This document shows, in pieces, positions 1-64,000 of a stretch of DNA of 64,000 bases. The first letter of the stretch is position 1. Every line of letters begins with the position of its first letter. The stretch comes from Chryseobacterium sp. ISL-6 (GTDB taxonomy: Bacteria; Bacteroidota; Bacteroidia; Flavobacteriales; Weeksellaceae). A program made the position numbers and the translations under genes. Below the pieces are notes generated by a model, which was not told the origin of the DNA, ran no database searches, and saw only the letters and a list, made by a program, of their open reading frames with translations. The stretch spans positions 186,001 to 250,000 of the forward strand of contig NZ_JAGGPT010000002.1 of the NCBI RefSeq assembly GCF_018613715.1. Direction: 5' to 3'.

Positions 1-1896
1 CAGTTTTTAAGTCAGATCGGATTGATCCTGTTTATGTATATCGTTGGAATGGAACTTGACCTTAGCGTTCTGAGAAAAAAGGCTCACGATGCTGTTGTGA
101 TCAGTCATGCAAGTATCATTATTCCGTTTGCATTGGGTATCGGTCTTTCCTATTATATCTATCAGGAGTTCGCTCCGGATGGTATTCAGTTTACCTCTTT
201 TGCCTTATTCATTGCTATTTCTATGAGTATAACGGCCTTTCCGGTATTGGCAAGGATCGTTCAGGAGAGAAACCTTCAGAAAACAAAACTGGGAACCATC
301 GTTATTACCTGTGCTGCAGCCGATGATATTACCGCATGGTGTATCCTTGCCGCAGTGATCGCTATTGTAAAAGCTGGTTCTTTTGCCAGTTCCATCTATG
401 TGATCTTAATGGCGATCGGATATGTATTTTTCATGATCAAAATCGTAAGACCTTTCCTTAAAAGGATAGGAGATTTACAGGCTGGTAAAAACACCATCAA
501 TAAGCCGATGGTTGCCATCTTCTTTTTAACCCTTATCCTTTCTGCCTATGTGACGGAAGTTATTGGAATCCATGCTTTATTCGGAGCATTTATGGCGGGA
601 GCGATCATGCCTGAAAATGCTAAATTCCGTACGATGTTTATCGATAAAGTAGAAGATGTTGCTTTGGTTCTTTTACTGCCTTTATTCTTTGTATTTACGG
701 GACTTCGTACGCAAATAGGATTATTAAACGATGGTCACCTTTGGATGACTGCAGGATTTATTATTCTGATTGCCGTTGCCGGTAAGTTTGCAGGAAGTGC
801 ATTGGCTGCTAAATTCCTCGGCATCAACTGGAAGGAAAGTTTAACGATCGGGGCATTAATGAACACCAGAGGATTGATGGAATTAATCGTCCTGAACATT
901 GGATATGACCTTGGGGTATTAGGTCCTGAGATCTTCGCTATGCTAGTCATTATGGCATTATTTACCACTTTTATGACTGGTCCGGCATTGGATTTCATCA
1001 ATTATGTTTTTAAATCTAAAAAAGATGAAGTAATACCTCAGGAGCATAATGATTCCAAGTATCGTGTTTTACTCTCTTTCGACAATCCTGAATCAGGAAG
1101 TACTTTACTGAAGCTTGCCCACGATTTCACCAATAAAATGAACGGTAACAAAAGTATTACCGCAATGAATATCGCTCCGGTGGAAGAAATGCACGCTTAT
1201 GAGATCAATGAATATGAGAATGAACAGTTTAAGAATGTCATAGAAACCTCCCATGACCTGAAATTGGAAGTAACTACCCTTTTCAAAGCTTCTACAGATA
1301 TTGAAAATGACCTTACCAGCATCTCCAACAAAGGCAATTATGACCTTCTTCTGATCATGCTTGGGAAATCGATGTATGAAGGAAGTTTATTGGGCAGGTT
1401 ATTAGGTTTCACAACGAAAATCATTAACCCTGAAAAGTTATTGAATACCGTAAAAGGAAAAGGTTATATTTTCAACAACTCTCCTTTTGACGATTTTACT
1501 TTACAGATTTTAGATAAGACCAACATTCCAGTCGGTGTCCTTGTAGAAAAAGATTTCAAAAGCGCTGATAAAGTATTTGTTCCGATCTTCAATCTTAGCG
1601 ATTTCTATTTATTGGAATATGCTAAAAGACTGATCAACAATAACAATTCACAGATCATTATTCTGGATGTCGCAGGACAGATCCGCAATAATATTGAAGT
1701 GAAAGAACTCATCAGAAGCATCGAACAGGTTGCACCCAATCACATCACTTTATATAACGAGAAAAAGATCGAAAAAGAATTTTTAAATTCCCAGGATCTT
1801 ATGCTCATCAGCAGTAAAAGCTGGAAAGGATTGATCGACACCAAAAGTATCTGGTTATCCGATATTCCTTCAGCTCTTATTATATCTAATCCATAA
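1..1896 (+). CDS. CPA2-type cation/proton antiporter, 5' end outside window
   Basis: This is an inner-membrane monovalent cation/H+ exchanger of the CPA2 (Kef/NapA-like) family. The reading frame is open from base 1, so the N-terminus lies outside the window; an internal TTG at 22 is not a real start. Repeated hydrophobic segments fill about the first 330 visible residues and include the family's 'TAFPVLARI' and 'CAAADDITAW' signatures, where the DD pair is the likely ion-binding site, and 'MNTRGLMELIVL'. About 290 C-terminal residues resemble tandem universal-stress-protein-like cytosolic domains. A strong terminator follows. Family assignment is firm; the transported ion (Na+ or K+) cannot be told from sequence. 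Confidence 0.9.
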   Translation, partial: QFLSQIGLILFMYIVGMELDLSVLRKKAHDAVVISHASIIIPFALGIGLSYYIYQEFAPDGIQFTSFALFIAISMSITAFPVLARIVQERNLQKTKLGTIVITCAAADDITAWCILAAVIAIVKAGSFASSIYVILMAIGYVFFMIKIVRPFLKRIGDLQAGKNTINKPMVAIFFLTLILSAYVTEVIGIHALFGAFMAGAIMPENAKFRTMFIDKVEDVALVLLLPLFFVFTGLRTQIGLLNDGHLWMTAGFIILIAVAGKFAGSALAAKFLGINWKESLTIGALMNTRGLMELIVLNIGYDLGVLGPEIFAMLVIMALFTTFMTGPALDFINYVFKSKKDEVIPQEHNDSKYRVLLSFDNPESGSTLLKLAHDFTNKMNGNKSITAMNIAPVEEMHAYEINEYENEQFKNVIETSHDLKLEVTTLFKASTDIENDLTSISNKGNYDLLLIMLGKSMYEGSLLGRLLGFTTKIINPEKLLNTVKGKGYIFNNSPFDDFTLQILDKTNIPVGVLVEKDFKSADKVFVPIFNLSDFYLLEYAKRLINNNNSQIIILDVAGQIRNNIEVKELIRSIEQVAPNHITLYNEKKIEKEFLNSQDLMLISSKSWKGLIDTKSIWLSDIPSALIISNP

Positions 1897-1934
1897 TTTG
1901 TTTGATCGTTACCTGTATGAGAATACAGTTATTA

Positions 1935-1965
1935 AAAGACCAGCTTTTGAAAGCTGGTCTTTTTT
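1935..1965 (+). terminator. Intrinsic terminator after the antiporter gene
   Basis: A perfect stem (AAGACCAGCTTT / AAGCTGGTCTT type, short TGA loop) is followed by a T run. It also ends the minus-strand immunity-like gene that stops at 1969, so it probably works in both directions. Confidence 0.85.
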
Positions 1966-1968
1966 ATA

Positions 1969-2262
1969 TTAATTATTTAGTTCCTTTTTTATCATCATCA
2001 ACCATTCTAAAGCATCATGAGAGTTTTCAAAATAACGATTCGCCTCATCTCCGACTATTTGCCAGTAAGACTCAATGTTATCAATTAGAAGAGGTAATTC
2101 CTCTCTTACTTTGTCTAAGGTTTTTTTTGACACTTCCGATGAATTACAATCTGCGATATAATTTTCAACAACTTCTTCATCTGTTAAATTATCGAAATCC
2201 GCATCAGGAAAATATCCTGCGAAAAACTGGTCTAAGTTGGGAAATTCTTTTTTAAAATTCAT
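1969..2262 (-). CDS. CdiI-like immunity protein (contact-dependent inhibition)
   Basis: This small acidic cytosolic protein (97 aa) opens with 'FPNLDQFFAGYF', the hallmark of the CdiI_2-type contact-dependent growth inhibition immunity family. Such proteins bind and neutralise a cognate toxin tip. ATG 2262 was chosen because the homology begins right there; the open frame runs further upstream to 2310 but adds an unlikely hydrophobic stretch. No cognate toxin is adjacent, so it looks like an orphan immunity gene in a region of decayed RHS cassettes. Family call is likely; the toxin partner is unknown. Confidence 0.7.
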   Translation of the reverse strand: MNFKKEFPNLDQFFAGYFPDADFDNLTDEEVVENYIADCNSSEVSKKTLDKVREELPLLIDNIESYWQIVGDEANRYFENSHDALEWLMMIKKELNN

Positions 2263-2302
2263 TTTAGTGTTTTTTATAAGAAATAACATTAACAGCCATA
2301 TT

Positions 2303-2584
2303 CTAATCAATAACTAGAAATTCATCAATGAAATTTTGATCTTTATCTATAAACAAATTATAATATCCTACTTCATTACTATTGTATTCTATACTAATTT
2401 CAATTCTATAACAATCATTCAACCATTCGTTTTTATCGTAAATAATATGATAAATCCCCTTTTTAATAAAACTCAAATTATTAGCCCCACCATACATTTT
2501 TTTTATTTCAATTTGTAAATCTTCATTTTGCAGGCATTTATTTATATGTAAGAATGATAGATCGAAAACATTTTGAATGTCCAT
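2303..2584 (-). CDS. Hypothetical 93-aa protein, possible immunity protein
   Basis: I do not recognise this protein. It is a small soluble polypeptide with alternating charged and aromatic residues ('KKGIYHIIYDKNEW', 'VGYYNLFIDKDQNF'), suggesting a beta-rich fold. It has no signal peptide or membrane segment. It lies 40 bases upstream of the CdiI-like gene on the same strand, in a cluster of small single-domain genes of the kind that accumulate as immunity genes behind RHS/CDI toxins. That role is inferred from position only. Confidence 0.5.
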   Translation of the reverse strand: MDIQNVFDLSFLHINKCLQNEDLQIEIKKMYGGANNLSFIKKGIYHIIYDKNEWLNDCYRIEISIEYNSNEVGYYNLFIDKDQNFIDEFLVID

Positions 2585-2730
2585 TTTTTAATCTTTATAA
2601 GTTATCAGCTACTTGTGTTGCTGATTAATCATTGTTTTTACTTCTCCAAAAAAAGAAAATTCTTCCAACAAAAAATACCACTCCATGATGAAGCAGCATT
2701 TGTTTTATGATCAGTTATTTTAATAACAAA

Positions 2731-3088
2731 TTATTTTTCAGATCTCGATTTCTCCAATTCCTGTTTCAGGAATTCAACCTGCTCTTTTAAGATTTTAATA
2801 TAATCCTGCAAATTATCCATTACTTGATTAGGAACATTATAATAATTATTTAGAAAAGCACCTGAATTGGTAGAAGTTCATTAAAGTTTACAACATTTGC
2901 AGTTCTTTCTTCTTCGATATCTTCCACTGGAACTTCTAAAACTTTAGCCAGTTTTTCCCATTCATCATCATATATTTTCACATCTCCATTTTCCTTTCTG
3001 CAGTAATTTGAAACATCGGTTGACAGATTTTAGACATGTATTCCTGAGTATATCCTCTTTGCTTTCTTAGACTTTTTAGCTTTTCCAT
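2731..3088 (-). pseudogene. Decayed XRE-family regulator (two frameshifts)
   Basis: Starting at ATG 3088 the frame reads 'MEKLKSLRKQRGYTQEYMSKIC', a clear XRE helix-turn-helix start, then shifts. The next frame gives 'LSTDVSNYCRKENGDVKIYD' followed by 'EWEKLAKVLEVPVEDIEEE'. After another shift a third frame gives 'AFLNNYYNVPNQVMDN' and a coiled-coil tail 'KILKEQVEFLKQELEKSRSEK' ending at 2731. Joined, the three pieces make an ordinary ~118-aa flavobacterial XRE protein. Two frameshifts show the gene is dead. Confidence 0.85.
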
Positions 3089-3203
3089 AGTGATCTTAAA
3101 TGTGCTTTGTACAAATATAAAGAAAATTGTGGTTTGTCGTTTTATCTTTCTTTTTCTCCCTACTGAAAGACGAACTTCTATCAATAGCAAAGTCGCCTTG
3201 CTA

Positions 3204-3536
3204 TTACCATTTATGAGCCAGATACTCATCAAATGGCGTACTCCAAAACCACGGAGGTGAGCAGAATCCTGTTAATTCAGAGAGAATATGCTGCATTCTT
3301 TCTTCAAAAAGTGGATCACTTCCATAATTATCATCATCATATTCAATATGTTTATCTTTGATAAATTTTTTAAAATCATCATTTAAAATCAAGCCTTCAT
3401 CTCTAAGTTTGTTTATCTCTGTGAAGAAACTATGCGCTAATGTTCTAAAATCATTATTATCTGAAGTTGATACTGTTTTAAAGTCTAACCTTTCAAATAA
3501 AAAATTTAATTGGTTTATCATTTTATTGGTTTCCAT
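3204..3536 (-). CDS. Hypothetical 110-aa protein
   Basis: This is an unrecognised acidic soluble protein. An alternative start, MINQLNFLF at 3521, is equally plausible. Tryptophans and 'PPWFWSTPFDEYLAHKW' cluster at the C-terminus. No signal peptide is seen. Its position in a toxin/immunity graveyard suggests an immunity protein, but nothing in the sequence proves it. Confidence 0.5.
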   Translation of the reverse strand: METNKMINQLNFLFERLDFKTVSTSDNNDFRTLAHSFFTEINKLRDEGLILNDDFKKFIKDKHIEYDDDNYGSDPLFEERMQHILSELTGFCSPPWFWSTPFDEYLAHKW

Positions 3537-3607
3537 AATGATGCTCTTGATTGTATTTGAAATCTAAATTATTTACTATTATCTACTAGTTATTTATTGT
3601 TTGTAAA

Positions 3608-3919
3608 CTATATATCTCCTCCTTTTTTTGAGCATTGAATAAATATTTCTTTAGGAATACTATCCTTCAAGCTAATTCTTGTAGTTTGATTACAGAAATC
3701 GTTATTGTAACTAAAGACTAAATTTTGATTTTCAATTTTTGATGGGACAGCCAAGTAATCTCCTAAAAAATATGCTCCTATAGGTTGGTTTTTATCATTA
3801 TAAATATAAACGCTACCATTTCCTCTTTTAGATTCTTCTAAAAGGCCAAATAGATTTTGAGAATTTATAATTTTAAGTGTATCTTTTTTTGAAGTAATAA
3901 TCTTTCCAATATATTTCAC
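3608..3919 (-). CDS. Hypothetical protein, probably 5'-truncated by a REP sequence
   Basis: An unrecognised beta-rich sequence ('YLAVPSKIENQNLVFSYNND'). The only start-like codon is GTG at 3919. The frame stays open upstream without an ATG until it runs into the REP-like palindrome at 3986-4006, where it meets a stop. This suggests that the repeat, the left end of a transposase element, replaced the real N-terminus. It may be the 3' end of a toxin or lipoprotein gene. Confidence 0.4.
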   Translation of the reverse strand: MKYIGKIITSKKDTLKIINSQNLFGLLEESKRGNGSVYIYNDKNQPIGAYFLGDYLAVPSKIENQNLVFSYNNDFCNQTTRISLKDSIPKEIFIQCSKKGGDI

Positions 3920-3985
3920 ATGTATTTCATCAATTTGTTTCCCTATTACACTAAAATGATACTCTTGCCCTATCCCACTCCCACA

Positions 3986-4034
3986 CTGGCGCTGGCGTCA
4001 CGCTCGTTGCCCATTCTCATATTACAAATTTAAA
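3986..4034. repeat. Left-end remnant of a REP-associated transposase element
   Basis: These 49 bases repeat 6059-6107 with a few mismatches. They hold the REP-like palindrome (GGCGTCACGC core) and the bases that cover the transposase stop codon. The transposase gene itself is absent here. Confidence 0.75.
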
Positions 4035-4046
4035 CGAAAATATAAA

Positions 4047-4076
4047 AGATCGGAGAAAATATATATTCTTCGATCT
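4047..4076. terminator. Hairpin, possible terminator
   Basis: AGATCGGAGAA pairs with TTCTTCGATCT (one G-U) around an AT-rich loop, downstream of the lipoprotein gene that ends at 4142. The T run is weak. Confidence 0.4.
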
Positions 4077-4141
4077 ATTTATAAATGTTGATATTCTATT
4101 TGCTTTTTTACCATAAATGCGCCAGCAGGGATTAGCTTGAG

Positions 4142-4504
4142 TTATTTTTTATAGCAATATTTTTTTATAGTCCTAGTAAAGTAATATTCTCTATAATTTA
4201 ATCTTAATGTATCATTAACATCATAACTTCGATCAAAATGATTATTCCCTTGGATCATACCACTAATTGGAATAACTTCAAATTTATATTTTTGTCCAAT
4301 AATAATTTTGTTACATTTTAAGTTATAAGTTCCTAATTTTGAAGATTCTATGATATCATTTTTTTTGGTAAGAAAAATATAATTTTTATCATTTTCGTAA
4401 ATATTAGTCAATTCAACATTAATTGTTTCTGATTTCTGACCAACATTTAATATTTTTTGAGAATTGCAACTTATAATAAACAATAATATTAATAGGAATT
4501 GCAT
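4142..4504 (-). CDS. Small lipoprotein, possible toxin immunity protein
   Basis: This is a 120-aa protein with a very short hydrophobic signal and a lipobox (LLFIISC), so it should be anchored as a lipoprotein. The rest is a beta-rich domain I do not recognise, with a C-terminal 'YYFTRTIKKYCYKK'. It is the first of three similar-sized lipoproteins in 1.7 kb, two of which sit directly behind 3' fragments of RHS toxin genes. An immunity role against a toxin acting outside the cytoplasm is inferred from that context. Confidence 0.6.
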   Translation of the reverse strand: MQFLLILLFIISCNSQKILNVGQKSETINVELTNIYENDKNYIFLTKKNDIIESSKLGTYNLKCNKIIIGQKYKFEVIPISGMIQGNNHFDRSYDVNDTLRLNYREYYFTRTIKKYCYKK

Positions 4505-4638
4505 TTGAAATATTTTTTTATTACACTATTTTTTAGTCTTATATCATGCAATACTCCGTTCATCAATACTTATAAGTTTGCAGCTTAGCCTTTAGTCTTT
4601 TACTTGTTTTTTGTCATAGAATGTGCCAGCATGAAGAA

Positions 4639-5052
4639 TTATTGTTGGTTAGGATTCAGCTTATAATTCTTCAATATGATGTTTTTTGAAGAATCATTCA
4701 ACTTATATGAAATACCTTTATCTTTATATCTCCAAAATTCGAGTCGATCATCTGCAAATAATGTATCTTTTTTACTTATAAATGCAAATGTATAATTACC
4801 ATCATCAGGAACAATAATACTATTTTTGGAGATAATTTTTCCTTTAATTATTGAAATTTCATTTTTCAAACCTTTATCTCTTATTGGGACTCTAATCATA
4901 TCACTATTCTCCATAAAGAAAATTTGAAGCGAAGATCCCCAAGTACTGTTGTTATTTATATTCAATCCATTATAATAATGCATAACAACTTTTTGATTTG
5001 CACATGATGTAGTAATTATAAGTACTAGTAAAAAATATCTTATTTTTATCAT
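4639..5052 (-). CDS. Small lipoprotein behind a toxin 3' remnant
   Basis: This is a 137-aa protein with a signal peptide ending in the lipobox TTSC|AN, then a beta-rich domain ('GNYTFAFISKKDTLFADDRL'). The family is not recognised. About 75 bases upstream on the same strand ends a toxin-like fragment (5128-5212), the usual toxin-then-immunity order. It is probably an outer-membrane or periplasm-facing immunity lipoprotein; the function is inferred. Confidence 0.6.
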   Translation of the reverse strand: MIKIRYFLLVLIITTSCANQKVVMHYYNGLNINNNSTWGSSLQIFFMENSDMIRVPIRDKGLKNEISIIKGKIISKNSIIVPDDGNYTFAFISKKDTLFADDRLEFWRYKDKGISYKLNDSSKNIILKNYKLNPNQQ

Positions 5053-5127
5053 GGTGTTGGCGTTGTTGGTGGTTTAATTTCTTTTACAGATGTCACACTT
5101 CATACAGATAAGTGAATATACTATAAT

Positions 5128-5212
5128 TTATCCTTTCATCTTCCCCAATTTTCTATTCATTTGGTTGCCGAGATTGGTAGTTGTAAACTTTCCTGTTGAT
5201 CTATAAAACCTA
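5128..5212 (-). pseudogene. 3' end of an RHS/polymorphic toxin gene
   Basis: The minus strand reads 'NRFYRSTGKFTTTNLGNQMN' then 'RKLGKMKG' and a stop at 5128. The short, basic C-terminus directly ahead of a lipoprotein gene fits a toxin tip. It is cut at 5212 by the transposase-element remnant. Confidence 0.5.
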
Positions 5213-5445
5213 TTTGCAACTCATGAATTAAATGTAATAAAAATGACATTTATTAAGGATGAGAAGAATAATCGTCAAAAGAAACAAAGGTCATTATATT
5301 TTCTAGTGCTCCTTAATTATAATGAGAATAGTATTTGTATAATTCTAAAAATATAACTATTAAAAATCCGAGAAAGCATACCTTCTCGGATTTATTTATA
5401 GATTGTTAATCTTTATTCGGACACGAGCGTGACGCTCACGCCAGC
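5211..5445. repeat. Deletion derivative (MITE-like) of the REP transposase element
   Basis: These 235 bases repeat 6633-6863, the right-hand end of the complete element. They keep the transposase start codon (ATG at 5224-5222 on the minus strand), a terminator-like hairpin (5364-5393) and the outer REP palindrome (5423-5445, one mismatch to the 6841-6863 copy). The coding region is gone: the frame hits a stop after four codons. Confidence 0.8.
5364..5393. terminator. Hairpin in the repeat
   Basis: AAATCCGAGAA and TTCTCGGATTT form an 11-bp perfect stem. The equivalent hairpin at 6785-6815 in the full element has decayed. Confidence 0.6.
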
Positions 5446-5464
5446 TGGGGAGTTTTTTTATTTA

Positions 5465-5875
5465 TTACAAGTAGCTAATTTTTCTTATTACTGGAGGAGA
5501 TATTTTAAAACCTTTAGGTAGATTATTAAAGTCTAATACTTCAATTTTACTTTTTTCTTCACCCCAAAAAATTATATTTTTGTTTTCTTTGTACCACTGT
5601 TTCCAGTCAATATAATTACCTTTTGTAGGCATTATTGAAAATTCAAATCCTTTATCTTTATGAGACTCTATAGTAGATAAATCTGATAGGACAGAGGAAG
5701 CTGTATCTAAATCGCTAACATTTTTTATTACTTTTTCATCTAAAAACATCTTAATGATCTTTAATTTTTTTTTGTATTCATCTTGTGCTCTCAACGTCCT
5801 ATAATCAGCTGATTTACAAGAATTAATAAAAATATAAAAACCAAGTATTAATAGTAATCTATATTTATCCATCAT
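5465..5875 (-). CDS. Lipoprotein, probable immunity partner of the split RHS toxin
   Basis: This is a 136-aa lipoprotein (signal peptide with INSC lipobox). The mature part begins with a helical, lysine-rich segment ('EYKKKLKIIKMFLDEK') and ends in a beta-rich portion. Its ATG follows the TAG of the upstream toxin fragment with no gap (TAGATGATGG), tight translational coupling typical of a toxin and its immunity gene. The family is unknown. It is the best-supported immunity gene of the three lipoproteins here. Confidence 0.65.
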   Translation of the reverse strand: MMDKYRLLLILGFYIFINSCKSADYRTLRAQDEYKKKLKIIKMFLDEKVIKNVSDLDTASSVLSDLSTIESHKDKGFEFSIMPTKGNYIDWKQWYKENKNIIFWGEEKSKIEVLDFNNLPKGFKISPPVIRKISYL

Positions 5876-6057
5876 CTATTTTTTTATTACATTTCCTCTT
5901 TTTAGTTCATAAGATGCATTCACAACTTTTCCATTTTTAGAAAATGGCATTGTTACTGTTCGATTAAACACCGGAAAAGTTCCCAAGAATCCATCCGTTT
6001 TTACGGTTTCTCTTTCAATTAATTCATTAGTGATAATTGATGGTCCTCGTTCTCCAC
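5876..6057 (-). pseudogene. 3' half of an RHS toxin gene, cut off by a transposase element
   Basis: The open frame reads 'RGERGPSIITNELIERETVK' then 'TDGFLGTFPVFNRTVTMPFS' and stops at 5876, immediately before the lipoprotein start. It enters the REP palindrome at 6058 and has no start codon. The matching 5' part lies beyond the element at 6864-7118, so the gene was split by insertion. Confidence 0.7.
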
Positions 6058-6863
6058 GCTGGCGCGAGCGTCACGCTCGTTGCTCATTCTCATATTACAA
6101 ATTTAAATCTATTTTCAAAATTTCCTGATCATCATTATAGGAATTTCTTGCACTACTATATTTCCATGCATAAGGCTCTGTTACAAAACCACGTTCAATA
6201 GGATTCTGATGGGTGTAATTTAATTTTTGTTCAAAGACCTTTAAAGACCATATTTCAATAGGTTTGTTATGCTGTTGCCACAACTGAAATCTTTCAATAT
6301 TTGAATTTCTTTTACCTGCTAATCTAAACATCCAAAGAAGCCACTCCTTTCTGCTTTCACGGTTGTTTTCCTGAATAGCTTCCAACATTTTTCGGGAAGT
6401 AAATCCCTTGAAATCTCTGATCAGTTCCGATGGATTATCATCATTGGCTCTAAAAATTAAGTGTACATGACTTGGCATAATACAATATCCAAAAATAATC
6501 ATCCCTTTGTTTTTCCTACAAAAATCTAATGAATTGATAATAACATCAAAGTATTCCATTCTTGTAAAAGCATCTATCCAAAATACGGTAGCAAAACTTA
6601 TAAAATATGCTCCATCTTTCTCTCCAAACTTATATTTGCGACTCATGAATTAAATGTAATAAAAATGACACTTATTAAAAATGAGAAGAATAATCATCAA
6701 AGCAAAAATGGTCATTACATTTTTTTAATGTTCCTTAATTCTAAAGAAATTGTATTTGTCTAATTCTAAAAACATAGTTAATAAAAATCCGAGAAAGTAT
6801 ACCTTTCCGCATTTATTTATAGATTAATCTTTATTCGGACACGAGCGTGACGCTCGCGCCAGC
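6058..6863. mobile_element. REP-associated tyrosine transposase element (REPtron)
   Basis: About 806 bases bounded by exact 23-bp inverted repeats at 6058-6080 and 6841-6863. Each repeat contains its own palindrome (GAGCGT-C-ACGCTC). Inside is one transposase gene. This layout, a Y1 transposase flanked by REP hairpins, is characteristic of RAYT elements. The element lies inside an RHS toxin gene and has relatives at 3986-4034 (left end) and 5211-5445 (right end). Confidence 0.85.
6095..6646 (-). CDS. REP-associated tyrosine transposase (IS200-like, RAYT)
   Basis: A 183-aa HUH/Y1 single-strand transposase. 'MPSHVHLIF' carries the paired histidines that hold the metal, and 'LNYTHQNPIERGF' carries the predicted catalytic tyrosine; 'WKYSSARNSY' is the usual C-terminal family motif. 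The length is normal for flavobacterial members, and ATG 6646 is well placed. These enzymes nick at REP hairpins and are usually domesticated or slowly mobile. The gene is intact and sits between inverted REP copies that are its likely substrates. Confidence 0.9.
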   Translation of the reverse strand: MSRKYKFGEKDGAYFISFATVFWIDAFTRMEYFDVIINSLDFCRKNKGMIIFGYCIMPSHVHLIFRANDDNPSELIRDFKGFTSRKMLEAIQENNRESRKEWLLWMFRLAGKRNSNIERFQLWQQHNKPIEIWSLKVFEQKLNYTHQNPIERGFVTEPYAWKYSSARNSYNDDQEILKIDLNL

Positions 6864-7118
6864 AAGGGGGATTTCTTGTTTATTTGTTTCCACATAACCT
6901 TTTTCTCCAACTCCAACACCCTTTGCATCTGTTTTTAAAGTCTTTCCATCTTTCTCAAATTGATTTTCTGCATATATTACATCTCTATCAGAAGAAGCAA
7001 CATTAGTCAACTTTCCAGCATTGTCCCACTTGTAAATATCTGTCGCCACTCGTGCATCTGGATCGATAAACCGTATAGGATTATTAAACGCATAATTATA
7101 TCGATACCTATATCCAAA
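6864..7118 (-). pseudogene. RHS core/tip fragment, 5' part of the split toxin gene
   Basis: The minus strand reads 'RYNYAFNNPIRFIDPDARVA', the end of the RHS core repeat, followed by tip sequence 'TDIYKWDNAGKLTNVASSD'. The tip runs to 'YVETNKQEIP' and is then replaced by residues encoded in the REP repeat, with a stop at 6831. Upstream the frame is cut at about 7100, where sequence switches to an XRE remnant on the other strand. Both the RHS shell and the toxin's second half are therefore lost. Confidence 0.75.
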
Positions 7119-7147
7119 ATTTTAAACTAAACAAGCTTTTAGATAAA
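7099..7147 (+). pseudogene. 3' scrap of an XRE regulator gene
   Basis: This matches the end of the gene remnant at 18234-18428 ('IDTYIQNFK...'), with a one-base deletion. The same terminator follows both copies. It marks a recombination junction with the RHS core. Confidence 0.6.
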
Positions 7148-7148
7148 T

Positions 7149-7177
7149 AACAAACCCGCTCATGGAGCGGGGTTGTT
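7149..7177 (+). terminator. Terminator copied with the XRE scrap
   Basis: AACAAACCCGCTC pairs with GAGCGGGGTTGTT around a 3-base loop. A diverged copy lies at 18430-18458. Confidence 0.65.
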
Positions 7178-7288
7178 GTTTATCTATTAATGTAAAGTCA
7201 TAGACTTTGCGAAGCGGAACTTACCCATAGTAATTATTTTTTTTGTCACTAAATTGCAACCACAATTTCATAATTACAAAGAATTATT

Positions 7289-7609
7289 CTAAAAATAAAA
7301 ATGTATACTGGTCTTATATATTAGAGCAAATTCAAACATTTTAATAATTTTCTCTGAACCGTCGAGGATTTTATTTAATTCAATCAATGTATTAGATATA
7401 AGGCTTAAATCTGTGATGTGTTCATCTTCATAATCATCTATATTACATTTTGAAACTTTATTAATTAAGAAGAATACACCTTCATTCCATAATTTTTCAA
7501 ATTCCTGTTCTGATAAATTTAATTCTACTAGCTGTTCTTTACTAGCTGTATCATAATCTAGTGCATTCTCCGCTTCTTTATTCTTCGGAACAATTATCGT
7601 TTTTGACAT
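7289..7609 (-). CDS. Hypothetical acidic protein, likely immunity to the 7611-7793 toxin tail
   Basis: A 106-aa soluble acidic protein ('MSKTIIVPKNKEAENALDYD'), helix-rich, with no signal peptide. ATG 7609 is preferred over an upstream in-frame start at 7618. It begins one base after the stop of a recognisable RHS toxin C-terminus, the standard position for an immunity gene. The family is not recognised; the role comes from position. Confidence 0.6.
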   Translation of the reverse strand: MSKTIIVPKNKEAENALDYDTASKEQLVELNLSEQEFEKLWNEGVFFLINKVSKCNIDDYEDEHITDLSLISNTLIELNKILDGSEKIIKMFEFALIYKTSIHFYF

Positions 7610-7610
7610 A

Positions 7611-7793
7611 TTAATCAATATTATTAAAATGAGTTACTTGATTATATTCACCCTGACTTCTTCCCATTTGTTTTCCATCTACAGTTTTATTGTTTGGAAT
7701 ATTACCGTCCATATCTAAATAACTTCGTCTTCCTGTTACATTTGTATCTTCAATTCTAAAATAATTACCGTATTTATATATTAGTATTATCAA
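7611..7793 (-). pseudogene. C-terminal fragment of an RHS toxin
   Basis: The frame reads 'YGNYFRIEDTNVTGRRSYLD', then 'GNIPNNKTVDGKQMGRSQGE' and 'YNQVTHFNNID'. This is the sort of compact C-terminus found at the end of flavobacterial polymorphic toxins. Upstream sequence is non-coding AT-rich DNA, so the RHS carrier has been lost and only the last ~55 codons survive in front of the immunity gene. Confidence 0.6.
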
Positions 7794-7879
7794 ATACTTT
7801 AAAAATATCTTAAATCATTTAATCAAACTGATTAAAATATCCATATTCCAAATACTCTTAACATGTTTACAAAATAAAT

Positions 7880-7905
7880 AAAATACCGACGAGAATCGGT
7901 ATTTT
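7880..7905. terminator. Bidirectional terminator
   Basis: AAAATACCGA / TCGGTATTTT form a perfect 10-bp stem between the toxin fragment and the XRE gene. T runs flank both sides. Confidence 0.8.
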
Positions 7906-7947
7906 ATTCATCTATGAGTTTAAAAAATTGCTCAAGAGTAATTTTTC

Positions 7948-8172
7948 TTACTTTAATTTAAAATCAAATAGTTCCTGTGGATGCACATCTAGTCCTTTGG
8001 CTAACTCTTGAATAGTAGAGATTCTAAGATCTGTTTCCCCTTTTTCTATTTTACTAATATTACTATGATCTACATCACATTTTTGAGCCAACTCTCTATA
8101 ACTCAAATTCAGCTTTTTTCTAAATATCTCAACTCTTTTACCAAATGCTATTCTAAATTCTAATTTATTCAT
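7948..8172 (-). CDS. XRE-family helix-turn-helix regulator
   Basis: A 74-aa single-domain DNA-binding protein: 'FGKRVEIFRKKLNLSYRELA' (helices 1-2), 'HSNISKIEKGETDLRISTIQ' (recognition helix onward), 'LAKGLDVHPQELFDF'. ATG 8172 gives the normal XRE start; the frame is open to 8211 but those residues are not conserved in the family. It is divergent from the sigma/dCas12f operon and shares its ~400-base upstream region, so it could regulate that operon. That link is positional inference. Confidence 0.8.
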   Translation of the reverse strand: MNKLEFRIAFGKRVEIFRKKLNLSYRELAQKCDVDHSNISKIEKGETDLRISTIQELAKGLDVHPQELFDFKLK

Positions 8173-8258
8173 TACGGTTGACTTTGACGAGACAAAATGA
8201 TGAGATTTCAATAAATTTTTGTAGTCGAATTAACCTACATAAAGAAAAATGTTTTATA

Positions 8259-8291
8259 TTTGCTAAATAAGTTACAATAAAGGTAACTTTG
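8259..8291 (+). promoter_or_regulatory. Bacteroidota sigma-A promoter upstream of the sigma/dCas12f operon
   Basis: TTTG (8259-8262), a 21-base spacer and TAACTTTG (8284-8291) match the -33/-7 consensus TTTG...TAnnTTTG. Transcription would start near 8297 and run through the structured region 8335-8439 towards the sigma gene. Confidence 0.6.
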
Positions 8292-8334
8292 CAATACTTC
8301 AAAAATAATAATCGAAGCTATTGCTTAGATTCTC

Positions 8335-8439
8335 GACTAGAAAACTGGTAATTTTATGTGTACGAGAAGATAAGTAAATTAGCTCACGACCGCGGCGTGG
8401 GCTCTCTTATCGTACACGGGTATACCAGTACCTCTAGTC
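8335..8439 (+). ncRNA. Structured RNA element upstream of the sigma factor gene
   Basis: Four nested stems can form. GACTAGA (8335-8341) pairs with TCTAGTC (8433-8439). ACTGGTA (8344-8350) pairs with TACCAGT (8423-8429). GTGTACG (8358-8364) pairs with CGTACAC (8411-8417), followed by GATAAG with CTTATC. The terminal stem is AGCTCACG (8381-8388) with CGTGGGCT (8396-8403), one G-U. The order and register are consistent with one long hairpin. It contains CGGCGTGGGCTC (8393-8404), also found at 10562-10573. It could be a leader RNA, an independent small RNA (a T-rich stretch follows at 8458-8468), a guide scaffold, or a member of a dispersed flavobacterial structured-RNA family such as Flavo-1; I cannot tell which. 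Confidence 0.65.
8393..8404 (+). promoter_or_regulatory. Candidate dCas12f target site (matches downstream guide)
   Basis: CGGCGTGGGCTC matches 10562-10573 exactly, in the same orientation, and is preceded by G (8392). A 5'-G target-adjacent motif is what I recall being reported for sigma-linked dCas12f systems. The site points towards the sigma gene, 165 bases ahead of its start. Target status is a hypothesis. Confidence 0.4.
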
Positions 8440-8568
8440 AATAAGTTGAGTTCCACGCTTTTTCTTTTGTGCAAAATTTAAAGAATAGGGGTATGAATAA
8501 TAAGTAGAATTCTTCTTATGGATCTAAGCAGTTCCTTCCAGCAATAATTTAGCTAAAATACGCTGCTT

Positions 8569-9384
8569 ATGAAAAGAACAGACTCTTTACCCCGGAAGTT
8601 GAGCAATCTTCAGTTGTACGAACTGCTGAAAAAAGGCAATCCGACCGCTCTGGAACACATTCATCTGCGTTATAAAAGACTTCTTTTCTGGGTTGGATGG
8701 CAGGTGCTTAAGGATGATTTTGTAGTGGACACTATTGTTCAGGATACATTCCTTAAATTATGGCTACACCGTGACACCATTGAAACGCCTAATCATATTA
8801 CTGGCTTTTTACGGTTCGTTATGAAAAGAGATTGTATATCGTATGTCACTGCGCCAAAGAATAAATTCAACCGTCTAGTTGCTTCTCTTGAAAGTTTTGA
8901 GAATTACCAGGATTATCTTGTGGATTATGATCCCCTGAATGATAAAGAGAATCTCCTCAGTCACGAATCCGATCAAAAAAAATTCGATGAAGTCACAAAA
9001 GTTTTACCTGTTCTGCACCCCAAAAGAAAACACCTGATTGAACTTTGCCTTGAATATGGCTTTCAGTACAAACCAATCGCAGAAGCAATGGGAAGCAGCG
9101 TGACAGGCATAAGCAATGAGGTGAGCAGAGCCATAAATGACCTTCGGAAAATTCTTAATAGAACCTCTTTTGAACAGCCATATGAAAAAGCTTCCGATAA
9201 TAAAGAACAGAGAGAAAAACTCAGTAGTCAACAACTTGAGATCCTGAAAAGAAGGTTTGATCAGAAATCCTCTTTCAAGGTTATTGCCCAAGAACTCAAA
9301 TTACCTGAAAAGGAGGTTCATCGGGAATTTCTGTATGCATATCAATATCTACAAAATCAAAACACTTCTGAAATACCTCTTTGA
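8569..9384 (+). CDS. ECF-type sigma factor linked to dCas12f
   Basis: This 271-aa RNA polymerase sigma factor belongs to the extracytoplasmic-function group. Region 2 spans about residues 15-92 ('NPTALEHIHLRYKRLLFW', 'VQDTFLKLWLHR'). Region 4 spans about 143-195, with the helix-turn-helix 'YKPIAEAMGSSVTGISNEVS'. A further ~60 C-terminal residues ('SSQQLEILKRRFDQKSSFKV', 'IAQELKLPEKEVHREF') look like a second region-4-type HTH. This makes it ~80 residues longer than typical ECF factors (~180-200 aa). There is no anti-sigma gene nearby. Its stop is one base from the dCas12f start, so the two are co-translated. It likely acts with the dCas12f to recruit RNA polymerase to guide-matched DNA. Confidence 0.88.
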   Translation: MKRTDSLPRKLSNLQLYELLKKGNPTALEHIHLRYKRLLFWVGWQVLKDDFVVDTIVQDTFLKLWLHRDTIETPNHITGFLRFVMKRDCISYVTAPKNKFNRLVASLESFENYQDYLVDYDPLNDKENLLSHESDQKKFDEVTKVLPVLHPKRKHLIELCLEYGFQYKPIAEAMGSSVTGISNEVSRAINDLRKILNRTSFEQPYEKASDNKEQREKLSSQQLEILKRRFDQKSSFKVIAQELKLPEKEVHREFLYAYQYLQNQNTSEIPL

Positions 9385-9385
9385 A

Positions 9386-10480
9386 ATGGAAAAATCCACG
9401 ATTACACTTACCCGAAAAATTCAGTTGCTGATCGATCTCCCTGCAAATGAAAAAAACGAGATGTGGGAAAAACTCTACCGGTATCAGAACCGCTGTTTCC
9501 GGGCGGCTAATTTAATTGCTTCCCATCTGTATGTTCAGGAAATGATCAAGGATTTCTTTTACTTCACAGAAGAAATCCAATACAAGCTGGCAGATGTAAA
9601 CAAAGATGAAATGGGAATGTTCACACGTTCGAAAACAAGCACAACTGCACGCATGGTCTATGACCGTTTCAAAGGCGAGATCCCTACCGATATTCTGGGA
9701 AGCCTAAATAACACGATTCAATCAACCTTTTCTAAAAACAAAGCCGACTACTGGCAGGGGCTAAGATCATTGAGAAACTTTAAAAAAGACATCCCAATTC
9801 CACTTCCAGTCAAATGCATCAGTAAAATGAGATATGATACCGAAAAGAAAGGGTTTTGTTTCAACATGTTTGCTATTCCAGTTAAAACGTATTTAGGGAA
9901 AGACTTCTCTGATAAGCGCTTAATAATGGAACGCCTCTTAAGAGAAGAGATAAAACTTTGCACATCGCAGATCCAGCTGAAAGCCGGGAAAATCTATTGG
10001 CTTGCAGTATTTGAATTTGAAAAAGAAGAACACATTTTAAAACCCGAAATCATTGCAGAAGCTTCCCTGTCTCTGGAACATCCTATCGTAGTAAAAGCCA
10101 ACAATGTGAGAATGAATATAGGCTCGAAGGAGGAGTTTTTATACCGCAGGCTTGCAATTCAGGCAAGTCAAAAAAGGATTCAATCCGGCATCGCCTTTGC
10201 CCGTTCAGGAAATGGAGTCAAACGCAAACAGAAAGCATTATTTAAAACAGAGAATCTGGAAAGCAGATATGTAAGTCATAGGCTTCATTTGTATAGCCGG
10301 AAACTTATAGATTTCTGCATCCAGCAACAGGCGGGCACACTTATTCTTAAAAATCAGGAAGACAAGATAGGAATTGCAAAAGAACAGGAATTTGTGCTTC
10401 GCAACTGGAGTTATTATGAATTACAGACCAAAATAAAATACAAAGCAGAAAAGGCAGGTATCGAATTAATTATTGGATAA
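9386..10480 (+). CDS. Nuclease-dead, truncated Cas12f/TnpB-like RNA-guided protein
   Basis: A 364-aa protein. ATG 9386 follows the sigma stop by one base; earlier in-frame codons lie inside the sigma gene and were rejected. The C-terminal third carries Cas12f/TnpB landmarks in order: 'IGSKEEFLYRRLAIQ' (~245-259), 'SRKLIDFCIQQQAGTLIL' (~304-321), 'FVLRNWSYYELQTKIKYKAE' (~336-355). The RuvC-I motif that normally reads GIDLG is 'IVVKANNV' (~234-241), without the Asp. The RuvC-II Glu position reads K (LILKNQ, ~319-324). The chain stops at residue 364, before the Cys4 zinc ribbon and RuvC-III Asp. It should bind guide RNA and target DNA without cleaving. Pairing with an ECF sigma gene matches reported sigma-dCas12f systems for RNA-guided transcription. 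No transposon ends or tnpA are associated. Confidence 0.85.
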   Translation: MEKSTITLTRKIQLLIDLPANEKNEMWEKLYRYQNRCFRAANLIASHLYVQEMIKDFFYFTEEIQYKLADVNKDEMGMFTRSKTSTTARMVYDRFKGEIPTDILGSLNNTIQSTFSKNKADYWQGLRSLRNFKKDIPIPLPVKCISKMRYDTEKKGFCFNMFAIPVKTYLGKDFSDKRLIMERLLREEIKLCTSQIQLKAGKIYWLAVFEFEKEEHILKPEIIAEASLSLEHPIVVKANNVRMNIGSKEEFLYRRLAIQASQKRIQSGIAFARSGNGVKRKQKALFKTENLESRYVSHRLHLYSRKLIDFCIQQQAGTLILKNQEDKIGIAKEQEFVLRNWSYYELQTKIKYKAEKAGIELIIG

Positions 10481-10581
10481 ATGAAAAAAAATAACGAGGG
10501 TGCTTGTACACCCATAGGGTGAGGTTATGAACACTCACTAAATACTTAGTAGTATATACAACGGCGTGGGCTCCTTTTTTT
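10481..10581 (+). ncRNA. Candidate guide RNA of the dCas12f system
   Basis: The region directly after the dCas12f stop folds into three hairpins: GGGTG/CACCC (10498-10513), GTGAG/CTCAC (10519-10538) and ATACT/AGTAT (10542-10555). ATAAC (10491-10495) can also pair with GTTAT (10524-10528). It then reads TATACAA and CGGCGTGGGCTCC followed by seven T. Cas12f and TnpB guides place the scaffold 5' and the guide 3', often behind a CAAC-like end, so the guide would begin at about 10562. The first 12 guide bases match 8393-8404 upstream of the sigma gene. The RNA boundaries are inferred. Confidence 0.45.
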
Positions 10582-10587
10582 ACCTAT

Positions 10588-10956
10588 ATGGAACAGAAAA
10601 TATATCAGAAAAGAAACGTAAAACGCTTTAGAGAAAGAAGCTTTAGCTCTCAACTTGGAAGATTGAAATAGAAGAAAATTTCTTTGCTTGAACAAAAAGA
10701 AACTAATGAAGATCCTTTGTTAAAAAAGATCTCTAAACTATTGAAAATTCCGGTAGAAGCTTTTCAGAACTTTAATAGAGAGCAGCCTGTGAATGTTATT
10801 GCTAATACTTTTCACTATGGCTCAATAGCACACGCTACTGCTGAAAACATACAATGCACATTCAATCCAAGAGATAAAATGGTTGAGTTAAATGAAAGGC
10901 TTAAAGAAAAAGATAATATAATAACAACGCTTGAACAATTAATTGGAAAGAAATAA
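10588..10956 (+). pseudogene. Decayed XRE regulator
   Basis: From ATG 10588 the frame reads 'MEQKIYQKRNVKRFRE', the start of a common Chryseobacterium XRE protein. Part of the HTH is then deleted. The continuation 'EALALNLED' hits an in-frame TGA where the family has Trp, and after a frameshift 'KKISLLEQKETNEDPLLKKI' to 'TTLEQLIGKK' is intact to 10956. At least three lesions make it non-functional. It lies directly behind the candidate guide RNA. Confidence 0.85.
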
Positions 10957-10989
10957 AATTAAAGTAATCGGGGTATTACTTTTTCGTAG

Positions 10990-11022
10990 AGAAGGCTTAA
11001 CTAACGTTAAGCCTTCTTTTTT
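10990..11022 (+). terminator. Intrinsic terminator after the XRE remnant
   Basis: AGAAGGCTTAA / TTAAGCCTTCT, an 11-bp perfect stem with a 6-base loop and a T run. Confidence 0.85.
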
Positions 11023-11082
11023 GATTAAATATAAGACGTCTGTCTATTCTAATAATTATTCAAAAGAAAAAAAAGCTTTATA

Positions 11083-11215
11083 ATCATTGTAAAGGATTTT
11101 AAAAAGCAAGTTTATAAAGAAAAATACGATCCTTAGTATGGAGATTTTTATTTATATCCATTGGAATTGAACTTTCTTTTTACAGATCTGAAACGATACT
11201 GTCCTGTTCTGAAAT
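11083..11215 (+). pseudogene. 3' remnant of an unknown gene, repeated at 18106-18215
   Basis: The plus strand reads 'IVKDFKKQVYKEKYDP', a stop, then 'YGDFYLYPLELNFLFTDLKR' and 'YCPVLK' with a final stop. A second copy (18106-18215) keeps 'IVKDFKKQVYKEKYNPMGRD' but is frameshifted. Two decayed copies of the same gene end in one window suggest a recombining cassette. The family is not recognised. Confidence 0.5.
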
Positions 11216-11257
11216 AAGTTTAACTATTTATGATAATTCGCTTTAATACCAGAAGCA

Positions 11258-11635
11258 TTATTCTTCTTTATCCACAATTGTCCTTTCAGTAAAATAAAAT
11301 ATAAAACTTCCAATTAATAATATTAAGCATGGCATTACATAATTATTTATTTCAAAAAATTGGAAATCATTTGACATATCCTTTAAAAACTTTCCTACCA
11401 GTTGCATTAGTGATGAAATAATTAAAAAAATAATACTCCATACTTTAATTGCTAATTTGACTTTGATGTGCTTTATGAAAAGCAGTATCAACAAAGAAAC
11501 TTGTATTATTATTGGAAGTAGTGTAATTAAACTATAATTTTCATACATAGAATAAAGATTATAGATTAATAGTATAAAAAGTATAATTATTAAAAAATAA
11601 TAAAAAATTATAGAATTAAATTTTGCTTTTCGCAT
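11258..11635 (-). CDS. Hypothetical integral membrane protein
   Basis: A 125-aa protein with about four predicted transmembrane helices: 'IIFYYFLIIILFILLIYNLY', 'LITLLPIIIQVSLLILLFI', 'VWSIIFLIISSLMQLVG' and 'LILLIGSFIFYFTE'. It has short loops and a charged C-terminus. No known family or catalytic residues are seen. It stands alone on the minus strand, very AT-rich like the surrounding island. The ATG at 11635 gives a positively charged N-terminus (MRKAKF) suited to membrane insertion. Confidence 0.6.
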   Translation of the reverse strand: MRKAKFNSIIFYYFLIIILFILLIYNLYSMYENYSLITLLPIIIQVSLLILLFIKHIKVKLAIKVWSIIFLIISSLMQLVGKFLKDMSNDFQFFEINNYVMPCLILLIGSFIFYFTERTIVDKEE

Positions 11636-11739
11636 GTTAGTTTTTTATTAATGAATTTTTGAAAAAATAAATATCGTCAACGCACGCTAAGCGATCATTT
11701 CCACAGTTTTAGATCACCTTGAATTTTTCTTCACGAAAT

Positions 11740-11851
11740 AACTTCTATCCTGCCGAAACAACGGAGCCCACTTTCACTGGCAACGTCTGCACAGCACGAG
11801 CGGTTAGAAATAATTTTAAGACGACCGATTATCACGACATTAAAGTTTAAT
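11740..11851 (+). pseudogene. Coding remnant, family unknown
   Basis: The plus strand reads 'NNFYPAETTEPTFTGNVCTA' and 'RAVRNNFKTTDYHDIKV' before a stop, with higher GC than the neighbouring spacer. The run resembles the end of a protein domain but has no start codon. It is probably a gene fragment left by rearrangement. The rest of 11640-11888 shows nothing else. Confidence 0.3.
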
Positions 11852-11888
11852 CTGAAGGCATTCTTATGGGACAGGAAATCACTGAAAC

Positions 11889-12836
11889 TTAATTCGCTGT
11901 CTGGTACCTGTTTGTCTCCTCAAACCAATTTAGATAGCCACTAATCCATAAACCCTGACCTTCAAGGAACTTTTTTACAACCGGTGTATATACCCCAAAA
12001 TCCGGAATATCATTGTACAGGACCATAAACTCTTCCATGCGGGAGTTGTACATTTGCACAGCTTCATCAAAGGCATCTTCGATTGAACAACTTCGTTCGT
12101 TTTGAATCACGAGTACCAGATTCAGGCCTTCATCATCCTGCATTTCCTTTTCTAATGAGATTAAATCATTACTCCAGGCAAATAGATCTCCCGCCAATAT
12201 CCTGGCTTGCTGAACAAAGGGATGTACTACAATGTAATTGGGCAAGATACCTGTCACCAGTTCTATCTTATCATTTACAGTAGCCATGGCTACATTCTTC
12301 CTACGAATCGGTATATACTCCTTAATGGAAGGATAGTTAATGTCTTTACGGTAGCTGATAGATGAGTCTATCTCTATACCTTCAAGATATTGAGATATAT
12401 CATATACATATCTTTCCACCCACTCTTTTGTCGCAATAGCTTCAAATTCCCTCATAAAAATGGAAAATTGATGAAGGATCGGATTTTCTCCATGTTCAGG
12501 AATTGCACCTCGTGCAATTTCCATCGTACGATGGGTCACTTTAGACAATTCCTCTTTCTTGAATGGAGCATAATAATCATCTTGAGCAATGCCCCAAAGC
12601 AAAGCTCTGGTAAAAGAAGTTAGTAAGGAAAGGGAAGCATCCGGCCAGGAATGTGCAGCCCAGGACGCACCGTCAAGTCTTCTCATCATTTTAATGAAAG
12701 GTTGAGGAAGAGAACTGTATTGCTCATCGATCCATTTATCGCTTTTTTCTCTAAGTAATTCTTTATGTGAGCTTTCACGTGGCGGAAATGGATTCAGGAG
12801 TATCGATTTCAGGTTTTTAGTTATTGTTTTATTCAT
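11889..12836 (-). CDS. Class I terpene synthase (sesquiterpene-type cyclase)
   Basis: A 315-aa soluble bacterial terpenoid cyclase that would ionise and cyclise an isoprenyl diphosphate using Mg2+. Metal-binding motifs: aspartate-rich 'QDDYYAPF' (D86-D87) and the NSE triad 'NDLISLEKE' (N223, S227, E231). 'IPIRRKN' supplies the arginine ~46 residues before the NSE triad that senses diphosphate. 'NRY' near the end (R310-Y311) is the conserved RY pair. Length is typical. It shares strand with a methyltransferase 178 bases upstream, suggesting a two-gene pathway to a methylated terpene. The product cannot be predicted. Confidence 0.92.
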   Translation of the reverse strand: MNKTITKNLKSILLNPFPPRESSHKELLREKSDKWIDEQYSSLPQPFIKMMRRLDGASWAAHSWPDASLSLLTSFTRALLWGIAQDDYYAPFKKEELSKVTHRTMEIARGAIPEHGENPILHQFSIFMREFEAIATKEWVERYVYDISQYLEGIEIDSSISYRKDINYPSIKEYIPIRRKNVAMATVNDKIELVTGILPNYIVVHPFVQQARILAGDLFAWSNDLISLEKEMQDDEGLNLVLVIQNERSCSIEDAFDEAVQMYNSRMEEFMVLYNDIPDFGVYTPVVKKFLEGQGLWISGYLNWFEETNRYQTAN

Positions 12837-13014
12837 TGGTTAGATTTGTTTTTTAATATATCGAGGGTTATAATAATACTCTTACTTAGTCTCTAAAGAG
12901 CTCTTTATACTACCGTTTTAGCATTTCCTCTATGGTAATAGACTATTCTGATCAGCCAAATAAGTTGGTCTTGAGCCTATTGCTTTTTCTAACAGTTATT
13001 AGATAAGGAAACAA

Positions 13015-13860
13015 CTACAGCTTAAAAACAAGCATTTCCACCAACCCTTCCCCTTGCTGATGAAATAATAAATTATTTCCATTCAGTTGAAATTCGACAT
13101 CTTTCATTGCAACTACTTGGGTTTCAATAACGCCTAAATTAGTCAATACCTCCATCATTTCTTCCCTGAAGTACACCCTCACCTTATCCTTTATAAACTT
13201 TTCAAATAGGCCTATAACAGTATTATGAAGAGATAGGCCGTGTGCAGGCACATCAACAGGATCAAGGCAATATTCCATGATGACCTTGTTGTACTTACCT
13301 TTAGATTCAAATTGCTGCATCAGTTTAACAAATTCATGATTATGGATATAGTGAACAACTCCTTCAAGAACAACAATAGTAGGTTTTTCAGGCTGAAATC
13401 CCTTTCGTAGCAATGTCTCCATAAGGAGATTAGTATCTGCTAAATTACATTGAATAAAATGAGGTTGATTAGTAGTGGGAATCAAATCCGAATAAATTAC
13501 TGCTTTGGTAAGGATAGTGTCACTTCCATCCACTTCGAAAATATCACTGATTCTATCAGCATGGTGTTCGAGTAGAAAAATAGATAGTGGATCAAGTCCA
13601 GCCCCTAGAATCAATATCTGTCGTTTGGGATTTGAAAGTAGTTGTTCTGAAAGTGCTTTCCTTATATAGTTTTTCCGTAAGCAAATTATATCTCTAATAG
13701 CAGTGGTGGCTGTAGTCATCTCCTGACTGGCTGCCATTACCCCACTGAAATCGATATGTTCAAGATATTTTTTTTCCAAATCAGAGGTATACACTGAATT
13801 CGACTGTTGTAGTACCAAAGCAGAAGTTAACGGAACATTAGTTTTAGTATAAGTATTCAT
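13015..13860 (-). CDS. SAM-dependent methyltransferase, LCMT/PPM1-like family
   Basis: A 281-aa class I methyltransferase. Motif I is 'ILILGAGLDPLSIFLL' and the acidic residue contacting SAM lies in 'FEVDGSD'; 'PTIVVLEGVVHYIH' is the LCMT-family motif around strand 4. ATG 13860 (MNTYTKTN) is preferred; the frame opens further upstream to 13938 with unlikely sequence. It precedes the terpene synthase on the same strand. In this setting it could methylate a prenyl diphosphate or the cyclised product, but other substrates, such as carboxyl groups, are possible. Confidence 0.8.
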   Translation of the reverse strand: MNTYTKTNVPLTSALVLQQSNSVYTSDLEKKYLEHIDFSGVMAASQEMTTATTAIRDIICLRKNYIRKALSEQLLSNPKRQILILGAGLDPLSIFLLEHHADRISDIFEVDGSDTILTKAVIYSDLIPTTNQPHFIQCNLADTNLLMETLLRKGFQPEKPTIVVLEGVVHYIHNHEFVKLMQQFESKGKYNKVIMEYCLDPVDVPAHGLSLHNTVIGLFEKFIKDKVRVYFREEMMEVLTNLGVIETQVVAMKDVEFQLNGNNLLFHQQGEGLVEMLVFKL

Positions 13861-14015
13861 AGAAAGATAAGTTTTAAGATGACAATTAAGATAGGTGGAA
13901 TATGTTCCTAATAAATCATGATGTAGTTTTAAAAACATCTTCCGTATACTGTATTATTCAGGTAAAACAGTTTGATGTACTTAGGATCAATGTATTTCTT
14001 TACTACACTTTAGTG

Positions 14016-14133
14016 ATCTTGAATTCAAGATGATAATTTACATAGATCTTTAAGGTAAAACTATAATTTCATGGCACTTTTAGATTTGTAAATAATGACA
14101 TGTCATATAGGTCTTACGTAATTCATATATGAA
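14016..14133. promoter_or_regulatory. Three perfect palindromes between methyltransferase and peptide gene
   Basis: The 328-base gap 13861-14188 contains ATCTTGAATTCAAGAT (14016-14031), ATGACATGTCAT (14095-14106) and TTCATATATGAA (14122-14133). Each is a perfect dyad, the form expected of operators for dimeric regulators. The sequences differ from one another. No other gene is seen in the gap. Confidence 0.4.
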
Positions 14134-14188
14134 ATGCTATAATATACCATATTACTTAGGCCATGTTTATTGTATGGGGACTATTATA

Positions 14189-14389
14189 TTATAGAGCTAT
14201 ACCCCCAATTATTCCACCAACTATCGCACCTGTATTGCTGACAGTGGTACCAACTATCCCACCAACGCCACTAACTGTACCACCAATTATGCTGCCTAAA
14301 CCGCCTACTACTCCACCCACGTTTTCTATTAATCCATTACCTGTGATAGTTCTTAACTCGTTTTTGCTTAATTTTTTGAAATTTTTCAT
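14189..14389 (-). CDS. Bacteriocin-like peptide with double-glycine-type leader
   Basis: A 66-aa peptide. The leader 'MKNFKKLSKNELRTITG' is the ComC/bacteriocin-type signal widespread in Chryseobacterium and cleaved by peptidase-containing ABC exporters. Its cleavage site reads TGNG rather than the usual GG. The remaining ~48 residues are almost wholly Gly, Val, Ile, Ser and Thr ('GGVVGGLGSIIGGTVSGVGG'), a glycine-zipper pattern typical of membrane-inserting peptides. No exporter or immunity gene is adjacent. The proline-rich plus-strand frame across it is a mirror artefact. Confidence 0.75.
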   Translation of the reverse strand: MKNFKKLSKNELRTITGNGLIENVGGVVGGLGSIIGGTVSGVGGIVGTTVSNTGAIVGGIIGGIAL

Positions 14390-14762
14390 GGTTATAAATT
14401 TTCACGATTATTTATCACCAAGATATGAATAATAGTAGTAATAATCCTTCCACTTTAAGTAATAATTTCTTTAAATTATTACATGTTGTAGTTTCACTAT
14501 ACGGAGAAGTGTGATGTACTTATCTACACAGACGTGTGAAACTTTGTGTTTTATTTTGTTCTTCTTGATTTTTACATAAGAAAGCATTTTACTTACCTTT
14601 TTTGTTTGTTTTTTGCCCGGGGGACCGCCAGCACTTATCAATCATTTGCAGCAATTTAGGGCACTGACATTCCTATGAAAGCAGTCGCTATGCGTGAAAC
14701 TCAATTCGGAACAGCCACAGCAAGTGCCATTTTTTAATTATGTTGCAGGTATTTTCATCACT

Positions 14763-15084
14763 TTAATGAAATCTTGTCTCATTACATTGGTGAGGTGTTT
14801 CCCAATGGTAACAGTGGGCAAAAGCAGACGGGCACCCACATGCGAGCAAGCCAAAAAACTCGTACGTGAAAAACTCCAAACCGAACGGATTATCTTCATC
14901 ACTCAAACGACAGGAAATTTCAAATTTTTCCTGATCATCGTTATTGAAGTCAATCACTTCACCATTCCAAGCAGCTTTATTTGCTTTCCACAATCTGAAC
15001 AGCGAGACAGCAGTCTCTTTATCCCCTTCATCATAGGCAGATACATCTGGTTTTAGATGAGGATCTATCCAAGTGTTCCCATTA
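14763..15084 (-). pseudogene. 3' fragment of an unknown gene fused to the DUF2971 remnant
   Basis: The minus strand reads 'TWIDPHLKPDVSAYDEGDK', 'AVSLFRLWKANKAAWNGEVI', then 'YEFFGLLACGCPSAFAHCYH' before a stop at 14763. A shifted frame continues with Cys-rich 'GTCCGCSELSF', so the 3' end is probably frameshifted. There is no start codon; at about 15084 it joins the DUF2971 remnant. I do not recognise the family. The spacer 14390-14690 holds nothing recognisable. Confidence 0.5.
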
Positions 15085-15504
15085 CTAACTTGAATAATTT
15101 TTCAGTATTAAATCCAATACAAAAACCTTTATGAGAGTTACCATAATGTGACCACATTAGTAAATTCGAATTTTTTGTTGTCAAACTATAAATTCCAAAA
15201 TTTCTATTTACATTTTCAACATATTTTTCATAATGATTTTTTCCAATATTCATCATTTTCAAATATCCCTGAATTTTGCTGTTCGTAACATTTATCAATC
15301 AATTCTGCTTCTGAAAGATGTGGCATATATTCACGTCCTGTTTCATATAATTTTTAAAAATATTTTCAGGAGTAATTTCTCTCTCATCATATCTGAAAGG
15401 GATAGTTGCATCAAATGGATCAAATGCATTTTGGGAAGAAAAAAAGATTTGGTTTTCTGTTAATCTCTGTATTTGTATAAAGTTTTTGGGAGCAAATCAA
15501 ACAT
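15065..15504 (-). pseudogene. DUF2971-family gene, frameshifted
   Basis: Pieces in different frames assemble into a DUF2971 protein. 'MFDLLPKTLYKYRD' ends in a stop; then 'LTENQIFFSSQNAFDPFDAT' and 'IPFRYDEREITPENIF'; then 'FGIYSLTTKNSNLLMWSHYG' and 'NSHKGFCIGFNTEKLFKL'. The family hallmark 'MWSHYGNSHKGFC' is intact. DUF2971 proteins are common in defence and accessory regions. At least two frameshifts and the loss of its own 3' end make it dead. Confidence 0.8.
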
Positions 15505-15665
15505 ATTTTCAGTTTTTATAGGTTCAGTTTTTGGCTTTGCGATAATAGGCAATCGAACTATAAAACTGCAATTTTGCACAAATTTCAATCGAAGAAATAC
15601 CGTTGAACTTTGCAGTTTCGCTCTACTACTATTGCTAAACATGTTCATGTTGGCTGCAGTATTTT

Positions 15666-15878
15666 TTAATTTTCGATAACATAATCATATCCAATTTCTT
15701 TAATTCCTTTAAAATCTTGTTTTAATTTTCGTTGAGATAAAATCCCTTCTTTATTAAGTTTTGCGAGATTTTTTTTAAGTTTTAAAATAGTTGATTTATT
15801 TTCAAGCATAAATTTATGTTCCGAAACCGGAAAACCCATATTTTTTAGCTTTAATTTGTATCCCATCAAACTCTGCAT
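15666..15878 (-). CDS. Hypothetical 70-aa basic protein
   Basis: A lysine-rich, helical small protein ('STILKLKKNLAKLNKEGILS', 'QDFKGIKEIGYDYVIEN'). No family is recognised. It may be the 3' end of a longer lost gene, since it sits between a pseudogene and a small membrane protein with no clear promoter. Confidence 0.35.
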   Translation of the reverse strand: MQSLMGYKLKLKNMGFPVSEHKFMLENKSTILKLKKNLAKLNKEGILSQRKLKQDFKGIKEIGYDYVIEN

Positions 15879-15896
15879 CTCTTTTTATTTTATATT

Positions 15897-16121
15897 CTAA
15901 CTTCTTGAATAAGTTTTGCATCTATTTTTGAGATAGGTTGAAATAATAATGACCGGAAATATGATAAAACCGAACAAGCTGAAAGCCCCTATTCTGTAAC
16001 TTGGGGTTTCTTGAAGTATTAGCCCCCAAATCAGGTTATAGATCGAAGCACAGCTAATGATCAAACCAATAATGGAATAAAAAATAAGTGTATTTTTTGC
16101 CAGCGATATCTTAAAATTCAT
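15897..16121 (-). CDS. Small two-helix membrane protein
   Basis: A 74-aa protein with two predicted transmembrane helices ('LIFYSIIGLIISCASIYNLI' and 'IGAFSLFGFIIFPVIIIST') and a basic tail (KNRCKTYSRS). No known family. It is possibly an immunity-type membrane protein given the toxin-rich neighbourhood, but that is only context. Confidence 0.5.
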   Translation of the reverse strand: MNFKISLAKNTLIFYSIIGLIISCASIYNLIWGLILQETPSYRIGAFSLFGFIIFPVIIISTYLKNRCKTYSRS

Positions 16122-16253
16122 TTTCTGTAAATTCTTTTTATTAATACTAAGTGAATGGTTGGCTGGAGTATATCTTTTTAATATACTTACAAAAAATTTA
16201 GTTCAGCATTACTATTATTCGTTAAAATAAGTATTTTCGGTGCTATCTCATTC

Positions 16254-16865
16254 TCATTTGGTTTTACCCACTTTTTTGGACTCGTTATAAAGTTTATCAA
16301 GAAGCTGCTGCTGTTGGGCATCTTCCTTAAAATAACGCTGAAAATTCACACTGCAATCCAAAACATTAGCAATATTTTTTGTGTTAAAAGTCCAGTCATC
16401 CTGGTTTTTGATTAAAACCCCTAAATCACTACCACAACTTTGCCATATTTCAATAAACTTAGTCTTTTTCTCATCCTTTAATTGGCTAAAATCTGAATAA
16501 ACCGAAAATCCCCTCATTTCAGGATTAAAAAATTTTGCGATCATATAAACAGGTACTCCACCCCAATCTATTGTTTTTCCTTTTGGTAATTCTATAATGG
16601 TAAGCTTTTTTTCATTCATTATTCTGTCCTGCTGCCCTTCCTTAAAAAACTGTTCTTCATAGGTCAGTTTTGTTCCTTTAGGCAGTACTATTTTTTTCAC
16701 CATCATAGGTTCTGTTGTAATAAAATAAGGGTAATTAGGACCCCTTCCTCCTGTCGGGCTTCCCATACCGCTCAATCCACCTAGTAAAAGGAAGTACCAT
16801 ACCCCTAGCGCAACTACTAATACGAATGTCAAAACTCCGATGATAATGTAATTTCTTTTTCTCAT
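16254..16865 (-). CDS. Membrane-anchored hypothetical protein
   Basis: A 203-aa protein with one N-terminal membrane anchor ('YIIIGVLTFVLVVALGVWYF'), a Gly/Pro-rich linker ('GGLSGMGSPTGGRGPNYPY') and a soluble domain presumably facing the periplasm ('LPKGTKLTYEEQFFKEGQQD', 'CGSDLGVLIKNQDDWTF'). I do not recognise the domain. Two Cys residues could form a disulfide. ATG 16865 follows directly on an AT-rich leader. Base composition is less AT-rich than its neighbours, suggesting an intact, selected gene. Confidence 0.65.
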   Translation of the reverse strand: MRKRNYIIIGVLTFVLVVALGVWYFLLLGGLSGMGSPTGGRGPNYPYFITTEPMMVKKIVLPKGTKLTYEEQFFKEGQQDRIMNEKKLTIIELPKGKTIDWGGVPVYMIAKFFNPEMRGFSVYSDFSQLKDEKKTKFIEIWQSCGSDLGVLIKNQDDWTFNTKNIANVLDCSVNFQRYFKEDAQQQQLLDKLYNESKKVGKTK

Positions 16866-17063
16866 TAGATTCTCCTTATGAATGGTATTAGTTATGCTTT
16901 ATAACTAATAACTGCAATCTCAGTAATTACAGTACACTAATGTACTTCATTTTTATACTACACTGAATACCATTTCATCATACTAAAGAAAAAAAGCTTC
17001 TCTGGCAGTTTTGGCCGCTAGGACTAAAAGTGATATTTTATTAGATCGTTTTTTGAGATTTTG

Positions 17064-17267
17064 CTAGTTTATTCGTTTTAAAAGTTGAAGTTTTTCAATG
17101 TAAATAGTTTCTGATATTCCATTTGAAGAATTATTAAATTTAAAAGTCTCGTTTGTATTATCATATTCTCCTTCATATACTCCAGAAAGACCTTCTCCTC
17201 CTTCATTTATTAAGTATATAAATTCGCCGTATGTTAATTCTAGCTCTCTAAAAGTATATGGATTCAT
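17064..17267 (-). CDS. Hypothetical 67-aa protein
   Basis: A small acidic protein ('RELELTYGEFIYLINEGGEG', 'SGISETIYIEKLQLLKRI' region). It has no signal peptide and no known family. Its start lies 15 bases from the start of a beheaded reverse-transcriptase fragment on the other strand, a rearrangement point. Confidence 0.45.
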   Translation of the reverse strand: MNPYTFRELELTYGEFIYLINEGGEGLSGVYEGEYDNTNETFKFNNSSNGISETIYIEKLQLLKRIN

Positions 17268-17281
17268 ATTTTATTATTTAA

Positions 17282-17983
17282 TTTTTCATAGATGTTTATT
17301 ATAGAAGATATTCTGATGATTTATTAATAATTTGTGCTTCCGAGGATGTAGATAACATAAAACAATTTGTATTAACTGAGATTCTAAAGTATGGCTTAAA
17401 GATAAGCACTCACAAAACTGAGGAATTCTTGTTTGAGAATCTAATTTACAACAAGAATTCTGATAAAAGGCTTACATCTATTAAGATTGAAAATAATCAA
17501 AGACGAATTGCAAAACCTCTCATTTATCTAGGATTTGAATACAGAGGATTTAGTACGAGCATAAAATCTACAAACCTGTCAAAATATTTTAGAAGACTTA
17601 TATACATAGTCAAGAGAAGAGCTAAAAGGGCTACCCAAAATATAACACCAGAAAGCAAAAGGGCAATTTACAAACACCAAATTAAGAAATTATATAATGC
17701 TCCTCTAAAAAATATTGATAATGACTCTAAAGAACTAAAGCAAAAATTCAGAATGAGATATAGGTTTGTAAAAAATGAATGGGGAGAATACGATTTGGAA
17801 CCAGTAAAGATGCCTATCAAGAAACAATCTAATTATATATCCTATTTAAAAAGATGTGATAGAATTTTTAATAGAAATGAAAATAACTCATTCTTGAAAC
17901 AAGTAAAAAAAAGACAAAACATTTTAAACCACGCCATTAAAAAACATCTAAATAAAAATTTTAAGGGGAACTCTTTGTTATAA
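17282..17983 (+). pseudogene. 5'-truncated reverse transcriptase (Abi/DRT-type)
   Basis: The frame opens right after a stop at 17279-17281 with 'FFIDVYYRRYSDDLLIICAS'. YSDD is the catalytic YxDD box of reverse transcriptase motif C, followed by motif-D/E-like 'ILKYGLKISTHKTEEFLFEN' and 'PLIYLGFEYRGFSTSIKSTN'. About 180 basic residues follow to 17983. Everything before motif C (fingers and palm motifs) is missing, so it cannot be active. The long basic C-terminal extension is more like defence-associated RTs than group II intron maturases or retrons. Confidence 0.75.
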
Positions 17984-18105
17984 ATTAGTTTGTTGTGAAA
18001 ACTTTTAACGATTAAATATTCTGTCTTTTTTTGTTTTCTTCTGGATCTTCACTTTGATAACTATTATAACCTCCAAAGAGAAAAAAAAAGAAAGCCATCT
18101 AATTA

Positions 18106-18215
18106 TTGTGAAAGATTTTAAAAAGCAAGTTTATAAAGAAAAATACAACCCAATGGGTAGAGATTTTTCTTATATCCATTGGACTTGAACTTATCTTTTA
18201 AAAATCTGAAATAAT
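18106..18215 (+). repeat. Second copy of the 11083-11215 gene remnant
   Basis: Direct repeat of about 110 bases with the 11 kb copy, sharing ATTTTAAAAAGCAAGTTTAT among other runs. It encodes the same 'VKDFKKQVYKEKY' residues before frameshifting. Confidence 0.6.
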
Positions 18216-18233
18216 AACTTTATTTTCTTTTTA

Positions 18234-18428
18234 TTATTTTTTACTTATTTACCAGTTGAAGTAACAGTAGATTTCTTAATCGGGGAAGGGGAAAACGCTG
18301 CATTCGATAAAGAGATTGTACAGCGTATTAATGATATCCAAAAAATGGATCCTGACACCAGAAGCATTCTCTTTTACGTTATTGATACCTATATCCAAAA
18401 TTTTAAAACTAAACAGGCTTTTAGATAA
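18234..18428 (+). pseudogene. 3' part of an XRE regulator gene
   Basis: The frame reads 'VEVTVDFLIGEGENAAFDKE', 'IVQRINDIQKMDPDTRSILF' and 'YVIDTYIQNFKTKQAFR' before a stop at 18428. This is the C-terminal part of a standard flavobacterial XRE protein ('...DVTVDFLIGE'); the HTH half is missing. A scrap of the same gene end plus terminator is at 7099-7177. The remaining 17984-18493 spacer holds only this, the repeat above and its terminator. Confidence 0.75.
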
Positions 18429-18429
18429 A

Positions 18430-18458
18430 CAACAAACCCGCTCAATGAGCGTGTTGTT
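18430..18458 (+). terminator. Terminator of the XRE remnant
   Basis: Hairpin built on ACAACAAACCCGCTC / GAGCGTGTTGTT, a diverged copy of 7149-7177. Confidence 0.55.
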
Positions 18459-18493
18459 TATTCAATCAAAGTAATAGACTTTGCACAGCGGAA

Positions 18494-18853
18494 TTATTTT
18501 TTGCTTAAAATAATATTTTCTTTTAACATTTTAAGTCTTTTACTTCCAATAATCTTAAGCTTATAATCTCTTTGATTCATATATCCTCTAGATAACATAT
18601 TAGTGACTAATTTTTCTTTATTACATCTTAAGTATAGAGTATCTTGAAAAATGTTCCACTTCCCTATACATTTTGGAGAAGCATCCTGCGATTTGTATGA
18701 CATACTAAAACTATCTTTTTTTATTAAAAGATTATATTCTTTTGAGAATCCATACGAAACTCCTTTATATTGATAATTACCATATACATCTTTCTTTGCA
18801 ATACAAGAACTTATTATGAATAATAAACAATAATATATTTTTAATTTTTTCAT
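18494..18853 (-). CDS. Lipoprotein, probable immunity partner of the RHS metallopeptidase toxin
   Basis: A 119-aa protein with an N-terminal signal and lipobox (FIISSC). The mature domain is beta-rich ('GNYQYKGVSYGFSKEYNLLI', 'GKWNIFQDTLYLRC'), the fold style of small lipocalin-like lipoproteins. Its ATG overlaps the TAA of the RHS gene (TAATG), so it is translated with the toxin. A lipoprotein immunity partner implies the toxin acts in the periplasm or envelope. The role is inferred from position. Confidence 0.65.
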   Translation of the reverse strand: MKKLKIYYCLLFIISSCIAKKDVYGNYQYKGVSYGFSKEYNLLIKKDSFSMSYKSQDASPKCIGKWNIFQDTLYLRCNKEKLVTNMLSRGYMNQRDYKLKIIGSKRLKMLKENIILSKK

Positions 18854-21800
18854 TACTTGGTTTTTAAATTTGGAAAATCATTTTTAATAGTATAAGTGCT
18901 AGGTAAGTCAGTCAGACCAGCTGCGTTATGAGGATAGGCATTGATCAAATCTGTCTTAGTAGAATTTATATTTACTGGTGCTGCAGCTGTATTAGATCTC
19001 CCTCCAGGATTATACAAAGTACCTCCATCCAATCCTTGTACCCATCCAGAAGTAATATCAGTAGCTGAACTTACAGTAGTTCCTGACGTAGAGGGTAAGC
19101 CTGAGACTGACGAAGCATCATAAAAATATTGTGCTTTATACGCCGAAACTTCGTCTCCTATATCTTGGGCTACTACAGCACCTGTAGTTCCATCAAAGGC
19201 TATATCTCCAGATTCAAATTGCGCTCCATGGGTCATTTCGTGTACAAAATTAGAATCAGTTCCAAATGCAATAACAATATTACCAGTATTAGGGTCATAT
19301 GTTGTACCACCAATTCCAGTAGAACCAATATTATTTAAACTATATACCTGCGTACTTTGTTCTAAAGTATCCATATTATTAAGGGTTGTACTCAAACTTT
19401 GAACCTTATCTGATAGTGCTCCATTAGCAATAAGATTAGATGCTACAGCCGATGCATATTGAACTTGAGCTGCCTGTTTTTGTCTATTCCATTCCGCTTG
19501 ACTTCCTGGTTCTATTTGTTCGGGAGCTTTACCATCAGGATCAATAAACCTCAAAGGATTATTAAATGCATAATTGTATGGACTATGACGACGCATTTGT
19601 TCTGCCATTGGATCCACGACACCCCATCTTCCAATATCCGCCATATACATTCTAGCTCCATAATCATACATACCAGTCTCTTGCAGCTCCTTGCCATTGT
19701 ACTTGTAGTTCTTATAAGCACTAGGGCTAAAGAAAGAATTTCCGGTCTTTAGATGATTCATCCCAAATGGATAGTAATCATTAGAATCTGTAATCTCAAG
19801 AGCTCCTGCGCTGTTTCTTCCGAAACTTATCCTTACATTTCCTAAATGATCTTTATACTGGTAAATATACTGATCTTTTGCATAATCATAAAATCCTTCT
19901 GCTGTAGGAAAAAACTGAAGCTCAGGATTCTTTGATTCAAAACCAACCATAGCACTTACTGGTTCTACAGAATAAGCCTCCATTTCCAAAGCTCTTGAGG
20001 TTTCAAGATTATCTACCATCATCTCGGTGCTTCCACCGCCACTACCTCCACCTGAACTGGTTTGATTCACATACTGGAATCCGTCAAGATAATCTGTAAC
20101 TACTTTTGACCATGTTGTCCCTGCAACTCCTGAAGAAGAGGTATAGTTTTCTTTTCTCAATTTGGTTCCGTCAGCACTGTATTTAGTGGAAATTTCGGCA
20201 ATTTGTGTCCCTTTATCTATTGCCAGTTGATAAGGTAAATTTAAATGGTTGTATGCAATGCCTGAAATAGATTTATCAGCCATCGTTTGCATATTACCAT
20301 TTAGATCATAAGTGATCGGAAGACCAGCAGTACCCTCATAACCGGTACTGTTACCACTGTTGTCTTTAATTGATATTGCCTGATTTCCTAGATAAGTATA
20401 TTCTAAATCATCAATTTTTGTGGCAATGGTTCCTTGCAATACAGAGGTTCTGTAAAGATTGGTAATGTTTCCATTCAAATCATAGGTTAAAGATTCTGTA
20501 TTTTCTTTACTGCTAGGGTTATTTGGATTTTGATAATATCCTGCCGTTAGTCGGTTTAGCTTATCATAAACATAACCATATCTTTTGGGTGTAAGTGACG
20601 GATTAGCTCCAATTGCTTCCACGGCTCTCCAATCTACTTCGGCAATGTTTCCATTGTATTTAGCCTCAATATTTTTACCGGGAAACAATACCGAATCAGG
20701 GTTGGTAACCCCTTCTTTCTGGTTGTATTTAATTTTATAAGAAAACAGTTTCCCTTCCAGATTGGCTACCGACATCTGGTTTTTATTGATATCGGTCAAC
20801 CAGCCTCTTATGTTGTAGCTATAATCTATACTTTGAAGATTGTTTCCTACTTTTTTATTGCTTAATTGCGAAAGTTCATTGTAGGTATTATCAGTTAATA
20901 ATTCCTCTGGATTATTGTCTACCTGATGGAAATGTTGTTTTAATCTGTTTTGAGTATCATAAGCAAAGCGTTCCTTTACATTGACAGCTGTCTCTGCCAG
21001 TTTTCTACGATGAATAGTATTTGATCTTTTAACAGCTCCAGCAAAGTCCATTTCAGTTTCAGTCTGGGTGTAGCCACCTAAATGGTTAATAGAATATATT
21101 CCAATAACCTTTCCTTTTTTATCATAATAGCTATAGTTCTTTGTCCAGTTATCATCTTCAATATTCTTCACATAAGAAGCAGTAGGAAGGCTTTTGGTGG
21201 TCACTTTACTACCTGTAATATCCGTAAGGAGCTTTTGTGCGAAAGTATTGAGAGCAGCAGGAGTACCCGGAGGATAGGTATCATAATAATTAACACTAAG
21301 AATCTGAATGACATTACTTAATGGAGATGCTAGTGTAGAATAATAAACAGGCATTCCATTAAGGGTAAATGCTGTTGTGCTTCGTGTTTCAAATAAATTG
21401 GCATTGCCATCTACCGCTGTCTGTAGGCTTTGTCTGCTTCCAGCATTATTGATAAGGCCAGTATAAACAACTCTTCCAAACTGGTCATATTTGGTGAATA
21501 ACCATTGGCTTTTACCTGCAAGGTTAGCATCCTTGGTCATAACAAGTTGGTCCGCCTTATTATATACCATAAATTCCCATCCTTTTCCAGGGATCTTTTT
21601 TTCTACCAACCTGTTTTTACCATCGTAGCGGTATTGGTAACAAAAATCAGTTAACACAGCACCTGAAATAACTGTTCCAGCCGTTAATCCTTTAATTGTA
21701 AAAGAAGCTTTTGGTGGAATAACGAATGTCAACTGGCCATATTCATTATAAATATAATAGGTATCCGCATTATCAGTTGCACTGATGACTTTTCTAACCA

Positions 21801-21861
21801 AGACAGTCTGCCCTTTTCCATTTTTAAATTCTATGGTTTCGTTACCATCTTCATCCTTCAC
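18853..21861 (-). CDS. RHS-repeat protein with metallopeptidase-like toxin tip, 5'-truncated
   Basis: A 1002-aa RHS/YD-repeat shell protein. YD-type repeats fill most of the chain; the RHS-associated core ('ARMYMADIGRWGVVDP', 'SPYNYAFNNPLRFIDPDG') lies near residues 735-785. The variable tip follows and carries 'FVHEMTHGAQF' near residue 875, a zinc-protease HExxH motif. Flavobacterial relatives start with a signal peptide and a DUF6443-type N-terminal region of some 250-300 residues. Here the frame opens at 21888 with 'LQLYKNSVKDEDGNETIEF', mid-protein, with no start codon except an internal GTG (21861). The gene is probably a silent tip cassette or a pseudogene despite its long open frame. 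Confidence 0.85.
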   Translation of the reverse strand: MKDEDGNETIEFKNGKGQTVLVRKVISATDNADTYYIYNEYGQLTFVIPPKASFTIKGLTAGTVISGAVLTDFCYQYRYDGKNRLVEKKIPGKGWEFMVYNKADQLVMTKDANLAGKSQWLFTKYDQFGRVVYTGLINNAGSRQSLQTAVDGNANLFETRSTTAFTLNGMPVYYSTLASPLSNVIQILSVNYYDTYPPGTPAALNTFAQKLLTDITGSKVTTKSLPTASYVKNIEDDNWTKNYSYYDKKGKVIGIYSINHLGGYTQTETEMDFAGAVKRSNTIHRRKLAETAVNVKERFAYDTQNRLKQHFHQVDNNPEELLTDNTYNELSQLSNKKVGNNLQSIDYSYNIRGWLTDINKNQMSVANLEGKLFSYKIKYNQKEGVTNPDSVLFPGKNIEAKYNGNIAEVDWRAVEAIGANPSLTPKRYGYVYDKLNRLTAGYYQNPNNPSSKENTESLTYDLNGNITNLYRTSVLQGTIATKIDDLEYTYLGNQAISIKDNSGNSTGYEGTAGLPITYDLNGNMQTMADKSISGIAYNHLNLPYQLAIDKGTQIAEISTKYSADGTKLRKENYTSSSGVAGTTWSKVVTDYLDGFQYVNQTSSGGGSGGGSTEMMVDNLETSRALEMEAYSVEPVSAMVGFESKNPELQFFPTAEGFYDYAKDQYIYQYKDHLGNVRISFGRNSAGALEITDSNDYYPFGMNHLKTGNSFFSPSAYKNYKYNGKELQETGMYDYGARMYMADIGRWGVVDPMAEQMRRHSPYNYAFNNPLRFIDPDGKAPEQIEPGSQAEWNRQKQAAQVQYASAVASNLIANGALSDKVQSLSTTLNNMDTLEQSTQVYSLNNIGSTGIGGTTYDPNTGNIVIAFGTDSNFVHEMTHGAQFESGDIAFDGTTGAVVAQDIGDEVSAYKAQYFYDASSVSGLPSTSGTTVSSATDITSGWVQGLDGGTLYNPGGRSNTAAAPVNINSTKTDLINAYPHNAAGLTDLPSTYTIKNDFPNLKTK

Positions 21862-22033
21862 AGAGTTTTTATACAGCTGAAGTGAAACTCAACATTCAGT
21901 CACTTTACATAAAAATCATATTTATCATTTAAAAAATATTTTATACCTTCGCTTCGTGATTACAAATAACGGAACATATTACTATAGAATATTTAGCTCA
22001 GATCTGGGATAGGGATTCTTATAAATGATATAC

Positions 22034-22060
22034 AACCTCGTCCTAGGACGGGGTTTTTTA
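22034..22060 (+). terminator. Terminator hairpin just ahead of tyrA
   Basis: AACCTCGTCC-TA-GGACGGGGTT with a T6 run ends 18 bases before the tyrA start. It is oriented to stop transcription entering tyrA. A short frame (ATG 22025 to TAA 22066, 13 codons) overlaps it, so it could be an attenuator leader as well as a plain terminator. Confidence 0.65.
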
Positions 22061-22077
22061 TTTTAAATATTAAAAAG

Positions 22078-22923
22078 ATGAAAATAAGTATTATTGGCGT
22101 AGGACTCATTGGAGGTTCTATCGCTTTAAAACTAAGAGAAAAAGGGATTGCTGATTTTATATATGGAATAGATAACAGCAGCAGGCACCTTGATGAAGCC
22201 TTAAGCTTAAAGATCATTGATGCTAAGGTAGATCTGGAGTATGGTATTAAAAACTCAGATCTTGTTATCATAGCTATTCCTGTGGATTCAGCAAGAAAGC
22301 TCCTACCTGCAGTTTTGGATCTGATCTCTGATGATCAAACCGTAATGGACGCCGGATCTACAAAGGCCGGAATTGTAAATGGTGTAAAAGACCATCCGAA
22401 AAGATCAAGATTTGTAGCTTTTCACCCGATGTGGGGTACCGAGAATAGTGGTCCAAAATCCGCTATTGCCGAGAGTTTTTCAGGAAAAGCCGGGGTGATC
22501 TGCAATAAAGAAGAATCAGCAGCCGATGCTTTGGAGCTTGTTCAAAAAATTGTAGCGGGTCTTGATATGCACCTCATCTATATGAATGCTGAAGATCATG
22601 ATGTACATACTGCTTATATCTCCCATATCTCCCATATTACGTCTTATGCTTTGGCTAATACGGTTTTAGAGAAAGAAAGAGAGGAAGATACTATTTTTCA
22701 GCTGGCGAGTTCTGGCTTCTCCAGTACCGTAAGATTGGCAAAATCACATCCTGAAATGTGGGTTCCTATTTTCAAGCAGAATAAAGAAAATGTACTGGAT
22801 GTCCTTAATGAACATATCTCTCAGCTTCGAAAGTTTAAAGCCGCGTTAGAAAAAGAGAATTATGAATATTTGACGGAATTAATTTCCAATGCTAATAAAA
22901 TAAGAGGAATACTTGATAAGTAG
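22078..22923 (+). CDS. tyrA: Prephenate dehydrogenase
   Basis: A 281-aa NAD(P)-dependent enzyme that converts prephenate to 4-hydroxyphenylpyruvate in tyrosine biosynthesis. The N-terminal Rossmann motif is 'IIGVGLIGGSIALKL' (residues ~4-18). 'FHPMWGTENSGP' and 'YISHISHITSYAL' carry the conserved catalytic and binding His/Ser region of the TyrA family. The length fits a monofunctional enzyme without chorismate mutase or ACT domain. It stands alone; a terminator-like hairpin precedes it. ATG 22078 starts exactly at the Rossmann strand. Confidence 0.93.
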   Translation: MKISIIGVGLIGGSIALKLREKGIADFIYGIDNSSRHLDEALSLKIIDAKVDLEYGIKNSDLVIIAIPVDSARKLLPAVLDLISDDQTVMDAGSTKAGIVNGVKDHPKRSRFVAFHPMWGTENSGPKSAIAESFSGKAGVICNKEESAADALELVQKIVAGLDMHLIYMNAEDHDVHTAYISHISHITSYALANTVLEKEREEDTIFQLASSGFSSTVRLAKSHPEMWVPIFKQNKENVLDVLNEHISQLRKFKAALEKENYEYLTELISNANKIRGILDK

Positions 22924-22948
22924 TCCTCTTATTGAATATTTTTTCTCT

Positions 22949-22974
22949 GTCATTTCGACGAAGGAGAAATCTCT
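22949..22974. repeat. Dispersed flavobacterial repeat motif
   Basis: The sequence contains TTTCGACGAAGGAGAAATCT, a motif I recognise as scattered between genes in Flavobacterium and Chryseobacterium chromosomes. The rest of the 402-base gap 22924-23325 shows no gene. Confidence 0.45.
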
Positions 22975-23325
22975 TTATAATCCTTTTTTATTATTCTTTT
23001 CTTTTGTCTTAAAATCGAAGATTCGACGAATTCAAACAAAAGAAACAAAAATTGCCTTCTCAAAGTCGGCGAATACTATTTTAAGACTGGAAGCTATGGC
23101 TAGAAATAGAATTTTCCAATCTATTTTTTAACGCAAAGTTTTATTTTAACATTCCAAATATCTAAGTGAGCAAAGAGGGCTTCGCTGATTAAGTTAGATC
23201 CATGTAAAAATCTTTGATTTTTCTAAAACTCATGTGTACTTATTATGCAGCATATCTTAAACTTAAAATAACTAAAGTGTTTAAAGCTTTTGTAGTTTTT
23301 AGATACTCACAGAATCATGCAATTT

Positions 23326-24744
23326 TTAACATTCAGGAACATTCACCGCAATAGCCAATCCACCTTCAGAAGTTTCCTTAAATCGGTCACTCATCGATTG
23401 TGCGGTTTCCCACATGGTCTGAATAACTTCATCTAAAGTTACTTTTGCTTTTGCAGGATCACTTTCAAGAGCGATATTAGCTGCAGTAATGGCTTTCATA
23501 GCACCCATTGTATTTCTTTCAATACACGGAATCTGTACCAGTCCTTTGATAGGGTCACAGGTTAAACCTAAATGATGTTCCATTGCTATTTCAGCAGCCA
23601 TCAATACCTGGCCTATGCTTCCGCCCAATATTTCAGTTAAGCCCGCTGCTGCCATTGCAGAAGAAACGCCTACCTCAGCCTGACATCCACCCATTGCAGC
23701 GGAAATAGTGGCATTCTTTTTAAATAAGGTTCCGATCTCTCCGGCAACCAATAGGAATCTTACAATATCATCCTCACTTGTAAAAGGGGTAAAAGCCTGA
23801 GCATACATTAAAACAGCAGGAATAACACCACTTGCCCCATTCGTAGGAGCTGTGATAATTCTTCCGAAGCTCGCATTCTCCTCATTCACGGCTAATGCAA
23901 AACAGGCGATCCATTTGTTGATATTGGTGAAGTTTTCTTCGGCGTCAACTACCTGCTGAAACCATTCATCGATATTTTTATAGATCTTATCTCCTAAAAG
24001 TTTTCTGTTGATCCCGGCTGCCCTTCTGGTAACATTTAAACCACCCGGCAGAATTCCTTCTTTGTTTACTCCTTTATAGACGCATTCTTTGATCTGTTTC
24101 CAGATATTCAGTGCCTCTTGTCTTGTTTCCTCCTGAGTTCTCCAGCTTTCTTCATTGATCAGGATCAGATCTGAAAACTTCTGAAATCCCAACTTTTCAC
24201 AATATTTTATAATATCTGAACCATGATGACATGGATACAGCGTTCGGATACAGTGTTTTTCTATAGAGTTTTTTTCCTGACTTGCAATAAACCCACCGCC
24301 TACAGAATAAAAATCCTGAACAAGCTCGGTTCCATCTTCAAAAACAGCTCTAAAAATCATTCCGTTGGGATGGAAATCCAGAGATTTCTGCATATTTAAA
24401 ATCAAATGATAGCCATAGATAAAAGGAATTTCTTTTTCTCCACCCAGGTTAATAATCTGGTCTTTTTTTATTTTCTCTATTTTTTCATCAATTTTTGAAG
24501 TATTGATGGTCTTAAAATCTTCACCATTTAGTCCCAGTATTCCGGCGATATCTGTTCCATGTCCAATCCCGGTTTTCGCTAAAGACCCAAAAAATTCAAG
24601 GAAAACTTCCTTCACCTCTGCGATTGATCTTTCCCTTTTTATAATTCTGATAAATGCAGAAGCTGCATTCCAAGGTCCCATCGTGTGCGAACTCGACGGA
24701 CCTATCCCTACTTTAATAATTTCAAATACTGATATTGATTCCAT
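23326..24744 (-). CDS. sdaA: L-serine ammonia-lyase (iron-sulfur, single chain)
   Basis: A 472-aa enzyme that deaminates L-serine to pyruvate using a [4Fe-4S] cluster. The N-terminal domain has 'GIGPSSSHTMGP', the substrate-binding signature. The C-terminal domain has the cysteines expected to hold the cluster: 'GGCQAEVGVSSAMA' and 'LTCDPIKGLVQIPCIERN'. ATG 24744 (MESISVFEII) was chosen over an upstream in-frame start at 24768 because homology begins there. It lies beside the ammonium transporter on the same strand with a ~95-base gap. Confidence 0.93.
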   Translation of the reverse strand: MESISVFEIIKVGIGPSSSHTMGPWNAASAFIRIIKRERSIAEVKEVFLEFFGSLAKTGIGHGTDIAGILGLNGEDFKTINTSKIDEKIEKIKKDQIINLGGEKEIPFIYGYHLILNMQKSLDFHPNGMIFRAVFEDGTELVQDFYSVGGGFIASQEKNSIEKHCIRTLYPCHHGSDIIKYCEKLGFQKFSDLILINEESWRTQEETRQEALNIWKQIKECVYKGVNKEGILPGGLNVTRRAAGINRKLLGDKIYKNIDEWFQQVVDAEENFTNINKWIACFALAVNEENASFGRIITAPTNGASGVIPAVLMYAQAFTPFTSEDDIVRFLLVAGEIGTLFKKNATISAAMGGCQAEVGVSSAMAAAGLTEILGGSIGQVLMAAEIAMEHHLGLTCDPIKGLVQIPCIERNTMGAMKAITAANIALESDPAKAKVTLDEVIQTMWETAQSMSDRFKETSEGGLAIAVNVPEC

Positions 24745-24839
24745 AAAAGATTCATCATTTTTCCTCATAACAAAGATACATGATAAATCTTTATCTTACT
24801 TCTCTTCAGCTAAGGATTAAATAAATATTTAACCCACCT

Positions 24840-26186
24840 CTACCACTTCAAACTCTCTTCATGCTGAGAGATATCCAGACCTATATTTTCCGATTCTTCT
24901 GATACTCTTAAAGTAATGATCATATCTGTAATCTTATACAACATTAAAGATCCAAAAAAGGCAAATGCAGAAACCAAAACCAGAGCCATCATATGATGGG
25001 CGAAAACCTCAATACCACCATGCAGAAGACTGGCATTTTCACCATGAGCAAAAATAGCTGTTAAGATCATTCCCATGATTCCCCCTACCCCATGGCAGGC
25101 AAACACATCCAGTGTATCATCGATCTTTTTGAGTTTTTTCCAGTTCATCATCATATTGGAAACGATCGCAGCTATAAAACCTATGAAAAGACTTTCCGAA
25201 ATGGAGACGAAACCACAACCCGGTGTAATGGCTACCAATCCTACTACTGCACCAATACATGCTCCTAATGCGGAAACACTCCTTCCATTGATCCTGTCAA
25301 AAAATATCCAGGTCATCATTGCTGAGGCAGATGCTATGGTAGTGGTTCCAAAGGCTGTGGCAGCTGTCGCATTAGCTCCTAAAGCAGATCCCGCATTGAA
25401 CCCAAACCATCCGAACCAGAGCATTCCTGTACCTAAGAGTACATAAGGAATATTAGAAGGTTCGTGATGAGGATTCTTCCTGTTTCCAACAACCATCGCA
25501 CCAGCTAATGCCGCAAATCCGGCACTCATATGAACGACTGTTCCACCCGCAAAATCTTTGACACCAAAATATTTATTCAAAAGGCCATCTGGATGCCAGA
25601 CCATATGACAAAGTGGGGTGTAAATACAGATGCTGAAAAGAACCATGAACAACAGATAGGAAATAAAACGCACCCTTTCTGCAAAAGAACCGGTAATCAG
25701 CGCGGGGGTTATAACAGCAAATTTCATCTGAAATAAGGCAAACAGAATAAACGGTATTGTAGAAGCCATAGCCTTATGCGGTAAAACACCGACATGGTTG
25801 AAAAATGGATAGCTTAAAGGATTACCTATTAATCCGTAATGTTCTCCATTCATTTCAAAACCCAGAGAATCACCAAATGATAACGAAAATCCAACGACCA
25901 CCCATAAAATAGAAATTACTCCTAAAGCAATAAAACTTTGCAGCATGGTCGAAATAACATTCTTCTTACCTACCATTCCACCATAGAAGAATGATAATCC
26001 CGGCGTCATAAGCAAGACGAGACCTGCGGCTGCTAAGATCCATGCGACATCGGCGCCAACGATTTTATCCTCGCTTAAAAATTCACCCGAATTAGGCAGA
26101 TCTGCTGCCGGAGTCCAGAATAAACCTCCAATCGCTACAATTGTGATCACAGCAAAGGAGATCTTCCATTTTAAACCAATTTTCAT
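24840..26186 (-). CDS. amt: Ammonium transporter (Amt family)
   Basis: A 448-aa inner-membrane ammonium channel. An N-terminal hydrophobic segment, likely a signal peptide, is followed by eleven transmembrane helices. The twin pore histidines are in 'GGTVVHMSAG' and 'ACHGVGGIMG', and 'FALFQMKFAVITPALITG' is the Amt signature. ATG 26186 (MKIGLKWK) was chosen; the frame extends to 26210. No glnK-type PII gene is adjacent, unlike in many other bacteria. Confidence 0.94.
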   Translation of the reverse strand: MKIGLKWKISFAVITIVAIGGLFWTPAADLPNSGEFLSEDKIVGADVAWILAAAGLVLLMTPGLSFFYGGMVGKKNVISTMLQSFIALGVISILWVVVGFSLSFGDSLGFEMNGEHYGLIGNPLSYPFFNHVGVLPHKAMASTIPFILFALFQMKFAVITPALITGSFAERVRFISYLLFMVLFSICIYTPLCHMVWHPDGLLNKYFGVKDFAGGTVVHMSAGFAALAGAMVVGNRKNPHHEPSNIPYVLLGTGMLWFGWFGFNAGSALGANATAATAFGTTTIASASAMMTWIFFDRINGRSVSALGACIGAVVGLVAITPGCGFVSISESLFIGFIAAIVSNMMMNWKKLKKIDDTLDVFACHGVGGIMGMILTAIFAHGENASLLHGGIEVFAHHMMALVLVSAFAFFGSLMLYKITDMIITLRVSEESENIGLDISQHEESLKW

Positions 26187-26293
26187 AAAATTTAATTTTA
26201 ACCCTATCAAAAATAGAGATAAATTTTATAAAAACATATTTTAAAACAAAAATACCCCTAAATATTTTAAGATAAAATCAAAATAATAATATT

Positions 26294-26935
26294 TTACTGA
26301 AATATTTCATTTAGAATTTTTGAAACTTCTTTAGGTTTTGTGGCCGGAAAAAGGTGCGTCCCTCCTTTGATGATATAATTGGGTTTTGAGTTTTTTACAG
26401 GAAAAACAATATCTCGATCTCCCAATATCTGAATTACATCAGGATTTTCTTCAAAACTCCAATCTGATATCTTCTCTATAGACCATTTTAGGTAATAAGG
26501 ATCTTTAACTCTGAAATACTGTAACACCTTCGGGTTCTTAGGATCGAAAAATTTTCTCATAACAGAATAAGCCGTTGCGCTCCTTTCATTAAAGAAACGA
26601 ACTGGCAGAATCTTGGGAATCCCGGTAATCTGTCCTGCTTTTATTAATTTGGATTTTTCTTTATCAGATTTTATACTTCCCAGGATCACTACTTTTTCAG
26701 CAGGCTTTATTTTATTGATCTCCTGTACCATGATTCCACCAAACGAATACCCTAAAAGGTTAAAAGGTTCAGAATCATTAATCTTAGATGCCATTCTGTT
26801 GATATACTCCGGAAAACTCTCATTCAGTCCCGGGATCAGCCAATCAATAAACACCACTTCAAGGTGATCTGGAAACTGTAATTTTTCCAACACTTTAAAA
26901 TCTGCACCGAGTCCGCTTACTATGTAAATTTTCAT
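26294..26935 (-). CDS. Alpha/beta-hydrolase fold protein
   Basis: A 213-aa cytosolic hydrolase-fold protein. The nucleophile elbow is 'GYSFGG', the acid is probably in 'ILGDRDIVFP', and the histidine in 'KGGTHLFP' completes a Ser-Asp-His triad. It is shorter than usual hydrolases, with a small lid. The substrate is unknown. It is a single gene; a terminator-like hairpin lies behind its start. Confidence 0.8.
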   Translation of the reverse strand: MKIYIVSGLGADFKVLEKLQFPDHLEVVFIDWLIPGLNESFPEYINRMASKINDSEPFNLLGYSFGGIMVQEINKIKPAEKVVILGSIKSDKEKSKLIKAGQITGIPKILPVRFFNERSATAYSVMRKFFDPKNPKVLQYFRVKDPYYLKWSIEKISDWSFEENPDVIQILGDRDIVFPVKNSKPNYIIKGGTHLFPATKPKEVSKILNEIFQ

Positions 26936-26951
26936 ATTGCTAAAATAAAAA

Positions 26952-26981
26952 ATATGGGCAACTATTTAAAGCTGCCCATAT
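26952..26981. terminator. Bidirectional-type terminator hairpin
   Basis: ATATGGGCA / TGCCCATAT, a 9-bp perfect stem, placed after the YceI gene that ends at 27009 (minus strand). Confidence 0.7.
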
Positions 26982-27008
26982 CTAATTTATTGTTAAAAGT
27001 AATTCCTT

Positions 27009-27635
27009 TTATTTTTTCTTTACAGGAATTCTGTTATCGTTATCCAATTTCTCAGTAGAAACTTTGAACTGAATGTCCATTTCGTCTTTAATGAAATAAT
27101 CTTTTAATGAAGACTGATAGAATACTTTAAAGTCTCTTCTGTTTAGCGAGAACTTAGCAGACTCTACAACAACAGTAAACTGAGTAACATAAACATTAGC
27201 CGGGAAAGTAATTGTCTTTCTAACCCCTTTTAATGTAAAATCTCCATATACTGTTGAATTGTACTCACTGTTTGCCAAAGGAATAATTTTGGTTAAATGA
27301 AATAGAGCGATCGGGAATTTTTTAACTTCAAAGAAATTAGTACTCTTAAGATCGTTGGTTAGCTTGATCTGATCCTCATCGGAAACATCTCCAGCCATCA
27401 AACTTCTCATATCAATTACAAATTCACCATCTACCAAAACTGTTTTATCAAAATTGAATTTTCCGCTTTTCAGTTTTACGGTACCCGAATGTGATGATGC
27501 CACGGTTTTTACAACCTTATAGCCCGTCCATCTTATCTCAGAAGAAGTAACTTTAGAAACCTTATCAAATTTTCTTTGAGCAGAAACAAATGATATGCTC
27601 ACACACATCATAGCAAACAATAGTAATCTTTTCAT
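27009..27635 (-). CDS. YceI-family periplasmic protein (copy 1)
   Basis: A 208-aa exported protein with signal peptide (cleavage after SAQ). YceI proteins are beta-barrel isoprenoid-binding lipocalin-like proteins. 'ASSHSGTVKLKSGKF', 'MDIQFKVSTEKL' and a 'VYGDFTLKGVRKTITFPANV' core are characteristic. It is a clear paralogue of the next gene upstream, in tandem, each followed by its own terminator. Confidence 0.88.
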   Translation of the reverse strand: MKRLLLFAMMCVSISFVSAQRKFDKVSKVTSSEIRWTGYKVVKTVASSHSGTVKLKSGKFNFDKTVLVDGEFVIDMRSLMAGDVSDEDQIKLTNDLKSTNFFEVKKFPIALFHLTKIIPLANSEYNSTVYGDFTLKGVRKTITFPANVYVTQFTVVVESAKFSLNRRDFKVFYQSSLKDYFIKDEMDIQFKVSTEKLDNDNRIPVKKK

Positions 27636-27667
27636 TCTTTTTTATTTACAATTCAACAAAAATAAAA

Positions 27668-27692
27668 AAAAGTGTAGAACTTCTACACTTTT
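27668..27692. terminator. Terminator between the two YceI genes
   Basis: AAAAGTGTAGAA-C-TTCTACACTTTT, a 12-bp stem with A/T runs on both sides. Confidence 0.8.
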
Positions 27693-27713
27693 AACAATCT
27701 TTTTTTGATTAAA

Positions 27714-28280
27714 TTATTTAGCAGTCACTTTTACAAGCATATCAATGTCATCTTTCACAAAAACATCTTGCATTGTTGATTTGTAAGCAATATCAAATTT
27801 TTGTCTGTCGAAAGAGAATTTGTTAGATACTAAACTTGCTACTCCTTTGCTGTAAGCAATTTTTGCAGGGAAAGAAATACTGTTTGTTTTTCCTTTTACT
27901 GTAAGATCTCCAGTTACTAAAGAGTTATATACTTTGTCATCGTTTTTCTTTACAGAAGTAATTTTAAAAGCAGCTGTAGGATATTTTTCAACCTCAAAGA
28001 AATCTCCTGTTTTAAGGTGACCATTTAATTTAGTCTGATATTCTCCGGTAAGATCTGTAGAAGTAATAGAAGTCATATCAAGAACAAAAGATCCACCTAC
28101 AAGGTTATTTCCTTTCATTATCAGATTTCCTGACTTCACTTTTACAGTACCATCGTGAGAACTAGCCTCAGACTTTGCTACTTTGTATCCCCACCAGTGT
28201 ACATCAGATGCTACTACTTTTTTTGATTGTCCGAAAACCAATCCACTAGCTAAAACTGCTAATAATAATATTTTTTTCAT
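27714..28280 (-). CDS. YceI-family periplasmic protein (copy 2)
   Basis: A 188-aa exported lipocalin-like protein with a signal peptide ending LVFGQ. It shares the 'HWWGYKVAKSEASSHDGTVK' opening and 'LVTGDLTVKGKTNSISFPAK' core with its neighbour, so the pair arose by tandem duplication. It probably binds a hydrophobic isoprenoid; the function is general to the family. Confidence 0.9.
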   Translation of the reverse strand: MKKILLLAVLASGLVFGQSKKVVASDVHWWGYKVAKSEASSHDGTVKVKSGNLIMKGNNLVGGSFVLDMTSITSTDLTGEYQTKLNGHLKTGDFFEVEKYPTAAFKITSVKKNDDKVYNSLVTGDLTVKGKTNSISFPAKIAYSKGVASLVSNKFSFDRQKFDIAYKSTMQDVFVKDDIDMLVKVTAK

Positions 28281-28393
28281 TGAATAAAGTTATTTAATTG
28301 TTTATTTAACGATACAAATGTAGCTATCTTATTCGATAGATTTTATTGATGTAGATCAATAAAATCAATTATTTTCATGAATAATATCAGGCA

Positions 28394-28420
28394 TAAAAAA
28401 ACTCCGGAAATTCCGAAGTT
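28394..28420 (-). terminator. Terminator of glk
   Basis: On the minus strand AACTTCGGAA / TTCCGGAGTT (one mismatch) is followed by a T7 run. Confidence 0.7.
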
Positions 28421-28429
28421 GATATTTAT

Positions 28430-29476
28430 TTATTCATAGTAGGCGGTATAAAGCGCTATGCCATGTAATCCTGTCAGCTTACTTTTAATAAGGTATATTG
28501 GAATGTTTCTGAGCATATCCTCCATTTTGTCGCTTATCTTAAACTTCTCATAGAATTTCGTTTTATCCATATAGTCGATCAGCATCTGAGGAATATCTCC
28601 TGAGATCAATAAACCTCCGGTAGCCTTAACCTTTAAAGTAAGGTTATTAGCTTCCCTTGCAAGAAACTCAAGGAATGTATCCAAAGCAATTTTACAGATC
28701 AGCACATCTTCTTCTACAGCGGCTTTATAAATTTCCTGTAAGAAGTTTCCATTTGCCAAACGATCTGCCAGCCATTCCGGTTCAGGGTGTCTTTTTACAT
28801 CTCTTAAGAATCTGTAAATATTAAATAATCCTGTTTTAGAAAGAACATTTTCCCAACTTACAATTCCATAAATATTATTTAAGAATTGATAAAACTCCAC
28901 TTCAACATTTGTTCTTGGAGAAAATTCAGAATGACCACCTTCTGTTGCAAATGGTCTTAGATACTTTCCATCAAAGAAATACCCCGCTTCTCCCAGCCCA
29001 TTTCCTGGTGCTAAAATAGCTACATTTCCTTTCTCCAGATGCCCGCTTGTATAAATTGCGTCTAGTTCACTATCCTCTAGAAGTCCCATTCCATATGCAG
29101 ACGCCTCCAGATCGTTAAGCATATCAACCTTTTCGAAACCGAACTCATTTTTAAATTCTTCAACATCGAAATTCCAGCCCAATCTTACAGGACTACTTTT
29201 CCCGTTAAGGACAGGTCCCGGAACAGCTATTCCTAAACGTTTTACATTATTCAGCTGATTCTCCTGAATAAACTTTTTCAGGATCGCCGAAAAAGAGGAA
29301 AACTCTTTTGTCGGATAGCTGGTTTGTAATTTTATATCGAGTCCTCCGTTGCCAGATATGTAATAACCCAATGTAGTAATATCTTCACGTAAGTTTGCTC
29401 CAATGATAGAAACATCATCATTATTACTGTCTTTTACACCCGGTAAATAAAGGGGAAATTTTGGATTTAAGTTCAT
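28430..29476 (-). CDS. glk: Glucokinase
   Basis: A 348-aa ATP-dependent hexokinase of the bacterial glucokinase family, phosphorylating glucose to glucose-6-phosphate. Motifs: 'IGIAVPGPV'-like strand ('RLGIAVPGPVLNG'), 'LNDLEASAYGMG' with the catalytic Asp, 'LAPGNGLGEAGYFF' and 'EGGHSEFSPR', the glucokinase signature. ATG 29476 (MNLNPKFPLYLPG) was chosen because the in-frame extension to 29545 overlaps the terminator of the next gene. Confidence 0.9.
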   Translation of the reverse strand: MNLNPKFPLYLPGVKDSNNDDVSIIGANLREDITTLGYYISGNGGLDIKLQTSYPTKEFSSFSAILKKFIQENQLNNVKRLGIAVPGPVLNGKSSPVRLGWNFDVEEFKNEFGFEKVDMLNDLEASAYGMGLLEDSELDAIYTSGHLEKGNVAILAPGNGLGEAGYFFDGKYLRPFATEGGHSEFSPRTNVEVEFYQFLNNIYGIVSWENVLSKTGLFNIYRFLRDVKRHPEPEWLADRLANGNFLQEIYKAAVEEDVLICKIALDTFLEFLAREANNLTLKVKATGGLLISGDIPQMLIDYMDKTKFYEKFKISDKMEDMLRNIPIYLIKSKLTGLHGIALYTAYYE

Positions 29477-29532
29477 AATCACAAATTTTATCAAATATAA
29501 TAATAGTTTTCGGAAATCGTATATGGTAGTAA

Positions 29533-29562
29533 AAAACCTTTTCAAAAAAATGAAAAGGTTTT
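29533..29562 (-). terminator. Terminator of the outer-membrane protein gene
   Basis: AAAACCTTTTCA / TGAAAAGGTTTT, a 12-bp perfect stem, 30 bases after the gene stop at 29592. Confidence 0.8.
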
Positions 29563-29591
29563 GGCTAATAATTGTTTATATATAAATCTAA

Positions 29592-30155
29592 CTACTTTCC
29601 TAACGCAATATTGTAAGAAAATCCAACACCAATGTTACCCACATTGTAGTCTTGATTCACTAAATCGCCTTTACTTCCTGTAAATACCTTCTGATATTGT
29701 ACGAAGAAATTCCAGTCTTTGTTATGGTATCCAATTTCAGGTTTGATATAAAAACCTCCACTTGGTCTGTCAACCAAAGTATTTGAAGCTACTTTATCAT
29801 CACCTACCAAGAAACCATACCCTAAGTCAGTTCCAAAATAGAAACCAGTTTGTTTTGGATAAATTCTTATTAATGCTGCAACAGGAATTACTCCCACATC
29901 ATTATTTTTATATCCATTGTTTTCTTTTCCAAAATAATGGGAATAACCAGTTGCGATACCTAATCCGAATCCCGGAGTAATCAGATTTTGGTAAGCCACA
30001 TCCACCCCTACAGCAGCGGAAAGATTATCTGAAGGAACAGCTAATCCAACATTTGCTCCTACTTTAAGCATATTATTCATTTGTACGCTTTGTGCACTTG
30101 CAATACCTGCTGTTAAAATTCCAGCTAATAAAACTGCTTGTTTAAACATTTTCAT
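29592..30155 (-). CDS. Small outer-membrane beta-barrel protein
   Basis: A 187-aa protein with signal peptide (cleavage after SAQ) followed by alternating polar/aromatic strands typical of an 8-stranded barrel ('LGIATGYSHYFG', 'FYFGTDLGYGFLVG', 'GNIGVGFSYNIALGK'). The C-terminal aromatic strand suits BAM insertion. It belongs to the broad OmpA/OprW-like barrel group; no specific function is visible. Confidence 0.8.
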   Translation of the reverse strand: MKMFKQAVLLAGILTAGIASAQSVQMNNMLKVGANVGLAVPSDNLSAAVGVDVAYQNLITPGFGLGIATGYSHYFGKENNGYKNNDVGVIPVAALIRIYPKQTGFYFGTDLGYGFLVGDDKVASNTLVDRPSGGFYIKPEIGYHNKDWNFFVQYQKVFTGSKGDLVNQDYNVGNIGVGFSYNIALGK

Positions 30156-30390
30156 AATTTCTGATCTTTAAATTTTACTAATCAGTATGATGTAAAAATC
30201 ATGCCAACCAAGCACTTTTTCACTGTTTTAACATCTACAAGAAACACAAATACATGAAAATCAAATAGTTAATTTTTGTTAAAATTTAAATAAATGTTTA
30301 ATTAATGTTAAAAAAACAATCTATGAACGTATTAAACGTTCTAATTTTTAACCTCTTTAAGTTTATGATATCCAAAATACAAATCTATTC

Positions 30391-31770
30391 ATGGCATTTC
30401 CTGTAATACTTCATAACAAGCACTTACTTTGGCGTGCAGGCTTTGGTCCCGGCATTAGCCAGTTTGAAGACATACAAACTCTATCAAATAAAACTTTGAT
30501 CGATGAATTGTTTAAAGAAAAAGCTTTTACTGAACTGACCTATAATACCCCGGATGTAGCTGCTGTTGATTATATGAACTCACCAACACCTGCCGAAAAG
30601 AGAAAAGAAAATCAGAAAATCAACAGAGAGCAGAATAATGAGCTTAACCTTAATTTCCTCGATAGCATGATCAACAGTCCAGATCAACTCAGAGAGAAAA
30701 TGGCTTTTTTCTGGCATGGCCATTTCGCTACAAGAATTAATAATTCAAAATTCAACAGACAGTTATTAAACAGTATCAGAAAAAATGCATTGGGTAATTT
30801 TAAAGAGTTGCTTTTTGATGTCAGCCGCTCTCCTGCTATGTTGAGTTTCCTCAACAATCAACAGAATAAAAAAGACCATCCCAATGAAAACTTCGCCCGC
30901 GAGGTTATGGAATTATTTACCATGGGACGGGGAAATTATAATGAAAAAGATATCAGAGAAGCCGCCAGAGCCTTTACAGGGTGGGGATATGATAAGGATG
31001 GAAATTTTAATGAAAGAAAAAAACTTCACGATACAGGAACCAAAGCGTTTTTAGGAAAAACTGGAAATTTCACAGGCGATGATATTTTAAATATTATTCT
31101 GGAACAAAAGGCTACGGCCAAATTCATAACAACTAAAATTTATAAATTTTTCGTTAACGAAAACATTGACAATACCATTATCAATCGATTAAGTGAGGAT
31201 TTTTACCATTCAGGTTACGATATAAAAAAGCTTTTGCAGCACATTTTTTCAGGTTCATGGTTTTATGATCCAAAAAATATCGGAACAAAAATAAAATCCC
31301 CTATTGAGCTCATGGTAGGAATGATGAGAGTTTTACCTATGAATATTCAAGCTCCTGAAAATCTCATCGTCTATCAAAAATTGTTAGGACAGATGCTTCT
31401 TTATCCACCCAATGTGGCGGGATGGCCGAGTGGGAAATCCTGGATCGACAGTTCTACACTGATGCTAAGACTTCAGATCCCTCAGATCTGGTCCGGATTA
31501 AGACCTTTAGAATACAGCCCCCGACAGGATGATGATATTGATATGGGAATGAAGTCCCGTGAAACAGCATTAAATAAAGCGTTTAAAAATCCAAATATCA
31601 CCATCGACTGGAATCGTGTAGAAAAGGTTTTTCAGAATAAAAAAGGGGAGGACTATCTTCTCCAAAACTCGAAATCCCTGGATATGAGTTCTGTGAAAAA
31701 CTTTTCTGATCAGAGTGTAAAAATGAATATAATTAATCTGATGTCCACACCAGAGTATCAATTGATGTAA
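30391..31770 (+). CDS. DUF1800-family protein
   Basis: A 459-aa protein of the DUF1800 family, which is almost always paired with a DUF1501 protein, as here. Visible signatures: 'HLLWRAGFGP' at the N-terminus, 'MAFFWHGHFATR', 'NENFAREVMELFTMG' and 'AARAFTGW'. The pair probably acts in the envelope; the biochemistry is unknown. It is the first gene of a two-gene operon, with 19 bases to the next start. Confidence 0.9.
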   Translation: MAFPVILHNKHLLWRAGFGPGISQFEDIQTLSNKTLIDELFKEKAFTELTYNTPDVAAVDYMNSPTPAEKRKENQKINREQNNELNLNFLDSMINSPDQLREKMAFFWHGHFATRINNSKFNRQLLNSIRKNALGNFKELLFDVSRSPAMLSFLNNQQNKKDHPNENFAREVMELFTMGRGNYNEKDIREAARAFTGWGYDKDGNFNERKKLHDTGTKAFLGKTGNFTGDDILNIILEQKATAKFITTKIYKFFVNENIDNTIINRLSEDFYHSGYDIKKLLQHIFSGSWFYDPKNIGTKIKSPIELMVGMMRVLPMNIQAPENLIVYQKLLGQMLLYPPNVAGWPSGKSWIDSSTLMLRLQIPQIWSGLRPLEYSPRQDDDIDMGMKSRETALNKAFKNPNITIDWNRVEKVFQNKKGEDYLLQNSKSLDMSSVKNFSDQSVKMNIINLMSTPEYQLM

Positions 31771-31789
31771 CCTCCTTAAAAGCAGTAAG

Positions 31790-32974
31790 ATGTTAATTAA
31801 AAGAAGAGAATTTTTAAAGATAAGTTCGTTAGCAACAGCTTCACTGGTAGTTCCAAACTTCCTGAGATCCATGACGTTGGATAACGCGTTACAACCCAGT
31901 CAAAATATTTTGATCGTGCTACAGTTTACAGGAGGGAATGACGGATTAAATACAATTATTCCGATAAAAAATGATGTGTACTTCAGGGAAAGAAAAAATA
32001 TTGCGATCAATAATTCTCTAAGATTAAATGATGAAACAGGAATCAATCCTGCACTCTCCTCTTTCAAAGATCTTTTCGACAATGGAGAATTGGCTATTTT
32101 GAACAATGTCGGCTATCCGAATCCTGACAAATCACATTTCAGAAGCATGGATATCTGGCAGTCCGCAAGTAAAAGTGATGAGTTCTTAGAAACTGGTTGG
32201 TTGGGACGCTTTCTCGATGAAGAATGTTACCGTTGTGAACATCCTACTCAGGCTCTGGAAGTTGATGATATGCTGAGCCTGGCATTAAAAGGCGAAAATA
32301 ATAAGGCATTTGCTTTCAAAGATCCAAAGAGACTCTATCAAACCAGTCAGGAAAAATATTTCAAATCACTTTATGACCACCATCACGAAGATGAAATTGT
32401 CTCTTATCTTTATCAGACCTTAGGTTCTACGATCAATAATGCCAGTTACATTTTTGAAAAAAGCAAATCTAAACAAACGGATCAAACCTACCCAAATTCA
32501 ACATTGGGTAAAGACTTCAAAACAATAGCATCACTAATCAAATCAGACATTAATACACAGGTCTATTATCTTTCCGTAGGAAGTTTCGATACCCATGTTA
32601 ATCAGAATGAAAGGCAACAAAAGCTATTCACAGATATCAATGAAGCAGTAAAATCTTTTGTGGCCGATATGAAGGAGAACGGGCTCTTTGACAACATCCT
32701 TCTAATGACCTTTTCAGAATTCGGACGTCGTGTTGCTCAGAATGCCAGTAATGGAACCGATCATGGAACAGCAAATCAAATGTTTTTTATCAGTGGTGGG
32801 CTTAAAAAGAAAGGATTTCTAAATACCCTTCCCGATTTACAAAACCTGAATGAGGGTGATCTGATCTATACTGAAGATTTCAGGAAAGTATATGCTACGA
32901 TCCTCAGGAACTGGCTAAAAGCAGATTCTTCAAAAGTATTGGGCTGGAAAAACGGTGTCTATGATTTTATATAA
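31790..32974 (+). CDS. DUF1501-family (sulfatase-like fold) exported protein
   Basis: A 394-aa protein. The N-terminus 'KRREFLKISSLATASLVVP' is a twin-arginine (Tat) signal. DUF1501 proteins share the alkaline phosphatase/sulfatase fold; 'VLQFTGGNDGLNTIIP' and 'MTFSEFGRRVAQNASNGTDH' carry the conserved family residues. It is the partner of the preceding DUF1800 gene. Confidence 0.9.
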   Translation: MLIKRREFLKISSLATASLVVPNFLRSMTLDNALQPSQNILIVLQFTGGNDGLNTIIPIKNDVYFRERKNIAINNSLRLNDETGINPALSSFKDLFDNGELAILNNVGYPNPDKSHFRSMDIWQSASKSDEFLETGWLGRFLDEECYRCEHPTQALEVDDMLSLALKGENNKAFAFKDPKRLYQTSQEKYFKSLYDHHHEDEIVSYLYQTLGSTINNASYIFEKSKSKQTDQTYPNSTLGKDFKTIASLIKSDINTQVYYLSVGSFDTHVNQNERQQKLFTDINEAVKSFVADMKENGLFDNILLMTFSEFGRRVAQNASNGTDHGTANQMFFISGGLKKKGFLNTLPDLQNLNEGDLIYTEDFRKVYATILRNWLKADSSKVLGWKNGVYDFI

Positions 32975-33026
32975 AAAAGACCGTCCATAACAGACAGCCT
33001 TTTTATCATAGTGAATGATGTCTAAC

Positions 33027-33155
33027 TTAAGCTGTAATCTGCTTTTTTTTAGCCTCATCCTTTTTATCTAATTTTTCACTCACTTTTTTTACGATATACT
33101 CGATAACAAGTGGGGCAACTATAGCAATGACTGCTTTAAGAATTCTTGATTTCAT
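33027..33155 (-). CDS. Small membrane-associated peptide (42 aa)
   Basis: ATG 33155 opens 'MKSRILKAVIAIVAPLVIEY', continues 'IVKKVSEKLDKKDEAKKKQ' and stops at 33027. One amphipathic or hydrophobic N-terminal helix is followed by a charged coil. The clean start, good codon pattern and isolation between two terminator-like regions suggest a real small gene. Confidence 0.6.
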   Translation of the reverse strand: MKSRILKAVIAIVAPLVIEYIVKKVSEKLDKKDEAKKKQITA

Positions 33156-33203
33156 ATTTATTTATTTTGATTAACAATTACAATTTTTGCGCCATTTATT
33201 AAA

Positions 33204-34217
33204 TCAGACCCCTTCATTAAGATTCTGATAATTCTGAAAAGCCTCTTTCAGGCTGGCCTGGATTCTTCTCTTAAGCCGTTCCGGTTTTAAAACAGTAATA
33301 AACTCACCCAATCCCAGGATCATCCTTTCTAATTCGAAATTAAGCTGCACACATATTTTAAATGTTGTCCCACTATCATCTTCATTTATAATTTCCTGAG
33401 AATGATGAAAAGGTTTTGTTTTAACATACGGAGCATGCTTGGCATTGATTTTAAAAATAACATTCTGAGGACGTTGCCCATCTGAAACAGTAACCCCGAT
33501 CACTTCTCCAAAATAACGATCAGAATCAAACTCCTTATCAATGTATGTAACAGCTTCTTCAATAGAGATTTCTTCCATCCTGTCTAATGCCAGATTATAC
33601 ATTTTATTTTTATACCAACAGATAAGAAACCAACGGTTATTATATTCTTTCAGTAACTGCGGATGAACGATGTAATAATCAGATTCCCTTGCTTTAAAGC
33701 TTTTATATAGAATCTTTAATACCCTCCTGTTTAAAATACTTTCATATAAAATATCAATATGTTCCAATCCTTTCAGCCGTTCATTTTTATCGAGATGAAT
33801 AATGGATTTCTGATTGGTTGAATGAATTGAATCTTCCAGTTTCTGGATCACCCCATTCATATCTTTAAACATAGAAAAATCTTTGAACTGCTTCAAGATC
33901 TGAACGGCATTGTTCATTGCTTTCAGATCGCTTTCATTCACCGAAATATTATGAATGCTGTATTCAGGATCACTGTATCGGTAATATTTCCTCTCATAAA
34001 CTTCAATAGGAGCCTCATAACCGAACTTTTCGCTGCGCATATTCTGCAGATCCAGCTGTATGGTACGTTTGCTTACAAAGGATTCCTTTCCTTCAAACTC
34101 AAACAACGCTTCGGAACATTCATCGATCAGGTCTTCTAATGTGTATTGGCGGTATTTGTTCTTAAGGCATTTATCCAGAGTCTTATAGCGGATCAGAGCG
34201 TTTTTATTGGATGACAT
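33204..34217 (-). CDS. WYL-domain transcriptional regulator
   Basis: A 337-aa regulator. The N-terminal ~75 residues hold a winged HTH ('YTLEDLIDECSEALFEFEGK', 'SKRTIQLDLQNMRS'). The WYL domain lies at about 155-225 ('ILYKSFKARESDYYIVHPQL', 'NNRWFLICWYKNKMYNLALD'), followed by a C-terminal WCX-like extension. WYL domains sense nucleic acids or nucleotides and often control RNA/DNA repair and defence genes. It is divergent from rtcB (with a small gene between), so it is a good candidate for controlling the RNA-repair genes; shared motifs at 34709 and 39313 may be its sites. Confidence 0.88.
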   Translation of the reverse strand: MSSNKNALIRYKTLDKCLKNKYRQYTLEDLIDECSEALFEFEGKESFVSKRTIQLDLQNMRSEKFGYEAPIEVYERKYYRYSDPEYSIHNISVNESDLKAMNNAVQILKQFKDFSMFKDMNGVIQKLEDSIHSTNQKSIIHLDKNERLKGLEHIDILYESILNRRVLKILYKSFKARESDYYIVHPQLLKEYNNRWFLICWYKNKMYNLALDRMEEISIEEAVTYIDKEFDSDRYFGEVIGVTVSDGQRPQNVIFKINAKHAPYVKTKPFHHSQEIINEDDSGTTFKICVQLNFELERMILGLGEFITVLKPERLKRRIQASLKEAFQNYQNLNEGV

Positions 34218-34258
34218 TTTTCTTGTGTTTAGTGGGTATTGGCTGGCTTATGCTGCAT

Positions 34259-34289
34259 CGTCATTGCGAACCGAAGGTGAAGCAATCTC
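34259..34289. repeat. Dispersed intergenic repeat motif
   Basis: Matches the pattern TCATTGCGA(A)...GAAGCAATCT seen scattered in many Bacteroidota genomes. Confidence 0.45.
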
Positions 34290-34321
34290 ATTCATCGTAT
34301 TTTACTATCGCTGTGCCAGAA

Positions 34322-34654
34322 TTATTTCTTTCTTAACGCTTCCCCTTCAAAAACAATCCCGTCCCATCCGAACTCCATAAAGTTTCTGATATTCTGATGA
34401 TCAACCCCTTCAGGATTTTTAAGAACATCTTCTCTGTAAAATTCTCCAAAAAGATTTAAAACATCCTCTTTTGACAGATCATTCAGCTTTGCAAAACTAA
34501 ATACTTTACAAGATCCATTATTTTGATCTGCTTCATTCGCTGTAGTTCCGTTTTTAAATTTTGTTGGTGTAAAGTTATAATTCTCATCGATATAAGTAAT
34601 AACGTCTTTGAAATGAATCTCTTCAGGTGAGTTCTTTAATTGTTCCAATAACAT
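34322..34654 (-). CDS. HopJ-type effector family protein
   Basis: A 110-aa cytosolic protein of the HopJ family, a name taken from a Pseudomonas effector although most members are ordinary small proteins with unknown function. 'FTPTKFKNGT' and 'NGSCKVFSFAKLNDLSKEDV', ending in 'NIRNFMEFGWDGIVFEGEAL', are family signatures. ATG 34654 was chosen; an upstream in-frame extension to 34768 overlaps the rtcB promoter and is hydrophobic nonsense. Confidence 0.8.
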   Translation of the reverse strand: MLLEQLKNSPEEIHFKDVITYIDENYNFTPTKFKNGTTANEADQNNGSCKVFSFAKLNDLSKEDVLNLFGEFYREDVLKNPEGVDHQNIRNFMEFGWDGIVFEGEALRKK

Positions 34655-34708
34655 ACAATATGTATTTTTTAAAAAGATTGATGTAAAAATAATCAAAAAA
34701 AAATCATC

Positions 34709-34727
34709 TACGCAAAAACATTGCACA
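34709..34727 (+). promoter_or_regulatory. Putative operator ahead of rtcB
   Basis: TACGCAAAAACATTGCACA shares 15 of 19 positions with 39313-39331 ahead of rlaP. It lies 27 bases before the rtcB start, and TACGCAA is mirrored by TTGCGTA at 34729-34735. This fits a regulator site controlling the RNA-repair genes. Confidence 0.5.
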
Positions 34728-34736
34728 CTTGCGTAA

Positions 34737-36149
<1,413 letters not shown>

Positions 36150-36184
36150 AACTAAGCCTGATTGATTATTGAATATATTTTACT

Positions 36185-36214
36185 CTCGCAGATTAAGCAG
36201 ATCACGTAGATTTT
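36185..36214. repeat. Dispersed 'CTCGCAGATTAAGCAGAT' repeat
   Basis: CTCGCAGATTAAGCAGATCA is a sequence I recognise as scattered between genes in flavobacterial genomes. Confidence 0.45.
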
Positions 36215-36348
36215 TTATAATATTAATCTGCCACAATTGTAAAACCTGCAAGAGATTAAATTATGTAATTCAAAAAAATTTAATTATAATCAATTACAAG
36301 TATAATTTTTTTAAATACCCTTGCGCTTTATAAGTACAAGGGTATTAA

Positions 36349-38022
36349 TCATTTAAGATAATAAAACTGGTAGTTTATTTTTTTAAATTCTATATTGACA
36401 AGATTGGAACCCGACAGCATAAATCCGCTTATATCACCTCCTTTTCCCACTTTAAAATCGAGCTGTCCAAAATATGATTGCGTCGAATAAAAACTCATCT
36501 GTTTTAGAGGAAATACTGGAATATCGCCATTTATAGGGTGTTTTGCTACCAGATTATTATTTTCAATAACCAGCTGATAAGTTGTATTAAACTCGTCATT
36601 TCTGTAAAATCCAACAAACTGTTTCAAATCCATGGTCTCTGCTTTAGGCGGATTCAATGTTACTCTTTTTGCGGTGTATGTAAAATCACCAATTCTAAAG
36701 GTCACTAATCCTCCATTAAATGTAAGACTTGCGGTAGGAATAGAAGTAATATTAAATTTACCATCCCCTACTCCTGGTAAAACTTCTTTACCTTTATGAT
36801 TATAGGTCCCTACATAAAGATCTTTCCCATCTGCTGAAATTTCAAGATAGTTTCCCGGACTCAGTTCATACACTCCTTCAAAGTTCTTTAATTCTGATGG
36901 TGTATATGTTGTTTTTTGTGGTCTAATATCTGGAGTTAGCTTATTGGCAAGAAATAAATCAATCAGCTGATAGGCAATTAAGAAACCGTCAAAAGCCCTC
37001 TTATTTCCTAATACAACCAGAGAGAAGTTTTGAGAAGGAATATGAAGAATATAAGAGCAATAACCTGCAGTACCACCACCATGAAAAACTAAATCCAACC
37101 CTTTATACGTTCCTGTTTGCAGTCCTAAACCATATTCGATATGACTTCCATTATTTAATATTGTATTTTTCTGCATGGTATTAAAAAGTTCACGACTGCC
37201 AACGGTTGGCTTTTGAAAATTGATAGCCCATGTACATAAATCATTTAAAGTAATATAAATATTAGATGCTCCATAAACCATTTGTCCGATTGGAAATTTT
37301 AAAAATATATTTCCTTTTTGCAGGTATGGTTCTGCCTTATTTGGGATTATTTTTTCAGGATCATCTATTGCTACGCTATGCTTCATACCAAGTGGATTAA
37401 AAATGAATTCCTTTAGTATCTGGGCAAAATCCTTCTTATATACTCTGTGGAGGATTTCCGCAAGCAGCATGAATCCTGTATTATTATATTGATACTGTTC
37501 TCCCGGAGTATAGTTAATACTTTTAATTCCTAAAACGGTCTGTACAGCTTCATTATTTGTCAGTCTGAACTCATCACCAAAACCTTGTAATTCATTAATT
37601 TCCGTAAAATTGGGTAAGCCATGGGTATGATTCGCCAATTGGCGGACGCTGATTTTATAAGGTAAACTGCTAAGCTCAGGAAGATAGTTTCTGATATCAT
37701 CATCTAAAGAAAGCTTTCCTTCCTTTACGGCCATAAGTGCAACCAAAGCTGTAAACTGCTTAGAAACTGATGCTATATTGAAAGCAGTGGAATCTGTTAC
37801 GGAAATTTGATCCTCCAGATTGGCCTGCCCATATGTTTTCTTATAGATTACTTTCCCATCTTTTATGATCCCTATGGCCATTCCGGGAGCATTCGCCTTA
37901 GCATAGGTATTTAATAGCGAATCGGCTTTTCTGATTTCATTTTTTGGAGTGAATTGACTGGAATATAATCCAAAGCCCATTAGAAAGAAAATACATAACG
38001 CAAGTTTAATGTGTGATTTCAT
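36349..38022 (-). CDS. Exported serine hydrolase, beta-lactamase/PBP-like
   Basis: A 557-aa protein with a signal peptide (residues ~1-22). The class C beta-lactamase/esterase fold covers about 30-350: SxxK motif 'SVSK' (S85, K88), 'YQYNNTG' as the YxN motif and 'VFHGGGTAGY' as the third (HxG) motif. About 180 C-terminal residues form a beta-rich domain common in flavobacterial members. It is probably a peptidase or esterase rather than a resistance enzyme. Single gene, divergent from nothing obvious; the AraC gene upstream is on the same strand. Confidence 0.87.
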   Translation of the reverse strand: MKSHIKLALCIFFLMGFGLYSSQFTPKNEIRKADSLLNTYAKANAPGMAIGIIKDGKVIYKKTYGQANLEDQISVTDSTAFNIASVSKQFTALVALMAVKEGKLSLDDDIRNYLPELSSLPYKISVRQLANHTHGLPNFTEINELQGFGDEFRLTNNEAVQTVLGIKSINYTPGEQYQYNNTGFMLLAEILHRVYKKDFAQILKEFIFNPLGMKHSVAIDDPEKIIPNKAEPYLQKGNIFLKFPIGQMVYGASNIYITLNDLCTWAINFQKPTVGSRELFNTMQKNTILNNGSHIEYGLGLQTGTYKGLDLVFHGGGTAGYCSYILHIPSQNFSLVVLGNKRAFDGFLIAYQLIDLFLANKLTPDIRPQKTTYTPSELKNFEGVYELSPGNYLEISADGKDLYVGTYNHKGKEVLPGVGDGKFNITSIPTASLTFNGGLVTFRIGDFTYTAKRVTLNPPKAETMDLKQFVGFYRNDEFNTTYQLVIENNNLVAKHPINGDIPVFPLKQMSFYSTQSYFGQLDFKVGKGGDISGFMLSGSNLVNIEFKKINYQFYYLK

Positions 38023-38136
38023 TTTTAAATTTTTAATGAAACAAATCTGAAACTTTGCGCTGAAATAAATATCCGGATACCGAAAATCGGACTCTTTTGT
38101 TTAGAAAAATCAGTCCGACTTAAAGTCGAACAGTAT

Positions 38137-39168
38137 TTAACTGATTGATTTTCTGTAATCAGTAGGGGTAACACCCGTTTCTTTTTTAAATGCTGTATAA
38201 AATGAAGATTTAGAATTAAAACCCACCTGATACAATACTTCCAAGACTGTTAGCTGTGGATTTTCCTTTAAAAGGGTTTTAGCACTGTTAATTCTGAATT
38301 CATTAATGAAATCAAAAAAATGTTTTCCCACTGACTGATTGATCAACAATGATAGTTGTTTTTCCGGCAAGTTGATTTTCTCTGCCAGTTTTTGTAACGT
38401 TAACGTATCATCTAAGTAAGGCTTTTCCATCTCCATCAGAATCAGGAGATCTTTTAACTGTTCTGATTCCTCCTTAAAGTCAGGAGCTTTCTTTACCGGA
38501 ACTAAATCTTTATCTATTCCAGCAAATAAATCCGGTCTGTATAAGCAATTTAACACAAACCAACTGATCATAAATAATGCAAAGAAACCTGTAAATGTAT
38601 ACAAATACAACAGAAGGTCGTTATTCTTAATGAAACCCCTGAGCAGTACAAAAAAATTACCTATTAAAAATAAAATTGTAGTTCTTAACAACCATTGATA
38701 AACTTGTTGATGATTGCTCGAGTAATTTTCCCGGTATAGTTTCTTAAATGTTCTCAGCACAAGAAATACGGCAACAATATAATAGTAATATTGTACTGTC
38801 AATAGCATATCAAATAACCGATAGCCTTGTTTTGAAATGTCTGTTGAAATAAATAAAACAAAGGAAAGTAAGAATAGTAATGCATGTAAAAGGTGTTTTT
38901 TGTTTAAGTTAAAATTATAATAACAGGCTGATTTTACATACAGATAATACAGAGGCATCTGTAATAAGACACTGGCAGATTTAAAGCTTCTAAAAAAAGT
39001 GCTGGAAGGAGACCAAAAAAGACCCGATAAATCAATGGAAGAAACGAGAAGAAATGAAGCAAATAAATAATTAGGTAATTTTCTTTTACTTTTTGCTGTT
39101 ATCAAAAAGATCACAAGCAGCAAAAACAAAAAAGCAATAATTTTGCCCAGATCACCTATTAATGTCAT
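38137..39168 (-). CDS. Membrane-bound AraC-family regulator
   Basis: A 343-aa protein: six to seven transmembrane helices fill residues ~5-215, and an AraC-type double HTH occupies ~240-343 ('LQKLAEKINLPEKQLSLLIN', 'VLEVLYQVGFNSKSSFYTAF', 'FKKETGVTPTDYRKS'). This helical-membrane plus AraC layout is common in Bacteroidota and implies signal sensing at the membrane. It lies ~115 bases upstream of the serine hydrolase gene on the same strand and may control it. Confidence 0.87.
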   Translation of the reverse strand: MTLIGDLGKIIAFLFLLLVIFLITAKSKRKLPNYLFASFLLVSSIDLSGLFWSPSSTFFRSFKSASVLLQMPLYYLYVKSACYYNFNLNKKHLLHALLFLLSFVLFISTDISKQGYRLFDMLLTVQYYYYIVAVFLVLRTFKKLYRENYSSNHQQVYQWLLRTTILFLIGNFFVLLRGFIKNNDLLLYLYTFTGFFALFMISWFVLNCLYRPDLFAGIDKDLVPVKKAPDFKEESEQLKDLLILMEMEKPYLDDTLTLQKLAEKINLPEKQLSLLINQSVGKHFFDFINEFRINSAKTLLKENPQLTVLEVLYQVGFNSKSSFYTAFKKETGVTPTDYRKSIS

Positions 39169-39294
39169 ATTTCTTGTTTAAATTACAATATTACAAAAAA
39201 TGTAATCGCCTTGGTAAAAACATTCATTGATGCATTAAAATTATTTAAAACTGTAAATCTTACAACTTCAATTTTTTATTCAATAATATTCTAA

Positions 39295-40116
<822 letters not shown>

Positions 40117-40191
40117 ATAAAAGATGATAAGTATTTCAATATATTAAAGCATTTGAAAAACATAAAATTTCAGTAATAATAACAATTCAAT

Positions 40192-41250
40192 ATGACGATC
40201 CAGGATCTTAAAAATAAAAAACTAATCCTTTTCGAAGCCATTTCCGGAAGCCGTGCTTTCGGATTGGCGACGAAAAATTCTGACACCGATATCCGAGGCA
40301 TATATTATATACCGAAAGAAGATTTTTTCGGACTGAATTATGTTCCGCAGATCTCTAATGAAACAAATGATATTACCTACTATGAAATCGGAAGGCTCAT
40401 AGAGCTACTGCAAAAAAACAATCCGAACATTCTGGAGATTCTGGCCAGTCCGGAAGATTGTATTTTAGAGAAACACCCTCTGATGGATCTTCTAAAACCC
40501 GAAGATTTCCTGTCAAAATTATGCAAAGACACCTTTGCAGGATATGCTATCTCACAGATCAAAAAGGCTAAAGGATTAAATAAGAAAATCCTAAATCCTA
40601 TAGATCAAGAAAGGAAATCCCTTCTTGATTTCTGTTTTATTCTTGAAGATCACCGCTCAGTACCGTTGAAAGAATGGCTTTTCAGAAATGAAAAAGTTCA
40701 GGAGAAATGTGGATTGGTAAGCATTGATCATACCAAAGGAATGTTTGCTTTATTTTATGATAATACCCACACATTAGGTTATAAAGGAATTATCCGGAAT
40801 GAGGAAGCCAATCAGGTTTCAGTATCCTCTGTTCCTAAAGGAGAAAAAACCGCTGCCTATCTCTTTTGCAATCTTGATGCCTACTCTGTGTATTGTAAAG
40901 ATTATAAAGAATACTGGAAATGGGTCTCAGAACGAAATGAAGACCGTTATAAAGTGAATCAAAATCATGGACAAAACTATGACAGCAAAAACATGATGCA
41001 TACCATCCGTTTATTGCAGTCTTGTGAACATATTTTTAAAACTGGTTCGATGCATATCCGTGTTGAAAATCGAGATGAATTATTAGATATTAAAGCTGGA
41101 AACTGGTCTTATGATGAGGTAATGAAAAAAGCTGAAGATCTGGTAAAGTCTATTGATCAATACCATTCAGTTTCTACACTTCCTGAAGAACCGGATCTGG
41201 AAAAGACAACAAAGATATTGGTTGAAATAAGAGAAAGATTGTATGGTTAA
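40192..41250 (+). CDS. RlaP-type nucleotidyltransferase, copy 2
   Basis: A 352-aa paralogue: 'ISGSRAFGLATKNSDTDIRG' again gives GS and DxD. Further conserved family residues are in 'NPNILEILASPEDC' and 'KNMMHTIRLLQSCEHIFKTG'. It lies 75 bases behind copy 1 and is probably co-transcribed; it lacks its own copy of the 19-base motif. The longer C-terminus distinguishes it from copy 1, so the two may have different substrates. Confidence 0.86.
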   Translation: MTIQDLKNKKLILFEAISGSRAFGLATKNSDTDIRGIYYIPKEDFFGLNYVPQISNETNDITYYEIGRLIELLQKNNPNILEILASPEDCILEKHPLMDLLKPEDFLSKLCKDTFAGYAISQIKKAKGLNKKILNPIDQERKSLLDFCFILEDHRSVPLKEWLFRNEKVQEKCGLVSIDHTKGMFALFYDNTHTLGYKGIIRNEEANQVSVSSVPKGEKTAAYLFCNLDAYSVYCKDYKEYWKWVSERNEDRYKVNQNHGQNYDSKNMMHTIRLLQSCEHIFKTGSMHIRVENRDELLDIKAGNWSYDEVMKKAEDLVKSIDQYHSVSTLPEEPDLEKTTKILVEIRERLYG

Positions 41251-41374
41251 AATTGAAAGTACTAAGAGTTGACTTAGAGATTAATTCATCGCAATGACAG
41301 ATTTAGTGTATAGATATGCTTTACATTTTTACAATTTTTGGCGCTGATAGTAATCTAAATTTGTAAAAAAAATA

Positions 41375-42574
41375 ATGAAAGTAGTATATTTTTTAACTGC
41401 ATTCTTGCTTAGCTTCACCATCCAGGCACAGGATTCTTTAGTTACTAAGATTGCGTCACAACATTATCAAATTATAAATTTCGAGAATAACCATTTTTCG
41501 GGTGAAGGAATTACAAACCTTACTCAGACTATTGCAAAGCATAAATATGTTCTAATTGGTGAGGATCATCTTAATAATGAAGTCCTGGATTTTACAACTT
41601 ACCTTACTAATCATATCAACTTCGACAATTATATCACAGAAACTGATCAGTTCACTATTGATATCCTTAAAAAAGATTGTAAAAAAAATAAAGACCACCA
41701 GTCTATTGCACCTAACTCTAATGATAAATTTTCTTTTTTCTCATTTAATAAAGATCATAATCTATTAGATTATTTTTTCGAAAACAATAAGACTGTGATA
41801 GGTCTTGATCAGGTTTATTACAATTCTGATGCAGTTATTTTCCAGGAACTTATTAAAATAACAACCAATAAAGTAGCAAAAACAAAATATCAAGCTTTAT
41901 TAAAAGAATCCACAACCCGATGGGATAGATATAAAAAAGAATCAAACCTGGTTCCGCTTAAGGATGGTTCCAATCGCCCTTATCTGTTTTCTGATGATCT
42001 GGGTAAGAATCTTGCAGAGCTTCAAAAATTAAAACTGTCAGACTACGAATATCGTGCTATCAATAAACTGAAAACCAGCAATGAGATATACATCCTTGAA
42101 AACAAAGAAAAAGAAGCAGAATCTAACTTTTTGAGAAGCTCGTCTATGAAAGAGAATTTTCTTGAAAATCTTGATAAAATTAAAGGCAAAAGAAATTTGT
42201 TTAAGTTTGGAGCAAACCATGCTGCTAAAGATAAAAGCTTATTACAAAACAGTTCTGATATTGGAAATCTAGCTTCTGCTTTAGCTGATTCAGAAAAGGA
42301 AAAATCTTTACATATCGCTATTATACAAAAATCTGGTAAAACCGGCTCTTTTCTTTCGGAAAGCAATGACGCTGAATATGTTTTATTCTTAAGACCCTTT
42401 TATCGATTGGTCAATAAGGAAAATCAATGGCTCTTATTTGACCTCACTAAAATTAACGAAGAGATAAAGAAACAAAATACTTCTGTTAAATCAGGTACTC
42501 TTAAAAATTTACTGGGTGGCTATGATTATTTAATTATAATCCCTAAAGTAACTGCACAGAAAATGATCACTTAA
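41375..42574 (+). CDS. Exported protein of ChaN/EreA-like fold
   Basis: A 399-aa protein with a signal peptide (to ~residue 18, TIQAQ). 'KHKYVLIGEDHLNNEVLDF' and 'LFKFGANHAAKD' resemble the GExH and NH motifs of the erythromycin esterase/ChaN/TIKI superfamily. The middle is helical and charged. Function is uncertain: a hydrolase or a haem/metal-binding protein are both possible. A strong terminator follows. Confidence 0.6.
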   Translation: MKVVYFLTAFLLSFTIQAQDSLVTKIASQHYQIINFENNHFSGEGITNLTQTIAKHKYVLIGEDHLNNEVLDFTTYLTNHINFDNYITETDQFTIDILKKDCKKNKDHQSIAPNSNDKFSFFSFNKDHNLLDYFFENNKTVIGLDQVYYNSDAVIFQELIKITTNKVAKTKYQALLKESTTRWDRYKKESNLVPLKDGSNRPYLFSDDLGKNLAELQKLKLSDYEYRAINKLKTSNEIYILENKEKEAESNFLRSSSMKENFLENLDKIKGKRNLFKFGANHAAKDKSLLQNSSDIGNLASALADSEKEKSLHIAIIQKSGKTGSFLSESNDAEYVLFLRPFYRLVNKENQWLLFDLTKINEEIKKQNTSVKSGTLKNLLGGYDYLIIIPKVTAQKMIT

Positions 42575-42694
42575 GTAATGCTAAATTGACATGTTGAGAT
42601 GTTATAAAGATATTGTTTGGAAAGGATAATCCAAATTCATCAACCGCAAAAATAACTTTATAAAAAGTTGTTCGTTTTAATTTGTAGTAATTAG

Positions 42695-42724
42695 AAAAAA
42701 CCTCCTATTTCTCGGAGGTTTTTT
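42695..42724 (+). terminator. Intrinsic terminator
   Basis: AAAAAACCTCC / GGAGGTTTTTT, an 11-bp stem with T run. Confidence 0.85.
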
Positions 42725-42766
42725 CGCTTTTATCTTTTTAGCAAAAAATAAAAAGTAAATTAATTA

Positions 42767-42795
42767 TTGTTTTACGATAATTAATTATACATTTG
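42767..42795 (+). promoter_or_regulatory. Promoter of the DUF2975/XRE operon
   Basis: TTG (42767-42769), 18 bases, then TACATTTG (42788-42795) fit the Bacteroidota consensus; the gene starts at 42818. Confidence 0.55.
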
Positions 42796-42817
42796 CATTA
42801 TTAATATTAATCGTGCT

Positions 42818-43333
42818 ATGAACCAGACTAAAATTATTTCAAGGATTCTTTACTATCTGTGCCTTGTATTGTCAGCAGGTTACATGTTGACGGCAGTATA
42901 TTCTGTTTTCTGTCTTATTACAGGCTTTGCTACTACTCCATACAAGGAAAACAAATTTCTTCATATCAATTTTCCTTTTACGGATCAGCCTTTTCTCAAT
43001 ATTGAGAATAATTATCCTTACATTTTATTTTCATTTATGACAGTTTTAATTACATATGGTATTTTCTTCTGGTTTTCGGCGAGAGTTTTTAAAGTTTTTT
43101 TTCAACCAAAGCTATTCAACGAAAAAAATATCATACAGCTTAAAAGATTTTACATATACAATATTTTCCTTCCTTTGCCTATTGTGATTATAGCAAGTTT
43201 TTTCGTGGAAGTGGAAAGTATGATATGGGGACTGGTTTTTATCCATTTCATGTTAGGAATTTTCTGTCTGTTTCTTGCTAATATCTTCAAGCAAGGACTA
43301 CATTTGCAAAACGAACAAGACCTATTTATATAA
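42818..43333 (+). CDS. DUF2975 membrane protein
   Basis: A 171-aa integral membrane protein with four predicted helices ('YLCLVLSAGYMLTAVYSVFC', 'YILFSFMTVLITYGIFFWF', 'FLPLPIVIIASFF', 'MIWGLVFIHFMLGIFCLFL'). DUF2975 proteins are normally encoded with a YozG-like Cro/CI regulator, exactly as here with a 1-base gap. The pair probably forms a membrane sensor plus regulator; the signal is unknown. Confidence 0.85.
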   Translation: MNQTKIISRILYYLCLVLSAGYMLTAVYSVFCLITGFATTPYKENKFLHINFPFTDQPFLNIENNYPYILFSFMTVLITYGIFFWFSARVFKVFFQPKLFNEKNIIQLKRFYIYNIFLPLPIVIIASFFVEVESMIWGLVFIHFMLGIFCLFLANIFKQGLHLQNEQDLFI

Positions 43334-43334
43334 T

Positions 43335-43538
43335 ATGCCGATTATAGTCAACTTAGATGTGATGCTTGCCAAACGAAAAATGCAGAGTAAAGAATTGGCA
43401 GAAAAATTAGGAATTACACCTGTTAATTTATCTATTCTAAAAACAGGAAAAGCCAAAGGTGTCCGTTTCGATACGCTGGAAGCAATATGCAAAATCCTGG
43501 AATGCCAACCCGGAGATATTCTCGAGTATAGAGAGTAG
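43335..43538 (+). CDS. YozG-like Cro/CI-type regulator
   Basis: A 67-aa HTH protein: 'MLAKRKMQSKELAEKLGITP', 'VNLSILKTGKAKGVRFDTLE', 'AICKILECQPGDILEY' are diagnostic of this subfamily. ATG 43335 starts one base after the DUF2975 stop; longer in-frame readings begin inside that gene. Likely autoregulates the two-gene operon. Confidence 0.9.
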   Translation: MPIIVNLDVMLAKRKMQSKELAEKLGITPVNLSILKTGKAKGVRFDTLEAICKILECQPGDILEYRE

Positions 43539-43719
43539 TAAGGATCTGGAATAAAAGTTTAAAATTGAACCTCTAAAGTTTTATTTCTCTTTATTCTTTA
43601 TTCTTTATTCTAAAAATCATAAATCCCTCCTACATCATCATCAACTAATCACAACCACATATCATTTTCAAAAAGCAATGGAAACATTGCCAGCTATTTT
43701 ATTACCCAAACTCAAGATT

Positions 43720-44592
43720 ATGAACACATTATCTATCAACCATCTCAGCCTGACCTATAAAAATGGCTCTCAGGCAATTAAAGACATTTCATTGGAGATC
43801 GGAAACGGCATGTTCGGTTTGCTTGGCCCGAATGGAGCGGGAAAATCTTCTTTAATGAAAACAATTGTCGGTCTGCAGAAGCCCAGTTCCGGAAATATCC
43901 TTTTTAATGGAAACGACATTTCTAAAAACCCCGATTGCATAAAACAGAATCTAGGATTTTTACCACAGGATTTTGGAGTCTATCCAAAAATTTCAGCTTA
44001 TGATCTATTGAATCATATAGCTATTCTAAAGGGGATTAAAGAGCATTCTGAGCGTAAGGATCAGGTCTTTAATTTATTGGAAAAAGTTAATTTATCTGAT
44101 TTCAGAAATAAAGAAGTCCATACTTTTTCCGGCGGTATGAAACAGCGTTTTGGAGTTGCTCAGGCCTTACTGGGAAATCCTAAGATCATTATCGTTGATG
44201 AGCCAACAGCAGGCTTAGATCCGGAAGAGCGTAACCGTTTTAATTCTTTATTAAACGACATCAGTAAAGAGGTTATCGTGATCCTTTCTACTCATCTTGT
44301 AGAAGATGTCAGAAATTTATGTTCTGAAATGGCTATTATGGATAAGGGTCAGGTTCTCCGAAAAGGAAAACCCAATGATCTTATTTCTGAACTCGAAAAC
44401 AGAATCTGGTCAAAACCTATTGATAAAAATGAATGGGAAACCTATCAACTTAGCCACCATATCATCAGTCAGCAGCTGATTGAAAGGGAATTGTATATCA
44501 CGACATTTTCCGAAGAGCAGCCAAATGGCTTTAACTCTGTTTCTCCCTTATTGGAGCACGTTTACTTCCATACTCTCACACAAAAACCTTAA
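43720..44592 (+). CDS. ABC transporter ATP-binding protein
   Basis: A 290-aa ABC ATPase. Walker A 'GPNGAGKSS', signature 'FSGGMKQR', Walker B 'IIIVDEPTAGLDP' and switch His 'STHLVED' are all intact. ATG 43720 (MNTLSINHLSL) was chosen; an upstream in-frame ATG at 43678 adds 14 atypical residues. It overlaps nothing and is followed after 2 bases by its permease partner. Confidence 0.92.
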   Translation: MNTLSINHLSLTYKNGSQAIKDISLEIGNGMFGLLGPNGAGKSSLMKTIVGLQKPSSGNILFNGNDISKNPDCIKQNLGFLPQDFGVYPKISAYDLLNHIAILKGIKEHSERKDQVFNLLEKVNLSDFRNKEVHTFSGGMKQRFGVAQALLGNPKIIIVDEPTAGLDPEERNRFNSLLNDISKEVIVILSTHLVEDVRNLCSEMAIMDKGQVLRKGKPNDLISELENRIWSKPIDKNEWETYQLSHHIISQQLIERELYITTFSEEQPNGFNSVSPLLEHVYFHTLTQKP

Positions 44593-44594
44593 TC

Positions 44595-47500
44595 ATGAAT
44601 CCATTATTTTTATTCGAAGCCAAGCGCAGCAGTAAGCATTGGCTAAGTTATCTTGTTGCCATAACCCTCGTAATGCTTGGTGTCTTTTGTGGAAATCAGT
44701 TCAATCTTAGTGTTGGGGAAGGGATTTATCTCAATTCACCATATACAATAGGTTTTATGATTGGGATGTTAAGTCTTTCCATACTTTTTTTGGCGATCAT
44801 TTACGCGAACCAACAGCTTTTTAAAGACTGGGATTCAAAATTTGATAGTATCCTTTTTTCTTTCCCATTCTCAAAATGGACTTACCTGACAGGAAAATTT
44901 ATATCCTATTTTCTACAGACTTTTCTCAGTTTTGTATTATTGATATCAGGCTTTATAATCGGTCAAAATATAAGAACAGGAACAGAAATACAGCCTTATT
45001 TTAATCTTTGGTATTATATATATCCTCTATTTATTTTAGGTTTTATCAATTGTTTTTTAGTCTGTAGTCTTTTATTCCTCATATCCTTTTCTACTAAAAG
45101 AAAACTTTTGGTCGTAGTCGGTGGTTTACTGCTTTATGTTCTGTATATGGTAGTCCTGCTATTTTCTAATTCCCCTTTTATGGCAGGAAGTCTACCCCAA
45201 TCAGAAGAAGCACAACAACTGTCGGCTTTACTTGATCCGTTTGGTATATCATCTTACTTTTTTGATGCTAAAGAATATACAATTCATCAGAAAAACAAAT
45301 TGGTCGTCCCATTCTCAGGATATCTTTTGACCAACAGATCTATTTTCATCATCCTGTCCATATTATTCCTAGTACTCTCCTATCGATTCTTTTCTTTTAG
45401 AGGTCTTTCAAACAAAAAATCCAAAAAGAAAAATGAATCCTTTGCTTCCCTTAAAACGATTATATCAGATTATCATATTACACAATCAGACTTCGGAAGT
45501 ATAACCTCTTTTAAATCTGTTTTATCATTTGCGAAAATTGATTTGATCTACCTTTTTAAGAGTATTACCATCATAGCTATTTCTATCCTGTTACTATTTG
45601 CTGTAGGTATGGAAATGTATGCTGAAATCGAAAAGGGAATCCGACTGCCACAAAAATATGCCAGTTCGGGATTGATGGCAACAACTATTTCTGAAAATTT
45701 TCATTTTATAGGTCTATTGATTATGACCTATTTCATTAACGATCTTTATTGGAGAAGTCAGTCTTCAGGATTTTACATGATTGAAAAAAGCACATATTTT
45801 TCAAGTAATAAATTGGGTGGACATTTCCTTTCAGCAAGTATTCTGATCTTCTTTTTCACGGGGATCCTTATTATTGAAGGATTGATCTTTCAGTTGGAAT
45901 ACCGTTATTTTCATATTGATTGGAGTGCATATCTTGGTACTATCCTTTTTAATACTTTACCATTAATTCTTTTTTCCGGTTTTTTATTACTCATCAATGA
46001 CTGTATTAAAAACAGGTTTGTAGCATTGGGAATTTCTGTTTTGGCTGTTTTCCTATTGACAGGCCCAATATCAAAAAAAGTCATCATTTATCCTTTGTTA
46101 AGAATATTTTCTGATTTCAAAGGTGTATACAGTGATTTCAACGGTTATGGGATCTATGAGAACTCTTTTGCCGGGAGACTCTTATTTGGAGCTGGTTTAA
46201 TCATATTTTTATGGATGATCCTTCCATTAATTAAAACTAAAAAATGGACGATTAAAAAAACAATTTTCGCTTTCATCATGTTAGTCACAGGAATGATCAG
46301 CGGATCTCTTTTTATGAGGGGTTTTATTCCTCATGATGATGAAGAAACGATTATAAAAGCGGTTCATTATGAAAAAAAATTCAGAGTTTACGAAAATCTG
46401 CCTCAACCTACGATAACGGATGTTGTTACGGAAATTATGCTGCATCCTTCAGAAAACTCTTATATAATTGAAGGAAAGTATACACTTATCAATGATACGG
46501 ATAAAATGATGGAAAAGGTTTTAATTAATTTTAATCCAAATTTAAAGATACAATCAGCCGTTTTTGCAACCTCTTTCGAATCAAAGAAAATGAGTGCGGA
46601 AGTGACAGAAATTCATTTAAAACGATCTTTACAACCTAATGAGACTGCAACTTTAAATTTCAGATTATCCTATCAATGGGTCGCTGTAAACGGTCATGAA
46701 TCTTTTAATGCTATTATTGAAAATGGCTCTTTTATGAGAATAAGCCGATATTATCCAAGTATTGGCTATCAGAAAAGTTATGAAATTGAAGATGAAAAAA
46801 GAAGAAAAGACTTCAAATTGGGAAAAGCTTCAAAGCTCAAAAGACTTGAAGCTCAGGAAGTATTTAAAAAGGATTTTATTAATTTAAATATGACTGTTTC
46901 AACAGAGAAGGATCAAACAGCGATCGGAACTGGAGATTTAATAAAACAATGGACAGATGGCAATAGAAATTATTTTCAGTATAAGGTCAATAGTATCCCA
47001 TTCCGATTTGCCGTTTCTTCAGCAAGCTATATGCATAAAGGTACTAACTATAAAGGAATTGCTATCAATCTATACTACCATCAAAAACATATTGAAAACG
47101 TAGATCATCTTATTGAAAATGCCAAAATCACCTTAGATTACTGTATCAGGAATTTTGGAAAATATCCTTTTAAATCAATTAATTTTACGGAAATTTCCTC
47201 TTTTACTAAAGGCTTTGCTGCTACTGCTTATCCTTCAGCGATCTTTATGCCCGAAGACATGGTTTTTCATGCTAATATTCATGCAGATAAAGAACAGGAT
47301 GTTATCAATGAACTGGCGGGTCATGAACTTTCCCATCTCTGGTGGGGAAATAGCCAGATCGATCCTGACGACAGAGAAGGCTCAGTAATGCTAACAGAGA
47401 CGGTTGCCATGTACACTGAAATGATGCTTTATAAAAAAATGCATGGAAAAGAAAAAATGATGGATCGAATAAAAATGCATCAGCAGATCTATGATAATGA

Positions 47501-47762
47501 AAAAGGTTTATCCGAAAACCAACCTATTTACAAGGTATCAGGAGATAACCCACATATTGCCTATTCGAAAGGGGCCGTCGCAATGGTAAAACTAAGTGAA
47601 CTGCTTGGAGAAGAAAAGGTAAATATGGCCTTGAAAAACTTCCTTTTAAATAATCAATATCCGAAAAAGCCCACAAGTTTAGATTTACTTAAGGAATTTT
47701 ACAAAGTGAGCCCAAATGACTCTACTAAAAAAGAAATCGATAGATTATTTAAAATGATATAG
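44595..47762 (+). CDS. ABC permease fused to an M1-type aminopeptidase domain
   Basis: A 1055-aa fusion. Residues ~1-580 hold two blocks of about six transmembrane helices each. From ~590 onward a long extracytoplasmic part ends in an M1 peptidase domain with 'GHELSHLWWGN' (HExxH, near residue 910) and the third zinc ligand in 'LTETVAMYTEM' ~19 residues on. The N-terminal beta sheet of M1 enzymes is also present ('VTEIMLHPSENSYIIEGKYT'). This architecture recurs in Bacteroidota beside a single ATPase gene. It may process or export peptides; the substrate is unknown. Confidence 0.88.
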   Translation: MNPLFLFEAKRSSKHWLSYLVAITLVMLGVFCGNQFNLSVGEGIYLNSPYTIGFMIGMLSLSILFLAIIYANQQLFKDWDSKFDSILFSFPFSKWTYLTGKFISYFLQTFLSFVLLISGFIIGQNIRTGTEIQPYFNLWYYIYPLFILGFINCFLVCSLLFLISFSTKRKLLVVVGGLLLYVLYMVVLLFSNSPFMAGSLPQSEEAQQLSALLDPFGISSYFFDAKEYTIHQKNKLVVPFSGYLLTNRSIFIILSILFLVLSYRFFSFRGLSNKKSKKKNESFASLKTIISDYHITQSDFGSITSFKSVLSFAKIDLIYLFKSITIIAISILLLFAVGMEMYAEIEKGIRLPQKYASSGLMATTISENFHFIGLLIMTYFINDLYWRSQSSGFYMIEKSTYFSSNKLGGHFLSASILIFFFTGILIIEGLIFQLEYRYFHIDWSAYLGTILFNTLPLILFSGFLLLINDCIKNRFVALGISVLAVFLLTGPISKKVIIYPLLRIFSDFKGVYSDFNGYGIYENSFAGRLLFGAGLIIFLWMILPLIKTKKWTIKKTIFAFIMLVTGMISGSLFMRGFIPHDDEETIIKAVHYEKKFRVYENLPQPTITDVVTEIMLHPSENSYIIEGKYTLINDTDKMMEKVLINFNPNLKIQSAVFATSFESKKMSAEVTEIHLKRSLQPNETATLNFRLSYQWVAVNGHESFNAIIENGSFMRISRYYPSIGYQKSYEIEDEKRRKDFKLGKASKLKRLEAQEVFKKDFINLNMTVSTEKDQTAIGTGDLIKQWTDGNRNYFQYKVNSIPFRFAVSSASYMHKGTNYKGIAINLYYHQKHIENVDHLIENAKITLDYCIRNFGKYPFKSINFTEISSFTKGFAATAYPSAIFMPEDMVFHANIHADKEQDVINELAGHELSHLWWGNSQIDPDDREGSVMLTETVAMYTEMMLYKKMHGKEKMMDRIKMHQQIYDNEKGLSENQPIYKVSGDNPHIAYSKGAVAMVKLSELLGEEKVNMALKNFLLNNQYPKKPTSLDLLKEFYKVSPNDSTKKEIDRLFKMI

Positions 47763-47813
47763 CAAGTATAGTCATTATGAAAAGCTATTAAAAGAAATAG
47801 CTCTATTCCAAAA

Positions 47814-47838
47814 AAAATCCCTCATAAAGAGGGATTTT
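47814..47838. terminator. Bidirectional terminator
   Basis: AAAATCCCTC / GAGGGATTTT between the convergent permease-peptidase and pnp genes. Confidence 0.8.
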
Positions 47839-47860
47839 ATATATTAGTAAGACTAAAATT

Positions 47861-50083
47861 TTATGCTTCAGAAGAAGGATTTTGATTTTCTGTTGGAGCT
47901 TGAGCTGCAGGTCTGTCACCTTCAGGTCTTGCTTGTTGTTCCTGTCTTGGCTTCTGCTCCGGTCTTGGAGGTCTTGGCAACAAAACTTTACGAGACAACT
48001 TCATTTTCTTACGGTCATCATAACCCATAAATTTCACTTCCACTTCATCACCTTCTGCATAAGGAACTTTATCCAAACGAGACCATTCGATCTCAGAAAT
48101 GTGAAGTAAACCTTCAGTACCTTTCGCAATTGCTACGAAAGCTCCAAAATCCATTACTTTCACTACTTTTCCTTTATATACTTCACCTACTACAGGTACG
48201 AAAGTAATTTCGTTGATTCTTGCAATAGCAGCATTGATCTTCTCTCTGTCTGTTCCTGCAATTTCAATACGTCCGATTTCACCAACTTCTTCAATCGCAA
48301 TAACTGTATCTGTATCTTTCTGTAACTGCTGAATGATTTTTCCACCAGGTCCGATTACCGCACCAATAAAGTCTTTAGAAATTTCTAACACTACCATTTT
48401 CGGAGCATGAGGTTTCACATCTGGTCTTGGTGATGCAATAGTTTCTGTAATTTTATTTAAGATGTGTAATCTTCCGTCTTTAGCTTGCATTAAAGCCTGC
48501 TCCATGATATCCATAGAAAGTCCCTGGATTTTGATATCCATCTGACAAGCTGTGATACCATCTGCAGTTCCTGTTACTTTAAAGTCCATATCTCCTAAGT
48601 GATCTTCATCTCCTAAGATATCAGAAAGTACGGTGAATTTTCCAGATTTTGTATCTGTAATAAGACCCATTGCAATACCAGAAACTGGTTTTGTAATCTG
48701 TACCCCAGCATCCATTAATGCTAATGTTCCAGCACAAACTGTTGCCATAGAAGAAGAACCGTTAGATTCTAAAATATCAGAAACAATTCTGATCGTATAT
48801 GGATTTTCAGCAGGAATAACCGCTTGTAAAGCTCTCTGAGCTAAGTTTCCATGTCCAACTTCTCTTCTTGAAGTTCCTCTTAAAGGTCTTGCTTCACCAG
48901 TTGAGAATGGAGGGAAGTTATAATGTAAGAAGAATTTCTCATCATAGTTTGCCATAACGCTGTCTACCATATTAGCATCTTTTACAGATCCTAAAGTTAC
49001 AGCTGTTAAAGACTGAGTTTCACCTCTTGTGAAAACTGCTGAACCATGAGCTCCCGGAAGGTAATCAATTTCTGACCAGATAGGACGGATCGTCTTAGGA
49101 TCACGACCATCAAGACGGATATTGTCTTCTAAGATCATCTGACGCATTGCTTCTTTCTCTACATCATGATAATATACTTTTACGAAAGGTGTTACTCTTT
49201 CTAATTCTTCAGCATTATCAACATATTGAGCTAAAAACTCTTCACGAAGCGCTTTGAATTTTTCTCCTCTCTCTTCTTTACCAGATGGAGTTCTTGCAAC
49301 TTCATAAACTTTATCGTAAGTTTCTTTCCACACTTTTTCACGGATTGCTTCATCGTGATTTTCGTGGTTATATTCTCTTTTAGGTAAAGATTTACCAACT
49401 TTTTCAGCTAATCTTTCCTGAGCTTCAATCTGCTTTTTAATTTCGGCATGTCCAAAGATGATCGCTTCCAGCATTTCCTGCTCAGAGATCTCCTTCATCT
49501 CTCCTTCTACCATTACAATTGAATCTTTAGTAGCTCCAACCATAATATCAAGCTCAGAGTTCTTAAGATCTTCATAACTTGGATTAACAGAAAGTTTTCC
49601 GTCAAATCTTACTACTCTAACTTCTGACATTGGTCCGTTAAAAGGAATATCAGTAATAGCAATTGCAGCAGAAGCAGCTAAACCTGCTAAATCATCAGGA
49701 ATAGATTTTCCATCATAAGAAATAAGGGAAATCATAACCTGAACTTCAGCATGAAAATCCTCAGGGAAAAGCGGACGAAGAACTCTGTCCACCAAACGCA
49801 TTGTTAAAATTTCCTGATCTGAAGGTCTTGCTTCTCTACGGAAAAAGTTTCCAGGAATCTTTCCTCCTGCATAGAATTTTTCTCTGTAATCTACTGTTAA
49901 TGGCAAGAAATCTACTCCAGGATTAGCTTCTTTATTGGCTACAACAGTTGCTAAAAGCATTGTTCCACCCATTTTTACTACTACAGAACCATCAGCCTGT
50001 TTTGCTAATTTACCTGTTTCAATTGTGATTTCTCTGCCGTCTGCAAGAGTAATCGTTTCTGTAAACGCTTGAGGTATACTCAT
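47861..50083 (-). CDS. pnp: Polyribonucleotide nucleotidyltransferase (PNPase)
   Basis: A 740-aa 3'-to-5' phosphorolytic exoribonuclease. Two RNase PH domains ('[20 protein letters not shown]', '[16 protein letters not shown]' with the phosphate/catalytic residues), a KH domain ('[12 protein letters not shown]', GxxG loop) and an S1 domain ('[20 protein letters not shown]') appear in order. The tail is a disordered Pro/Gln/Arg-rich stretch. ATG 50083 ([11 protein letters not shown]) is the real start; longer frame upstream crosses the promoter. Confidence 0.96.
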
Positions 50084-50150
50084 AAATAATTTTTGTTTAA
50101 ACACTCCGTATTGAGTGTGATTGATATAAATTCGTCTAAAATTTCGTTTG

Positions 50151-50158
50151 CAAATATA
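50151..50158 (-). promoter_or_regulatory. -7 box of the pnp promoter
   Basis: TATATTTG on the minus strand, 67 bases from the pnp start. The -33 element is weak. Confidence 0.45.
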
Positions 50159-50433
50159 AGCTATTTTCTCGGTAACTGCCAGCATAAAAAAGAAAAGAGA
50201 TCCAGTCATTAAATAACTATCTAGCAACAACTTAGTCAGATTTTTAAAAGTCACTGCCCATTTCAAACTGTGAAGCTTATCATATTGAGCAATTCAAAAG
50301 TATATCTATTAAAGTTAACTCCACTTTTTCACTCTTTTATTTATCTATAAAAATTTTCTTGGTCTATTTTTGTCTCAATCAGAGATAATAATTGTGTTTA
50401 AGGATAAAATTAACATAAAAAGGTTAAGAAAAG

Positions 50434-50465
50434 TTGCAGAAAAAAAAGTTGTTCCCCTATATTTG
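50434..50465 (+). promoter_or_regulatory. Promoter of the MFS transporter gene
   Basis: TTG (50434-50436), 21 bases, then TATATTTG (50458-50465). This gives a ~100-base leader. The rest of the 485-base gap 50084-50568 holds only this and the pnp promoter. Confidence 0.5.
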
Positions 50466-50568
50466 CCTTGCTTTTTAAAGTCTGTTTTATGTATGATAAA
50501 ACAGTTTTAAAGTTCCAACTTTTATAACTCGTTGAAAGAGTATATTATCATCTCTTTCTTTTAAATAA

Positions 50569-51999
50569 ATGTTTATGATTAAAAATAAAGAAGTAAAGTC
50601 GCAAAGCAGGAATTATACGGTTCCTTTGATCACCATCACCTTGTTATTTTTTATGTGGGGATTTATTACCTGTATGAATGATATTTTGATCCCTTATCTC
50701 AAGCAGCTTTTCAATCTCACCTTCTTCGAATCAATGTTGGTACAGTTCTGTTTCTTCGGAGCTTATTTTATTGGTTCATTAATTTACTTTTTCATTTCTA
50801 TTTCTAGTGGAGATCCTATTAATAAAGTTGGTTATAAAAAAGGAATTATATTTGGTATTTTCCTGGCTGCCTTTGGATGTGTTCTATTCTATCCAGCCGC
50901 TACTTTTTCTTACTACCCTTTATTTCTGGGTGCCCTGTTTATTCTAGGCCTGGGATTCACCGTATTACAGATTACAGCGAATGCATATGTTTCTTTATTA
51001 GGAAGTGAAGAATCTGCTTCCAGCCGTTTAAATATGACTCAGGCGTTCAATGCTTTTGGGACAACTATTGCTCCGGTATTAGGCGGACATTTAATTTTCG
51101 AATTTTTCTCAGCACCAGACGGATCATTCAGTGCAGTAGCAACAAGAATCCCTTATTTAATCTTTGCAGGAATCCTTTTGTTAGTTGCTTTATTGATCTC
51201 AAGAGTAAAACTTCCCTCTTTTCAGACTAATGAAGAAGAAATTATAAAAGGTTGGGGAGCATTGGAATTCAGCCATTTGAAATTTGGCGTTTTTGCTATG
51301 TTCTGTTACGTAGGTGGGGAGGTAGCTGTTGGAAGTTTTATCATCAGCTTCCTGGAGCAGCCACAAGTGATGGGCTTTAATGAAATCATCAGCAAGAACT
51401 ATCTTTCTTTATATTGGGGTGGCGCTATGATCGGACGTTTTTTAGGAGCTATTTCTTTAAACCAATCGATCAGTCAGGGAAAAAAGGCTATTTACATGCT
51501 TGGAGCTGCTACTGTTGTCTTTCTAGTCATCTTCAGTATCGTTAATCTTACCTTTTCTCAGATTAGCTTTTTCCTTGTATTTATCGTACTTAATTTTATT
51601 GCTTTCTTCATTGGTAAGGCAGCTCCTGCAAGAACATTGTCTATTTTCGCTGCAGTAAATGTCGTATTGCTGATTTCCGCTATGGTGAATCATGGTGAAT
51701 TGGCCATGTATAGTATTTTAGGAATCGGGATTTTCAATTCTATCATGTTCTCTAATATCTACACACTGGCTATTTCAGGATTAGGAAAATATACGAGCCA
51801 GGGATCATCTCTAGTGGTTATGGCCATTTTAGGAGGTGCTATTGTTCCTATTTTCCAGGGATTCCTTGCTGATCAGTTTGGCGTGCAGCACTCCTTTATT
51901 ATTCCAGTATTTTGTTATCTGGTCATTCTGATTTTCGGAGCCTATTGCACTAAATATCTGGGACATGTAGAAACTACAGAAGCCAAGTCAGGACATTAA
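50569..51999 (+). CDS. MFS sugar transporter (FucP/GluP type)
   Basis: A 476-aa inner-membrane sugar:H+ symporter with 12 predicted helices. 'FFMWGFITCMNDILIPYLK' and 'QFCFFGAYFIGSLIYF' at the N-terminus are the FucP/glucose-galactose subfamily signatures, and 'ITANAYVSLLGSEESASSRL' is the typical loop. A second Met (50575) is an equally likely start. In flavobacteria this family often serves glucose or galactose uptake. Confidence 0.88.
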   Translation: MFMIKNKEVKSQSRNYTVPLITITLLFFMWGFITCMNDILIPYLKQLFNLTFFESMLVQFCFFGAYFIGSLIYFFISISSGDPINKVGYKKGIIFGIFLAAFGCVLFYPAATFSYYPLFLGALFILGLGFTVLQITANAYVSLLGSEESASSRLNMTQAFNAFGTTIAPVLGGHLIFEFFSAPDGSFSAVATRIPYLIFAGILLLVALLISRVKLPSFQTNEEEIIKGWGALEFSHLKFGVFAMFCYVGGEVAVGSFIISFLEQPQVMGFNEIISKNYLSLYWGGAMIGRFLGAISLNQSISQGKKAIYMLGAATVVFLVIFSIVNLTFSQISFFLVFIVLNFIAFFIGKAAPARTLSIFAAVNVVLLISAMVNHGELAMYSILGIGIFNSIMFSNIYTLAISGLGKYTSQGSSLVVMAILGGAIVPIFQGFLADQFGVQHSFIIPVFCYLVILIFGAYCTKYLGHVETTEAKSGH

Positions 52000-52024
52000 A
52001 CTAATTTATTATATTATAAAAGCT

Positions 52025-52080
52025 TAGGCTTCATTAAAATCGATCACCTGAATGATTAGAACTGGTTTTAATGAAGCCTA
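52025..52080. terminator. Long bidirectional terminator
   Basis: TAGGCTTCATTAAAA and TTTTAATGAAGCCTA form a perfect 15-bp stem with a 26-base loop, between convergent genes. Confidence 0.8.
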
Positions 52081-52107
52081 TTTAATTTTTAAAATTCGAT
52101 TTCGGAT

Positions 52108-53283
52108 CTATCTTCTTTCTTTTTTAGAAAATGTATATCCTAATCTCCATTCAAGATAATCAGCAATATGTAGATCATACGCATTAATTCCAAATGAAGC
52201 AAAAAGCCGGTCGGTGATCTGATAATGCAAGCCTATTTTTTGAAAAAAAGCTGGACTGTCATATTTCCGTTCTTTTTTAAAAATGTAATATCCTGCACCA
52301 ATATTTACATACAATTTACCAATCATTAACCGATAAGTAGGAATAACACTGAATAACAACCGATCATTCGAGAAACGTTTTTTCTGATACAGTGTACTAT
52401 CTGATATATACATGGTGTGATTATATTGCTCATCATGAGTAACACCAATACCGATTCCATAAGCTGATTTTGGAGAATATTGCCGCATATAAAAAGCTTC
52501 TGCACCATATACTGAGTAATTAAACCCATCATACCGTTTTCTTAACTCATCACGCTGTCCACCTCGATAAAAGATATTTTTCCGTCCTCCAAAAACTGAG
52601 AATTCCAGTGTATTATACCTTTTATGATCAACAAAAACGGTATCTCGTACATGAGATACTGCCCGCTCCGGATAATAAACAAGACTTAACTGAGGGGCAT
52701 AAGTATTAAGACCTTTATTCGGGAATTTTAATGATCCGTTGGAAAGATGATTAAACTTGAGATTTAATCCTAGATCAAAATGCTTCCCTAATTCATAATA
52801 CATTCCGGTTCCTAAACTGATAAACATATTCGTTTTAGATCCTACAGATGTATTGTAATAGCCATGATCTTCATCAAATGGATTAGAATTAAATGAAATT
52901 CCGAAGTTAACACTATGATACCATTTCAGCTTACCCCACTGCTTGAGCTTTCCATTATAAATACCATAGATTCCAAATGGACTTCCCATTTCCTTGTTTT
53001 TGAGAAAGTCAAAAGCGAAAAATCCAATACCATATTGAGGATAATTATAAGCCTTTTCCCAATCCTTCTTACCATTGGTCTGTTTTAAAACCTGAAAAGA
53101 ATATCCCATATAGTCACTTCGTTGATAACTTTTCAGGGGGTCATTGGTGCGAAAAAAATTTCCGTACTCCGTTCCACCGGAGAATGCCAAAGAAGAAGGC
53201 ACTGTGATTTCTTTTTCCTGCGCAATGCAAAAATCAAAAATTAAAGAAAGTACAATCAGACAGAAATACCTAAAAAACATCAA
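52108..53283 (-). CDS. PagL-like acyloxyacyl hydrolase (lipid A deacylase)
   Basis: A 391-aa outer-membrane protein with signal peptide (to about CIAQ). The PagL motif 'FNHLSNGSLKFPNKGLN' contains the catalytic His and Ser used to remove an acyl chain from lipid A. The chain is longer than PagL (~150 aa): extra barrel strands follow, as is common in Bacteroidota members. Enzymatic activity is likely but not certain. Confidence 0.75.
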   Translation of the reverse strand: MMFFRYFCLIVLSLIFDFCIAQEKEITVPSSLAFSGGTEYGNFFRTNDPLKSYQRSDYMGYSFQVLKQTNGKKDWEKAYNYPQYGIGFFAFDFLKNKEMGSPFGIYGIYNGKLKQWGKLKWYHSVNFGISFNSNPFDEDHGYYNTSVGSKTNMFISLGTGMYYELGKHFDLGLNLKFNHLSNGSLKFPNKGLNTYAPQLSLVYYPERAVSHVRDTVFVDHKRYNTLEFSVFGGRKNIFYRGGQRDELRKRYDGFNYSVYGAEAFYMRQYSPKSAYGIGIGVTHDEQYNHTMYISDSTLYQKKRFSNDRLLFSVIPTYRLMIGKLYVNIGAGYYIFKKERKYDSPAFFQKIGLHYQITDRLFASFGINAYDLHIADYLEWRLGYTFSKKERR

Positions 53284-53373
53284 TTTAGTTTAAAGACTGG
53301 CAAATCTAACCATTCATTCACAATAAATTAATAATTATTTAAATTAAATTTCAAATTACTATTAAACCAACAA

Positions 53374-53403
53374 AAAAGCAACTTCTTTCGAAGTTGCTTT
53401 TTA
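53374..53403 (-). terminator. rpsO terminator
   Basis: AAAAGCAACTTC / GAAGTTGCTTTT, a 12-bp stem with flanking A and T runs. Confidence 0.85.
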
Positions 53404-53422
53404 TTTTGAAAATCATTGTAGA

Positions 53423-53692
53423 TTATTTTCTTAAACCTAGTTCAGCAATAATTGCTCTATATCTTGCGATATCTTTATTTTTAAGGTAATCTAATAAACT
53501 TTTTCTTTTACCTACTAATTTCACCAAAGATCTTTCCGTTGCAAAATCGTGACGGTTAGCCTTTAAATGCTGAGATAAGTGATTGATTCTGAAAGTGAAA
53601 AGAGCTACTTGTCCTTCAGCACTTCCTGTGTCTTGTGCAGATTTCCCGTGTTTTGAGAAAATTTCCTGCTTTTTTTCTGTTGTTAAGTACAT
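53423..53692 (-). CDS. rpsO: 30S ribosomal protein S15
   Basis: An 89-aa primary 16S-binding protein of the small subunit. 'TGSAEGQVALFTFRINHLSQ', 'HLKANRHDFATERSLVKLVG' and 'KRKSLLDYLKNKDIARYRAI' are family signatures. It is monocistronic here; in many bacteria rpsO precedes pnp, but two genes separate them in this genome. Confidence 0.97.
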   Translation of the reverse strand: MYLTTEKKQEIFSKHGKSAQDTGSAEGQVALFTFRINHLSQHLKANRHDFATERSLVKLVGKRKSLLDYLKNKDIARYRAIIAELGLRK

Positions 53693-53844
53693 TCCAATAT
53701 TGTTTAATGATTATTATGTAACGGGTGCAAAAGTACAACTATTTTTTAAGTCAGCAAAACATTATTGATTTCATATATCAAAAATGATAGAAAAAAATGT
53801 TAAAAATTTCTTAATAAATTTTATGCCATCCCGTTAAAAGACAG

Positions 53845-53852
53845 TAATTTTG
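53845..53852 (+). promoter_or_regulatory. -7 box ahead of the 53866 gene
   Basis: TAATTTTG, 13 bases before the ATG; implies a very short leader. Confidence 0.4.
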
Positions 53853-53865
53853 CAAACGAATACAA

Positions 53866-54423
53866 ATGAGAAAAATTTTACTTTTTACCACGGCTTCTAC
53901 TCTTTTACTGATCGGTATCGCTTCAGTAAAAGCACAAAAAGGTGCTTCAGAGGACAAAATAAAAAAAGTTCTATACTTTAATCCTGAAGTAGAACCTGAT
54001 ATTGAAGAAATAAAAGAGCCTACCAATCATGCATTTTTTAGTGCTGTCTCAGATCATTTAAGCGGCTATAAGAAAAATAAAATGCTTCGAACTGAAGTCC
54101 AGATCCCTTTTGATAGTGTAGATACCCAAACCATTGCTGACTACTGCATCAACAATGATGCTGATTTTGCGATCGTTCCTAAGGTAAAATATTTCAAAGT
54201 AGGAATTGGAAAGTATGTTTTCTCCAATCAGGTTATTGTAAGTATGAAACTTTTTGATGCATCGGGGAATTTTATTACAGAATCGGATTATGATACTTAC
54301 CGTAAAAATATGCGTCTTTTAGGTTCAGCAGAGAACTCTATCAAGATAGGAACCAACGGAGCAATAAAAAGTATTCTGAAAAAATTAAGAAAACTAAAAC
54401 CTTCTTCAGAATCTGGCTTTTAG
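53866..54423 (+). CDS. Exported hypothetical protein
   Basis: A 185-aa protein with an N-terminal signal ('ILLFTTASTLLLIGIASVKA', cleavage before QKG). The mature part has a conserved-looking 'DADFAIVPKVKYFKVGIGKY' segment and a basic C-terminus. No family function is recognised. It is probably a periplasmic protein; the pattern is typical of conserved flavobacterial exported proteins. Confidence 0.65.
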   Translation: MRKILLFTTASTLLLIGIASVKAQKGASEDKIKKVLYFNPEVEPDIEEIKEPTNHAFFSAVSDHLSGYKKNKMLRTEVQIPFDSVDTQTIADYCINNDADFAIVPKVKYFKVGIGKYVFSNQVIVSMKLFDASGNFITESDYDTYRKNMRLLGSAENSIKIGTNGAIKSILKKLRKLKPSSESGF

Positions 54424-54743
54424 TTTTACATCACTATCACCACATTTCACACATCTCATTAGAAATCAAAATTTTAATAAATTTTGATAAAAATAATTCA
54501 ATTTATTTATGAATAATTCAAATATTTTGATTAATTTAGTTTCATACTAACAAACTAATGACCATGAAAAATCAAAAACCAACCCGAAGCAAGCATTGAA
54601 ACCCTAGTGTTACAGCTTGAGATGTAACTAAGCATTTTAGATGTACTGATAGATCATGTCGAAAAAGAGTATATCGTACTCACCACCTACCCGAAGTTTA
54701 ATTAAACAAAATAAATCTCTTCATTTTTTAAATTCATTATTAT

Positions 54744-54774
54744 ACCCGCAATTTTTGCGGGTGTTTTGTTTTTT
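54744..54774 (+). terminator. Intrinsic terminator in the 54424-54890 gap
   Basis: ACCCGCAA / TTGCGGGT with a T-rich tail. It may end a short transcript carrying a tiny frame at 54567-54599 (MKNQKPTRSKH); nothing else is visible in this 467-base gap. Confidence 0.75.
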
Positions 54775-54890
54775 ATACCATAATTCTCATCTGATAAAGA
54801 TTAGCAGGAAACAATTAACTCTACAAATGAGTGAATAATATGAATATTTTCATTATTTTAGTAACACATTAAAACCAAATACTTTACACT

Positions 54891-55034
54891 ATGAAAAATT
54901 TAAAAAAACTCAACAGACAAGAACAAAAAACAATTAATGGAGGTGGAATTATAAAATGCACTGACAACTCACAGTGTTTTGGAGGATTTTGCTGCCACAG
55001 GGTTTGCGTTCTGGATGCGTGCTTTGAAGATTAA
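54891..55034 (+). CDS. Cys-rich leader peptide 1 (bacteriocin-like)
   Basis: A 47-aa peptide. The leader 'MKNLKKLNRQEQKTINGG' ends in a double glycine, the cleavage site for peptidase-containing ABC exporters. The core 'CTDNSQCFGGFCCHRVCVLD' plus a final Cys gives six cysteines in a C-x5-C-x4-CC-x3-C-x4-C pattern. It is the first of three tandem paralogues. Likely a secreted disulfide-rich peptide; the activity is unknown. Confidence 0.75.
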   Translation: MKNLKKLNRQEQKTINGGGIIKCTDNSQCFGGFCCHRVCVLDACFED

Positions 55035-55069
55035 TAACACCTATCAGTTTAACTTTATATTAAAACCTT

Positions 55070-55213
55070 ATGAAAAATCTAAAAAAACTTAACAGACAAG
55101 AACAAAAAGCAATTAATGGCGGAGCTCTTAAAAGATGCACCAGCCACGCACAATGTTTTGGAGCATGGTGCTGCAATGGAATCTGTGTACCGCAAGCTTG
55201 TATTGAAGATTAA
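55070..55213 (+). CDS. Cys-rich leader peptide 2
   Basis: A 47-aa paralogue with the same leader ('EQKAINGG') and the same six-Cys spacing ('CTSHAQCFGAWCCNGICVPQ' then AC). It lies 35 bases after peptide 1. The core diverges at non-Cys positions, as expected of a diversifying peptide family. Confidence 0.75.
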   Translation: MKNLKKLNRQEQKAINGGALKRCTSHAQCFGAWCCNGICVPQACIED

Positions 55214-55228
55214 TTTAAATCAAATACC

Positions 55229-55396
55229 ATGAAAAATGTAAATTTAAAAAAACTGGACAGACTGATGCAAAAAGAAATAAATGGCAGCGGGCTTATCAGA
55301 AAGTGCAAAGATTCAACTCAATGCTGGGCTGGAGAATGCTGTAGCGGAGGAATGTGTATAGTATCTCCCTTTCCTGTTTGCGAACCGCTTGAATAA
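55229..55396 (+). CDS. Cys-rich leader peptide 3
   Basis: A 55-aa paralogue. The leader reads 'KLDRLMQKEINGSG', with Gly-Ser instead of Gly-Gly at the cleavage site. The core keeps six cysteines ('CKDSTQCWAGECCSGGMC', then VC) but with a longer last spacing. It is the most diverged of the three and may be processed differently. Confidence 0.7.
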   Translation: MKNVNLKKLDRLMQKEINGSGLIRKCKDSTQCWAGECCSGGMCIVSPFPVCEPLE

Positions 55397-55425
55397 AAAA
55401 CTTATTTTTTTTAAAACTAATTTAA

Positions 55426-55452
55426 ACATCTGTCCCCCACAGATGTTTTTTC
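55426..55452 (+). terminator. Terminator of the peptide array
   Basis: ACATCTGT / ACAGATGT with a C5 loop and T6 run, 29 bases behind peptide 3. Confidence 0.8.
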
Positions 55453-55518
55453 ATTAATATCCCCTATAGATCAATCCTAATTACCACACATCACAAGAAT
55501 AAAACTTTAATAAATCCT

Positions 55519-55526
55519 TAATTTTG
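55519..55526 (+). promoter_or_regulatory. -7 box of the mgtE promoter
   Basis: TAATTTTG, about 38 bases ahead of the coding region; no clear -33 TTG. Confidence 0.4.
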
Positions 55527-55563
55527 CCACATCATTGGGCAATTCTAAAAAATTGAATTATTT

Positions 55564-56910
55564 TTGCGTATCCAAAAATCTCACGTTTTGAATTATACTG
55601 ACGAACTTATCTTAAATCCTGCCGACATTGCCGAAACTCTTAGCGATCTTCCTGCTGATGAGAGGCTATTGGCATTTTTGAAAGTTCCCAAAGAATACAA
55701 AGCAGAGGTATTCTCTCATCTCGATCCGGACTTCCAGGAAGAAACTATCAGAAGTATTGGAAGTGATGATGTTTCAGAGATCCTGAATGCGATGACTCCA
55801 GATGACAGGACGGCACTGTTTGAAGATTTTCCGGATGAACTTATTAAATATTCCATCAATCATCTTAACCCACAGGAAAGAAGGATTGCATTGAAACTTT
55901 TGGGATACCATTCTGATTCCATTGCCCGATTAATGACCCCCTACTACATCCAGATCCGTAAGGAGTGGACAGTAAAGAAATGTCTGCAACAGATCAAGAA
56001 GGTTGGAAAAAGGGTTGAAACAATGAACCATCTTTATGTGGTGGATGAAAGAAACCGTTTAATTGATGACTTAGCAGTCGGAAGTCTATTATTAGCAGAG
56101 GAAGACACTTTGGTATCTGATCTCACTGATAATCATTTTGTGGCTATAACAACGATGACCTCAAAAGAGGATGCCGTTACATATTTTGAAAAATACGACC
56201 GTACTGCACTTCCTATTATCACTGAATCAGGCGTCCTTGTAGGGATTGTAACTATTGATGACATCCTTGACCAGATCGAACAACAAAACACGGAAGACAT
56301 CCAGAAATTTGGGGGTCTTGAAGCATTAGATTTACCTTATACACAAACCTCGCTTATCGAAATGGTAAAAAAGAGAGGAATGTGGTTGATCATATTATTC
56401 TTTTCTGAAATGCTCACAGCATCAGCAATGGGATATTTTGAAGACGAAATTCAAAAGGCAGTTGTATTGGCACTGTTTGTTCCATTAATTATTTCCAGTG
56501 GTGGAAATTCAGGTTCACAAGCCGCAACGCTTATCATTAGAGCTATGGCACTGCAGGAAATAGGCTTAAAGGACTGGTGGTATGTCATGAAGAAAGAAAT
56601 CTTTACAGGCCTGTTTTTAGGAGGAATCCTTGGTATTATTGGCTTTTTAAGAATTATGATCTGGCATGAAGCAGGCTTCTTCAGTTACGGTGCCCATTGG
56701 GTATATGTAGGTTTAAGTGTCGCGGTTTCTTTAGTGTTAATTGTACTTTGGGGAACACTTTCAGGTTCTATGGTCCCTTTTATATTAAAAAAATTAAAAC
56801 TTGACCCCGCTACCTCATCCGCCCCTTTTGTAGCTACGTTAGTGGACGTAACAGGATTAATTATTTACTTTTCCGTAGCCGGACTTTTCTTAACCGGTAA
56901 ACTTTTGTAA
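55564..56910 (+). CDS. mgtE: Magnesium transporter MgtE
   Basis: A 448-aa Mg2+ channel. The N domain (~15-130) and two CBS domains (~130-255) form the cytosolic Mg2+ sensor. Five membrane helices follow, with the pore motifs '[20 protein letters not shown]' and '[16 protein letters not shown]'. The start is unusual: no ATG fits, so TTG 55564 is proposed. It has one more likely partner in the next gene only by position. Confidence 0.92.
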
Positions 56911-56929
56911 TTTTAGGCAAAGTCTAAAA

Positions 56930-57667
56930 ATGAAAGTTATTTCTCTGGTACCCTCTATTACGGAGGCTTTATTTGATTTGGGTTTAACTGAAAACGAGAT
57001 CATTGGAAGAACAAAATTCTGTATTCATCCCCAAGAAAAAGTAAAGAACATTCCGATTATTGGTGGAACAAAAAATCTGAATATTGAAAAGATTAAAAGT
57101 CTACACCCTGATCTTATTCTGGCTAATAAAGAAGAAAATATCAAAGAACAGGTAGAAGCTCTAATGGAAGATTTCAAAGTTGTTGTAACAAACGTTGAAA
57201 CCATTGAAGACAACTATTATCTATTAAAAAATTTAGGAAATATTTTCCATAAAGAAGAAACAGCAAAAACTTACAATCTGAAGATCTATGAGGTTCTAAA
57301 CCAAGCGAAAATCAATTCAAAAATAAAAGCAGCTTACCTGATCTGGAAAAACCCTTATATGACTATTGGCTCTGATACTTTTATCCATAGAATTTTAACT
57401 GAAATTGGTTTTGAGAATAGCTTCAAAGATAAAACCAGATATCCGGAAGTTACCATTGAAGATCTTGCTGATACGGATGTTATCATGCTTTCTTCTGAAC
57501 CCTTTCCATTTAAAGAAAAACATATTGCAGAGTTAAAAGAATATTATCCCGATAAAAAAATGATGATTGTTGATGGGGAAGCATTTTCCTGGTATGGAAC
57601 ACACATTGCAAAATGTGAAGATTATTTTAAAGAATTGATTACTGAGATAGATTCAGATTCTAAATAA
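56930..57667 (+). CDS. BtuF-like periplasmic-binding-fold protein
   Basis: A 245-aa helical-backbone metal-receptor fold protein resembling the cobalamin/siderophore-binding family ('VISLVPSITEALFDLGLTEN', 'IGGTKNLNIEKIKSLHPDLI'). No signal peptide is visible, so it may be cytosolic, as with related flavobacterial proteins. The gene follows mgtE by 19 bases and is probably co-transcribed. The ligand is unknown. Confidence 0.8.
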   Translation: MKVISLVPSITEALFDLGLTENEIIGRTKFCIHPQEKVKNIPIIGGTKNLNIEKIKSLHPDLILANKEENIKEQVEALMEDFKVVVTNVETIEDNYYLLKNLGNIFHKEETAKTYNLKIYEVLNQAKINSKIKAAYLIWKNPYMTIGSDTFIHRILTEIGFENSFKDKTRYPEVTIEDLADTDVIMLSSEPFPFKEKHIAELKEYYPDKKMMIVDGEAFSWYGTHIAKCEDYFKELITEIDSDSK

Positions 57668-57759
57668 TTTATGACTATGCCCATTTCTATTAAATAAATG
57701 AATATGTTTTATTGCCCGCAGATACTTTAGAATAAATGCTAAGACCATACAAACAAAAA

Positions 57760-57782
57760 AACTCCGGCCTGTGACCGGAGTT
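57760..57782. terminator. Bidirectional terminator
   Basis: AACTCCGG / CCGGAGTT with flanking A and T runs, between convergent genes. Confidence 0.75.
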
Positions 57783-57801
57783 GTATTTTCTTTAAGATCG
57801 A

Positions 57802-58251
57802 TTATAAAATCTTGGAAACTTCTTTACAAAGCCATTCTAATAATTCACGGTCTTCATCCGTAAAAGGATCTATTTTATGAGAATCGATATCGATCTGTCC
57901 AACATTTTCTCCATTTTTAAAAATCGGAACTACGATTTCTGCCTTGGTATCAATTGAACAGCTCAAATAATTACTTTCCTGCTTAACATCAGGGACTACA
58001 TAGGTTTCATTAGAAACTGCAACCTGACCACAAATACCTTTTCCAAATGGAATAATAGTATGATCCGTCTCAGCTCCTACATAAGGACCTAAAATCAATT
58101 CCTCCTTATCTCCATTTTTAAAATAGAAACCTGTCCAATTGAAATAGGAAATTTCCTGATCCAGCAGGTGACAAACTTTCTGAAGTTTTTCTTCTGTATT
58201 ATGTTTTGGGCTTTCAAGAATAGAAGAAAGCCTTTTCTTTAATTCTGACAT
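57802..58251 (-). CDS. GAF-domain protein, free methionine-(R)-sulfoxide reductase-like
   Basis: A 149-aa single GAF domain. 'GKGICGQVAVSNETYVVPDV' and 'NYLSCSIDTKAEIVVPIF' carry the two cysteines expected in the fRMsr (YebR/MsrC) family, which reduces free methionine sulfoxide. The length is a little shorter than the E. coli enzyme (~165 aa). It lies 12 bases downstream of the 475-aa gene on the same strand. Confidence 0.82.
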   Translation of the reverse strand: MSELKKRLSSILESPKHNTEEKLQKVCHLLDQEISYFNWTGFYFKNGDKEELILGPYVGAETDHTIIPFGKGICGQVAVSNETYVVPDVKQESNYLSCSIDTKAEIVVPIFKNGENVGQIDIDSHKIDPFTDEDRELLEWLCKEVSKIL

Positions 58252-58263
58252 TATATTGTTGTT

Positions 58264-59691
58264 TTAAGAGAGTTGTTTTAATGAAAATTCTTCTTTATAT
58301 CCGAACATCCCACGTTCTTTAATCATTTCCGCAACACCTTCAGGAACCTGAGTTTCCCAGCCTTTGATATTACAAGCAATTTTTCTTAATATTTCTCTGG
58401 AATAAATTTCCAGGAACTCCGGATTATAATTTTTAATGTCTACGATACGATTGTTCAATTTGAAGTATTTGTAAAGCTCTTTCAAATTTTCTTCTACCTT
58501 AAGCGTAGAAGCATCCAGTAATTCGTGCGTTTCCGGATCTTTATATGGATAAAGATACACTCTCATTCCGTTACGGAAAAACTTACCAAAGGCTTCGAGA
58601 ATTCCACCTGACAGGTTTTTATAGTATTTCTCATCAAACACCATCAACAGATTATTTACTCCCATTGCCACTCCAATATTTCCGGTAGTATAGGAAGCAA
58701 AATAATCGATCAATCGATAGTATTCTGAGAAGTTCGAAACAATTACCGTATATCCTAATTTCCCTAAGATATCCACCCTATCCATAAAATCCCTTTCATC
58801 GATATCACCATCAGCCCGAAGGTTGGAAATTGTAATTTCAATTAAAATTTCGGTTTGTTCCTGGGTACAAGCAGCATCTTTCATAAACATATCTATACCA
58901 TTTTGCAGCATGTCAATATTTACTTTGGTTACTGGTCTGAAACTTCCCCTTACCGCAAAAATATTTTTCTTGTAAAGAATATCTGCCGGTAACATATTAT
59001 TACCCTGGCTATTGAAAATAACAGCATCAGTCATGTTATTTTTCACCAGTTGTAAAGACATCAATCTGTTATCCACATAGTCGAAGGCAGGACCACTGAA
59101 ATCGATCATATCAATTTCAAGATTGTCAGTCGCTACATCATCATATAAAGACTCAATTAATGTTCGTGGATTGTCATAATAAGTAAAGGCTCCGAAAATA
59201 AGATTTACCCCTAAATTTCCAAGAGTTTCCTGCTGTAAAGTAGCATCATTCTCTTTGAATTTTACGTGGATAACAATTTCGTTATAGTCCTCATTTTCTT
59301 TTACCTGAAAACGGATTCCTACCCAACCGTGCCCTTTAAGGGTCTTATCAAAATTAATGGTAGTTACCGTATTAGCATAGGAAAAAAACTTTCTGTTTGG
59401 GCTGTTTTCTCTGGAAATCCTTTCTTCTATCAATGCAACTTCATATCGAAGCATTTTGCGAAGTCGGTTCTGAGTAACATACCTGTTTTTAGCCTCTTTC
59501 CCATAAATGGCATCACTAAAATCTTTGTCATATGCAGACATCGCCTTAGCAATTGTACCGGAAGCCCCACCTGCTCTAAAAAAATGTCGAACAGTCTCCT
59601 GCCCTGCTCCAATTTCCGCGAAAGTACCATAAATAGTAGGATCTAGATTAATTGTTAATGCTTTTTGTTTAGGAGTTAGTTTCTGATACAT
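58264..59691 (-). CDS. Conserved 475-aa protein of unknown function
   Basis: A large soluble protein well conserved in Bacteroidota. 'FAEIGAGQETVRHFFRAGGA', 'GTIAKAMSAYDKDFSDAIYG' and 'RILGKLGYTVIVSNFSEYYR'-like segments are conserved-looking, and it is often annotated with nucleotide-transferase or receptor names that the sequence does not support. No signal peptide or membrane helix is present. Probably an enzyme; reaction unknown. Upstream of, and probably co-transcribed with, the GAF protein gene. Confidence 0.7.
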   Translation of the reverse strand: MYQKLTPKQKALTINLDPTIYGTFAEIGAGQETVRHFFRAGGASGTIAKAMSAYDKDFSDAIYGKEAKNRYVTQNRLRKMLRYEVALIEERISRENSPNRKFFSYANTVTTINFDKTLKGHGWVGIRFQVKENEDYNEIVIHVKFKENDATLQQETLGNLGVNLIFGAFTYYDNPRTLIESLYDDVATDNLEIDMIDFSGPAFDYVDNRLMSLQLVKNNMTDAVIFNSQGNNMLPADILYKKNIFAVRGSFRPVTKVNIDMLQNGIDMFMKDAACTQEQTEILIEITISNLRADGDIDERDFMDRVDILGKLGYTVIVSNFSEYYRLIDYFASYTTGNIGVAMGVNNLLMVFDEKYYKNLSGGILEAFGKFFRNGMRVYLYPYKDPETHELLDASTLKVEENLKELYKYFKLNNRIVDIKNYNPEFLEIYSREILRKIACNIKGWETQVPEGVAEMIKERGMFGYKEEFSLKQLS

Positions 59692-59745
59692 TAGGACATT
59701 AAATTTTTTGTAAATTTACCAAAATAATACCAACCTCAAAACAAA

Positions 59746-60513
59746 ATGAAGTTGAAATTTTTAGGAACTGGTACTTCTCAGGGCGTACCCGTTATTGGCT
59801 GTACTTGTGAGGTCTGTACTTCGGATAATCCAAAAGACAATCGCTTGCGATCTTCCGTAATGATCTCTACAGAAGAAAACAGAAAAATACTCATCGACTG
59901 CGGCCCGGATTTCAGGCAGCAGATGTTGGTAAACCACGAAAATACAGTAGATATCGCTCTAATTACCCATGAGCATAATGATCATATCATCGGGCTAGAT
60001 GATATGCGGCCACTTATTTTCAAAAGTGGCGAAAACATGCCTATTTACTGTAATAAAAGAGTAGGAAATGAAATTAGAGAGCGCTTTCCTTATGCTTTTG
60101 CCGACGTGAGATATCCCGGCGCCCCAGCTTTTGATCTTCATGAAATTGAAAATAAACCTTTTCATATTTTAGATGCAGAGATAACTCCAATCGAGGTAAT
60201 GCACCATCAAATAGCTATCTTTGGATATAAGTTCAAAAAACTGGCCTACATCACGGATGCCAGCTTTATTTCTGAAACTGAAAAAGAAAAATTAAAAGAT
60301 CTTGATGTTTTAATTTTAAATGTCATCCGAAAATTTGATCCCCATCCGGCTCATTTTATTCTTCCAGATGCTATCCAGCTCCATGAAGAACTAAAACCTA
60401 AACAATTATTTCTTACTCATATAAGCCATCACCTAGGTTTGCATGATGTTGAAGATAAACTACTTCCACCCGGAATGCACCTTGCTTACGACGGTTTGGA
60501 AATAAAATTTTAA
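59746..60513 (+). CDS. MBL-fold metal hydrolase, PhnP-like
   Basis: A 255-aa metallo-beta-lactamase-fold phosphodiesterase. 'FLGTGTSQGVPVIGCTCEVC' contains the extra Cys zinc site of the PhnP group, 'LITHEHNDHIIGLDD' gives the HxHxDH metal motif and 'LTHISHHLGLHD' a later His ligand. Relatives hydrolyse cyclic nucleotide or ribose phosphates. The last ~100 bases overlap the antisense read-through of the recombinase gene on the other strand. Confidence 0.87.
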   Translation: MKLKFLGTGTSQGVPVIGCTCEVCTSDNPKDNRLRSSVMISTEENRKILIDCGPDFRQQMLVNHENTVDIALITHEHNDHIIGLDDMRPLIFKSGENMPIYCNKRVGNEIRERFPYAFADVRYPGAPAFDLHEIENKPFHILDAEITPIEVMHHQIAIFGYKFKKLAYITDASFISETEKEKLKDLDVLILNVIRKFDPHPAHFILPDAIQLHEELKPKQLFLTHISHHLGLHDVEDKLLPPGMHLAYDGLEIKF

Positions 60514-62188
60514 AGAAAAGTTCATAAAAAGTTTTTAAATTTTCAGAAAAGTTTCTATATTTGCACACCAATTTAAAACAAGCCCAGTTGGCGGAATTGG
60601 TAGACGCGCTAGACTCAAACTCTAGTATCGAAAGATGTACCAGTTCGATTCTGGTACTGGGTACAAGACCGGAAAGAGGTGATAATTCACTTTCTTTTCG
60701 GTTTTTTTTAGTTCGTAACTCATTGTTAACCTGATAGATATAGGACAGTAAAACGTTGGCTCGAATAGTTCGATAATGATTTTCAAAAAATTCCAATTTT
60801 TCAGGGAATATCGAACTAATAATCTTACGTTTTAAGTCAATATCCCCATCAGAATAGACTTTAGCAAGATTTACAACGTTCGATAATGCATGCTCAAGGA
60901 GTTTCGGAAAATCTATTTTCTTTTTATCTTTTACTTTGGTCAATTTGCTTTCTAACTTTTCAATTTGGTCTTTGCAATCAGTCTTAATTTCGAAGTACTC
61001 ATCGTCATCAATGACATCTTCCAACAGTTTATTTCGTGCCGACTTTAACCTGTTATTCAATCCATCTATTTCCAGTAATATCTTTTTTCTTTCATGTTGA
61101 GGATTATTGATAAACTTCTCAAAGTTCTGTTTCAAGACTCTACTCAAATATTTTTTAATGGGCTCTCTCATTTCTAAAGCTTGAAGTATTTCCAAAAATT
61201 TATTGTTGATAATCTCTGCCTTATACCGATATCCGCATGGTGACTGACAGTGATAGTAATAATATTTCTTCGAGTGTCCTGTAGATGCACTCCCTGTTAT
61301 CAAATGACCACAGTCTGGACAGATAAGGAATCCTCTCAAAGGAAGATTATCGTCAGATAAAACTTTAACATTGGGTCTGGATAGATTTGCATTGCCATCC
61401 ATTATATTTTGTACTCTTTCGAATAATTCTTCACTTATCAAAGGTTCGTGAATACTAGAAACAAAATGTGCCTCCTCTTCATTAAATTGTTCTACATGTA
61501 TTTTTCCGCAATATGCAGGATTTCGTAAACCAGCAAGAAAAGCACTGACTTTTACAGTTTTTCCTTCCCGTTTGTTCATCATATCCATAATTTGGCTCGC
61601 AGAAAAAACACCTTTCGCCATCTCGTTAAATGCCCATTTCATATTGGAAGCTTCCGGTTCTTTTGGAGCTACATACTTCTTTCCATTTTCCGTGATCTTA
61701 TTTGCATATCCATAAGGTGCTCTACCCATCAATCTTCCTTCTTTCTTGGCACGTCTCATTCCATAGTAAGTATTTAAGGCACGCCTGTCGTTTTCAACTT
61801 CTGGCGCAGCAAGATATATTGCCAGCATCATCTTGTTTTCAGGAATTGAAAGGTCCAACGGTTGTTCAATGGCTTGCAGTTCAACATTAAGCTTTTTAAG
61901 AATATTGATCATTTGGTAGGCATCACCAGCATTTCTGCTAAAACGATCCCATTTTGTGAATAATACTAAATTTGTTTTTGAACTCTTTTTCTTAAGCATA
62001 TCAAGTAATTTCATCCATTCAGGTCGATTGAAAGTCTTGGCCGAAAAATCCTCATAGATGATTTGACCAACAATCATATTGTTATTGTCACAATAGCGTC
62101 TCAATCTCTCTTCCTGGTCTCTCTGGGAATATCCTTTATCCGCCTGCTCATCAGTTGACACACGAATATATAAATCGGCTTTTTTCAT
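60413..62188 (-). CDS. Large serine recombinase, C-terminus read through tRNA-Leu
   Basis: A 591-aa integrase-type serine recombinase. The resolvase domain (~1-150) begins 'LYIRVSTDEQ' with catalytic Ser11; the recombinase domain (~165-265) and a zinc ribbon ('CPDCGHLITG' ... 'CQSPCGYRY', ~289-325) follow, then a coiled coil. The last ~80 residues, from about residue 509, are antisense to tRNA-Leu and the MBL gene ('LVPSTRIELVHLSILEFES'), so the gene is longer here than in the circular form of its element. It probably inserted the element into tRNA-Leu. A small 53-aa gene and a Fic gene follow on the same strand upstream. Confidence 0.9.
   Translation of the reverse strand: MKKADLYIRVSTDEQADKGYSQRDQEERLRRYCDNNNMIVGQIIYEDFSAKTFNRPEWMKLLDMLKKKSSKTNLVLFTKWDRFSRNAGDAYQMINILKKLNVELQAIEQPLDLSIPENKMMLAIYLAAPEVENDRRALNTYYGMRRAKKEGRLMGRAPYGYANKITENGKKYVAPKEPEASNMKWAFNEMAKGVFSASQIMDMMNKREGKTVKVSAFLAGLRNPAYCGKIHVEQFNEEEAHFVSSIHEPLISEELFERVQNIMDGNANLSRPNVKVLSDDNLPLRGFLICPDCGHLITGSASTGHSKKYYYYHCQSPCGYRYKAEIINNKFLEILQALEMREPIKKYLSRVLKQNFEKFINNPQHERKKILLEIDGLNNRLKSARNKLLEDVIDDDEYFEIKTDCKDQIEKLESKLTKVKDKKKIDFPKLLEHALSNVVNLAKVYSDGDIDLKRKIISSIFPEKLEFFENHYRTIRANVLLSYIYQVNNELRTKKNRKESELSPLSGLVPSTRIELVHLSILEFESSASTNSANWACFKLVCKYRNFSENLKTFYELFFKILFPNRRKQGAFRVEVVYLQHHANLGDGLYE
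60582..60663 (+). tRNA. tRNA-Leu (CAA)
   Basis: Acceptor GCCCAGT pairs with ACTGGGT (first pair G-U). The anticodon loop CTCAAAC is closed by CTAGA/TCTAG and gives anticodon CAA. A variable arm and T-arm (GTACCAGTTCGATTCTGGTAC) follow; CCA is not encoded. The 3' part is the probable attachment site of the recombinase element on its right. Confidence 0.95.
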
Positions 62189-62208
62189 CTTTAAAATCTT
62201 ACAATATA

Positions 62209-62370
62209 TTATTCATCTAAAAAACGTTTTACGGTAATTTCTAAAAGCATTTTTAGAAATGCTGTTATTTGCTCAGCTTCTTCAATAGTTAATTCGATTC
62301 CCTCTTCTTCCTTGAATAATTTGATAACTTCGTCAATGCTTATATTTTTAATTTCAATATTCCTTTCCAT
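62209..62370 (-). CDS. Small hypothetical protein (53 aa) of the integrated element
   Basis: ATG 62370 opens 'MERNIEIKNISIDEVIKLFK', then 'EEEGIELTIEEAEQITAFLK' and 'MLLEITVKRFLDE'. Acidic and helical, it starts ~90 bases from the Fic gene stop and ends 20 bases before the recombinase start. The arrangement resembles small accessory genes often found beside site-specific recombinases. No known family. Confidence 0.6.
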   Translation of the reverse strand: MERNIEIKNISIDEVIKLFKEEEGIELTIEEAEQITAFLKMLLEITVKRFLDE

Positions 62371-62459
62371 AACCGATATCTTTTAAATAAAAATATTCGG
62401 CACATCCAATGGTAATGAATTAAGACTTCCATATGAATCACTTGTCTTTGAAGTGCTAA

Positions 62460-63350
62460 TTATTCTTGAATTTCAAAATATTTCAATATTGCCTTGTAGT
62501 TATCCTGAGCAGTAAGGCAAGTATCTAAAAGGTAACCTCTAATATTTTCCCATTCTTGCAATCCTCGGTAATAAAATAGCTTAAGCTCTTCATCAATAAT
62601 AAATGGAACAACGTTGTTAGCTAAGCATTCTTTAAACATAATCAATCTACCGACACGCCCATTTCCGTCCTGAAAAGGATGAATGATTTCGAACTGATAG
62701 TGAAAGGCAATGATATCCTCAATTGTCTTATTTGAAATATCGTTGTATTCGGATAATATATCTTTCATTTTAGCCGCAACTTTGCTTGGCGGAGTAGTTC
62801 CTTTTCCACCCACTTCATTTGGTAATTTTTTATATTCACCAACATTAAACCAGCCTTTTGCACTGTCTGAAGTTCCTGACTTTAGCAAGAAATGAAGCTC
62901 TTTTATCAAAGATTCAGTTAGTTTTGATTTTGCTTTATCAATTATGAGATCAATGGCTCGAAAGTGATTCGTTGTCTCTATAATGTCATCCACATTGATA
63001 CTTTCCTTAGATACTCCGACAGTATTTGTTTCAAAAATATATCTTGTCTGATCAAGCGTTAGCCTGCTTCCTTCTATCCTATTTGAATTATATGTCAGAT
63101 CAATCTGTGTTCGATGGTAGATTCCTCCTTTTAGCTTCATTTCTTTTTCCTCCTTAAGTTTATTTAAGAGAACATTATTGCTAAACTTTTTTTTACTTTC
63201 TTTGGAAGGAGGTAATGCATCCTCCGGGATATTCCAGGTTTTACCTGTTAAAAATGATCCACTAATCCTTCCTTGAGAACAGTAATTCCTGACAGTTCTT
63301 TGAGGCATGTTCCATTTTTTGGAAAATTCTGCTACTGAAATATATTTCAT
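62460..63350 (-). CDS. Fic-domain protein with N-terminal HTH
   Basis: A 296-aa protein. Residues ~1-45 form a MerR/excisionase-like HTH ('MKYISVAEFSKKWNMPQRTV'). The Fic core carries 'HPFQDGNGRVGR' (HxFx(D/E)GNGRxxR), the AMP-transfer site. An inhibitory helix with motif SxxxE(G/N), 'SNRIEGS', precedes the core, so activity is self-inhibited. ATG 63350 was chosen; the longer frame to 63431 has atypical sequence. AMPylation targets are unknown; with HTH it may autoregulate. Confidence 0.9.
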   Translation of the reverse strand: MKYISVAEFSKKWNMPQRTVRNYCSQGRISGSFLTGKTWNIPEDALPPSKESKKKFSNNVLLNKLKEEKEMKLKGGIYHRTQIDLTYNSNRIEGSRLTLDQTRYIFETNTVGVSKESINVDDIIETTNHFRAIDLIIDKAKSKLTESLIKELHFLLKSGTSDSAKGWFNVGEYKKLPNEVGGKGTTPPSKVAAKMKDILSEYNDISNKTIEDIIAFHYQFEIIHPFQDGNGRVGRLIMFKECLANNVVPFIIDEELKLFYYRGLQEWENIRGYLLDTCLTAQDNYKAILKYFEIQE

Positions 63351-63540
63351 AGTATTTACTAAATCGCCTACATCGGCAAAAATTAAACATTTTAACAAAA
63401 CAAATGTAAGTTTTATTGCCGTTAAAGGCAAATGATATTAGTAATAAATAGCACTATTGATAAATAAAAAAAATATGTTTACAGAAAACGTTAAAAATAA
63501 TTTGACTTTTATACTTAGTCTGAGTCTTTAAAAATTCTTT

Positions 63541-63898
63541 CTAACAAGATAATATTTTTAAATGCTCCAGCTTATTGATGATCGTTTCCAGATCACTCTC
63601 CGCGTAGCGGTGATCTTGTTTTAAATCAAGGAATTCGAGAACATAATGGCTTTTGAGCAGATCGGTCGGCCTTTCTATAATTTGATCTTTTTTAGCCAAT
63701 TGCTTTATATCGTCCTTATTCTTACTCAAAGCAAATCTTCCGTATAATGCAGAATTAAATTTCTGCGAAAATTCTCTGACACTCCAATTGTTTTGAGTCG
63801 CACCTATTTCAAAAATTTCTCTCATTCTCATCTTCAATTTTCATCAGCTGAATGTAATGAGACCAGGACAATGTAAATGCAGAGGCACAAGACGGTAT
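63541..63898 (-). pseudogene. DUF1016 (YhcG-like) nuclease gene fragment, frameshifted
   Basis: Two frames join: 'LSWSHYIQLMKIEDENER' runs into a stop, and after a shift near 63818 'IFEIGATQNNWSVREFSQKF' continues to 'SHYVLEFLDLKQDHRYAESD' and 'LETIINKLEHLKILSC'. This is the N-terminal domain of DUF1016/YhcG nucleases. The C-terminal PDDEXK nuclease domain is missing and a further stop lies upstream. The gene is dead. Confidence 0.8.
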
Positions 63899-64000
63899 TT
63901 ATAATTTAAATCTTCCACAGAAATACGAGACCGTGTTTCGTATTTTCCGGAAGTTCCCTTCATTTACTGGAAACTTCTCTTTTGGAACATTAGCTTTAGA

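Follow-up and report, generated by a model that had tools for sequence, protein, structure and literature searches.

The DNA analysed here, called the window below, is a stretch of 64,000 nucleotides from Chryseobacterium sp. ISL-6. An open reading frame for an ECF sigma factor (8569-9384) is followed in it, after a gap of one base, by an open reading frame for a Cas12f/TnpB-like protein (9386-10480). These two genes and the predicted elements on either side of them were assigned as follows.

7948-8172, minus strand: divergent XRE/HTH regulator gene (Pfam HTH_3, E 9.2e-15).
8284-8291, plus strand: TAACTTTG, a putative TAnnTTTG promoter box for the leader RNA, assigned by sequence.
8325-8462, plus strand: predicted structured leader RNA upstream of the sigma gene (RNA model R1, E 1.9e-43).
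8394-8411, plus strand: candidate target, a G flank at 8394 with GCGTGGGCTCTCTTATC, where GGCGTGGGCTC is identical to the guide.
8448-8463, plus strand: GAGTTCCACGC and a T-run, complementary to 8394-8404; pseudoknot or terminator-like.
8569-9384, plus strand: ECF sigma factor (sigmaE), 271 aa (NCBIfam, Pfam and RpoE chain 9n9q_C).
9386-10480, plus strand: nuclease-dead Cas12f (dCas12f), 364 aa, with S227 and K322 at the RuvC-I and RuvC-II places.
10496-10561, plus strand: predicted guide-RNA scaffold of three hairpins, ending in ATACAA (alignment A2).
10562-10581, plus strand: predicted guide CGGCGTGGGCTCC with a T-run, following the scaffold end.

Both gene products were compared with domain models and with solved protein chains. 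The sigma factor matched the NCBIfam sigma70-ECF model (E 1.5e-18), Pfam sigma regions 2 and 4 were both above their cut-offs, and residues 17-263 matched the RpoE chain 9n9q_C with E 1.6e-79. The match of the 364-aa protein to NCBIfam guided_TnpB was weak (E 3.2e-16; 59.6 bits against a cut-off of 100), while its residues 1-364 aligned to residues 1-365 of the nuclease-deactivated Cas12f 9n9c with E 4e-160, and 13 other solved Cas12f/TnpB chains were matched at E 1.2e-38 to 1.5e-7. We take 9n9c and 9n9q to be the dCas12f and the RpoE of the dCas12f-sigmaE system of Flagellimonas origin. The protein thus falls inside Cas12f/TnpB, and the gene order given by the first-pass annotation, an ECF sigma gene and one base later a 364-aa Cas12f/TnpB-like gene, agrees with both reading frames and their domain matches.

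The catalytic residues are lost. According to the first-pass annotation the RuvC-I Asp was missing at IVVKANNV; the loss was confirmed and the position was not, since the Asp in VDLG of 9nzo aligned to S227 of EASLSLE, about 10 residues before IVVKANNV. The RuvC-II Glu had been described as replaced by Lys, and indeed K322 faces the Glu of 9nzo. Nine aligned relatives have S or F and K, L or M at these two places. Among the 120 homologues listed out of 780 found, none carries Asp at the first RuvC place, none has a CxxC within the last 120 residues, and 116 are 364 or 381 aa long. The protein ends, as noted earlier, before the zinc ribbon and RuvC-III, which lie in the extra C-terminal part of Cas12f nuclease chains. 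The 365-aa chain 9n9c has the same C-terminal end, so that the short C-terminus is the normal form of the family, and the earlier description of the effector as strongly truncated does not mark anything special. No tnpA gene was found adjacent to the pair, in line with the earlier reading, and a REP-associated tyrosine transposase 2 kb upstream, at 6095-6646 on the minus strand (NCBIfam REP_Tyr_transpos, E 1.7e-23), is a footnote to it, not being adjacent. With no adjacent Y1 transposase and with the RuvC residues lost, the locus is not a TnpB transposon, as had been stated.

A guide-RNA gene is predicted to be encoded with the pair, directly downstream of it. The fold of 10490-10561 had a z of -2.26. 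A scan of named genomes gave 49 dCas12f loci, of which 48 (L061, a fragment, was omitted) were used together with four copies from the window's own genome, comprising in total 52 loci. The scaffold was found directly downstream of dcas12f in 50 of them, as 54 copies: one in each of 48 loci and three in each of the remaining two, L020 and L036. Outside the 50, L015 carries a variant scaffold and L032 the first part only. The sequence following the scaffold hardly varies: it reads CGGCGTGGG(C/T)T(C/T), followed by a T-run. GCGTG was found within 3 nt of the scaffold end in 49 of the 54 copies; of the five exceptions, L020 and L036 account for two guides each and L055 for one. The three-copy array of L020 includes a piece of the dCas12f tail, for which reason we read it as a decaying duplication. 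Guides in Weeksellaceae are short, with 10-11 exact letters before the T-run, which may be merely a terminator. The Chryseobacterium guide has one extra G after ACAAC compared with other groups. Homology between the window copy and two of the other own-genome copies stops at 10580-10581, and with the third it continues to 10814. An orphan guide-RNA remnant, ATACAACGGCGTGGGTTTTTT, was also recorded at C21:128227 on the minus strand (L102), on a contig for which the own-genome search listed no dCas12f match.

Upstream of the sigma gene lies the predicted leader RNA of about 140 nt. Model R1 was built from 23 copies, the window leader among them, with L147 excluded as too different, and their alignment gave three nested helices and two pseudoknots. 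The proportion of paired cells was 97.3%, against 33.7-43.6% when the alignment was slid, a comparison favoured by the structure being drawn from the same sequences. Pairs changed on both sides numbered 13, compared with 4.9 in shuffles, and none of 500 shuffles reached 13. Compensatory pairs occur in P1, in P2 and in the second pseudoknot, and the complementarity of 8448-8463 to 8394-8404 consists of the covarying pairs of helix 5; the support for the first pseudoknot is one C-G to U-A change in three copies. In stability, leader folds exceeded shuffles by 4.0 to 5.3 standard deviations. They showed an extra hairpin that uses the inner strand of the second pseudoknot, so that the two would exclude each other. 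A search of the leader against Rfam gave no match (weak matches below gathering lie elsewhere and were taken as chance), and a literature search gave no title describing such an element. We regard the leader as a new candidate RNA family. A possible remote relative is a leader-like hairpin in L147 (G073), which contains GGCGTGGGCTTTCTTATT, has a distant tail and lies before a different gene.

The leader is more widespread than the gene pair. A regex found it in 36 of the 52 dCas12f loci, and inspection by eye added five (L022, L023, L025, L028 and L055). Of 173 genomes of the window's genus, 158 had a match to the covariance model under stricter filters, and 45 rows of the same genus had a dCas12f match, broken copies included. 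As most leader-bearing genomes of the genus are without the pair, the first role of the leader is independent of dCas12f. Five covariance matches were obtained in the own genome, three in cassettes and two on C22, the second of these weak (E 4e-14). In other genomes the leader precedes SusC-type TonB receptors by about 430 nt, or it stands before a short family without Pfam match or a thioredoxin-like protein. A recurrent family of 170-190 aa was seen downstream of leaders (L161:2006-2569, plus strand; L145:40-564, minus strand), and the two members scanned had no Pfam match. The Leeuwenhoekiella genome of L055 has a second leader upstream of another sigma gene (L273).

In addition, 60 leaders were fetched from the top of the score list, a consensus-biased sample; the genomes of 20 had a dCas12f match and those of 40 had none. 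GGCGTGGGCTC was exact in 18 of the former and 32 of the latter; L141, which the leader regex of this step did not match, stands outside its counts. The box TAnnTTTG, which we take to be the Bacteroidota-type promoter consensus, ends 46-48 nt before GAAAACTGG in all 60, compared with 1/60 in one downstream control stretch. All 60 also had a divergent ORF of at least 60 aa starting 150-300 nt upstream of the leader, several being HTH-like by eye. As a separate observation, the divergent ORFs beside very similar leaders (L209-L268) begin with many visibly different sequences, as if the gene had been exchanged and the leader retained.

There were two observations on the guide in the own genome. 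Firstly, GGCGTGGGCTC occurs exactly at five places, two guide genes and three cassettes, in the latter about 990 nt upstream of dcas12f; beyond guide genes, exact matches occur only in the leaders of three cassettes out of four. Secondly, the stronger C22 leader, which precedes a TonB receptor, reads GGCATGAGCCC at the target place and differs from the guide at 3 positions. In sequence the guide is the same as the inner strand of the leader, which pairs in the apical hairpin or, alternatively, with the 3' tail. In the set of 49 guides, 47-49 could pair at each of positions 1-10 of the leader 17-mer, counting rU-dG wobbles as pairs, and mean identity was 12.8 of 17 at the cognate site versus 10.1 at the best other site of leader L142. 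Differences between guide and leader at positions 8 and 10 of these guides were C to T in 36 of 37 cases, a change that leaves an rU-dG pair in place. Covariation of the guide with its own leader, judged by eye, failed as a test, as guides do not track leader changes: CGTGAGC in the leader stands against CGTGGG in the guide in L029, L033, L037, L054, L058 and L059, and altered leaders were also found in L016, L017, L022, L023, L025 and L028.

Places outside the leaders were also considered as targets and rejected. GCGTGGGYTY occurs at 14 places in the own genome, of which seven belong to the cassettes (four guides, three leaders), one is the orphan remnant and six lie inside ORFs. For the extra guides of L020 and L036, a pattern covering three of the four odd guides (GAGCGCCTTTC of L036 was omitted) gave 20 places in their two genomes; three of these were guide genes, most others lay in ORFs and none was leader-like.

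Outside the window's genus the guides differ, and several of them also match a leader. When up to 3 mismatches are allowed, the longer Mesonia guide, GCGTGGGTTCTCTTATCTAT, occurs at two places in 3.3 Mb, its own guide gene and one further site; the reversed control gave none. At the non-self site 2 of 20 positions differ, one of them wobble-compatible; the site lies in the leader upstream of a SusC/TonB plug protein and has a 5' flank of G. The Leeuwenhoekiella guide of L052 matched only itself within 3 mismatches. A target for the first L055 guide was sought and rejected, the sole other site being 3 mismatches off, inside an ORF and not convincing. In g10, a further genus of the family, 13 dCas12f loci were read. 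Eight had a scaffold and in the other five none was found; guides fitting the leader occurred in four of the 13 (L281, L282, L285 and L287), and in L283, L284, L286 and L288 the scaffold was present with guides that do not fit. The fitting guides are of the type GCGTGGGTTCACTTA or GCGTGGGCTCACTTT and of the type (A/G)GCTCACTTATCGTT or near it, the registers being 5 nt apart. When the fitting guides were compared with seven g10 leaders on the same strand (L282 and L285, which have two guides, were each represented by one of them), the best place was the same segment, always with a 5'-G and with 11-13 of 15 letters identical; leader L296 gave 12 and 13 of 15 for the first guide type. Guide-leader pairs from the same g10 genome agreed in 11 to 13 of 15 letters, and the best value of a g10 guide, 14 of 15, was reached with a leader of the window's own genome, not with one from g10. 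In five of the 13 loci the leader lies 1.9-2.9 kb upstream of the sigma gene. The 5'-G flank is present at the Mesonia site and for the fitting guides of 4 of the 13 g10 loci, while the Chryseobacterium register is off by one nt: because of the extra G, the 5'-G rule fits the Chryseobacterium guide only with a scaffold one nt longer.

The sigma-dCas12f pair is multicopy, patchy in distribution and often near mobilisation genes. The own genome has four dCas12f copies, on C18 (the window), C20, C19 and C15, with protein identities of 100, 95, 95 and 87%, all of them reading frames without stops and with a sigma gene beside each. A dCas12f match was found in 76 of 320 genomes of the family, with up to five matched places per genome, some of them broken, and several of the family matches carry internal stops. 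The 49 scanned loci span Chryseobacterium, Epilithonimonas, Kaistella, Elizabethkingia, Soonwooa, Cloacibacterium, Moheibacter, Leeuwenhoekiella, Mesonia and some unclassified assemblies. A sigma gene stands beside dCas12f in 51 of the 52 loci. The exception is L052, whose sequence begins 30 bases ahead of dcas12f; the sigma frame of L048 is split. The homologous block usually covers about 1140 nt ahead of the dcas12f start and 1195 nt beyond it, and begins at about -850 where the leader is absent.

Near the pair, a toprim-type protein was found downstream in 19 of the 52 loci, and a relaxase with a mobilisation protein in seven. Pfam searches of sampled neighbours gave MobA/VirD2 relaxase, NikA-like and Toprim_2 domains at L045 and a DUF5906/VapE-like domain at L051; a neighbour at L030 is a serine-recombinase-type protein which also matched AMP-binding domains. 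Assignment of cluster 3 as a MobV relaxase was dropped, since Pfam gave no confirmation. Within 6-7 kb on either side of the window copy there were no recurrent mobilisation-type neighbour clusters. Plasmid and phage collections held no close relative, giving distant TnpB-like matches below 30% identity only, so the evidence for a mobile context comes from islands in genome contigs; one database homologue (P0020) is named as plasmid-borne. Other features of the window were also recorded. A broken HTH-like gene, identified by eye, follows the guide RNA at 10590-10956 on the plus strand; a related stretch occupies the same place in the C20 copy (L012) and is absent from the C19 and C15 copies. 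At 11889-13938 on the minus strand a terpene synthase (Pfam, E 2.7e-32) lies beside an LCM-type methyltransferase, possibly a small biosynthetic locus. A 1002-aa ORF at 18853-21861 (minus strand) is RHS-repeat-like by eye, and Rfam gathering thresholds were reached by an S15 leader RNA (RF03161) at 53690-53735 on the minus strand and by a tRNA at 60582-60663 on the plus strand.

At the level of sequence, the locus is made up of two genes, lost catalytic residues, a conserved scaffold, a covarying leader and a guide-leader match. The suggestion of the first-pass annotation that the pair is a sigma-dCas12f system gains support from the near-full-length chain matches, the conserved scaffold and the conserved candidate target. 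Our main reading, to which we give a probability of about three in four, is that of a sigmaE-dCas12f operon whose own predicted guide likely directs a predicted sigmaE-dCas12f-RNA polymerase complex to the 5'-G-flanked leader site and would thereby start the operon and, in relatives, SusC/TonB genes. It is unlikely that the dCas12f-guide complex mainly blocks the leader promoter with a minor role for sigma, as TldR does. The guide site is downstream of the leader's own promoter box, where a bound complex would stand in the path of the polymerase, and TldR relatives repress according to the available text of PMC13418256; however, a sigma gene so regularly beside dCas12f, and matching the sigma chain solved with a dCas12f relative, argues against blocking as the main function. 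Pairing of the guide end with the leader RNA instead of DNA, as a complement to the 3' GAGUUCCACGC that breaks the terminator-like pairing, seems very improbable. The guide and the inner strand are identical and the guide could therefore replace that strand, but the longer guides extend through CTCTTATCT in Mesonia or CTCACTTATCGTT in g10, matching leader DNA with no partner in the 3' tail by inspection, and outside the window's genus every best site has G as its 5' flank. We also give very little credence to the view that the T-run-flanked GGCGTGGGCTC belongs to the scaffold, or is an element end picked up from a copy of the leader, with the pair being a decaying selfish cassette without specific target: multiple, patchy and partly broken copies and a nearly invariant guide region would suit it, but the frames of all four own copies are free of stops and the differing guides of other groups still match the leader.

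Under the reading of a guide-directed sigma factor, the following steps can be proposed. The leader RNA would normally be made from its own TAnnTTTG promoter, and pairing of the inner GGCGUGGGCUC with the 3' GAGUUCCACGC could terminate it at its T-run. At the 5'-G-flanked site the leader DNA would be opened by the dCas12f-guide complex, which would also bring sigma and polymerase; transcription would start a fixed distance downstream of the target, and the RNA-guided transcript would read through into the operon or the receptor gene, since a transcript begun past the target lacks the inner strand needed for the terminator-like pairing. Dcas12f-sigmaE relatives reportedly follow a 5'-G rule, with the polymerase starting a fixed distance downstream of the target. 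By analogy with them, we infer loading of RNA by dCas12f, recruitment of sigma and such a fixed start in the window system. In this genome positive self-control is likely, because the exact non-guide matches are confined to three cassette leaders.

A wider proposal is put forward tentatively, at somewhat less than even odds: a mobile RNA-guided sigma factor may use a leader common to receptor genes, its short guide reading the switching strand of the double-pseudoknot leader, so that initiation past the attenuator would bypass the RNA switch on its own operon and on SusC/TonB receptors at once. Natural RNA-guided activation of transcription is a very recent idea, and the leader target class, if true, would say what RNA-guided sigma systems are for. 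The guide, target, leader and receptor named here form a ready test bed. Beyond the gene pair, the analysis adds the guide scaffold, the guide-matching leader and the multicopy, patchy distribution; novelty of the target class is provisional.

Among known systems, dCas12f-sigmaE shares with the window pair the gene arrangement, the lengths (364/365 and 271/261 aa), a near-full-length match, the lost RuvC residues and the same C-terminal end. Compared with that system, known here by its solved chains, the window pair has a short guide ending in a T-run and four near-identical copies, its candidate target is a structured leader shared with the operon, and its loci are often near mobilisation genes. 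The available portions of PMC12857756 and PMC12250444 contain nothing bearing on the subject. CRISPR-Cas12f nucleases (9nzo, 9nzr, 8hr5 and others) belong to the same sequence family (E 1e-38 to 1e-7), but their chains of 415-539 aa extend past the end of the 364-aa protein. CRISPR-Cas12f immunity entails a repeat-spacer array and adaptation genes; of the 50 loci with a scaffold, 48 have a single copy and two have three. In IS200/IS605 elements, TnpB has an active RuvC and is accompanied by TnpA and by an omega RNA scaffold directly downstream of its gene. The window system is like these in that its guide scaffold immediately follows the gene and sits close to the edge of the homologous block, and unlike them in having no adjacent TnpA, lost catalytic residues and a guide inside the conserved block.

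TldR is a nuclease-dead TnpB that acts without a sigma factor, and in the loci studied here a sigma gene is present in 51 of 52. The available text of PMC13418256 describes TldRs as nuclease-dead TnpB-like repressors with an adjoining guide gene, one clade of which is carried by prophages and aimed at a host surface gene, flagellin. The window system likewise combines a nuclease-dead TnpB/Cas12 homologue with an adjacent guide gene. TldR represses, whereas the window operon includes a sigma gene and activation is expected; the term "sigma factor" is absent from the main text of PMC13418256. With its proposed receptor targets, the window system parallels the phage TldR that acts on host flagellin, but it is likely an activator, and its loci are often near mobilisation genes.
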